Assembly (NCBI RefSeq): GCF_015207035.1
Contig: NZ_JADEXQ010000062.1
Span: forward strand, 1-38,171
Length of the DNA: 38,171 nt
Direction: 5' to 3'
Source of the DNA: Romeriopsis navalis LEGE 11480
Lineage (GTDB): Bacteria; Cyanobacteriota; Cyanobacteriia; Leptolyngbyales; Leptolyngbyaceae
In this document: in pieces, positions 1 to 38,171 of the stretch
How the letters are laid out: each line of letters starts with the position of its first letter
Position numbering within the stretch: position 1 is the first letter of the stretch
Position numbers and translations under genes: made by a program
Notes under the pieces: generated by a model
What the model saw: the letters and a program-made list of their open reading frames with translations, nothing else
What the model was told of the DNA's origin: nothing
Database searches by the model: none

Positions 1-311
1 CACCTAAACCCACCCCATCCAGCAGTCCCAGCCCCAAGTTATCCAGCGGCAGTCCAGCCACAGTCGCAAAACCCAGAACCGCTAAACCAGAGAAAATTCC
101 ATCCTGGTGGAAAGTCCTGCCACCGAAACAAGAGGAGCCGATTGCACCACGGCCGGTACGCCAACCACAACAATCCGTACCACCCGCTCCAACGCCGCAA
201 ATCGAGCCGCCAAGTGCAGCGCCAACACCGCCGACGGAAAACCGCCTACCTGCAACAACCCTGATCGAGGATCCAGTACCACCTAATTCACCCGAAACCA
301 CTCAACGATAA
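1..311 (+). CDS. C-terminal end of a proline-rich protein (partial, enters from the left)
   Basis: The frame whose first full codon is at base 3 is open from the window edge to a TAA at 309-311, giving about 102 residues and no start. The sequence is dominated by Pro, Ser, Thr, Gln and Ala, with short runs such as PPKQEEP and PPAPTPQIEPP and one hydrophobic cluster (IPSWWKVLPP). It reads as a disordered C-terminal tail, of the kind that follows a structured domain upstream. No catalytic motif is visible, so no function is assigned. The last 10 bases overlap the end of the convergent gene at 302-1177. An opposite-strand ORF covers part of this stretch but has no recognisable content. Confidence 0.6.
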   Translation, partial: PKPTPSSSPSPKLSSGSPATVAKPRTAKPEKIPSWWKVLPPKQEEPIAPRPVRQPQQSVPPAPTPQIEPPSAAPTPPTENRLPATTLIEDPVPPNSPETTQR

Positions 312-1177
312 AAGAAGTCAAAGTGGCGAATAGCATTAATCCGAGCACGCGTTAAGCGCAGATGATAGCGCAGACGCCGCGGCAGCTCTTGCCAAAACGT
401 CGGCTCGACCTGGCTCTCGGAAAAATCGAGATGTCGCCGATCGTCATTAATGTGCGCCAACCAATCGGGTTGAGTAATTTCTAGACCCACTTTGGCCGCA
501 GCTAAACCAATCGCATTCCCTTCGCCCGCGTGAATACCATGCAATTCCAAGTAGCGTGCAATCCAGTCCCACTGTTCAATAAAAGCCTTTGATTGAGCAG
601 TCTCGGCAACGAGCGCAAATAGGGCTTCACCCACAAAACTCACCTGCGCCAAATCAATTTCTAGCTTCTCCGCCAATTTTCTCAGGTGCGGCAAGCGCTC
701 TGGACTATAGCGCTGCACATGCAGTAGTAAAGGTTCCACATGCACAGCTGCTAGCGTCGATCGCGCTGAAGCGATATCGGAGATTTGACCGATCATGCGG
801 GTATCCGCATCCAATTGCACAACCGTCCTGAACCGCGATCGCGCCTGATCAAGGACAAAGCGTTTATCGTGATAACAATGCAGTAAACCGCGCGATTTTA
901 GTTGAAATGCCCAGACATTACGACAGTTGCTAAAATCCTGCGGACGATCGGTGCCAACCACCAAAATCACACCCGGCGCATATTGCTCTAAATCAACTGC
1001 TAACTGACGGGCTAATTGGCGATACTTCGCCCTTAATGCCAATGTACAAAAACAAAAATCAGGACTAAGTAATTCCGGCACGGAAAACTCCAAAAGACTG
1101 AGTACCACACCTTGCAGATCCGATCGCCCAAAAGTGTGTAAGGGGAATACGCTGTTCACGAGCAGCGCCGAATGCAA
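302..1177 (-). CDS. Putative GT-A-fold glycosyltransferase-like protein
   Basis: A 291-residue soluble protein with no signal peptide. Residues 40-130 alternate short strands and helices (FCFCTLALRAKYRQLARQLA, then ILVVGTDRP) and lead to VVQLDADTRM, whose D123-A-D125 matches the DxD metal/nucleotide-sugar motif of GT-A glycosyltransferases. An HDKRFVLDQA helix just before it is the usual helix preceding DxD. A later GEALFALVAE and GEGNAIGLAAAKVG region could form the acceptor side. Substrate cannot be told. The N-terminal 35 residues are less convincing, so the start may lie slightly downstream. The gene converges on the upstream partial gene with a 10-base overlap and is followed on the same strand (126 bases upstream of its start) by another unknown gene. 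Family-level call only. Confidence 0.65.
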   Translation of the reverse strand: MHSALLVNSVFPLHTFGRSDLQGVVLSLLEFSVPELLSPDFCFCTLALRAKYRQLARQLAVDLEQYAPGVILVVGTDRPQDFSNCRNVWAFQLKSRGLLHCYHDKRFVLDQARSRFRTVVQLDADTRMIGQISDIASARSTLAAVHVEPLLLHVQRYSPERLPHLRKLAEKLEIDLAQVSFVGEALFALVAETAQSKAFIEQWDWIARYLELHGIHAGEGNAIGLAAAKVGLEITQPDWLAHINDDRRHLDFSESQVEPTFWQELPRRLRYHLRLTRARINAIRHFDFFYR

Positions 1178-1303
1178 ACTACCAAGTGGGATATGACAAG
1201 AAACTGAGCTTCCCTAACCAAGCACAATTGAAACATCTAGCATTGACAATCTAAACCCGGCTTTCCACGGAATCATCAATGCCATACTCATTCACCCCAA
1301 GAA

Positions 1304-1789
1304 TTAATGCTGAATTTCGAGGTGCAGCATGTAGCGTCCCAAGTGGGTTTCACCGGACCAAAGTTCATAATCCACATGCAGCAAATTCGGTAGTGGCGCA
1401 CCTTCCAAATCGAGCTTCAAGGCAAAGTTGCGCATTTGCAACTGATGACTTTGGCCCAAACCATCACCCTGTAACCAGTAGCGACTAACCCCATAAATTC
1501 CCTTTTCCCAGAGATGGCGATAGCTATAACTGCCATTGCCCTGCATCGTCATAGTGACGCGATTCGGCGACATTTCGAGCCAAATCAAACGCGACTTCTG
1601 ATTTGTGGGCAAAGTTGCCAGTTCTGACATGGTCAGACTATTTTCTGCGACCTTCGGCTCCGTCAATAGCAGATGAAATCGCTGGGCATCCCGCTTGTAG
1701 ATCGTGGCAACGGTGTCAACATTTGACCACATTGGCATATCAAAGGACGACAGAGAAAATTGAACGGGACGACGATAATGAGTCAGCAT
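1304..1789 (-). CDS. Hypothetical protein, probably beta-rich
   Basis: 161 residues, no signal peptide or membrane span. The chain alternates hydrophobic and polar residues over long stretches (for example SRLIWLEMSPNRVTMTMQ and LLHVDYELWSGETHLGRYML), which suggests an antiparallel beta barrel or sandwich of lipocalin-like size. I do not recognise the family. It lies head-to-head with aroA across 215 bases and upstream of the glycosyltransferase-like gene on the same strand. No Shine-Dalgarno is seen before the ATG. Codon use resembles the neighbouring genes, and the frame is uninterrupted, so it is likely real; a role cannot be inferred. Confidence 0.6.
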   Translation of the reverse strand: MLTHYRRPVQFSLSSFDMPMWSNVDTVATIYKRDAQRFHLLLTEPKVAENSLTMSELATLPTNQKSRLIWLEMSPNRVTMTMQGNGSYSYRHLWEKGIYGVSRYWLQGDGLGQSHQLQMRNFALKLDLEGAPLPNLLHVDYELWSGETHLGRYMLHLEIQH

Positions 1790-2004
1790 GGCTTCGCGAT
1801 TCTAAAACTTACAACAACAGAAAACCTGGTCAAGGGGGAACCCACGATCGCCTAGCAATGCTAATTCTTCAATCGTATGGCTGGACCCGCAATGGAACAT
1901 CCTGAGTCTGCTTCAACGAGGCACCTCGTCAGACACAGCCAAAGCAGGACGCGATAAACGGTAGGATATCTTTCTCAGCTTGTCGTCAGTCTAGTAGATC
2001 TCCC

Positions 2005-3357
2005 ATGGGTAAAAACACCGTCATTACAGTGAAATCACTCAGCCAACATCAGGATTTAATCCTTGATGGTTCCATGCTAGGTGGGGGACTGTCCGGGAAT
2101 ATTCGGATACCCGGAGATAAATCAATTTCCCATCGATCGTTGATGCTGGGGGCATTAGCGCAGGGTGAGACGATCGTGCATGGCCTACTTTTAGGTGAAG
2201 ATCCTCGCAGTACGGCTGCGTGTTTCCGCGCAATGGGTGCGGAAATTACGGAGTTGAATACGGAGGAAGTACGAATTCAGGGAATTGGCTTAGGCAATCT
2301 ACGTGAACCGGCGGACATTCTTGATGCGGGTAACTCCGGTACAACCATGCGGTTGATGTTAGGAATTTTAGCATCCCATCCCGATCGTTTTTTTAGTGTG
2401 ACGGGTGATAGCTCATTGCGTACGCGCCCGATGTCCCGCGTGATTCAACCCCTGACGAAAATGGGCGCAACGATTTGGGGTCGCGAAAGCAATAAACTAG
2501 CACCACTGGCAATCCGTGGCCAGCATCTCAAACCGATGCACTACCATTCCCCGATCGCATCAGCGCAGGTGAAATCCTGCATCTTGCTGGCGGGTCTCAT
2601 GACTGAAGGCCAAACGACGGTGACAGAACCGGCCCTATCAAGAGATCACAGCGAACGGATGTTGCGGGCTTTTGGGGCACAGGTAGATGTTGATCCCGAA
2701 ACAAAATCGGTCACGGTGACGGGCCACCCAACGCTAACGGGGCAAACGGTGGTGGTGCCGGGGGACATTAGTTCAGCGGCATTTTGGTTAGTGGCCGGGG
2801 CGATCGTTCCAGGGTCCGATCTAACTGTCGAAAACGTAGGGGTCAATCCGACGCGCACAGGCGTGCTGGAAGCATTGGCAATGATGGGTGCCGATATTAC
2901 GTTAGAAAATCAGCGGGAAGTCGCGGGTGAGCCGGTAGCTGACTTGCGTGTCCGTCACGGCAAACTTAAAGCCTGTAAAATTGCGGGGGATATTATTCCG
3001 CGTTTGATTGATGAGATTCCAGTGTTGGCGGTGGCAGCCGCTTTTGCGGAAGGCACAACAGTCATTAAAGATGCGGAAGAACTGCGGGTGAAGGAGAGCG
3101 ATCGAATCACCGTCATGGCCAAGCAACTGAATGCAATGGGGGCGAGTGTGTCAGAGTTGCCCAATGGCATGGAGGTCACCGGCGGCAGGCCACTCCACGG
3201 AGCCGAAGTTGATAGCTTTACGGATCACCGGATTGCGATGAGTTTGGCGATCGCCGCGCTGATGGCAAAAGGCACTACAACCATTCACCGGGCGGAAGCC
3301 GCATCGATTTCCTATCCGACGTTTGTGGAGACTTTAGAGCAGGTGATTGGGAGTTGA
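2005..3357 (+). CDS. aroA: 3-phosphoshikimate 1-carboxyvinyltransferase (EPSP synthase)
   Basis: Sixth step of the shikimate pathway: transfers the enolpyruvyl group of PEP to shikimate-3-phosphate. 450 residues. Visible signatures are PGDKSISHR (37-45) for substrate binding, [14 protein letters not shown] (107-120), [28 protein letters not shown] and the C-terminal [13 protein letters not shown]. The overall pattern ([35 protein letters not shown]) is that of the class II, CP4-like branch rather than the E. coli branch. The position equivalent to CP4 Ala100 is Gly112 here. The first about 25 residues are not conserved in the family, so a start at Met24 (base 2074) is possible; the upstream ATG is kept for want of a better ribosome site. 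Monocistronic, reading away from the gene at 1304-1789. aroB is in the same window but 11 kb away. Confidence 0.96.
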
Positions 3358-3814
3358 GTTAAATGATCAAACAACACAGGAGAGGGCCAAGTCGTGGTGT
3401 CGACAATTAATCAACTTGACGCCGCACTTAATCACACAAGCACCAAACTCGATTTTACTTCTGGCTTGTACGATGCGTCCGCGAACAAACAACTCATGTA
3501 ATAGGGTCATATCCAACGCCCTCTTCTAGGACATCCACCAAGAGGCAATACAGCAAAGGTCAGATGACTGTATGTATTGGAACAGGATCTTTGGCACAAG
3601 TCTTGAGCCGCTTATCGCAATAGATACCCACTAGAAAAATTAGATCACGCAGTCAATCAACAACAGGGAGTCACTCAATCAAAATCACTTGAACTGAGCG
3701 ATCAAGCAGTCACAAAATAGTGATCATTTCGACAGTGATTCTCTAGGAAGGAGTTTCCACAGGGTCGCCACATTTCTCTAAGATGGTGAAAGTCCTAAAA
3801 TTTTTCTCCCACCC
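3358..3814. other. Intergenic region between aroA and bvdR
   Basis: 457 bases with no recognised gene. A 35-codon ORF at 3394-3501 has a plausible ribosome site and is listed separately at low confidence. No convincing hairpin terminator follows aroA, and no tRNA-like fold is apparent. The 3' part should contain the bvdR promoter, but I cannot identify clear -35/-10 boxes. Confidence 0.5.
3394..3501 (+). CDS. Possible 35-residue micro-ORF
   Basis: A GTG-started ORF (GTG GTG TCG...) of 35 codons ending at TAA 3499-3501. It is preceded by GGAGAGG, seven bases before the first GTG, a better ribosome site than most genes in this window have. The peptide begins MVSTINQLDAALNHTS, is polar, has no membrane span and uses common codons throughout. 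I recognise no family. It could equally be a chance ORF in the aroA-bvdR spacer. Confidence 0.25.
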   Translation: MVSTINQLDAALNHTSTKLDFTSGLYDASANKQLM

Positions 3815-4798
3815 ATGACGCAACTTCCCATCGGTATTGGTCTTATCGGCACTGGCTACGCGGCAAAAGTTCGAGCCGAAGCGATCAATGCTGAACCACG
3901 GGCGACATTGGTGGGCGTCTCGGGTAACACACCAACGAAGGCCCAAGCCTTTGCCCAAACGCACCAGACAAGGCTGTTTGAATCTTGGCAAGCGGTGGTG
4001 AATCACAGTGACGTGCAACTCGTGGTGATTTCGAACAATAACAGCGCTCACGGGGAAATTGCGCGCGCAGCCTTATTTGCGGGAAAACACGTCGTCGTCG
4101 AATATCCCATCGCCCTCGAAGTCTCTACCGCCGAATCACTCCTCGCACTGGCCCAAAACAAACAGCGGTTGCTCCACGTCGAACATATTGAACTGATGGG
4201 TGGCGTTCACCAAGCTCTGCTCGCCACCCTGCCAAAAATCGGGACGCCCTTTTATACCCGCTATGCCACCATCACACCGCAAAATCCCGCGCCCGAAAAG
4301 TGGACTTACAATCACGATTTATTTGGCTTCCCGCTGATGGGCGCACTCTCTCGGCTCAATCGCTTTACCAATGCTTTCGGCGCGGTCGACCAAGTGAGTT
4401 GTCAAGCATCTTATCTGGATACACCCGATCGTGCCCCCCGCTATTACGCCGCCTGCATGTGTACGGCCACCCTGAAATTTCGCAGTGGTCTTGTCGCTGA
4501 CGTGATTTACGGTAAAGGCGAAGCCCTCTGGCAGCCCGAGCGCAAACTCGAAGTTCAAGGTGACAAAGGCGCGATCGTCTTCAATGGCGAAAAAGGCACG
4601 CTGATTAACGCTCAAGGGGAACACCCGATCGAAACCAGTGGCCGCCGGGGACTCTTCGCCCGCGACACTGCTGCTGTGATCGATTACCTCATCAACGGCA
4701 CGCCGCTTTACACCAACATTATCGACAGCATTTACACCATGCGTGTGGCGGAAGCAGCTCGGAAAGCCGCCGAAACTGGCCAATTAGTGAACCTGTAA
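3815..4798 (+). CDS. bvdR: Biliverdin reductase (Gfo/Idh/MocA family)
   Basis: Reduces biliverdin IX-alpha to bilirubin with NAD(P)H, a side branch of the haem-to-phycobilin pathway; soluble. 327 residues, the usual length. The Rossmann motif GLIGTGYAAKVRAEA starts near residue 9, followed by the family's GKHVVVEYPIAL segment. The C-terminal part carries the pattern I associate with cyanobacterial BvdR: LLHVEHIELMGGVHQALL, QNPAPEKWTYNHDLFGFPL and ALSRLNRFT, then ADVIYGKGEALWQPER and SGRRGLFARDTAAVIDYL. These resemble the Synechocystis enzyme closely. The ATG follows CTCCCACCC with no clear Shine-Dalgarno. It stands alone, converging on the pentapeptide-repeat gene. A generic Gfo/Idh/MocA oxidoreductase is the alternative, but the middle-domain match makes BvdR preferred. 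Confidence 0.87.
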   Translation: MTQLPIGIGLIGTGYAAKVRAEAINAEPRATLVGVSGNTPTKAQAFAQTHQTRLFESWQAVVNHSDVQLVVISNNNSAHGEIARAALFAGKHVVVEYPIALEVSTAESLLALAQNKQRLLHVEHIELMGGVHQALLATLPKIGTPFYTRYATITPQNPAPEKWTYNHDLFGFPLMGALSRLNRFTNAFGAVDQVSCQASYLDTPDRAPRYYAACMCTATLKFRSGLVADVIYGKGEALWQPERKLEVQGDKGAIVFNGEKGTLINAQGEHPIETSGRRGLFARDTAAVIDYLINGTPLYTNIIDSIYTMRVAEAARKAAETGQLVNL

Positions 4799-4865
4799 GA
4801 TGTGGGGACAGTTAATGCCGCCGGTCAACTACCGGGTAAAGCGATCGACCTAACTTGCCCGATCG

Positions 4866-6200
4866 CTAGCGACCCAATTTATTTGGAATATCCCCACAGC
4901 CACCCGGCACCGTCGCCCGGGTTTTTGTGCCACCCCAGGCACAAATATATTGCCGCTGTTCTTCGGACAAATCTTCGACATTGGTAAAATCAGTATTCTC
5001 CACCACAGCCCCCGTATGAGCTCCGGTGCGATAGTCTGGCGGCTCCACTCGACTGCGGGGACTCGCTGTCTCCACCTTGCCATAAAAGAACCGTGCCCCA
5101 TTAATATCGGAATTCCGCAGGGTGGCACTAACTAGGATCGTCCGGGCCAAATTCGCCTTGACCAATTCACAATCACTAATATTGGATCGAATCAAGTTGG
5201 CATCACTCAAGTCAGACCAGCGTAAATCGGTCTTCGACAAATCCGCCCCCGCCAGCATGATGCCGAGGTCAATCACACGCACACCATACAATCGGTCCTC
5301 CGCATAGCCACCCTGTCCATCTAAAATTGGCCGCCCCAAACGCTGATCGCGCTTTAAAGGAGACAATAGCCGCGCCCGCGACAGAAACCGTAAAACCTTC
5401 GCTCGGCCCAGGGCATCCACACTGGCTAAAATGGCCGCTGTCCGCCCTTCAGCGATCGCCCGTTCCTGGGGCCAATCTTCCAGCAATCCCTCATCATCGA
5501 TCACGAGCTCCGAGACCCCTTGGAAATAGGCATCAATTGTCTGCTGCTGCGTAATCGTATTTTGCTGAATCGTCAGATCCTTCGAAATCACATATTGCCG
5601 CCAAGCCACATAGACCGCAATGACCGCAATCATAATTTGACCCAACGCCCCAAATACCTCACCTAGCGCCCCCAACGCATTCCAATTTGCCTGGGCATAC
5701 CAAACCGCGATCGGGCGATCCACACCCACCAACTTCAACCCACCAACCAATCCCGCGAACAATGCGGTACCCGCTAAAAACAGGGGCGCATTCCCCGTCA
5801 GCAAGTTGGCAAAATATTCCTTTAACTGGGGCGCCAACACCTGCAAAGACAAACCCAGAGCAACGATCGTCCCGATCAACAACATAATCGTGCCGAACCA
5901 GCCGCCCAGAAAAAAGCTAATCGTAATTAAAACAATTGACCCGATCAGCCCCAACACCACCAATGGCGGCGTCGCCACATCACGCCCCTGGGCCCAGGGA
6001 TAGGCAAACAAACTGGCTGATGGCCCAACGGGCGTGGGACGCACAAGCCCCTCAGCACCACGTTGATCAATTTCAGTCGTTAATAATGGTTGGGGCGATT
6101 CCAGGCGCGCTGGGGGCAAATCCTGATTCGGTTCCATCGTCATGCCGCAGCATCCAAAACGTAAGGGGGCAAAGCAAGCGCGCAACAGCGGCTCGGTCAC
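4866..6200 (-). CDS. Membrane-anchored pentapeptide-repeat protein
   Basis: Up to 444 residues. An N-terminal polar, Pro-rich stretch (about 1-75) is followed by hydrophobic segments near 78-122 (two spans), 138-158 and 183-202, then a helical linker rich in Gln/Thr (QQNTITQQQTIDAYFQ). From about residue 315 there is a run of A(D/N)Lxx-type pentapeptides (LAGADLSKTDLRWSDLSDAN, continuing to ARFF), which would form a right-handed quadrilateral beta helix. The tail carries two Cys (near 427 and 437). Function is not predictable from the repeats. The GTG at 6200 has GAGGG seven bases upstream; ATGs at 6143 or 6137 (MTMEPNQ) are alternatives, and the Cys-rich stretch before them looks less like a normal N-terminus. 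Confidence 0.82.
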   Translation of the reverse strand: MTEPLLRACFAPLRFGCCGMTMEPNQDLPPARLESPQPLLTTEIDQRGAEGLVRPTPVGPSASLFAYPWAQGRDVATPPLVVLGLIGSIVLITISFFLGGWFGTIMLLIGTIVALGLSLQVLAPQLKEYFANLLTGNAPLFLAGTALFAGLVGGLKLVGVDRPIAVWYAQANWNALGALGEVFGALGQIMIAVIAVYVAWRQYVISKDLTIQQNTITQQQTIDAYFQGVSELVIDDEGLLEDWPQERAIAEGRTAAILASVDALGRAKVLRFLSRARLLSPLKRDQRLGRPILDGQGGYAEDRLYGVRVIDLGIMLAGADLSKTDLRWSDLSDANLIRSNISDCELVKANLARTILVSATLRNSDINGARFFYGKVETASPRSRVEPPDYRTGAHTGAVVENTDFTNVEDLSEEQRQYICAWGGTKTRATVPGGCGDIPNKLGR

Positions 6201-6255
6201 TATAGTACCCTCAACCCATCAACACCGTTAAGGCTGCCCCGGGAATGCCCAACTG

Positions 6256-6444
6256 CTAACGCCAACTTTTGCCGTAACGCGCCTCCATAATCGGTTGAAT
6301 CGGCAGCTTCAACACCCGCCAAGCGCTGTAACCCGGCAATAAACTAATGCCCATCGCCGACTTAATCAGATAAAGCACATATAGGGCCAAAACTACCGCA
6401 CTCGCACGCCGCAGCCGCGGCAACGACTTACTTGATTTATTCAT
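6256..6444 (-). CDS. Small single-span membrane protein
   Basis: 62 residues. A basic N-terminus (KSSKSLPRLRRA) precedes a hydrophobic span at about 14-34 (ASAVVLALYVLYLIKSAMGI), then a short amphipathic tail ending in PIMEARYGKSWR. The positive-inside rule puts the N-terminus in the cytoplasm. It lies 55 bases upstream of the pentapeptide-repeat gene on the same strand and may be co-transcribed with it. I recognise no family, but the pattern (basic N-terminus, one span, conserved-looking tail) and clean codon use favour a real gene. Confidence 0.5.
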   Translation of the reverse strand: MNKSSKSLPRLRRASAVVLALYVLYLIKSAMGISLLPGYSAWRVLKLPIQPIMEARYGKSWR

Positions 6445-6957
6445 ATAGCGTTAGTTCGATATAAACAGTAGCCACGACACTTGGCCGTCAAACCTTAAAG
6501 TTGCGATGGCAGAACCACCACACTTGGATAAGAAAATATTTTCTCGGGAGATTAATACAGCTTAAAGTATTTTTCTCATTCAAAAGTAAATATTTGGTGT
6601 TCATCCGGTAAGGATTTCGCAGGCCAGGCGAAATTTGATCCAACATTTCCTAAACGACCATACCCATAGGGTGAAAACTGCGCTAAAGTCAGACTCACCG
6701 CAACCAGTAGCGTTTATCTCCGTAAAACCATCAGCTTTTTCGGATCAGCTGGACAAAGGCTCCGAAATCTCGCGGTTATAAATCAATAAAATCCCGCCTA
6801 GACTCTACCCGTAGTGTTGGCCCTCAAAAAAAGTTGCAAGTTTAGGGTTTGCAGTATTAAATTAGGGTGACTTTAGCAGTGCTACGGTTTACCTCAATGT
6901 GAGGGTCGCATTGGTCTACTTTCGGTCCGGCTTCGGACTTATACAAGAGAGTTCATT
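6445..6957. other. Divergent intergenic region upstream of the CapA-like gene
   Basis: 513 bases without a recognisable gene on either strand. The left half is AT-rich (several ATATTT/TATTTTTC tracts near 6530-6595). A small hairpin (GTCCG-GCTT-CGGAC, 6925-6938) sits 19 bases before the capA-like ATG, followed by AAGAGA as a ribosome site; it could modulate translation but is too short to claim. Candidate -35/-10 elements are seen near TTGCAA (6833) and TATTAAAT (6853), with poor spacing. Confidence 0.4.
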
Positions 6958-8850
6958 ATGGTTTACGCAGACGGTCAACAACCCGCATCAGTGAGTGAGT
7001 TAGCTCGGACTGGGAATCTTCAGGCGATTTCCTACTGGCTCAACGCACGCCTGGCAAAATATCGCCTCTTTGCCCGAGTCGATCAGGTGCGATCGGGTAA
7101 TTTGCGCATCGTGATTGAACTGCGACCCAATGCTAAGCGCAATGCCAACACACCGGCATTCCGAAACAAGCTCGTGCGTTACGTTTGCCATCAACTATGG
7201 CAGCTAAATTCACCAAATATTGACGGGGCCATGGTGGCCGCACGCTACGTCGGCCAATCCAAGTTGATTTGGAAACAATCCGTCCGGATTGTCTCGCCCG
7301 CGAGGCGCATTCACCTCGCCAACTCACCCCAGTCAGTGCAGCGACGCGTGCGTCAGGTATCACGCAAACGCAAGCAATTCCAAGCAATGCGATCGGTGCT
7401 GATTAGTGGTTCGTCCGTCGCGGCATTTGTCTTTGGCTGTTGGCTCGGCTATGCCGATGCTCCATCGGAACAAACCCAAGCCTCTGCGGTCATGGCCCAG
7501 TTCAACCGCAGTGAAACAAAAGTTCAAGCCGCACTTGAGACCCTATCTGTCAATCGGCCCAAAGAACTGAGCCAGGGCGATGACGTCAAATTAATGTTTG
7601 CAGGGGATGTCAGCTTTAGTCCGACTTATGATGCCACAGTCGGCAATAACAACAAGTGGTCGTTAGGCCGTATGGACGAATTGCGCGAAGCTGACATTAG
7701 TATGGTCAACCTCGATACGCCGCTGACCAATACCAACCAAGTTTTACCAGGCAAAAAAGCCAACATCAAAGCCTCACCAAACCGCGTCGACGTCCTCAGT
7801 AGCGGCGGCGTTGACCTGGTTAATCTGGCGAACAATAGCACGATGGATTACCAGAGTGCCGGGCTATCCGAGACAATCAACACCCTCAATCAAGTCGGGA
7901 TCGCCACGGTTGGGGCCGGCCAAAATGCCACTGCCGCGCGCCGTCCCGTCATCATGGACGTCAAAGGCCAGCGCGTCGCGTACCTCAGCTACTACGACTC
8001 AGATTTACATGCAGCGACTGATGCCAATGCCGGCACCAATCCCCGGCGCAACGATCGCATCGCCGCTGATATTAAATCAATTCGGGATCAGGTAAATTGG
8101 GTTGTGGTCAATTACCACTGGGGTGAGTCCATGGCCAAATACCCCGGCGATTGGCAAATCGATTTGGCTCGTTTTACCGTCGATCAAGGGGCAGATCTTG
8201 TCGTTGGCCATCACGCCAAAGTTTTACAGGGCGCGGAAATTTACAAAGGTCGGCCGATCGCCTACTCCTTGGGGAATTTTATTTTCAGTGGCCAAACACC
8301 GGAGCAAACTGCCAGTGACTACGATACAGCAGTGCTTAAGGTTGGCCTCAAGGATCAGAAGATGCGGGTAGAGTTCTTACCTGTTGAAGTGCGTAACTTC
8401 CAGGCAAGGGTCGTTAAAGATGCGCGTGGGCAACAGATTCTAGAACGGATCAAAGACGTTTCTGATATTTTTGATGAGCCACTCACTGGCCCCATGATTT
8501 TGGATGCGGCCAGCAATACCGCAACACCACTACCAACCGCCGAAATTCCGGAGCAACCAGCACCCCCCCCTGTTGAGCCGATTCAACCTTCCACTGAATT
8601 ATTCAAACCCAGTCACGATCGCCCCTGGAATCAAAATACATTTACCGTCCCCAGCGGCGAATCCGGCCAGCAAGGTAGTGCAATTACCGAGGAAACGGCA
8701 CCACAGCAGTTAGAGTTGCCAATTCAACAAAATCTACCGCCATCGGTACCCACACAGTTTGATGACTCCCTCGAATCGCCAAAGCGCCGCTACGCAAAGG
8801 CCGTAATCAAACCAGCACCTGTAGCGTTAAAACAGTCCGCCACTCAATAA
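6958..8850 (+). CDS. Membrane-anchored CapA-family (PGA_cap) metallophosphatase-like protein
   Basis: 630 residues. Residues 1-125 form a soluble domain common at the N-terminus of cyanobacterial proteins of this type (LQAISYWLNARLAKYRLFAR, VRYVCHQLWQLNSPNIDGAM), followed by a basic linker and one membrane span at about 146-165 (SVAAFVFGCWLGY). Residues 209-510 are the CapA domain: FAGDVSF, NLDTPLT, NLANNSTMDY, VVNYHWGES, VVGHHAKVLQG and AYSLGNFIFS. In the usual NNH..D motif the His is replaced by Ser, which may alter metal binding. The last about 110 residues are Pro/Gln-rich and disordered. Family members act in poly-gamma-glutamate or other envelope-polymer metabolism; the substrate here is unknown. 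A strong terminator follows 58 bases after the stop. Confidence 0.85.
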   Translation: MVYADGQQPASVSELARTGNLQAISYWLNARLAKYRLFARVDQVRSGNLRIVIELRPNAKRNANTPAFRNKLVRYVCHQLWQLNSPNIDGAMVAARYVGQSKLIWKQSVRIVSPARRIHLANSPQSVQRRVRQVSRKRKQFQAMRSVLISGSSVAAFVFGCWLGYADAPSEQTQASAVMAQFNRSETKVQAALETLSVNRPKELSQGDDVKLMFAGDVSFSPTYDATVGNNNKWSLGRMDELREADISMVNLDTPLTNTNQVLPGKKANIKASPNRVDVLSSGGVDLVNLANNSTMDYQSAGLSETINTLNQVGIATVGAGQNATAARRPVIMDVKGQRVAYLSYYDSDLHAATDANAGTNPRRNDRIAADIKSIRDQVNWVVVNYHWGESMAKYPGDWQIDLARFTVDQGADLVVGHHAKVLQGAEIYKGRPIAYSLGNFIFSGQTPEQTASDYDTAVLKVGLKDQKMRVEFLPVEVRNFQARVVKDARGQQILERIKDVSDIFDEPLTGPMILDAASNTATPLPTAEIPEQPAPPPVEPIQPSTELFKPSHDRPWNQNTFTVPSGESGQQGSAITEETAPQQLELPIQQNLPPSVPTQFDDSLESPKRRYAKAVIKPAPVALKQSATQ

Positions 8851-9251
8851 TCAATGTGGCATTGGTGTAGCGGAACAACAAGCCTGCGCTGCTCTCAACC
8901 TTTATCCAAACGCCGGTTCATCACAATATGGTGAACCGGCGTTTTTAGTTCGCTCCAAGCACAACACAGACCAACACTGACAACTGCGACACCATGCCAC
9001 CGCTCACATGACCATATCAATCGCTGGCTAGCAATCTGGCACCACAGGCAAACTTTCCACAACGGAAATCAGGCCCTGCCACTTTCTGAAAAATCGCCCG
9101 AAAAGCAATAATAACAGGATATTCCAAAGTCTTACAACCGAAATTAATCCCTTCGATCATCGCAGTTCGGCTATCTGCCCATCTACTGCCTATTTCCCCT
9201 CACCACAACATCTCTTAGAGTAGTAGGTGGGTTCGTATTCGAGGGCATCCC
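8851..9251. other. Intergenic region between the CapA-like gene and the S2P protease gene
   Basis: 401 bases. It holds the rho-independent terminator at 8908-8946 (listed separately). The remainder contains no ORF or fold that I can support. The last bases include GAGGG (9241-9245), six bases before the protease ATG, which fixes that start. Confidence 0.6.
8908..8946 (+). terminator. Rho-independent terminator of the CapA-like gene
   Basis: A perfect 13-bp stem (AAACGCCGGTTCA, 8908-8920, with its complement at 8932-8944), extendable by a wobble and two pairs, closes a small loop and runs directly into a T tract (TTTTT, 8942-8946). It lies 58 bases after the CapA-like stop codon. Confidence 0.9.
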
Positions 9252-10811
9252 ATGACCGGCGACGCAATTACTGCACTCAGCGCACTAGGGGCGTTAATCA
9301 TTCTTGGCATTGGCTACTATCGAGCCCGTCCCTACGGACGTTTAGGCATCTTCTCCTGGCTTCAGTCCGTATCACTAATGTTTCCTTGGCTGGTATTTTT
9401 TGGTTTATTCGCTACGGGCATTTATCTCAATCTGGTCGGCATTTTGTTTCTGCTAGTCGGATCAACCGCAACCTATATTTTGCTGGGGCGCGAGGTGCGA
9501 TCACTGTCCCAACAAGCAATTGCCAAACAGTCCGAAGAACTGGCAGCAGAGGCAAAAATCAATCCTAACCCCATCAACGATCGTCCAGCGGAAACCACCA
9601 CAGACGCTGCTACACCAACACCCAGTGATGCCACAAATCCGCCAGCGGTAAAAGCACAAGGTCCCAACTCCCCAATCGATGCGGCTTTACCCCTATTTGA
9701 GCCAATGCCCGCCGCTGATATTGCGATGGCAAAGGAAATTTTTGGCATCGATAGTTTTTTTGCTACCGAAACCGTGCCCTACCAAAACGGTGTGATCTTT
9801 AATGGCAATCTCCGTGGAGATGCCGTAGAGGTCCATACGCAACTCTCTGATCGCTTAGCCACACGGTTCAACGATCGCTATCGTCTCTTTTTGATTGAAA
9901 ATCCCGAAGGCCGACCAACAGTCGTCGTGCTGCCCAGTGAAAATGATCCGAAACCGTTGACAATCGCCCAAAAAATTGTCGCTATTGCCTTAGGGATCGC
10001 CACAATCATCACCTGCCTGGAAACTTCCGGCTTTCTGCTCGGCTTTGACTTCTATCAAAACATCAGCCGCTACCCAGAAGTCTTACCCCTCGCAAGTGGC
10101 CTCATCAGTGTCTTAGTAATCCATGAAATTGGTCATTGGGTTGCCGCACGTCGCTATCAGGTCAAACTCAGCTGGCCATTTTTCCTCCCAACCTGGCAGA
10201 TTGGCGCTTTCGGTGCGCTCACCCGGTTTGAATCACTGCTGCCAAATCGCAACGCCTTATTTGATATTGCGTTTGCCGGGCCCTTGGCCGGCGGGGGGCT
10301 TTCCTTCATCATGTTGCTCATCGGTCTCGTAATCTCAAATGGTGAAAGTAGTTTCCAAATTCCCACCATTTTCTTTGAAGGCTCAATCTTAGTCGGCACA
10401 TTCGCAAAAACCCTACTGCATGAGTCGCTACAGCAAACCATGGTGAACGTCCATCCATTGGTCGTGATTGGTTGGATTGGCCTGATTTATACCGCGATCA
10501 ATCTAATGCCAGCGGGCTGTCTTGACGGGGGCCGCATGATTCAAGCGATTTATGGTCGGCGAACCGCTCGGACAACAACAATCGCCACATTCATCTTACT
10601 CGCCGTAATCTCGTTGATTAATCCCTTGGCGCTGTACTGGGCAATTTTGATTTTGTTCCTACAGCGTAATTTGGAACGCCCCAGTCTTAACGAGTTAACT
10701 GAACCCGATGATACAAGAGCAGGATTAGCACTAATTGCATTATTTATGATGATTACCATCTTGTTACCCCTCACACCAAGTCTCGCAGGCCGTTTAGGCA
10801 TCGGGGGTTAG
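9252..10811 (+). CDS. EGY-type site-2 protease (peptidase M50 family)
   Basis: An intramembrane zinc metalloprotease of 519 residues. Two N-terminal spans (about 5-25 and 38-78) precede a Thr/Ala/Pro-rich linker (about 100-145). A soluble domain follows, with the EGY signature GNLRGDAVEVHTQL and DRYRLFLIENPEGRPTVVVL. The protease core has HEIGHWVA (His291, Glu292, His295 as zinc ligands and catalytic Glu), SWPFFLPTWQIGAFGALTRF, then HPLVVIGWIGLIYTAINLMP and AGCLDGGRM with Asp425 as third ligand. All catalytic residues are present. The region around NLMPAGCLDGG and the C-terminal ERPSLNELTEPDD resemble chloroplast EGY1. Its substrate is unknown. It is transcribed alone, just upstream of the partner-switching cassette. 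Start fixed by GAGGG at 9241. Confidence 0.92.
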   Translation: MTGDAITALSALGALIILGIGYYRARPYGRLGIFSWLQSVSLMFPWLVFFGLFATGIYLNLVGILFLLVGSTATYILLGREVRSLSQQAIAKQSEELAAEAKINPNPINDRPAETTTDAATPTPSDATNPPAVKAQGPNSPIDAALPLFEPMPAADIAMAKEIFGIDSFFATETVPYQNGVIFNGNLRGDAVEVHTQLSDRLATRFNDRYRLFLIENPEGRPTVVVLPSENDPKPLTIAQKIVAIALGIATIITCLETSGFLLGFDFYQNISRYPEVLPLASGLISVLVIHEIGHWVAARRYQVKLSWPFFLPTWQIGAFGALTRFESLLPNRNALFDIAFAGPLAGGGLSFIMLLIGLVISNGESSFQIPTIFFEGSILVGTFAKTLLHESLQQTMVNVHPLVVIGWIGLIYTAINLMPAGCLDGGRMIQAIYGRRTARTTTIATFILLAVISLINPLALYWAILILFLQRNLERPSLNELTEPDDTRAGLALIALFMMITILLPLTPSLAGRLGIGG

Positions 10812-10982
10812 GCTGGAACTAACCCGGCACATCAGCCCCTGTGGCAACCCCGACGGCGATCGGGCTTTGGCAACTCCGAATGGCGAAATGAAAGCGTTAC
10901 TCTCGGTCAATGCTTGGGCATTCTGGAAATGAAAGCGTCTGCAACCTCGCAGGTGCCAAGTCATTTAAGATTGTGGGGACGC

Positions 10983-12653
10983 ATGAATCTTGATTCCCAG
11001 CCGAAACTCAAGATGTTGATCGTGGACGATGAGCCAGATAATCTTGATCTGCTTTATCGCACGTTCCGCTTAGAGTTCCAAGTCCTGCGGGCCGAAAGTG
11101 CCCCAGCTGCCCTAGAGCTGCTTGATCGTCATGGCGAAGTGGCGATTATTATTTCGGATCAGCGCATGCCCGAGATGCTGGGAACCGAGTTTCTCAGTCG
11201 TACGGTCGAGCGTTTCCCCGATACCATTCGGATGGTGTTAACCGCTTACACCGATGTCAAAGACCTGGTGGATGCAATTAACTCCGGTAAAGTCTTCAAA
11301 TACATTACGAAACCGTGGACCCAGCAGCAGCTCCAAGCAGTTGTGCGGCAGGCCGCTGAAACTTATAAATTGGTCAAACAGCGGACCGATAAGTTACAGC
11401 AAGCCCTCAGGCGTGAATCAACATTCAATAGCGTCACCACGGCCATCCGTGAGTCGATTGACTATACGAGTATGCTGCCGACAATCGTGCAAGCGATCGG
11501 GCATACCTTCCAAGCCAGCTGCGGACTGCTCCATACCGTTGAAGAGGGAGAACGCTCACCCCAACCCTTGCTCTATGCGAGTGATGATTGTGAAGCCGAT
11601 CTCGCCATCTTGAACGAAAGCATCATGTCGACGATTGATTTAGTCGTCACAGACCGGCGAACTGAAGTGCAGGCGATCGAGCAAGATAACCAAACCTGGC
11701 ATCATCTCGTTTTGCCACTCCGCTATCAGAATGATTTGCTGGCCGTTCTCAACTTGGTCCGTGCTGGCACCGAGAATATTTGGACACCAGCCGACATTGA
11801 TCTGATTCAAGGCGTAATTGAGCAAGCGGCCCTTGCAATTTCCCAAGCCAAATTGCATCAACAAACTCGCCAACAAGCACAGCAGATGCGGTCAGAGCTG
11901 GCAGTTGCGCGCCAAATCCAAAGCAATTTACTCCGCCAAAACATCCCGGAATTTGCGTCAGCAAAAGTTCAGGCTTGTTGCCATCCAGCCCGCGAAGTCG
12001 GCGGCGACTTCTTTGAAGTCTATGATCACCCCCAAGGCGATATCTGGGTTGCGGTGGGCGACGTATCGGGGAAAGGGGTACCGGCAGCGCTCTTCATGGC
12101 AAGTGCAATTTCCGTACTCCGGCGTGAAATGGCACAGGAAATATCTCCGCATCCCGAGGATGTAATGCGTAGCCTGAATCAAACGCTGATGGAGGATCTC
12201 GTTAGTACCAACTGTTTCATTACAATGGTACTGGCGAAATTTAATCCCACCACGGGCGAATTGTTCTACGCCAATGCTGGACATTTGTATCCCATGATTT
12301 GGTCCGCCGCTGAGCTCAGTCAGACGGAAGAACCGGAATATCTCATGCGCCGGGGGATTCCACTAGGCATTCTTCCGACCTGGAAAGGTGAATCAGGCAA
12401 CCGCATGATGCAATCCGGTGAATTTTTCCTACTCACTAGCGATGGCCTCACAGAAGCTTCAATCCGCATGCCAGTAGCTGTCGGAGCCGCCAATGCCGCT
12501 GATGATTTCGTCCAACTTCAACAGTCAGGCCTATGGCAGTTATTACGCGAGCAAAATCAGGAGTTTGACCTGAAGAATTTACTCGAAACGATTCGACAGC
12601 ACACTGTTGCTCAAGAAGACGACCAAACTATGCTCTCTCTGGAGGTTCTTTAG
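10983..12653 (+). CDS. Response regulator with GAF and PP2C (SpoIIE/RsbU-type) phosphatase domains
   Basis: 556 residues from the ATG at 10983, which follows GTGGGGACGC; the frame is open further upstream to a TTG at 10914. Residues about 8-125 are a receiver domain (LIVDDEPDN, phosphoacceptor Asp59 in SDQRMP, VLTAYTD, KYITKPW). Residues about 150-305 form a GAF domain, followed by a coiled helix (QQTRQQAQQMRSELAVARQI). The rest is the PP2C-like phosphatase: GGDFFEVYDH, VAVGDVSGKGVPAALFMA, NQTLMEDL, YANAGHLYP, LLTSDGLTEA and a final EDDQTMLSLEV, with the metal-binding Asp residues present. Such enzymes dephosphorylate an anti-sigma-factor antagonist (STAS protein) when the receiver is phosphorylated. 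The next gene, two bases downstream, is the expected counter-acting kinase. Confidence 0.93.
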   Translation: MNLDSQPKLKMLIVDDEPDNLDLLYRTFRLEFQVLRAESAPAALELLDRHGEVAIIISDQRMPEMLGTEFLSRTVERFPDTIRMVLTAYTDVKDLVDAINSGKVFKYITKPWTQQQLQAVVRQAAETYKLVKQRTDKLQQALRRESTFNSVTTAIRESIDYTSMLPTIVQAIGHTFQASCGLLHTVEEGERSPQPLLYASDDCEADLAILNESIMSTIDLVVTDRRTEVQAIEQDNQTWHHLVLPLRYQNDLLAVLNLVRAGTENIWTPADIDLIQGVIEQAALAISQAKLHQQTRQQAQQMRSELAVARQIQSNLLRQNIPEFASAKVQACCHPAREVGGDFFEVYDHPQGDIWVAVGDVSGKGVPAALFMASAISVLRREMAQEISPHPEDVMRSLNQTLMEDLVSTNCFITMVLAKFNPTTGELFYANAGHLYPMIWSAAELSQTEEPEYLMRRGIPLGILPTWKGESGNRMMQSGEFFLLTSDGLTEASIRMPVAVGAANAADDFVQLQQSGLWQLLREQNQEFDLKNLLETIRQHTVAQEDDQTMLSLEVL

Positions 12654-12655
12654 GA

Positions 12656-13093
12656 ATGAAGACCGAACTCCATGTTCCTAGCGACATTCGCTTTTTGATG
12701 CTGGCAGAAGATTGGCTTCTGGGCAGTCTGAAGTTAGAAGTTGGCGAAACCGTTGACTGGTCCAAACAAGCCGCCCGGTTACGCCTTGCTTTAGCTGAGG
12801 CCTACTCCAATGTTGTGCGTCATGCTCACCGTGAACAACCCCATTTACCCGTCGTCATTTGTTTAGAAATTGACAACCAGGAAATGGCACTCGAAATCTG
12901 GGATCGCGGCGCGGGATACAACCCGGATGCCTATAAAGCACCCTCCCCAGAAGACCGCCAAGAACACGGCTACGGCTGGATGATTCTCAACCGCCTGATG
13001 GATAGCGTGGAATATCAGTCCCAACTTGATGGTCGTAATTGCCTCAAACTAGCGGCTAATCTACCAGAAGTTGCAGTCACAGAAGCAGCTTAA
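12656..13093 (+). CDS. RsbW-like anti-sigma/serine kinase (HATPase_c)
   Basis: 145 residues with the GHKL ATPase fold: N-box RLALAEAYSNVVRHAH (about 43-58), LEIWDRGAGYNPD as the G1 box, HGYGWMILNRLMDSVEY as the G2 region. There is no membrane span. Family members bind and inhibit a sigma factor or other target and phosphorylate a STAS antagonist; the phosphatase encoded just upstream would reverse that. Its ATG is two bases after the upstream stop and is served by GGAGG inside the previous gene (12641), so the two are translationally coupled. No STAS protein or sigma factor is encoded in the window, so the cognate partners must be elsewhere. Confidence 0.9.
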   Translation: MKTELHVPSDIRFLMLAEDWLLGSLKLEVGETVDWSKQAARLRLALAEAYSNVVRHAHREQPHLPVVICLEIDNQEMALEIWDRGAGYNPDAYKAPSPEDRQEHGYGWMILNRLMDSVEYQSQLDGRNCLKLAANLPEVAVTEAA

Positions 13094-14075
13094 GTCAAAC
13101 AGCTTGTGCAACACAGTTAACCATACGATGATGATTCACCCCGCTGCACGATCGTGCAGCGGGGTGAGCCGTTCTAGATCAGTGTCGCATCATTCTAGAC
13201 ATGTAACAATACGGATAGTAATTACCCGGACTTCACAGCAATTTCACGGAATATTTCAGCAAAATCGCGCTAGTTAGATTGATCCAGGCCGCGTTAGCAT
13301 AGCAGCAACAGTTTAATGCAGATAGATCGGCTCAGTCCTCACTAATGTCTGAGGATACCCCCGATTTAGCTGCGACTTTTCAGGGTGTCTTAGAGTCACA
13401 GCAATTTGTGCCTCAATCGTGGTGATCATCATAGTCTCGTTCATAAGTGACTAGATATCGATGACCAAAAATAATTGGAATTGCTCAATACGCTAGAAAT
13501 CTAGCCGATTGCGTTTTTTCCGTACCGTGCTTTTCGGAAACATTGTTCACAGTAATCACACAACTAACTTTAGGGAATTTACCTCCCTGGATAGACTTAA
13601 TCTAACAGGTGAGGTTGATAGATTAGTAAGTGTCAAACTGCCACACCCCCAAATATTGCAACAAACTTTGCAGTAGCTGGCAGCGTCGGTTCAGTTAATT
13701 ATCCCAATGTGGTCGTTAAGAATACCGGCTTAATCTTGGTGTTCCCATGTGTATCCCTCACAGTTCAAGGACATGTCATACAGTGATGGCGTCATGCCGC
13801 TCAAGCAATTTCTATCGTTCCAACTTCTAGCAGTATCGGATTTTTGCACTCCGGCCAGATTTGGCGCGATTGAAGTTTGAACGGTTTCGTACTACTGGGT
13901 ATCGAACTTCAACGGTTCACCAGTTCCAATCTTTTAGCAGCAAATGCGGTTGGAGAACAGAGGTATTAAACCGTCTTGGCGGACTATTGCAACAGCGAAT
14001 TGGTGATTCCCCCTAAGCCAAATCAATGTCAATCATTTTTTTAGTATTTACAAAGATTTTGGTGAGATTAAATTC
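13094..14075. other. Long gene-free region between the partner-switching cassette and the XRE gene
   Basis: 982 bases with no credible long ORF. It contains the 32-bp palindrome at 13136-13167 and several smaller hairpins: GCTAG/CTAGC at 13492-13505, TTTCCG/CGGAAA at 13517-13540, TAATCTA/TAGATTA at 13598-13625 and TTGAAGTT/AACTTCAA at 13870-13912. A 26-codon ORF starts at ATG 13345 and ends at TGA 13423-13425, without a ribosome site. The region is AT-richer than its surroundings near 13430-13630. It may hold a non-coding RNA, a long leader of the XRE gene, or degraded sequence; I cannot decide. Confidence 0.4.
13136..13167. repeat. Perfect 32-bp palindrome downstream of the anti-sigma kinase gene
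   Basis: TCACCCCGCTGCACGA followed immediately by its exact complement, so the element is a 16+16-bp perfect palindrome centred on CGATCG. It begins 43 bases after the stop at 13093. In RNA it would form a GC-rich hairpin and could act as a terminator or mRNA 3'-end stabiliser, but no run of T follows (GCCGTTCT). As DNA it could bind a dimeric protein. Confidence 0.8.
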
Positions 14076-14435
14076 ATGGCTAGGGCAGGAAAAGCATTAA
14101 AACGTGTATTAACACGGTACGGAATTAGCCAGAACCAACTGGCAACAACAATGGGTATTGATCGCTCCAATGTGAGTCGCTGGGTCAGTGAGAGTCGCGA
14201 TCCGTCAGCCGAAGCGGTCGCTCAAATTAAGCAAGCATTAGTTCACTTACAGCCCCCTGCGGCCGAGGATTTTGTCCAATTCTACTTATATGAAGGGATG
14301 GAAGAAGCTAAGACAATCCCAGCGACGCCAACGTCGGAGCATGGAACCAACATTGGCATTCAACCTTCGTCTCAAGTTACAACACCGACAACCTTAACGC
14401 CGGTTCCGAGTCGGCATCCAGGCTTTGTGATGTAA
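14076..14435 (+). CDS. Short XRE-type helix-turn-helix regulator
   Basis: 119 residues. Residues 5-60 are a Cro/C1-type HTH: LTRYGISQNQLATTMGIDRS, NVSRWVSESRDPSAEAVAQI, with the recognition helix around RSNVSRWV. The remaining about 60 residues are Pro/Thr/Ser-rich (TIPATPTSEHG, TTPTTLTPVPS), disordered, and end in HPGFVM. No sensor domain is visible, so the target and signal are unknown. The ATG has GGTGAG 11 bases upstream. It is preceded by 982 bases without a gene and followed by a strong hairpin terminator shared with petL on the other strand. Confidence 0.85.
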   Translation: MARAGKALKRVLTRYGISQNQLATTMGIDRSNVSRWVSESRDPSAEAVAQIKQALVHLQPPAAEDFVQFYLYEGMEEAKTIPATPTSEHGTNIGIQPSSQVTTPTTLTPVPSRHPGFVM

Positions 14436-14466
14436 CAGTCAACGCTCCTAGCAAGTTAATTTAATC

Positions 14467-14505
14467 AAAATGCCTCTCGATGCAGCTTGCATCGAGAGGC
14501 ATTTT
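14467..14505. terminator. Bidirectional rho-independent terminator between the XRE gene and petL
   Basis: A perfect 18-bp stem (14467-14484 paired with 14488-14505) around the three-base loop GCT. The stem begins with AAAA and ends with TTTT, so each transcript direction would have a U tract. It lies 31 bases after the XRE stop and 35 bases beyond the petL stop on the opposite strand, so it can end both convergent transcripts. Confidence 0.93.
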
Positions 14506-14540
14506 ACTCAGCACAGTGTTGGCGGGCACAAATCAAACGC

Positions 14541-14636
14541 CTAAATCAGCTTCACTGCTCGCAAACCAAACATCAAGCCAACTGCCAAGCCAAAGGAAAC
14601 AGCCAGGAACAAAAAGAAAGCAACTACAGTACCCAT
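14541..14636 (-). CDS. petL: Cytochrome b6f complex subunit PetL
   Basis: 31 residues, on the minus strand from ATG (14636-14634) to TAG (14543-14541). The peptide starts MGTVVAFFLFLAVSFGLA, forms a single membrane helix, and ends GLRAVKLI. This architecture (short hydrophobic start, GLAVGLMFGLR middle, basic residues then KLI at the end) matches PetL as I recall it from filamentous cyanobacteria such as Mastigocladus. PetL is a one-helix subunit that stabilises the b6f dimer in the thylakoid. A GGGAG ribosome site lies eight bases upstream of the ATG. It is transcribed from the aroB side, divergently from aroB, and ends at the shared terminator. Another small membrane protein is the alternative. 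Confidence 0.72.
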   Translation of the reverse strand: MGTVVAFFLFLAVSFGLAVGLMFGLRAVKLI

Positions 14637-14833
14637 CAGAAATTCTCCCAAAATAAGCTCTATAGAAAACTATACAGAAAGGTTGAAGCAAGGGAAATAT
14701 TTCTCAACCAAAGTTCTCCAATATGACATAGAAAATTACGGCTAGCTTGGCGCGATCGATGACTCCCAAAGCGACAGACGCAACCATATGCCAAAATGAA
14801 ACCGGTTCGAAATTCTGCATCCCGTCTTCCACC

Positions 14834-15973
14834 ATGCCTGCTTCTAACTTAAATCCCGCGGCGAACGCCGCACAAACCATTACGGTTGAACTCCCCCAGA
14901 ATCCTTACAATATTTCGATCGCCAACGGTAATCTTGCAACGATCGGAACGGCGATGCAGAATCCCCAACTGAAGCTGGGACGAAAGGTTTTAGTTGTATC
15001 CAACCCAACGATTTTCAAACACTATGGCCAAATCGTCGTTGCCGCGATCGAAGCTGCCGGGTTTAGCGTCAATTCCTGCATTTTGCCAGCCGGTGAACGC
15101 TATAAAACACCGGCTTCCATTCAGAAAATCCACGATGCCGCCCTCGAAATGCGCTTGGAACGGTCATCGACAATGGTGGCACTCGGCGGCGGCGTCATTG
15201 GCGATATGACCGGTTTTGCTGCGGCAACTTGGCTGCGCGGCATTAATGTCATTCAAGTCCCGACGAGCCTGCTGGCCATGGTGGATTCGTCGATCGGCGG
15301 CAAAACCGGCGTGAATCATCCCAAGGGGAAAAATTTGATTGGAGCATTTCATCAGCCGAAGCTTGTTGTCATTGATCCGACAGTCCTTAAAACCCTGCCA
15401 GCTCGAGAATTTCGGGCGGGTATGGCCGAAGTCATCAAATATGGGGTGAATTGGGATAAAGCCTTATTTGAGCATATGGAAGCAGCTAAGCGCCTCGACC
15501 AGCTGCGTTACGTCAGCGAAGCGCTGCTCAACACCATCATCACCCATTCCTGCCAAGCTAAAGCCGTCGTCGTCGCCAAGGATGAAAAGGAATCAGGATT
15601 AAGGGAAATCCTCAACTATGGCCATACGATCGGACATGCGGTCGAAAGTCTCACGGGGTATCGTGTCGTCAATCATGGCGAAGGGGTTGGTATCGGCATG
15701 GTGGCCGCCGGGGAGATTGCCGTCGAAATGGGCTGGTGGAGCCGTGAGGAGTGCGATCGCCAAAATATTTTGATCGAGAAATGTCACCTTCCCACCCGAT
15801 TACCCGCCATCATTGACATCAGTGCCGTCGTACCGAAGCTACAAACAGATAAAAAGGTGAAAGCGGGCAAAGTCCGATTTGTTCTCCCCAAACAAATTGG
15901 CACAGTTGCAGTTACCGACCAAGTCACACCAGAAATTATCCAACCCGTCCTTCAACAACTCGCATCAGCTTAA
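14834..15973 (+). CDS. aroB: 3-dehydroquinate synthase
   Basis: Second step of the shikimate pathway, DAHP to 3-dehydroquinate, using NAD and zinc. 379 residues from the ATG at 14834, close to the normal 360. Motifs: [86 protein letters not shown] and [10 protein letters not shown], covering the nucleotide- and zinc-binding residues. Upstream in-frame starts exist (ATG 14759, TTG 14747), but the added residues ([16 protein letters not shown]) are not typical of the family. No clear Shine-Dalgarno precedes any of them. Divergent from petL; the promoters for both should lie in 14637-14833. The gene stands alone, with a small hairpin (16001-16025) after it. Confidence 0.95.
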
Positions 15974-17351
15974 GCAAGGTACTTATTGGAGCTTCAGCAT
16001 CTCCCTCTAAGTGATATAGAGGGAGTCGATATCGTCATGGCCTGCCAAATCGTGGTCGAACAAACCAATCGGCCACGATTACTCACCTTCAATATCTTGC
16101 CACCGGCCTTTAGCCATTGGCTCGTCAGCTTTGGGCTATGACACGAATCCGGCATTGAACAAATCCGACATCCAGAGCATTCACAAAGTGCCACCGAAAA
16201 AGCTGTCACAAGAGTCACTACGGCTAGCACAATCAATCATCTGCCACAAAGCATTCACCGCATCGGGCTTTTCGTGCGGCTTTAATTTGAGCACTGTACG
16301 CCAATAGCCATCAGCTTGATCAGACTCCAGACATCCATTCAAAATTTCAATTAAGGCCCAACATTAGACTTAAACATCGCATTGCACCAGCCATGCGGCC
16401 AACAAAAAAATAGCGAAAATTAAGCCGATTGTCCTGACATCTAGCGCGTCACGGTATCCAATTGAATAAGCGACACATGAAGCATCACAAATATTGCCCT
16501 GATCAATCAAGATTGGATCGAGGTTCTAAGCAGACGATGATTAATCGGCAAAACCATACCACTGAACCATCTCACCACTCATGTTCGAGCCGGAGAGGTG
16601 CCGCAGTGGGGCAGTTCAGCTCATTAATTCATGTGCTGATTTAGAACGGTTCCCTGAATGTATCTCGATTAACTGGTTGGAGTCCCAACTCGTCACATCA
16701 ACTACGGGTGCGGTTGCGTACCTCGCACCCGATCGGCAACTCATGTTTGATCAAGTATCAAGTCATCGCTAATTTATATGGCGGCGCCCCCTGAATACAG
16801 AGTCAAACTTGGTTGCACCAGTTCATTTGCACAACCCTAATTCCTGAGTTATTTTCCAGCTGGCCGTTCCACAGTCGTCACATAAATCACCTGCATAAAA
16901 CACTCTGAAGCCAAACGATACAAGTATTCGGCATCATTTGTCATAAATCGATGCTCATTACTTCGGACGGCTATGACCAACCAAGGTTACAACCCCTGAT
17001 TGATCTCCATCACTTAGTCTCGATTCCCGATTGTGAAATACTCAATCTACGAATCAAACTGCATCACAAGTTAATTGACGTTCGCAGACCACAAATTGTG
17101 CCAGATTATATTTTAGGCATTAAACAATTTGTAATGCTCAGCAGTCATTTTACGTTGCTGTATGAATTGTTGTTCCATACCTTTGCTCAACTTCATCTTG
17201 GTTAACACTTACGTTGAGATATTTAATTATTTCAAGTGAAAGAATAAATCAAGGATTCTTCCGCAGTAAGTGCATTCAGACAATTACCCGTTGATATCGG
17301 CGTTCAATCTACCGAGTCAAACCTTAGCGTGTTTTCCTGGAGTGCTAGACA
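15974..17351. other. Gene-poor tract, possibly decayed coding DNA
   Basis: 1378 bases without a gene I can name. Right after aroB is a 9-bp-stem hairpin (CTCCCTCTA, 16001-16009, with 16017-16025). On the minus strand 16181-16363 is a stop-to-stop frame of 60 residues with protein-like content (GYWRTVLKLKPHEKPDAVN) but no good start. A 31-codon minus ORF at 16849-16944 (MTNDAEYLYRLASECF...) and an 84-codon plus ORF at 16951-17205 are also present. An 8-bp-stem hairpin lies at 16705-16731. Short protein-like segments in several frames, broken by stops, are what an eroded gene would leave, but chance is not excluded. The last 13 bases hold GGAG for the next gene. Confidence 0.35.
16001..16025 (+). 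terminator. Small hairpin after aroB, possible terminator
   Basis: CTCCCTCTA (16001-16009) pairs with TAGAGGGAG (16017-16025) around a seven-base loop, 28 bases after the aroB stop. No T tract follows, so termination activity is uncertain. Confidence 0.4.
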
Positions 17352-18092
17352 ATGTTGCGATTAGTCGACCCAGCGGTAGCGATGTTTCCCGCCCATGGCA
17401 CATCACTCAGCGACCCATGGAGTCATTTAAGTCAATGCTCCACTCTGCAATCGGCCGTTGAGCAAGTTGCAGAAATCTATGAGTTTCAATGGCATCCTTA
17501 CTTTATTTGGATGCAAAGTATTAGTAGCGATCGGGGCCAATTCGTCCGATCACAAGTGCCCTTTCAATATGCGATCGAGGCATTTTCCCAAGCGTTCGTC
17601 ATGGTTTTCGATCGTGCCGAGATGACACAACAAGCCGCAGAGCCGTCAATTATCCAACCCTCGAACAATGCGCCTAGCCCACCACAGCTAGCTTTTCAGC
17701 GCTGCCTCCAGAGTCTCGAAACCCGCGCTGATTTGGCGAAAACCTGCCCCATTGAAATTGCGGCGGCCAATCACCACATCCTCAATCACTGTCTCACCCA
17801 GTCAGTTGAATCTGGGGCGGCTTTATTAGGCATGATTGAGTATCTCTATGTCGATATCAGTGCCACAATTTCACAGATTATTCAGCAACGCGATTGGGCG
17901 GATTGCAACAGCGATTTCTATTACATGATTCATGAGGCATTGGAAATCAACCCCAACCGCGATTTACTCACCCTGGCCAATCGAACCTGGCATGATCCCC
18001 AAAGTCGCCGACAAACAGCCCAATCCCTGATGTTAGGAGCACAGTATCTTTGGGAAATGTACGATGGACTCTATCCTGACCCACTCGATTAG
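17352..18092 (+). CDS. Putative heme-oxygenase-fold (iron-containing redox enzyme-like) protein
   Basis: 246 residues, predicted all-helical and soluble. The arrangement suggests the TenA/PqqC/heme-oxygenase fold: a helix with EFQWHPYFIWMQ (about 45-56), a second with PFQYAIEAFSQAF, the central AAANHHILNHCLTQ, the hydrophobic helix ALLGMIEYLYVDISATISQI, then DFYYMIHEALEINPNRDLL and a final QSLMLGAQYLWEMYDGLY. In di-iron members the penultimate helix carries H..(D/E)..H; here the second His position is not obvious (INPNR), so metal binding may be altered. The ATG is preceded by GGAG (17339). Separated by 102 bases from the following glycosyltransferase gene. Fold-level inference only; no substrate can be given. 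Confidence 0.6.
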   Translation: MLRLVDPAVAMFPAHGTSLSDPWSHLSQCSTLQSAVEQVAEIYEFQWHPYFIWMQSISSDRGQFVRSQVPFQYAIEAFSQAFVMVFDRAEMTQQAAEPSIIQPSNNAPSPPQLAFQRCLQSLETRADLAKTCPIEIAAANHHILNHCLTQSVESGAALLGMIEYLYVDISATISQIIQQRDWADCNSDFYYMIHEALEINPNRDLLTLANRTWHDPQSRRQTAQSLMLGAQYLWEMYDGLYPDPLD

Positions 18093-18194
18093 GGTGAAGT
18101 CACACGAGCGCCGCTTGACGCAATTGCCCCTCCCACCAGTATCCTGGTAAAGCCAACAAATTATTGGTCAAGCGCATCGCCGTGGGGCACGTCT

Positions 18195-19889
18195 ATGCCA
18201 TCGTTTCAATCTCTCCCAACAGAACGCTTCAACCTACGCCATCTGACTGGATTTCCATACCTCACGCTACTGCTATGGGTCATCCCATTAGTCATCATGC
18301 AAAGTAGCGGGCAAAGTCTCATGGCCCACGATGAAGGGATTTATGCCATCCAGGCGAAATCGATCATCGAGACAGGTGACTGGATTACACCGCAGTGGGG
18401 CGAACAGATTAACTTTGATCGAACGATGGGCATCCAATGGCTCATTGCCTTGGGCTATATGCTGTTTGGTATCAGTGAAAACGTGGCGCGACTGCCCAGC
18501 AATTTAGCTTTCATTGGCACAGTCTTACTGCTATATCGCATTGGGGTACTAATTACCCGCCACCGTTGGATCGCATGGCTTAGTGCGGCGATTTTAGCCA
18601 TTATGCCGATCGCAGTGCAGTATGCCCGATTAGGCACCCAGGATTCCGTACTCGTCTTTATTGAGCTCCTCGCAGCCTGGGCGATGTTAGAAAGTGAAGC
18701 CCGCGCGAGTCGTTCGTTACTCATGCTGACTGGCGCGGCCTTCGGCTGGGGGTACATGATCAAAGGCTTTATGGTGATTCCAGTAGCAATCGCCTTTTTG
18801 CCCTATCTGATCTTGCAATTTCGCCAGCATCGCCACCTCCTCAATCCCTGGCTATATCTGGGTTTAATCGTGGGATGGATACCCGTCGTCGGGTGGTTAT
18901 GGAGCGCCACCATCAAGTACGGCATGATGCCCTTACAACAGCTAGTATTTAAGCTGTTTTATCTCCAAGAAACCACCAACTACGATGCCGGGCCACTATA
19001 TTACCTCTGGAACATTCCCGCCAATGGCTTTCCTTGGGTCTTTTTCGCGATCGGCGGGATTTTTCTGAGCCTGCGCAATATTCACTGTCACAACTTGATT
19101 CGCCGCCACTGGGCACTAGCCCTCGGCTTTCCTCTGACATTGTTTGCCGAACTAACGCTATTTAAAACTCGGACTCATTACTATCCATTACAGCTATTGC
19201 CATGGTTATCGCTGTTCGCAGCAATTTGTCTCCACCGTTTGCTCTATCTTTACCGGCACCAACGGGCAAAAGTTTTACTCAGCACTATTAGCCTCGGATT
19301 CGGCGGCATTGGCACTCTGTTAATTAGTGCAGCGCTACTTGGCTTCACCAATCGTCTACCAGCATTACCGGGCATTGAACAGAAAGAAATCCTACGCATT
19401 TGCGGGATTGGCCTCACCCTGGGATTAGGTTGGTTCGCACTCCTAATCACCTGGCTGCAGCATAAACGACAGTGGATTTTTCGATCGGCAAAACAATGGC
19501 TGATTTGTTTGCTCCTCCCAGCCTGGCTCACACTGGGACTGCTTGGACTGACTGGACTCTGGGGCGACTACGTTCCCGATTTCAAAGCTATGTTGCGCGA
19601 TCCAGCCGTAGCAACTGTGATCAACCATCAAACGGTTGACTTTATCGTCGATCACAAAATTCTCTATCGCGGTGGCCGCAAACGTTACTTGATTTTGAGT
19701 TTCTACACGCCGCAAAACGGTCGTCATTACCGCGAATGGCAACCCGTAGACATCGCCTGGGTTGATCCCAATCTCGTCGCCCTCAAACCCGATGGGTACG
19801 AAACGCTGGCGGAATACTACGGCTGGGAATTACTCAAAAAGGCATCCACCCTCAAATCCGCTATCCCACAGCCTGTGGCAACTCCCTAA
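18195..19889 (+). CDS. GT39-family membrane glycosyltransferase (ArnT/PMT-like)
   Basis: 564 residues with about ten or eleven hydrophobic spans, starting at about 15-38. The first periplasmic loop carries AHDEGIYAIQAKSIIETGDW, matching the catalytic-Asp/Glu loop of GT39 enzymes (DEg.ya..a..i...gdw). Further family features are the LPSNLAFIGTVLLLYRIG region, ARLGTQDSVLVF and a conserved FYLQETTNYDAGPLYYLWNIP followed by FPWVFFAI. Such enzymes transfer a sugar from a polyprenyl-phosphate donor to lipid A, protein or another acceptor on the periplasmic side; the acceptor here is unknown. It begins with a string of polar residues and has no signal sequence beyond the first span. A 15-bp tandem repeat starts one base after its stop. 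Confidence 0.88.
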   Translation: MPSFQSLPTERFNLRHLTGFPYLTLLLWVIPLVIMQSSGQSLMAHDEGIYAIQAKSIIETGDWITPQWGEQINFDRTMGIQWLIALGYMLFGISENVARLPSNLAFIGTVLLLYRIGVLITRHRWIAWLSAAILAIMPIAVQYARLGTQDSVLVFIELLAAWAMLESEARASRSLLMLTGAAFGWGYMIKGFMVIPVAIAFLPYLILQFRQHRHLLNPWLYLGLIVGWIPVVGWLWSATIKYGMMPLQQLVFKLFYLQETTNYDAGPLYYLWNIPANGFPWVFFAIGGIFLSLRNIHCHNLIRRHWALALGFPLTLFAELTLFKTRTHYYPLQLLPWLSLFAAICLHRLLYLYRHQRAKVLLSTISLGFGGIGTLLISAALLGFTNRLPALPGIEQKEILRICGIGLTLGLGWFALLITWLQHKRQWIFRSAKQWLICLLLPAWLTLGLLGLTGLWGDYVPDFKAMLRDPAVATVINHQTVDFIVDHKILYRGGRKRYLILSFYTPQNGRHYREWQPVDIAWVDPNLVALKPDGYETLAEYYGWELLKKASTLKSAIPQPVATP

Positions 19890-19890
19890 C

Positions 19891-19935
19891 CCACAACAGT
19901 CCAAACCACAACAGTCCAAACCACAACAGTCCAAA
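19891..19935. repeat. Three exact tandem copies of a 15-bp unit
   Basis: CCACAACAGTCCAAA is repeated three times without mismatch (19891-19905, 19906-19920, 19921-19935), one base after the stop of the glycosyltransferase gene. The unit is five codons long, so the frame of the porin is kept open through it (reading PQQSK repeats), although the porin's own start is much further downstream. Confidence 0.95.
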
Positions 19936-20070
19936 ACTAAATCTAACGCGCAACATCAACGCAATGGACCAGGGGCGATCGCCACCGAAATCCTCTCGCC
20001 AACCAATATTGCTATGGCACAATGGGCAAAGTCTCAGCGTCAAATTTTCCCAGGATCGATATTTTCTCCC

Positions 20071-21786
20071 ATGAAATACTGCCGATGGTGGCAATCCACC
20101 GGTTTGCTCACGCTTTTGCTATGGGGATTCCTACCACATACAGCGCAAGCCGAAACAAACACTGACAATACTAGTCTAGTCGTAGATACCAGTCCAATCC
20201 CCGCCGATCTAGTCGTCCCAACTCACATCGGACCGGCTGAAATAGACGGACCCACGACCCGCCGCAGTACCGCACCATCAACGCGCAAAAGCACGATGGC
20301 GCAAGTCACATCGGTCTCACAGTTAAGTGATATTCGTCCGACTGACTGGGCGTTCCAAGCACTTCAAGGCTTAGTCGAGCGCTACGGCTGTATTGCGGGC
20401 TATCCCAATCAGACTTATCGAGGAACACGCGCAATCAGTCGCTACGAGTTTGCGGCTGGACTCAATACCTGCATGAGCCGCGTAACAGAGTTACTGAATG
20501 CGGCCACGCAAGATCAGGTCACCCCAGCCGATCGCCGCCTGATTCAAAAGCTGCAATCCGAATTTGTCACCGAACTTGCGAACCTGAAAAATCGTCGCGA
20601 GGCACTCACAGTCCAAACCCAAACCCTAACACAGCAGCAGTTCTCGACCACTACACGCTTATTTGGCCAAGCGGTTTTCGGCATCCAGGGCACGAACCAA
20701 ACTAACGTTGATTTCTTCCCACGCGACGGCCAGACCGAACGCACTGGCCAGGCACTAACAACCTTTGGCTATAATTTACAGCTGGCACTCGCCACATCGT
20801 TTAGTGGCAATGACCTGTTGCTCACTGGTCTCCAGACCGGCAATATTAACTCCAATGCCCCAAATGTATTAACCAATATGGGACGCTTGGGGTACGAATC
20901 AGCCACAAATAACCGCGTGGTCGTGAGTGATCTGTCCTATCGCTTGACGATCGCCCCTAACTTTGGGCTGTTAATCGGGCCCGTTGGCGTCAACCCCGAA
21001 AATACCTTTCGCGGCATCAATCCCCTCGAAGGCTACGGACAAGGGGCAATCTCACTGTTTGGCCAACGGAATCCCATCCTCAGTCTTGGCAATACCAGTG
21101 CCGGAGTCGGGTTTGATTGGCAAATTGCCCGCCGTGCAAGCCTACAAGGGGTCTATAGCGCCGCTCTGGCGAATCAACCGACCGATGGTGTCTTCGGTGA
21201 GCGTTGGACGGCCGGGGCCCAGTTATCCCTCGCACCGACGGATACAGTCAATGTCGGCCTCAACTACTTATTCTCTCGCAACGCTGATGGGTTAATTAAT
21301 CCCGGCATTGGCGACGCCCAACTGTTATCCCCATTTGTCTTCAATGCCACTGGCTTTGACACCCATGCCTATGGTGCAACGATTGCTTGGCGCGTCATGC
21401 CGCACTGGACGATCGGCGCATGGGGCGGCTGGACCAACTCGAAGGCAAGACAATTGAGTGGTTCAGTCCAAACTAGCAATTGGATGGTTTTCTCTGCATT
21501 TCCTGATCTATTTGCGCCGGGAAATTTCGGTGGCCTGATGATTGGCCAACCACCAAAAATTACGCGCAGTACGTTGCCCGATGGTGCCAACTTCCCCAAT
21601 TTCTCGACCGGCGGACAAGCCGGTGGACAAGTGGATGGTTCACTCCATTTAGAAGCGTTTTACCGCGCCCAACTCAGCGCGAAAATTTCTGTCACACCTG
21701 GGTTGCTGATTATTTTCAATCCCAACCACAATAAAAACAATGACACGCTCGTACAAGGTGTTCTACGCGCGACGTACCAGTTTTAG
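20071..21786 (+). CDS. Outer-membrane porin with S-layer-homology domain (cyanobacterial iron-uptake/OprB type)
   Basis: 571 residues from the ATG at 20071. The first about 27 are a signal peptide (basic MKYCRWWQS, hydrophobic LLTLLLWGFL, cleavage around TAQA). A linker of about 70 residues is followed by an SLH domain: LSDIRPTDWAFQALQGLVER, GCIAGYPNQTYRGTRAISRY, EFAAGLNTC. A coiled-coil follows (LIQKLQSEFVTELANLKNR), then a beta-barrel of about 350 residues with alternating aromatic/Gly strands, ending in the outer-membrane signature RATYQF (terminal Phe). The SLH domain would grip peptidoglycan-linked polymer and the barrel would pass ions or small solutes. The open frame extends upstream to 19762, overlapping the previous gene, but the added residues are Ser/Gln-rich with no signal peptide, so the internal start is chosen. 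Confidence 0.9.
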   Translation: MKYCRWWQSTGLLTLLLWGFLPHTAQAETNTDNTSLVVDTSPIPADLVVPTHIGPAEIDGPTTRRSTAPSTRKSTMAQVTSVSQLSDIRPTDWAFQALQGLVERYGCIAGYPNQTYRGTRAISRYEFAAGLNTCMSRVTELLNAATQDQVTPADRRLIQKLQSEFVTELANLKNRREALTVQTQTLTQQQFSTTTRLFGQAVFGIQGTNQTNVDFFPRDGQTERTGQALTTFGYNLQLALATSFSGNDLLLTGLQTGNINSNAPNVLTNMGRLGYESATNNRVVVSDLSYRLTIAPNFGLLIGPVGVNPENTFRGINPLEGYGQGAISLFGQRNPILSLGNTSAGVGFDWQIARRASLQGVYSAALANQPTDGVFGERWTAGAQLSLAPTDTVNVGLNYLFSRNADGLINPGIGDAQLLSPFVFNATGFDTHAYGATIAWRVMPHWTIGAWGGWTNSKARQLSGSVQTSNWMVFSAFPDLFAPGNFGGLMIGQPPKITRSTLPDGANFPNFSTGGQAGGQVDGSLHLEAFYRAQLSAKISVTPGLLIIFNPNHNKNNDTLVQGVLRATYQF

Positions 21787-21861
21787 TGTGATCGAAGCGA
21801 TGTCGCTTGAGTGCCTGCCATACAACTTCATACACCGACTCAATTTCACCCACAACCCGCC

Positions 21862-22740
21862 GTGATCAGACAAACCACAAAATGCCTTTATGCCACGCTG
21901 CTGCTAGTCAACGCCAGCGCGCTGCCCACCGACGCACAAGTGATAATTCGCAGCAATGGCGTCATTACGGGGACAGTCACACCACCAAATAAAAATCCGA
22001 ATTTCAACCAAGGCACCACACGGATTGATACCGATAGCCAAGGGCGCTATTTCCGCAATGGCGTACTGGTATTTGATGCGCAAACGGTGAATCCCAACCT
22101 CGTACGCATCGGCAGCAACGGTCAATTCTTTGTCGATTTTCGTGGGATTCCCGTTGTCTCTACCGATGGTTCACTCACATCTGATATTCTGCGAGATGGC
22201 CAGTTAGAAAGTATTCAGCGCTTTAACAACGACAATCCTGTCAAATATTGGGGCAATATCCAAGATGAATTTGTGGTGCGCGGTAGCTACACTGGCACAG
22301 CCATGAATCCCAACACAGGCGAGCAATATCAAGGGACATTTGATATTCGGGGTCAAGGTCCACGCTATAGCGATAGCAATGGTGGCCTCAGCCCAACGGT
22401 ATTTGATTTTCGATCCTACTATAACTTTCAGGCCAATCCGCAAATTCAACCGACTCCCACGGTTTCGTCCTATACGGTGCACGGGATGCCAGTGGAATTG
22501 ACCGTGACCATCCCAGCCGGTTTATCGCCCATCACACCGACCGCACCATTCAGCCCCAGCACACCCACACCATTCAGCCCCAGTCCACCGACCGCACCAC
22601 TTATTCCCCCAACAAATTTCAGTCCCTTGCCCACAGCCGTGTTTGATAACAACCCCTTAGTTTTTGATATCAATCCGCTCATTCTTGACCAAGCTCAGCC
22701 CCAACCGATTGGCCCCACTAGCCGGATTTTGTTGCCTTAA
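21862..22740 (+). CDS. Secreted protein of unknown function, Pro-rich C-terminus
   Basis: 292 residues from a GTG at 21862 (an upstream in-frame GTG at 21811 is possible). The chosen start gives a signal peptide (MIRQTTKCLYATLLLVNAS, cleavage near TDAQ). The mature part is rich in Gly, Asn, Asp and Thr with beta-strand periodicity (RIDTDSQGRYFRNGVLVF, NGQFFVDFRGIPVV, EFVVRGSYTGTAMNP), followed by a Pro/Ser/Thr-rich stretch containing repeated PFSPS units near 230-255 and an aliphatic end (NPLVFDINPLILDQAQ). No catalytic motif is recognised. It follows the porin by about 75 bases on the same strand and may share its transcript. A periplasmic or extracellular role is inferred from the signal peptide only. 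Confidence 0.65.
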   Translation: MIRQTTKCLYATLLLVNASALPTDAQVIIRSNGVITGTVTPPNKNPNFNQGTTRIDTDSQGRYFRNGVLVFDAQTVNPNLVRIGSNGQFFVDFRGIPVVSTDGSLTSDILRDGQLESIQRFNNDNPVKYWGNIQDEFVVRGSYTGTAMNPNTGEQYQGTFDIRGQGPRYSDSNGGLSPTVFDFRSYYNFQANPQIQPTPTVSSYTVHGMPVELTVTIPAGLSPITPTAPFSPSTPTPFSPSPPTAPLIPPTNFSPLPTAVFDNNPLVFDINPLILDQAQPQPIGPTSRILLP

Positions 22741-22774
22741 ACAACCCCAAAACTTGCCACCGGAGATTTACACT

Positions 22775-23638
22775 ATGGCGACGCTCGAACCCCCGATTCA
22801 CCATCACACCGGCTATTTCCCGAGTCACGATCAAACCTCTCTCTACTATCAACATTGGTGGAGCGATCAACCCACTCAGGCGGTGGTTGTGATCGTACAT
22901 GGGTTAGGCGCACATAGTGACTTATTCCAAAATGTCGTTGCAGCGCTTGTGCCAGCGGGTTATCACTTATATGCCCTCGACTTGCGCGGTCATGGTCGGT
23001 CATCCGGTCGCCGGGGCTATATCAATCAGTGGGGCGAGTTTCGGGGTGATGTCGGTGCCTTACTCGCATTAGTCACCCAGGAACAGCCCACAGTCCCCTA
23101 TTTCCTGATGGGTCATAGTGTGGGCGGCGCGATTGTTTTGGATTATACGCTCCGCCATCCGGAATTACTCCAAGGGGCGATCGTTTCCAATCCAGCCCTC
23201 GGGGCGATCAGCATCTCGCCGGTCAAACTCACAATTGCCCGTTTACTCTCGCAAATTTGGCCGACTTTCAGCCTCAATACCGGTGTTGATAATGCCGCTG
23301 GAGCTCGCGACCCAGCAATTGTGGAATCCTACAATCAAGATCCGCTGCGCCACACAATTGGCTCCGCCAGACTCGCCACAGAATTTCTGGACACAGCAGC
23401 TTGGATCGATGAGCATGCCACAGATTTACAGGTCCCATTACTGCTCCTCCAAAGTGAAGCCGATTCGGTCACACTTCCCCAGGGCAGCGAACGATTGTTT
23501 GATCGGATCACAATCGCCGATAAAACCCGCAAGACCTATCCCGAGAGCTATCACGAAATTTACGATGACCAGGATTATCCAACCGTTTTACAGGATGTCC
23601 GCCAGTGGCTGGAACAGCACATACCACAATCGATTTAA
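22775..23638 (+). CDS. Alpha/beta hydrolase, monoacylglycerol-lipase/lysophospholipase-like
   Basis: 287 residues from the ATG at 22775, which has GGAG nine bases upstream; an upstream open frame overlaps the previous gene and is not used. The oxyanion-hole segment VIVHGLGAHSDLF comes first, then LDLRGHGRSSGRRGY. The nucleophile Ser115 is in GHSVGG, the acid Asp230 in SEADSVT and the base His260 in YHEIYDD, so the triad is complete. The overall pattern (the lid region between about 145 and 210, LLLQSEADSVT, KTYPESYHEIYDD) matches the monoglyceride-lipase/lysophospholipase branch. It probably hydrolyses monoacylglycerols or lysolipids in the cytoplasm. Convergent with the large kinase gene across 47 bases. 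Confidence 0.88.
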   Translation: MATLEPPIHHHTGYFPSHDQTSLYYQHWWSDQPTQAVVVIVHGLGAHSDLFQNVVAALVPAGYHLYALDLRGHGRSSGRRGYINQWGEFRGDVGALLALVTQEQPTVPYFLMGHSVGGAIVLDYTLRHPELLQGAIVSNPALGAISISPVKLTIARLLSQIWPTFSLNTGVDNAAGARDPAIVESYNQDPLRHTIGSARLATEFLDTAAWIDEHATDLQVPLLLLQSEADSVTLPQGSERLFDRITIADKTRKTYPESYHEIYDDQDYPTVLQDVRQWLEQHIPQSI

Positions 23639-23685
23639 CCAGCCGATTGCACACCCACAACGCAGACAAGCACTACTGCCCTCAC

Positions 23686-26600
23686 CTAATCCACGATCGC
23701 CGGTTTCATATCAATCGGCAGCTCGATTATAAACTGCGTTCCGACATCCGGCTGTGACACGCAGAAAAACCGCCCCTGATGCCGCTGCTGCACAATTTGA
23801 TAACTCACAGCCAAGCCCATACCCGAGCCTTTCCCAACTGCTTTAGTGGTGAAAAATGGATCGAAAATCTTGGCCTGAAGCGGCTCTGGAATACCACTAC
23901 CATTATCCGCAATCACAATTTTGATCCAGTCGGCATCCAGTCTCGATGTAATAATCCGAATCTGATCGACTTGCTCCACCTTCGCTCGGGCGACATCTTC
24001 AAACGCATCAATCGCATTGGCAATCAAATGCCAAAAAACCTGATTCAATTCTGCCGGATAGCAATTGACTGCAGGCAGTTCACCATATTCACGCACCACC
24101 TGCAATGTGCGTCCTGAAGCCTGCGTGCCCAGTCGATGTTTCAGAATGGCTAAGGTACTATCCAGTCCGGCATGAATATCGACGAACTTAAATGCGGCTT
24201 CATCCAAATGGGAAAAGTTTGATAGTGATCGCACAATTTCCTGAATTCGCTCCGCTCCAGTCGTTGCCGACTTCACAACCTTTTGTAGATCAATGGTGAC
24301 AAACTCTAAGTCAACCGCATCAATTTGTTGTTTTATGGCGATCGGCGGATTCGGATACTGTGCTTGATAAAGTTGAATCACAGCCAATAAATCATGCATA
24401 TAGCGATTGCAGTAGCCCATATTGCCGTGAATGAAATTGACCGGATTGTTAATTTCGTGGGCAATGCCCGCCACCATCTGGCCTAACGCCGACATTTTCT
24501 CACCCTGAATAATTTGGGCTTGCGCCTGTTGCAACGCCACTAAGGTCTGCTCCAGCGCTTGCGACGTACGCTCTGCCTCGTGATACAGCTGGGTGTTTTC
24601 AACCGCAATCGCCGCCTGGGAATAAAAACAGAGAATCTTCAACAATTCCACACAATCCTGGGTGAATAGCTCCCGGATCACGGAATTTTCCGCATACAGA
24701 ATGCCGACCAACCGCCCCCGACTCAGCAAGGGCATACAAAGCATACTTGCCGGTTTCCGCTGTTCCCCATAGGCGGACTCCATAATCGCCGCATCGGTCA
24801 AGACCGTTTCCTGCGTACGGACGACATACTGAATCAACGGAATTGGCAGCTGCTGACTCTGACACAGTGGAAAAGGTTGGAGTGATTCCACGGCCCCATC
24901 GAGATATTGGGCCACAATTTCAATCTGATCATTTTGCTTCAGTAGTAAAGTGGCCTTATCCGCCCCAGAAGCCTGCACCACAATTTCAATTAACTTCCCT
25001 AAAAGTTGATCAAGTTCCGTCTCTCGATCGATCGCCTGCGATGCCTTTAAAATCGCACTGAGGCTAAACTTACCAGAAGCTAAACTTTTGCCCATAATCG
25101 TCTGGTGCACTGACCCCACGGTCATCAAAGAATCCTGAAAAGCCACAGTACTTTGAGCCGACTTGAGAATGGGGGCAAGTAATTCCGGATATTGCTCAAC
25201 CAAGCTTTGGACTTTCGCCGCAGCCCCCCACTGGGCATAGCAATAATAAGCTTCTTGCAGATAGCCAGCGGCAACTTTCGTTTTGCCCCAACCCAGATAG
25301 AATTTTGCCGCCAGTTCATTGGCGAGGGCCTGCTCCTGCACGTAACCATATTCCTGCGCCCCGGCAATCGCCAAATCATAGTAATCAACCGCCATGAGCT
25401 TTTGATCGAAAACACGACAGCGTTCGGCTTCGACTAACTGCAATTTATGCTGCATATTCATAGGCGCGTAGACCGCCCACTGTTTGAGCTTCCGACAGCT
25501 TTGATCGATCTGTTTTAACAGTTGCTGCGGCTGCGCTGATTGCGGGTAATATGCTAACCGCGCCAAGGCAGCAAACCACCAATATTGCTGAACTTCCGGC
25601 AATCCAGCCAAACCACGCAAATGCTTTTCGCAAACCGGAATTGCGGCAATTGCCCGATCAATATCGTCAAACCAATACGCCAACATGAGTTGAAATAGAT
25701 GGGCAAAACAGATCCCGGCTGCATCATGCGCCGCCCACAACAATGGCAAATCCCGATCGTGATTAAATATTTCACCGTTTAACCACGCTGGATGCTCACT
25801 TTTGTCTAGCAAATTGAGCGTAAATTGGTGACTCACAGCCATATGTCGTAAGGCGGTCTGCTGCTTCAGTTGCACCAAGGTTTCGGTATGAATCGCGTAC
25901 TTCTGGGCCATATCGGCCAGATCACTGCCAATGGCGATCATATTGCGCAGATAACACAGCACTAACCATGTAGCATATTCGGTATTGCCATCTTCTAGTG
26001 CTACGTGATAGCTCTCGAGCAGGGGCACAACACCGGTCTTGAGATGCGCTTGCATCGGCTGCAACATGCCATAAAACACGTAGTCCACACCCGCTTGCAC
26101 ACGTTTTGTATGGGGCCGCAGTAAACGCCGCGCTAACTGACCAAATTCATAGCCCGCCGACACATCCCCCATCACCGCACTTAAGATCGTGCCGTAGGCG
26201 CAGTAAGTCCCAGCGGAAAGTGAGGTATTGCCGTACTTCAGCGTCAACTCTACTTCTTTTAAAACTGATAGCGCATACAAATTGGGATTCAACAAACAAG
26301 TCGCGGAGCGCAGAATACTCATGATCGATAGACTCGCCTGCACTTCCGGCTCACGCATCATCGGCAAATCCGCTAATGCCGGAATTGACCGTCGCCAAAG
26401 TAATTGCTTAATCTTCAAAAAACTGAATAGCACCCGAGCACGACTCGGCTTTTGATGCAGCTTCACCCCCAGTTTCGTCAGCACAACATGGCCCGTCTGC
26501 ACGGCCTCCGCTAACTGATTTTGAAAAATATGCGATCGAATTTTCACCTCATAAACTTTGACTTGCTCCAGGGGCGTCATTGCCGCTGTTAAAACACGAC

Positions 26601-29061
26601 TAATTAAATCCTCAGCGCAGGCAAAATCGCCGCCTAACGATGCCACCTCAGCCCCTAATTCATACAATTCACGCACCAAAGAAGGATGCTGTTGCCACGC
26701 CTCCGGCCCCAACAGCGTCCAACCCTGCTGACAATAGGCCAACGCTGTTTGATAAGCCGTAGCCGCTTTGGCTTTATCCGCAGCCCACAGATTCAACTCG
26801 GCCAACTCACATTTGGCGGCCACTGTCTCCAGCCGATTCGCCCCCAAATTCAGACTATTGACCACATCAAATAACCGATTATCCAATTCTTGCGGGGACA
26901 AACGTTGAAGTAATAACTGACCAATTTGCAAATGGGTCGCTTGCTTTTCCGCCGTGGGAATCAAGGCATAAGCGGCCTGCTGTACTCGATCGTGCAAAAA
27001 CCGATAAGTCACCACACGATCGGCAGGCGCAGCAGCAGCGTCATGATCATCCACTTGAAAAAATTTATAGGTTGCGTCTAAGGGCACAATCAATCCCGTT
27101 TCTAAGGCGGGCCAGATATCAGTGGCGGTCGCCGCGGTGGACTGCTCGGCCACAATGGCTAAAGTGCTTAGATCAAACTGCGCACCAATACAAGCGGCCA
27201 ACTTCAACATCGTTTGGGTCGCAACCGGCAACTTCTGCAGCTGGGCAGTCATAAACTCCACAACATCATCGGTGAGGGTCAGCGATCGCACCGCAGCAAT
27301 ATCGTAATTCCAGGTGCCCATCGCCCAATCAAACTGCATCAAACCATCTTGATGCAGACTTTTCAGCAACTGTGTCGTAAAAAACGGATTGCCCTGTGTC
27401 TTTTGATTGATTAAAGTCGTCAGCGGTTGTGCCGCCCGTAATTCACAGCCCAATGTCGCCGCGACAAGCTGATTTACCTGGTCTGGCTGTAATGGTGACA
27501 ACGTCAGAGTCTGCACGGTGGAACGAGCCTGGCGCAATGCATCCACCGTCAGCAGCAAGGGGTGCGCCGACGAGACTTCATTATCCCGGTAGGCCCCCAG
27601 GATAAGTAAATACCCTGTTTCTTGCATCAATAATTGCACTAACTTCAGCGAAGCCATATCGGCCCACTGCAAGTCATCAAGAAAAATCACCAACGGATGT
27701 GTCTGACTGATAAACACCTGAACAAATTTTTGGAACAGACGGTTGAAGCGATCGGAGGCCGCACTTCCGGATAATTCCGCCACCGCGGGTTGCGCCCCAA
27801 TCACTTGCTCCAGTTCAGGAATGACCTCAATAATCAACTGGCCCGCATCCCCTAAAGCCATCAAAATCTTGGCGCGCCATTGGGCCAATTGCGACGCACT
27901 TTCACTCAAAAGCTGGCCCATCAAGCGCCGAAATGCCTGCAAAAAACCGGACAGTGGCACATTTCGCTGTAATTGATCGTACTTCCCTCGAATAAAATAC
28001 CCCCGCTGCCGGGCAATCGGTTTATGAACTTCGTTCACAACTGCCGTTTTACCAATCCCGGAGAATCCCGCAATTAACATTAATTCGGTGTCACCCGTCG
28101 CCACCCGCTCAAATGCGGCCAGCAAGCTAGCGACTTCCGTTTCACGACCATAGAGCGTTTCGGGAATTAAGAATCGATCGCGACGATCGCGCTGGGCCAG
28201 CTCAAACTCACAAATTTCACCCGTTGCCTGCCAGTTGGCCAAACATAACTCCAAGTCATGCTGCAAGCCCAATGCACTCTGATACCGATCTTCGGCATTC
28301 TTCGCCATTAACTTCTCGATCAGTTTGGACAGCATCACTGGCACCTGCGGATTCACCTGATGTGCCGCATCTGGACATTTAGCAAGGTGGCAATGCACCA
28401 TTTCCATCACATCTTCGCGCTGAAATGGCACTTTTCCTGTGAGCAAATGATAAAACGTGCAACCGAGTGAATAAAAATCACTCCGATAATCAACGCCCCG
28501 GTTCATCCGTCCAGTTTGTTCCGGCGACAAATAAGCCAACGTGCCTTCCAAAACGCTCGGATTGACAACCTCCGGCATCTCGCGCGGCAATTGGGTGGCA
28601 ATCGAAAAATCAATCAAATAAACTTGCTGCGTCGTGGGCGCAATAAGAATATTGGCCGGCTTAATATCTTTATGAATAATCCGATTTTCGTGGAGACGCG
28701 CAATCGCCGCCGCTAACTGAATCGCTACCGCGAGAAAATCCGCAATTGTCGCTGGATTAGCACTGGCCGGCGACATTGCCTCCAACAACTGCACACCGCC
28801 CACATCTTCCATCACTAACATATAGCCCTGACGATAAGGCTCCAGCGCTAACGGTGTGAGCACACCGGCAATATCCAGCGACTGTGTAATCACAAACTGA
28901 TTGCGAAACTGGACTAGCTCCGCAAAACTCGGATATTCGTCATGCAGTAATTTCAGGACAACAGCCACTTGATCCGCCACTCGCACTGCCCGATAGACCA
29001 ACGTCCGTGATCCGGTATATATCGGCTGTATATGCTGATAGCCAGGCAAGTCAATTGTCAT
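23686..29061 (-). CDS. Giant hybrid Ser/Thr kinase - AAA ATPase - GAF - histidine kinase
   Basis: 1791 residues, one uninterrupted frame. Residues 1-280: Ser/Thr kinase with Lys37, HKDIKPAN (130-137), DFSIA (151-155; DFS instead of DFG, which I believe is usual in this family) and GTLAYLSPEQTGR. Residues about 300-620: AAA-type ATPase/NTP-hydrolysing module with Walker A GFSGIGKT (332-339) and Walker B LVIFLDDLQWAD. Residues about 620-1340: helical TPR-like region. Residues about 1370-1515: GAF domain. Residues about 1515-1791: histidine kinase with His1535 in AHEINNP, NAIDAFEDV, DNGSGIPEP and TTKAVGKGSGMGLAVS. No membrane span. The ATG is preceded by a weak ribosome site. Such proteins are known in cyanobacteria, but their input signals are mostly undefined. 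The C-terminal half is paralogous to that at 31823-34006. Confidence 0.95.
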   Translation of the reverse strand: MTIDLPGYQHIQPIYTGSRTLVYRAVRVADQVAVVLKLLHDEYPSFAELVQFRNQFVITQSLDIAGVLTPLALEPYRQGYMLVMEDVGGVQLLEAMSPASANPATIADFLAVAIQLAAAIARLHENRIIHKDIKPANILIAPTTQQVYLIDFSIATQLPREMPEVVNPSVLEGTLAYLSPEQTGRMNRGVDYRSDFYSLGCTFYHLLTGKVPFQREDVMEMVHCHLAKCPDAAHQVNPQVPVMLSKLIEKLMAKNAEDRYQSALGLQHDLELCLANWQATGEICEFELAQRDRRDRFLIPETLYGRETEVASLLAAFERVATGDTELMLIAGFSGIGKTAVVNEVHKPIARQRGYFIRGKYDQLQRNVPLSGFLQAFRRLMGQLLSESASQLAQWRAKILMALGDAGQLIIEVIPELEQVIGAQPAVAELSGSAASDRFNRLFQKFVQVFISQTHPLVIFLDDLQWADMASLKLVQLLMQETGYLLILGAYRDNEVSSAHPLLLTVDALRQARSTVQTLTLSPLQPDQVNQLVAATLGCELRAAQPLTTLINQKTQGNPFFTTQLLKSLHQDGLMQFDWAMGTWNYDIAAVRSLTLTDDVVEFMTAQLQKLPVATQTMLKLAACIGAQFDLSTLAIVAEQSTAATATDIWPALETGLIVPLDATYKFFQVDDHDAAAAPADRVVTYRFLHDRVQQAAYALIPTAEKQATHLQIGQLLLQRLSPQELDNRLFDVVNSLNLGANRLETVAAKCELAELNLWAADKAKAATAYQTALAYCQQGWTLLGPEAWQQHPSLVRELYELGAEVASLGGDFACAEDLISRVLTAAMTPLEQVKVYEVKIRSHIFQNQLAEAVQTGHVVLTKLGVKLHQKPSRARVLFSFLKIKQLLWRRSIPALADLPMMREPEVQASLSIMSILRSATCLLNPNLYALSVLKEVELTLKYGNTSLSAGTYCAYGTILSAVMGDVSAGYEFGQLARRLLRPHTKRVQAGVDYVFYGMLQPMQAHLKTGVVPLLESYHVALEDGNTEYATWLVLCYLRNMIAIGSDLADMAQKYAIHTETLVQLKQQTALRHMAVSHQFTLNLLDKSEHPAWLNGEIFNHDRDLPLLWAAHDAAGICFAHLFQLMLAYWFDDIDRAIAAIPVCEKHLRGLAGLPEVQQYWWFAALARLAYYPQSAQPQQLLKQIDQSCRKLKQWAVYAPMNMQHKLQLVEAERCRVFDQKLMAVDYYDLAIAGAQEYGYVQEQALANELAAKFYLGWGKTKVAAGYLQEAYYCYAQWGAAAKVQSLVEQYPELLAPILKSAQSTVAFQDSLMTVGSVHQTIMGKSLASGKFSLSAILKASQAIDRETELDQLLGKLIEIVVQASGADKATLLLKQNDQIEIVAQYLDGAVESLQPFPLCQSQQLPIPLIQYVVRTQETVLTDAAIMESAYGEQRKPASMLCMPLLSRGRLVGILYAENSVIRELFTQDCVELLKILCFYSQAAIAVENTQLYHEAERTSQALEQTLVALQQAQAQIIQGEKMSALGQMVAGIAHEINNPVNFIHGNMGYCNRYMHDLLAVIQLYQAQYPNPPIAIKQQIDAVDLEFVTIDLQKVVKSATTGAERIQEIVRSLSNFSHLDEAAFKFVDIHAGLDSTLAILKHRLGTQASGRTLQVVREYGELPAVNCYPAELNQVFWHLIANAIDAFEDVARAKVEQVDQIRIITSRLDADWIKIVIADNGSGIPEPLQAKIFDPFFTTKAVGKGSGMGLAVSYQIVQQRHQGRFFCVSQPDVGTQFIIELPIDMKPAIVD

Positions 29062-29187
29062 ACGGCATCGTCGAGTATAGAGAGCATATCCGCGATCATC
29101 TTGGAGGATGACACCAATGGAGCAGGGGCAGACAAGTAGTCAAATCTACTTATAAAACAACATGCCCCAAAGGTGCTTCAAGTTACC

Positions 29188-29295
29188 ATGAAAGCTAGAA
29201 AGGATGAAATCAATGCGGCGATTAGCAGCAAGGCCTCCAACCAACTTGAGTGCGCGATCGACAAATTAACGCGAATGCTTCTTGTAGTAGACTGA
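29188..29295 (+). CDS. Possible micro-ORF, 35 residues
   Basis: ATG at 29188 to TGA at 29293-29295. The peptide is polar and helix-prone (MKARKDEINAAISS..., then LTRMLLVVD). No Shine-Dalgarno is apparent upstream. Its stop overlaps the ATG of a second micro-ORF in the TGATG arrangement seen in coupled genes. Unrecognised; chance is quite possible. Confidence 0.2.
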   Translation: MKARKDEINAAISSKASNQLECAIDKLTRMLLVVD

Positions 29296-29378
29296 TGAAC
29301 AAGCTGAATCGGGCAGATTTAGTGAATGCGTTGCCACATAAAGTCAGTTATTTTGACGATCGCCATACCGTTAACTAA
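29295..29378 (+). CDS. Possible micro-ORF, 27 residues, coupled to the previous one
   Basis: ATG at 29295 overlaps the upstream TGA by one base; stop TAA 29376-29378. The peptide starts MNKLNRADLVNALP, which superficially recalls the N-terminus of HU-type DNA-binding proteins (MNK..LV.A), but it is far too short and lacks the rest. It might be the leftover of a truncated gene or a chance ORF. Confidence 0.2.
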   Translation: MNKLNRADLVNALPHKVSYFDDRHTVN

Positions 29379-29493
29379 GTCACTGTGCGAGTTGCCAATT
29401 TATCCATGGGGCGAATTTATTTTGCCAAACGCCTCCCAAAAATTACTGATTTTTCAGTCCCACACACACGGTCAAGTTCAGGGCGCGCCTTAC

Positions 29494-30234
29494 CTACCGA
29501 ACATTTGCCACAGGTACTTGGCTCTCCGCGTCAGCCTGGGACTGTGCCGGCAGATTCGCCACTGGGCGATCGCGCCACAGATACCACAGCCGCAGCAATA
29601 CCATTAGAAAAAAGACCGTATGCAGCACTTTGGTCGTCAACACATCGAACTGCAACAGAATCCAGCGTGGCTGCAGTCCCATAAACGCCGGTGCACCCAC
29701 AGACCAAAGATAGGCCATTAACACCAAATGTCCTTGGCGCTTCAACCGACCCAGCGAACGCTGCCAAGCCAACGGCAACCAAGGTTCAATCAAGCCATAG
29801 CCATCCATTCCCGGCAACGGCACCAAACTTAATCCAAAAGCCACCAGTTCCAGCCAAAACCAGCTCACTAAAATCGGACTGGAACGCCCCCCGGCCAACA
29901 TCAGCCCCAGCACGAGTAACAAACTCAATGTAGTCAGCGGCCCAGCCGCCGCCACCCAAGTCCGATGCCGTCGATCGGGCAATTGGCGATGACTCACTTG
30001 AATCATGCGGGCCGGTAATGGCAGGCTTAACAACAACATGGAGCAACTCGGCCAAATCCAAGTCTGCCAGCCATAGGCCTGCTGCAACGGATTGATTGAC
30101 AGACGCTGCTGCTGACGCACGTGCGAAGTCACTAAACGATACCGCACCACCGTATGGGCCAGTTCATGCAGCCATCGTCCCCCCAGCCACAATCCAAAAA
30201 TCAGCCAAGAGTATCCAGATATAGATAAAGTCAT
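29494..30234 (-). CDS. M50-like membrane metalloprotease
   Basis: 246 residues with about six hydrophobic segments. HELAH (23-27) at the end of the first span supplies the HExxH zinc motif, and LVPLPGMDGYGLIEP near residue 160 stands in for the NPxPxxDG motif with its third ligand Asp. Both motifs are in the right order and spacing for a small site-2-protease-type core. Two spans after the HELAH segment (ILVSWFWLELVAFGLSL among them) and a basic C-terminus follow. The substrate is unknown. It lies downstream of hisC on the same strand but with 268 bases between them, so the two are probably separate transcripts. The Asp motif is degenerate (PLPGMDG), so activity is not certain. Confidence 0.72.
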   Translation of the reverse strand: MTLSISGYSWLIFGLWLGGRWLHELAHTVVRYRLVTSHVRQQQRLSINPLQQAYGWQTWIWPSCSMLLLSLPLPARMIQVSHRQLPDRRHRTWVAAAGPLTTLSLLLVLGLMLAGGRSSPILVSWFWLELVAFGLSLVPLPGMDGYGLIEPWLPLAWQRSLGRLKRQGHLVLMAYLWSVGAPAFMGLQPRWILLQFDVLTTKVLHTVFFLMVLLRLWYLWRDRPVANLPAQSQADAESQVPVANVR

Positions 30235-30465
30235 CGCGTAGCCCAGCCATCCACTTTTGCAAGGGAGAACACATCTCTAGAATCGCGGAAAACACGGAGG
30301 TGATCTTCAGTCATCTGGCGGATTAACCCCTGAAACTTACGAAAACTCACTAAATCAATAATCGAGGCAAGGTCCAAATTCTAACTGCAGCAATCATAAT
30401 TCAGCGATTCAACGTAGGATTTTTTATCCTCCGTTAAAAACTTGACGCCAAACGAATATGTGCCA

Positions 30466-30496
30466 ATTGAAGTTAATCTTCTCATTGAAGTTAATC
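30466..30496. repeat. 13-bp direct repeat pair just downstream of hisC
   Basis: ATTGAAGTTAATC occurs at 30466-30478 and again at 30484-30496, five bases apart, ending seven bases before the hisC stop region. No hairpin forms; likely a small tandem duplication. Confidence 0.8.
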
Positions 30497-30502
30497 GCTG
30501 CT

Positions 30503-31555
30503 TTACGGCAGCAAGCTCACCAAGGCTTCCAGCAACATTTGATTTTGCTCATCCGTCCCGACCGTAATGCGTAACTTATCACTCAACCCTGGCTGACTAA
30601 AATACCGCACCAAAATCCCTCGTTCTTTTAGGGCCAAATAAAGCGTTTCAGCATCAGTCGGGGGCGTCACCAGAACAAAGTTACCGTGCGATTCCCGCAC
30701 CGTAAACCCTAATTGCTTCAGGTCAACCGCCAACTGCGATCGATTAGCTTTGACTTTTTCCGCGCAGGTCTTTTTATAATCCTGATCAAGCATTGAGGCC
30801 GTGCCCACATGAATTGCCAACGCATCCACGTTATAGCTGTCTTTCACCTTAAACATCCCCGCCAATAACGGCGGTTGGGCAATCCCAAAACCCAGTCTCA
30901 GTCCGGCTAAGGAATATCCCTTCGACATGGTCCGCAACACGATCACATTCTCAAATTCACGCACCAACGCCAGCGCCGAGCCAGACGCAAAGTCAACATA
31001 GGCTTCATCCACGGCCAGCACACCATTTAATCGGCTGGCTAATTCGCGCAGTTGATCCGTATCGACCAAGTGCCCCGAGGGACTATTCGGCGAAGCAATA
31101 AATGTAATCGCGCCCTGCGCCTCAACCAGCGCCTCGATCGGCAACTCAAAGTTATCGCTGTAGGGGACCTCTAAAATTTCCGCTGGCTGCATCGCTGCCA
31201 GCGTCTTATACAGCACATAGGTCGGGGTCGGATACACAATTTTACGCTCACGCCCCTCGGCACAAGCCCGCACCAACATATTCAAAACATCATCGCTACC
31301 GTTACCGACAATGATCCAGTCGGTCGGCACATCCAGCACCTGACTCACAGCGCTACAAAAATCACGGGCATAGGGATCAGGGTAACGGCGTAGCCACTCA
31401 CCATCGATTTGGTGCAGGATCGCCATCGCCTTGGCTGAGGGCGGATAAGGATTTTCATTCGTATTGAGCTTAATGATTTTTGTGCCAGGCTTTGGCTGTT
31501 CGCCCGGCACATAACCAGTCATTGCATCAACGGCGGGACGAAAGAAACTGCGCAT
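30503..31555 (-). CDS. hisC: Histidinol-phosphate aminotransferase
   Basis: Seventh step of histidine synthesis: imidazole-acetol phosphate plus glutamate to histidinol phosphate, PLP-dependent. 350 residues, the usual length. Family features are LNTNENPYPPS near the N-terminus, DWIIVGNGSDDVLNML, YPTPTYVLYKTLA, ITFIASPNSPSG, LAVDEAYVDFA, and the PLP-lysine segment TMSKGYSLAGLRLGF with Lys212. The C-terminal GILVRYFSQPGLSDKLRITV, which holds the substrate-phosphate Arg, is also complete. It is a fold-type I aminotransferase; a related aromatic aminotransferase activity cannot be excluded. Monocistronic, divergent from the GAF-GAF histidine kinase gene. Confidence 0.95.
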   Translation of the reverse strand: MRSFFRPAVDAMTGYVPGEQPKPGTKIIKLNTNENPYPPSAKAMAILHQIDGEWLRRYPDPYARDFCSAVSQVLDVPTDWIIVGNGSDDVLNMLVRACAEGRERKIVYPTPTYVLYKTLAAMQPAEILEVPYSDNFELPIEALVEAQGAITFIASPNSPSGHLVDTDQLRELASRLNGVLAVDEAYVDFASGSALALVREFENVIVLRTMSKGYSLAGLRLGFGIAQPPLLAGMFKVKDSYNVDALAIHVGTASMLDQDYKKTCAEKVKANRSQLAVDLKQLGFTVRESHGNFVLVTPPTDAETLYLALKERGILVRYFSQPGLSDKLRITVGTDEQNQMLLEALVSLLP

Positions 31556-31822
31556 GAATCTACGGCCATAAGTGAAATTAAGGAATCTAATTGTAAGTCA
31601 ATTTCTCCATGTCCAAGGCCGACCAATGCTGAAAATATTGCACAGAAATCACAGGACCAAATGTTGAATTTTTGAGGCATAGGGGAAATCTAAGTAAATC
31701 CTTCTGTCGTTGTGGATTGAAACATTACATCATTCGATGTGATCGCCACATCAAAGCCTCTGTCAGGGCTAGCTCCATTCATTTTCACTGCATTCGCTAG
31801 ACACCCCCTGATTTTCTCCCCC

Positions 31823-34006
31823 ATGTATCACCAGGCAGCGCCATCGACGCCCTCTCGCATCACCAGCATCCCCACGTGGGGCAGCGCACCAACACCGATT
31901 GCGGTGATCGAGCATCCCGTAGACACCCTGCGTCAACAGCTGGATGAACTCCCCACAAATCAGCTAGAAACGGCACTCCGCTTTGCCAATGAACAACTGC
32001 AGGCAGCGGGCATCCGACTCTATATTCCCGGCAATGACACCATCTATCGCCTTGGTAATCAACCACAGCGGCTCGATGATGGTAGCGATCGCCCCGTCGA
32101 ACAACATTTACTGTGGCAACAATTTCTCAAATCCGGCCACATGAACCAGTCTGGAGACGCCGATCTATCGAGCGAACACACCTGGGTCATTCACAATGTC
32201 TCCTACGAATTTCGCCTGCGCAGCTTAGCAAGAGCCTTTAAGCCCGCCGCAATTGAGCATGTCATGATCGTGCCACTGTGGCATGAGCAACAGCAAATCG
32301 GCAGTATGAGCGTATTTCGCGATGCCAGCCAACCACGTTGGTCCTTGGAGCATGTCGTTCTCGCACAACAATTCGGTCAAGCATTCGCTCGCTCAATTTA
32401 TGACCACCAACTGGTCAAATCGGTCCACAGCCTCAATCAAACCCTGACAACCCGCACAGAAGAACTCCAACAAGTCGTTAACTACCAAGACACACTGGCG
32501 GCGGTCATCAACAAAATTCGGGCCTCGATCGACCTCGAAACCATCTTCTCAACCACCGTCGAAGAGATTTATCGCCAGCTTCAAGCCGATCGAGTCGTCG
32601 TCTATCGGTTCAAACCGGACTGGAGCGGCGAATTTCTTGCCGAAGCGGTTGGCGCACGTTGGGTTCCGCTCAAAATCGCCCAGACGCAACCCGAACAAAG
32701 TGCGTTGACCAAACCCGATCGTTGCTTAGTACAGAGCTTCCTCGACGCCCCGGTCAATAATCTCGATCACCATTTACAATCCGAGCAAGGTGGCGAATAT
32801 AATCAATCGCGCCAAGTCAAGCAAGTCAATGATATTTACAACCGCAACTTCCCAGATTGCTATATGGAAGTGTTGGAGCAATATCAATGTCGGGCCTATT
32901 TAACGGCCCCCATCTATCTGGGTGAGCAACTCTGGGGATTACTGGCCATCTATCAAAATTCTGGCCCGCGACAGTGGCGACCCAGCGAAGTCTCACTCAT
33001 CCAACAAATCTCTGAACAGTTAGGCGTAGCGATTCAACAAGCCGAACTGCTCAAAATGCAGCAAAATCAAGCCGCCGAACTGGCAGAAACACTGACTGAA
33101 CTGACTCGGACCCAAGCTCAAATGCTGCAAACGGAAAAAATGTCGAGTTTAGGTCAACTCACGGCCGGATTAAGTCATGAAATTAATAATCCAGTGACGT
33201 TTATCCACAGTAATCTTAGTCATTTAGGACAATACTTCAAAGACCTGATCGCCACGGTTGAGCTGTATCAGAAGTACCATCCCCAAACCCATCCGATCGT
33301 CCAAGGCTACCTCGATCAGATCGACCTAGCCTTTCTCCAACGCGACATTCCCAAGGTATTGAGTTCGATGGAACATGGCACCGAACGGATCAGCGATGTC
33401 ATGCTCTCACTCCAAAATTTCTCCCGCTTGGACGAGGAAGGAATTAAGGCAATTGATCTGCATGAGGGGATTGATAGCGTCATCCTGATTTTGCAACATC
33501 AATGTCGTGCCCGTGATGGCCAACCAGCGATTTTAGTGCAGAAACAATATAGCCGTTTACCAGAAGTTGAATGCGACGGCAGTTTGATGAATCAAGTTTT
33601 TATCAATCTGATGAGTAATGCGATCGATGCCTTACGCGCACATGATCAGCAACGCACCGACATCGCAATTGCCACACATCCCAGCCAAATTTGCATTACC
33701 ACAGCCATTTCCGAACTTGACGGTAAACCCGCCGTACGGGTGACAATCCAAGATAATGGACCTGGCATTCCCGAGCATATTCAGCGTCGTATTTTCGACC
33801 CATTTTTCACCACCAAAGAGATCGGGGAAGGTAGCGGCCTCGGTCTATCGATTAGTCACCATATTGTGGTCGAGAATCATCAAGGCAAACTGCATTGCAA
33901 ATCGAGCAGTGGCAACGGCACCACTTTCGAAATTGAAATCCCAGTGCAGGCCGAGTCGGTCTGTCGTTTGCCAAAATCAACCCCGATCACAGCCAACCTA
34001 GGTTAA
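31823..34006 (+). CDS. Soluble sensor histidine kinase with two GAF domains, second one cyanobacteriochrome-like
   Basis: 727 residues from the ATG at 31823; a GTG at 31739 is an in-frame alternative. No membrane spans. The first GAF-like domain is at about 35-200. The second, about 245-400, has the cyanobacteriochrome pattern: DRVVVYRFKPDWSGEFLAEA early, then VNDIYNRNFPDCYMEVLEQY followed by QCRAYLTAPIYLGEQLWGLL and AIYQNSGPRQW. Cys346 lies at the usual bilin-attachment position, but it is followed by Tyr, not the usual His. A coiled-coil leads to the histidine kinase: phosphoacceptor His452 in LSHEINNP, an N-box NLMSNAIDAL, DNGPGIPEH and TKEIGEGSGLGLSISHHIV. No receiver domain and no adjacent response regulator. 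Its last 9 bases overlap the convergent gene downstream. Confidence 0.93.
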   Translation: MYHQAAPSTPSRITSIPTWGSAPTPIAVIEHPVDTLRQQLDELPTNQLETALRFANEQLQAAGIRLYIPGNDTIYRLGNQPQRLDDGSDRPVEQHLLWQQFLKSGHMNQSGDADLSSEHTWVIHNVSYEFRLRSLARAFKPAAIEHVMIVPLWHEQQQIGSMSVFRDASQPRWSLEHVVLAQQFGQAFARSIYDHQLVKSVHSLNQTLTTRTEELQQVVNYQDTLAAVINKIRASIDLETIFSTTVEEIYRQLQADRVVVYRFKPDWSGEFLAEAVGARWVPLKIAQTQPEQSALTKPDRCLVQSFLDAPVNNLDHHLQSEQGGEYNQSRQVKQVNDIYNRNFPDCYMEVLEQYQCRAYLTAPIYLGEQLWGLLAIYQNSGPRQWRPSEVSLIQQISEQLGVAIQQAELLKMQQNQAAELAETLTELTRTQAQMLQTEKMSSLGQLTAGLSHEINNPVTFIHSNLSHLGQYFKDLIATVELYQKYHPQTHPIVQGYLDQIDLAFLQRDIPKVLSSMEHGTERISDVMLSLQNFSRLDEEGIKAIDLHEGIDSVILILQHQCRARDGQPAILVQKQYSRLPEVECDGSLMNQVFINLMSNAIDALRAHDQQRTDIAIATHPSQICITTAISELDGKPAVRVTIQDNGPGIPEHIQRRIFDPFFTTKEIGEGSGLGLSISHHIVVENHQGKLHCKSSSGNGTTFEIEIPVQAESVCRLPKSTPITANLG

Positions 34007-34444
34007 TGCCAGTGTTTTCAGATCTTTTTGCAACGCCGTGGCCCATCGAGCGGCCAGATCAATCTGGGTAAATGGCACATTCACGGGTTCCTGCGCGGCT
34101 TTACGCAAGAATTTCAAGGCGATCTTCTTGCCTTGAGTCGGAGGATTTTGCCAATCACTGACGACACCATCCACGACGAGCTGAATTTTTTCGACATCCC
34201 GTAGTGAGAACGTTTGGATATCTTTCGGTGCCGATCGATCCGGTACCCCCCAGGTCATCTCCATCCCCGACTGTCCTAAAACGGCACGAATATCGTATTT
34301 CGCGCGATCAAAGGATGTCGCCCATACTTTATAGGCTTCAAGTTTCGTGTATTCGTTCCAACCGGCCCAAGCTAAGCCAAAAAATAGGCCTAACAATGGC
34401 AACCACAGCAAACCCCGTTCCATTTGCTTCCTCACAGAATTCAT
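33998..34444 (-). CDS. N-terminally membrane-anchored hypothetical protein
   Basis: 148 residues. A hydrophobic span at about 11-28 (GLLWLPLLGLFFGLAWAGW) preceded by basic residues acts as an anchor or uncleaved signal, leaving a soluble domain of about 115 residues outside the membrane. It contains QSGMEMTWGVPDRSAPKDIQ and VEKIQLVVDGVV and is otherwise featureless. I do not recognise the family. Its stop overlaps the stop of the histidine kinase gene by 9 bases in convergent orientation. It lies 69 bases downstream of birA on the same strand. Confidence 0.7.
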   Translation of the reverse strand: MNSVRKQMERGLLWLPLLGLFFGLAWAGWNEYTKLEAYKVWATSFDRAKYDIRAVLGQSGMEMTWGVPDRSAPKDIQTFSLRDVEKIQLVVDGVVSDWQNPPTQGKKIALKFLRKAAQEPVNVPFTQIDLAARWATALQKDLKTLALT

Positions 34445-34513
34445 TAAACCAATTGTAGTTCTAGTGTAAGGGGTGATTGACCGGGCACCTTCGTCACCGG
34501 CGCCATCATCACT

Positions 34514-35269
34514 TTAATGCCAACGAATAATTTGTCCCGCTCTCAGCGATCGCACTGTCCCGTCTGGTAAGCGCAATTGATAGCCACCCTGCCAATCGAG
34601 TCCTAAACCAATGCCCATCATCTCCTCAACCCCGATCTTGACCGTAATTGTGCGATCGCGGAGTAGATCTCGCTGGTTAACTGCGCGGACCCAGTTTGTC
34701 GTCAATGGGGCAGCGGACGGCAACTGCTTCAACTCCGCCACCAACTGCAGTAGCGCGGATCGCAGCGGCGCGAGTAATGACATGACATCTGGAACAACTG
34801 ATAGGACTTCATGCAAACTGATCACACGATCATGCAACGCAGTCTGGCTAAAATCGGCCTGCCGATTCAGCCCGATCCCAACAATAACCGTTGTCTGATT
34901 ATCTCGATGCGACGGCGTTTCTGACAAAATACCGGCCAGCTTTCGACCATCTAACCAAACATCATTCGGCCACTTGATTTGCAATCGCTGCGCCAAACTC
35001 GGCGCATGCGCCTCCAACATCTGCACAACCGCCAGACCCACCAATACGCTGAGATAACTCAAGTGCGGGCGCGGCAGGTCGCGCAATATAAAACTCGCAG
35101 TCAATACTCCTTCCGGCGCCATCCAATGCCGTCCCCACTGCCCCCGTCCCGCCGTCTGATGTGACGTAAAAACGACATCGCCATGGGATAAACCGGCCAG
35201 ATGCTCCAAGGCCCAAGTATTGGTACTCGGACAGGTGGGACGCAAACGTAACCAATCAGGGTGATTCAT
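34514..35269 (-). CDS. birA: Biotin-[acetyl-CoA-carboxylase] ligase
   Basis: Attaches biotin, via biotinyl-5'-AMP, to the carrier lysine of acetyl-CoA carboxylase. 251 residues from the ATG at 35269; it lacks the N-terminal DNA-binding domain of E. coli BirA, as is usual for class I enzymes. Motifs: RPTCPSTNTWA, SHQTAGRGQWGRHW (the GRGxxGR biotinyl-AMP loop), QIKWPNDVWLDGRKLAGILSE, TVIVGIGLNR, and a small C-terminal SH3-like domain (GIGLGLDWQGGYQLRLPDG, ending in RAGQIIRW). The open frame continues upstream into the tRNA-Gly gene, so the longer start at 35302 is not credible. Confidence 0.93.
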   Translation of the reverse strand: MNHPDWLRLRPTCPSTNTWALEHLAGLSHGDVVFTSHQTAGRGQWGRHWMAPEGVLTASFILRDLPRPHLSYLSVLVGLAVVQMLEAHAPSLAQRLQIKWPNDVWLDGRKLAGILSETPSHRDNQTTVIVGIGLNRQADFSQTALHDRVISLHEVLSVVPDVMSLLAPLRSALLQLVAELKQLPSAAPLTTNWVRAVNQRDLLRDRTITVKIGVEEMMGIGLGLDWQGGYQLRLPDGTVRSLRAGQIIRWH

Positions 35270-35275
35270 AACATA

Positions 35276-35346
35276 AGCGGGTAGCGGGAATCGAACCCGC
35301 AACTAAAGCTTGGGAAGCTTTCGTTTTACCACTAAACTATACCCGC
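35276..35346 (-). tRNA. tRNA-Gly(CCC)
   Basis: 71 bases reading GCGGGTA TA then GTTT-AGTGGTA-AAAC as the D arm, AAAGC-TTCCCAA-GCTTT as the anticodon arm and GCGGG-TTCGATT-CCCGC as the T arm, closed by TACCCGC and a U discriminator. The acceptor stem pairs over all seven positions. The anticodon at loop positions 3-5 is CCC, reading GGG glycine codons. A U73 discriminator fits bacterial glycine tRNA. CCA is not encoded. It lies just upstream of birA on the same strand and downstream of the PP2C gene. Confidence 0.93.
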
Positions 35347-35398
35347 GCGAAAAGCACTACACACTATTCTAGCAGAAGCACTTCCAACCAGCACTCGG

Positions 35399-36448
35399 TT
35401 ACGGATACTGAATCATATCGGGCCGCACACGCAGTCGCACCGCGATCGCCGTGATATTGTCATGACCATTGTACTGATTCCCTAAGTCAATTAGCTGGCG
35501 CACACCTTGCTCTAACCCCAACTGCGAATTCAACATTGGCTCCAACGTCGTTGGCCAACATTGCTCCAGCAAATCATTATCCGTCAGACCATCAGAAGCC
35601 AACACAAACAGGGTGTCTTCCGATAATTCCATAAACGTGATACCTGGATCCACAAATTGATTATCCCGCGGCCCTAACGCCTGGGTCAGCTGATAGGCAT
35701 CCGGTCGGGCGTAGGCTTCATCCGGCGCAGTTCCCTTCTGAATTTCTCGCTGTCCGACTTCATGATCAGTCGTCAACTGATTTAATCCTTGCTTCCGGCT
35801 GAAGTTATAGACCCGGCTATCCCCAACATGGGCGATCGCTACCTGATTGCCACAAACAAACATCATCACCAATGTGGTGCCCATTCGGCCATTACCCATC
35901 CGGGCGGCATCCAAATTCTGACGATAGATTTTGTCATTCGCTGCATGAATTGCAGCCACAATCGTTGATTGATCAGGCAAGCCCCAGATATCCGACCCAT
36001 ACCAAGACTGACGCAGCTCCTCCTGTAAGGTCTCAACCGCCATCCGACTCGCAACTTCTCCCCCAGCATGGCCGCCCATGCCATCGCACAAAACGTATAG
36101 CCCCTTTGCCTTTGCCTGAGCCATCGTTGGGTATTGTTGCTGATCCATGACCAGCGTTACCCCAAAATAATCCTCATTATGTTCTCGCTGCTGCCCCACA
36201 TCGGTCAGGGCCGCCGCCCCCAAATCAACCAGCTGCATTGGCAGGACGATCGTCGGCATGTCATCGACTTCATCCGGCGGTAGCGGCGGATGAATCAACG
36301 TTTGCGGCATTTCCGATGCGTTATCATCCGGCGCATCCACAGGATTCACCGGCTCAATTGGGTTTACCGGCGGGACAACTGGCTCTGGGGGGTTCGGCAA
36401 CGATTCTGGTAGCTGCGACGACTCAGTATTATTAGACTCAGAAATCAT
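35399..36448 (-). CDS. PP2C-type Ser/Thr protein phosphatase
   Basis: 349 residues. A Pro-rich, acidic N-terminal tail of about 75 residues (PVVPPVNPIEPVNPV) precedes the catalytic domain. Metal-binding motifs are complete: DVGQQREHNEDYF, LYVLCDGMGGHAGGE, HVGDSRVYNF, LASDGLTDND and GHDNITAIAV. It should remove phosphate from Ser/Thr of proteins phosphorylated by Hanks-type kinases, such as the kinase domain in the giant hybrid protein 7 kb away, though no direct link is shown. No membrane span. The tRNA gene follows 52 bases downstream on the same strand. A short possible gene lies 12 bases upstream on the same strand. Confidence 0.93.
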   Translation of the reverse strand: MISESNNTESSQLPESLPNPPEPVVPPVNPIEPVNPVDAPDDNASEMPQTLIHPPLPPDEVDDMPTIVLPMQLVDLGAAALTDVGQQREHNEDYFGVTLVMDQQQYPTMAQAKAKGLYVLCDGMGGHAGGEVASRMAVETLQEELRQSWYGSDIWGLPDQSTIVAAIHAANDKIYRQNLDAARMGNGRMGTTLVMMFVCGNQVAIAHVGDSRVYNFSRKQGLNQLTTDHEVGQREIQKGTAPDEAYARPDAYQLTQALGPRDNQFVDPGITFMELSEDTLFVLASDGLTDNDLLEQCWPTTLEPMLNSQLGLEQGVRQLIDLGNQYNGHDNITAIAVRLRVRPDMIQYP

Positions 36449-36460
36449 ACGTTACTTAAA

Positions 36461-36694
36461 TCAGATAGTAGATTGACGATTACAGTCAAAGCAGGCCAAA
36501 GTTGACATTGGATAAGGTGCAATTGAGAACTCGATTCTAGCAAGGCTTGCCTGATTTCGAAGTCTGATCAGCAAATCTACCAAACTTTTTGCATCCAGCT
36601 TGCCATCTATAGTAGAACCAATCGCTCCAACGATGTCGATCGGCGGATTATCAGCGCCCACCATTGACCCACAAATCCAACGATCGTTCGGCAA
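36461..36694 (-). CDS. Possible short protein upstream of the PP2C gene
   Basis: 77 codons from a TTG at 36694, or 67 from the ATG at 36664; the TGA stop lies 12 bases before the PP2C start on the same strand, a typical operon spacing. The sequence (GADNPPIDIVGAIGSTIDGK, DAKSLVDLLIRLRNQ) is protein-like, with four Cys in the longer form and a helical middle, and the frame is open for about 96 codons in total. Against it, the ribosome site is poor and several rarer codons (ATA, AGA, CGA) are used. I recognise no family. Could be a partner of the phosphatase or a chance ORF in the gatB promoter region. Confidence 0.3.
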   Translation of the reverse strand: MPNDRWICGSMVGADNPPIDIVGAIGSTIDGKLDAKSLVDLLIRLRNQASLARIEFSIAPYPMSTLACFDCNRQSTI

Positions 36695-36792
36695 CTCACA
36701 AGCGCTAAGCGAGAATTCCCCAAATCACCGCATCATCGGCGCTAATATATAGAATGGATTGACTGTTAGCGAGCCCCACGAGCGAAAGAAAC

Positions 36793-38171
36793 ATGACCAC
36801 GGCAGCCCCAACAAAAACTCAGTACGAACCCGTCATTGGCCTCGAAACCCACTGCCAGCTGAGTACTGCAACCAAGATTTTCTGTGATAGTTCCGCCGAG
36901 TTTAGTACCGACCCGAACGTCAATATTGATCCGATTTGTTTAGGGATGCCGGGAGTTCTACCCGTACTTAACCAACGGGTACTTGAATACGCTGTCAAAA
37001 CTGGCCTCGCACTTAATTGTCAAATCGCCCCTTATAGTAAGTTCGATCGCAAGCAGTATTTTTATCCTGACCTGCCCAAGAACTACCAAATTTCCCAGTT
37101 TGATCTGCCGATCGCCGAGCATGGTCATCTGGAAATCGAACTCTACGACAAGAAAAGTGGTACGTCCGAACGCAAAAAAATCGGCATCACACGCCTGCAC
37201 ATGGAAGAAGATGCGGGCAAATTAGTCCACGGTGGTAGCGATCGACTCGCGGGATCAACTTATTCCCTTGTGGATTACAACCGCGCGGGCGTCGCGTTAG
37301 TCGAAATTGTCTCGGAGCCAGACATTCGCACAGGGCAAGAAGCGGCAGAATACGCCCAGGAACTGCGACGGATTATCCGCTACCTCGGCGTGGGCAACGG
37401 GAACATGCAGGAAGGCTCACTACGCTGTGATGTCAACATATCAGTCCGGCCCGTCGGGACCGAAAAGTTTGGCACCAAAGTGGAGATCAAGAATATGAAC
37501 TCCTTCAGTGCGATCCATAAGGCGATCGATCATGAGATTGAACGGCAAATTGCGGCGATCGAGTCCGGCGAGGAAATTATTCAGGAAACGCGCCTCTGGG
37601 ATGAAGGAAGCCAGACAACACGGTCCATGCGAGTCAAAGAAGGATCAAGTGACTATCGCTATTTTCCCGAGCCAGACTTAGGCCCGATCGAGGTTGCCGA
37701 CACACAACGTGATAGCTGGCAATCAGAACTACCAGAACTGCCAGCCACTAAACGGGCACGTTACCAGTCAGAACTCGGGCTATCACCCTATGATTCACGC
37801 GTGATCACCGATGATCGTGCCACCGCCGAATATTTTGAAGCAGCACTCAATGCCGGTGCTCCCGCCAAACTCGCGGCAAACTGGATTATGGGTGAAATTG
37901 GTGCTTATCTCAATGCCAATACCGACAGCAATATTGCTGATCTCGCACTTCAACCCACGGCATTGGCCGAATTAATTGGGTTAATCGAAGCTGGCACCAT
38001 CAGCAACAAAATTGCCAAAGACATCTTGCCGGACTTACTCGAAAGCGGCGGTTCGCCTAAGGCGCTGGTTGAGAAAAAAGGACTGATGCAAATTTCTGAC
38101 CCAGCCGTGATCGAAGCCGCACTTGATGAAGTAATTTCGGCCTTCCCGAAAGAGCTAGAGCAGTACAAAGG
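36793..38171 (+). CDS. gatB: Aspartyl/glutamyl-tRNA amidotransferase subunit B (partial, runs off the right edge)
   Basis: Part of the GatCAB enzyme that amidates Glu-tRNA(Gln) and, in some bacteria, Asp-tRNA(Asn). The visible part is about 459 codons of an expected 490-500, so only the extreme C-terminus is missing. Signatures: YEPVIGLETHCQL at residue 11, CLGMPGVLPVLN, SKFDRKQYFYPDLPKNYQIS, ITRLHMEEDAGKL, SLVDYNRAGVALVEIVSEPD, NGNMQEGSLRCDVNISVRP, KVEIKNMNSF and the tail-domain segment NWIMGEIGAYL. Zinc ligands in the N-terminal kinase-like domain appear present. The ATG at 36793 follows GCGAAAGAAAC, a weak ribosome site. It is read divergently from the PP2C gene. Confidence 0.96.
   Translation, partial: MTTAAPTKTQYEPVIGLETHCQLSTATKIFCDSSAEFSTDPNVNIDPICLGMPGVLPVLNQRVLEYAVKTGLALNCQIAPYSKFDRKQYFYPDLPKNYQISQFDLPIAEHGHLEIELYDKKSGTSERKKIGITRLHMEEDAGKLVHGGSDRLAGSTYSLVDYNRAGVALVEIVSEPDIRTGQEAAEYAQELRRIIRYLGVGNGNMQEGSLRCDVNISVRPVGTEKFGTKVEIKNMNSFSAIHKAIDHEIERQIAAIESGEEIIQETRLWDEGSQTTRSMRVKEGSSDYRYFPEPDLGPIEVADTQRDSWQSELPELPATKRARYQSELGLSPYDSRVITDDRATAEYFEAALNAGAPAKLAANWIMGEIGAYLNANTDSNIADLALQPTALAELIGLIEAGTISNKIAKDILPDLLESGGSPKALVEKKGLMQISDPAVIEAALDEVISAFPKELEQYK

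Follow-up and report, generated by a model that had tools for sequence, protein, structure and literature searches.

A petL gene of 31 codons divergent from aroB in Romeriopsis navalis LEGE 11480, and its neighbourhood in related genomes

The open reading frame

On the minus strand of a 38,171-nucleotide stretch of the R. navalis genome (the window, meaning the whole stretch analysed here), 31 codons lie between a gene for an XRE-type regulator and aroB. Are they the petL gene of this genome, for subunit VI of the cytochrome b6f complex, and is their place between these neighbours a peculiarity of the window? The frame is present exactly as a sequence-only reading had described it (14541-14636): it codes from 14636 down to 14544, closes with TAG at 14541-14543 and specifies the 31 residues MGTVVAFFLFLAVSFGLAVGLMFGLRAVKLI, with a C-terminal KLI. 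An in-frame TTG upstream would give an alternative version of 36 residues; the ATG is favoured because of its spacing from the ribosome binding site and because the relatives start at that codon. That site, GGGAG, was also found as claimed, at 14645-14649 on the minus strand, 8 nt 5' of the ATG, and its assignment, read from the sequence, is consistent with the correctly spaced GGAG, GAGG or AGGA in 50 of 54 petL loci versus 113 of 864 control windows. Mismatches at the three codon positions (0.41, 0.29 and 0.64 over 1431 pairs of petL sequences) follow the pattern of a coding gene, and the peptide aligns without gaps with those of 27 relatives, A18, L30 and I31 being invariant in all 28 rows.

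Identity of the peptide

The peptide has the properties expected of PetL: about 31 residues, the C-terminal K-L-I and a single membrane helix, the last predicted from its hydrophobic stretch. It scores 43.3 bits against the Pfam PetL model (PF05115; cut-off 30.1), matching profile positions 1-31 of 31, and 48.2 bits against the NCBIfam PetL equivalog (NF008824; cut-off 25), the sole NCBIfam family listed for the frame. Its three best matches among solved structures are 2zt9_E (E 2.9e-4) and 1vf5_E (E 1.1e-3), which are the PetL chains of b6f structures, and 7r0w_M (E 0.011), deposited as Cytochrome B6, which we take from its sequence to be PetL as well. Even the best of these similarities is modest, on account of the small length of the peptide; the solved chains have 31-32 residues and, like the window peptide, one hydrophobic stretch each, the alignments run nearly end to end, and two of the three chains end in KLI. 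Thus the curated cut-offs of both family collections and the solved chains bear out the identification as PetL. The window peptide departs from the prevailing residues of its relatives at position 7 (F7 in place of Y) and at positions 12-13 (A12-V13, the relatives mostly having G and then G or A); neither difference is of evident functional weight.

The match also exceeds chance: a PetL model built from 53 relatives, with the row of the window left out, gave the frame 44.7 bits, as against 5.8 bits for the next frame of the window and 9.2 bits for the best of 54,169 frames in 40 shuffled windows. It is therefore very unlikely that the frame encodes some other photosynthesis subunit with one helix, or an unrelated small membrane peptide, whose likeness to PetL is one of composition alone; such peptides are all short and hydrophobic, and one unrelated Pfam model did match weakly (E 0.27, under its cut-off), but the PetL equivalog has no NCBIfam competitor here, the genes for PetG, PetN and PetM are located elsewhere in the genome, the place beside aroB is conserved, and the KLI ending is common to the relatives. 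Less credible still is a decayed or unexpressed copy with a functional version elsewhere, for, even though a second copy could fall in a gap of the 251-contig assembly, nothing is damaged in the frame, its start, the ribosome site, the promoter-like block or the conserved ending, no second PetL exceeds the cut-off, and the assembly is listed as 99.5% complete.

The genome was also searched for the combination named beforehand as fatal to the assignment, namely no PetL homology and a better petL elsewhere; in the profile search the window frame is the sole match over the cut-off, with one other match below threshold at 13.1 bits, and a protein search with PetL returned the window frame alone. 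The gene, which is single-copy, is an ordinary petL gene and had been named correctly. The further suggestion that annotation had overlooked it is doubtful, because NF008824 is passed easily and petL is annotated in Synechocystis; the gene concerned, ssl3803 of Synechocystis sp. PCC 6803, belongs to the same family as the window gene and is annotated as petL with 32 residues (PMC5126843).

Retention of the petL-aroB pair

The orientations are as claimed: petL diverges from aroB and converges with the regulator. The aroB gene, for 3-dehydroquinate synthase, occupies about 14834-15973 on the plus strand and scores 391.2 bits against the TIGR01357 equivalog (cut-off 305). Its listed frame has 408 aa from a TTG start, but the ATG at 14834 is probably where translation starts, since conservation in relatives begins mostly from about residue 45; the part conserved in relatives begins near 14876. 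The window also holds aroA (EPSP synthase; 2005-3357; 437.7 bits against TIGR01356, cut-off 287.25), which is on the same strand of the contig as aroB and about 11.5 kb away from it.

The breadth over which the petL-aroB pair is retained is the sole non-routine part of this analysis. In all 29 of the relatives fetched first, which were the best-scoring (L002-L030), petL stands head to head with aroB. By the Pfam model (E 0.01), 70 of 97 genomes, that of R. navalis included, have PetL. In 54 of the 70, petL diverges from aroB, the gap to the conserved part of aroB being 55-485 bp; in 15 it lies away from aroB, and the remaining genome (G040) yielded no close aroB. G035 has a second Pfam match, a weak one, which does not adjoin aroB. 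Searching upstream of aroB in the 38 stretches without a Pfam-placed petL recovered the gene in three (G024, G031 and G088) and gave none in the other 35. With a profile built from the 28 aligned rows, PetL is present in 78 of the 97 genomes, and the pair occurs in 57 of the 76 genomes that have both PetL and a close AroB, spanning 15 of 29 families by a hand count from genome labels. The other 19 do not show the pair, and one of them, G044, is undecided, aroB sitting at a contig end; in the two genomes without a close aroB (G034 and G040), less than 300 bp separate petL from the end of its contig in the direction in which aroB would be expected. The check proposed by the sequence-only reading, conservation of the frame upstream of aroB in related genomes, comes out positive for the majority of the relatives covered.

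A set of 80 named aroB loci drawn from GTDB genomes, partly shared with the 97-genome set, gives a similar picture: 54 of them have petL on the other strand no more than 1.5 kb upstream, and in 51 of these the distance is within 500 bp. Loci with the pair include those of Myxacorys, Microcoleus, Planktothrix, Okeania and Trichodesmium. Another 26 loci, Calothrix and Moorena loci among them, have no upstream petL, and these misses are partly unobservable, some loci holding less than 500 bp of upstream sequence (63 bp in L130, a miss). A full-text literature search for petL together with aroB, dehydroquinate synthase or gene order yielded no paper naming the pair, which is weak evidence of absence given the thin coverage of subscription papers; gene-neighbourhood databases presumably show it.

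As the three recovered genomes illustrate, the neighbourhood can lead to petL when profile searches fail. The PetL of five genomes (G034, G042, G066, G071 and G080; loci L192, L194, L203, L206 and L207) was missed by Pfam at E 0.01 and found with the cyanobacterial profile, weakly in G042, G066 and G080; distant PetL may lie outside the reach of the Pfam model.

The sequence-only reading had called the place of petL unrelated to the other b6f genes. That is literally true of the five b6f genes searched for, petL being on contig C62 and petA on C78, petD on C139, petG on C55, petN on C57 and petM on C98, with the reservation that these are contigs of a draft assembly, from which true distances to petL are not readable. 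Its implication of oddness does not stand, since the usual place of petL is beside aroB.

What keeps the two genes together is a separate matter. The shikimate pathway, which aroB feeds, leads to chorismate, a precursor of plastoquinone, which is the substrate of the b6f complex. Selection for co-regulation through the shared intergenic region, balancing quinone supply with the make-up of b6f, is nevertheless an unlikely reason for the retention of the pair, and the link between b6f and the supply of quinone precursors is speculation. Shared regulation and mere descent can each preserve a head-to-head pair, and the present data do not separate the two. If the genes were co-regulated, the pair would link expression of b6f to the synthesis of quinone precursors.

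A promoter-like element upstream of petL

A promoter-like element resembling a -10 box, GTATAGT, lies at 14669-14675 on the minus strand, 33-39 nt 5' of the petL ATG. The same word occurs in 29 of 54 stretches upstream of petL, versus 0.58 expected from shuffles. In a re-count with uniform start finding for the petL genes, 31 of the 57 aroB-linked petL genes had exact GTATAGT in the 120 nt upstream, the distance to the ATG being mostly 32-41 nt, as against 0 of 57 for the reversed-word control. The word also precedes 4 of 21 petL genes that are unlinked to aroB or undecided (G018, G029, G034 and G040) and 2 of 56 in the named loci, the reversed word being found in none of the 21 and none of the 56. 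The four genomes just named all belong to the family of the window, and the block is mainly a trait of that family; in other families a similar stretch, TTCAATAG, is often seen at a comparable distance, as judged by eye. In G018 and G029 the word goes with petL rather than with aroB, because petL there is truly away from aroB.

We read GTATAGT, from its sequence and position, as the putative -10 part of a promoter belonging to petL itself. No -35 partner is evident for it, and a sigma-70 consensus scan of the window listed no promoter for petL. A longer promoter motif, TATAGTTTTGTTA, allowed three mismatches, was discarded as not discriminating (31 of 57, versus 20 of 57 for the reversed motif).

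The hairpin between petL and the XRE gene

Between petL and the convergent XRE gene, a hairpin at 14470-14502 is flanked by A and T tracts. Its perfect 15-bp stem (-26.1 kcal/mol, z -7.6; none of 200 shuffles folds as well) makes it the joint strongest 3' hairpin among the 54 petL loci folded, in agreement with the very strong closing hairpin that had been claimed. Because A and T tracts flank the stem, it is likely to act as a bidirectional terminator. A simple terminator scan of the window did not list it, probably because the stem absorbs the T run. That the hairpin is a dispersed repeat was considered and rejected: its 17-base half-site occurs only here in the genome, once per strand.

Proposed working of the gene

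As a whole, the locus is almost certainly the petL of its genome, with a putative promoter of its own, a predicted short leader, a single-helix peptide and a probable hairpin stop. We infer expression, transcription start and termination, and carry function over from PetL studied elsewhere. Most likely, transcription would begin from a promoter in the petL-aroB intergenic region, at GTATAGT, giving a leader of about 25-30 nt; GGGAG would then direct translation of the membrane peptide, which by analogy would join the small subunits with one helix that surround cytochrome b6 and subunit IV, and would help to stabilise b6f, without being essential; and the hairpin would end petL transcription and also stop that of the oncoming XRE gene. 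A b6f complex is available for PetL to join, because petA, petD, petG, petN and petM all exceed their cut-offs in the genome.

A study by Schneider et al. (2007), to judge by its title, reportedly bears on PetL function in Synechocystis PCC 6803. The Synechocystis b6f core is described as ringed by four single-helix subunits, PetL among them (PMC9342900). PetG, PetL, PetM and PetN went undetected in a proteomics study, which points to their small size, hydrophobicity and trypsin resistance (PMC9958174).

Other neighbours in the window

The XRE-type helix-turn-helix protein (119 aa; 14076-14435, plus strand; 32.1 bits against PF01381 HTH_3, cut-off 23) is a local neighbour of petL. A homologue stands beside petL in one relative only (G009, locus L074), in the same orientation and 74% identical over 76 aa. 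The XRE gene as a standing partner of petL was rejected, since among 180 loci it accompanies petL only in those of the window itself (L001, L032 and L033) and in L074; members of its family occur in 39 of the 97 genomes, mostly at other places.

Elsewhere in the window, 10914-13093 encodes a response regulator that carries GAF and SpoIIE-type phosphatase domains, with an anti-sigma-like HATPase_c_2 protein directly after it, possibly a partner-switching pair. A single chain of 1791 aa, encoded on the minus strand at 23686-29061, combines Ser/Thr kinase, AAA_16 ATPase, GAF and histidine-kinase ATPase domains.
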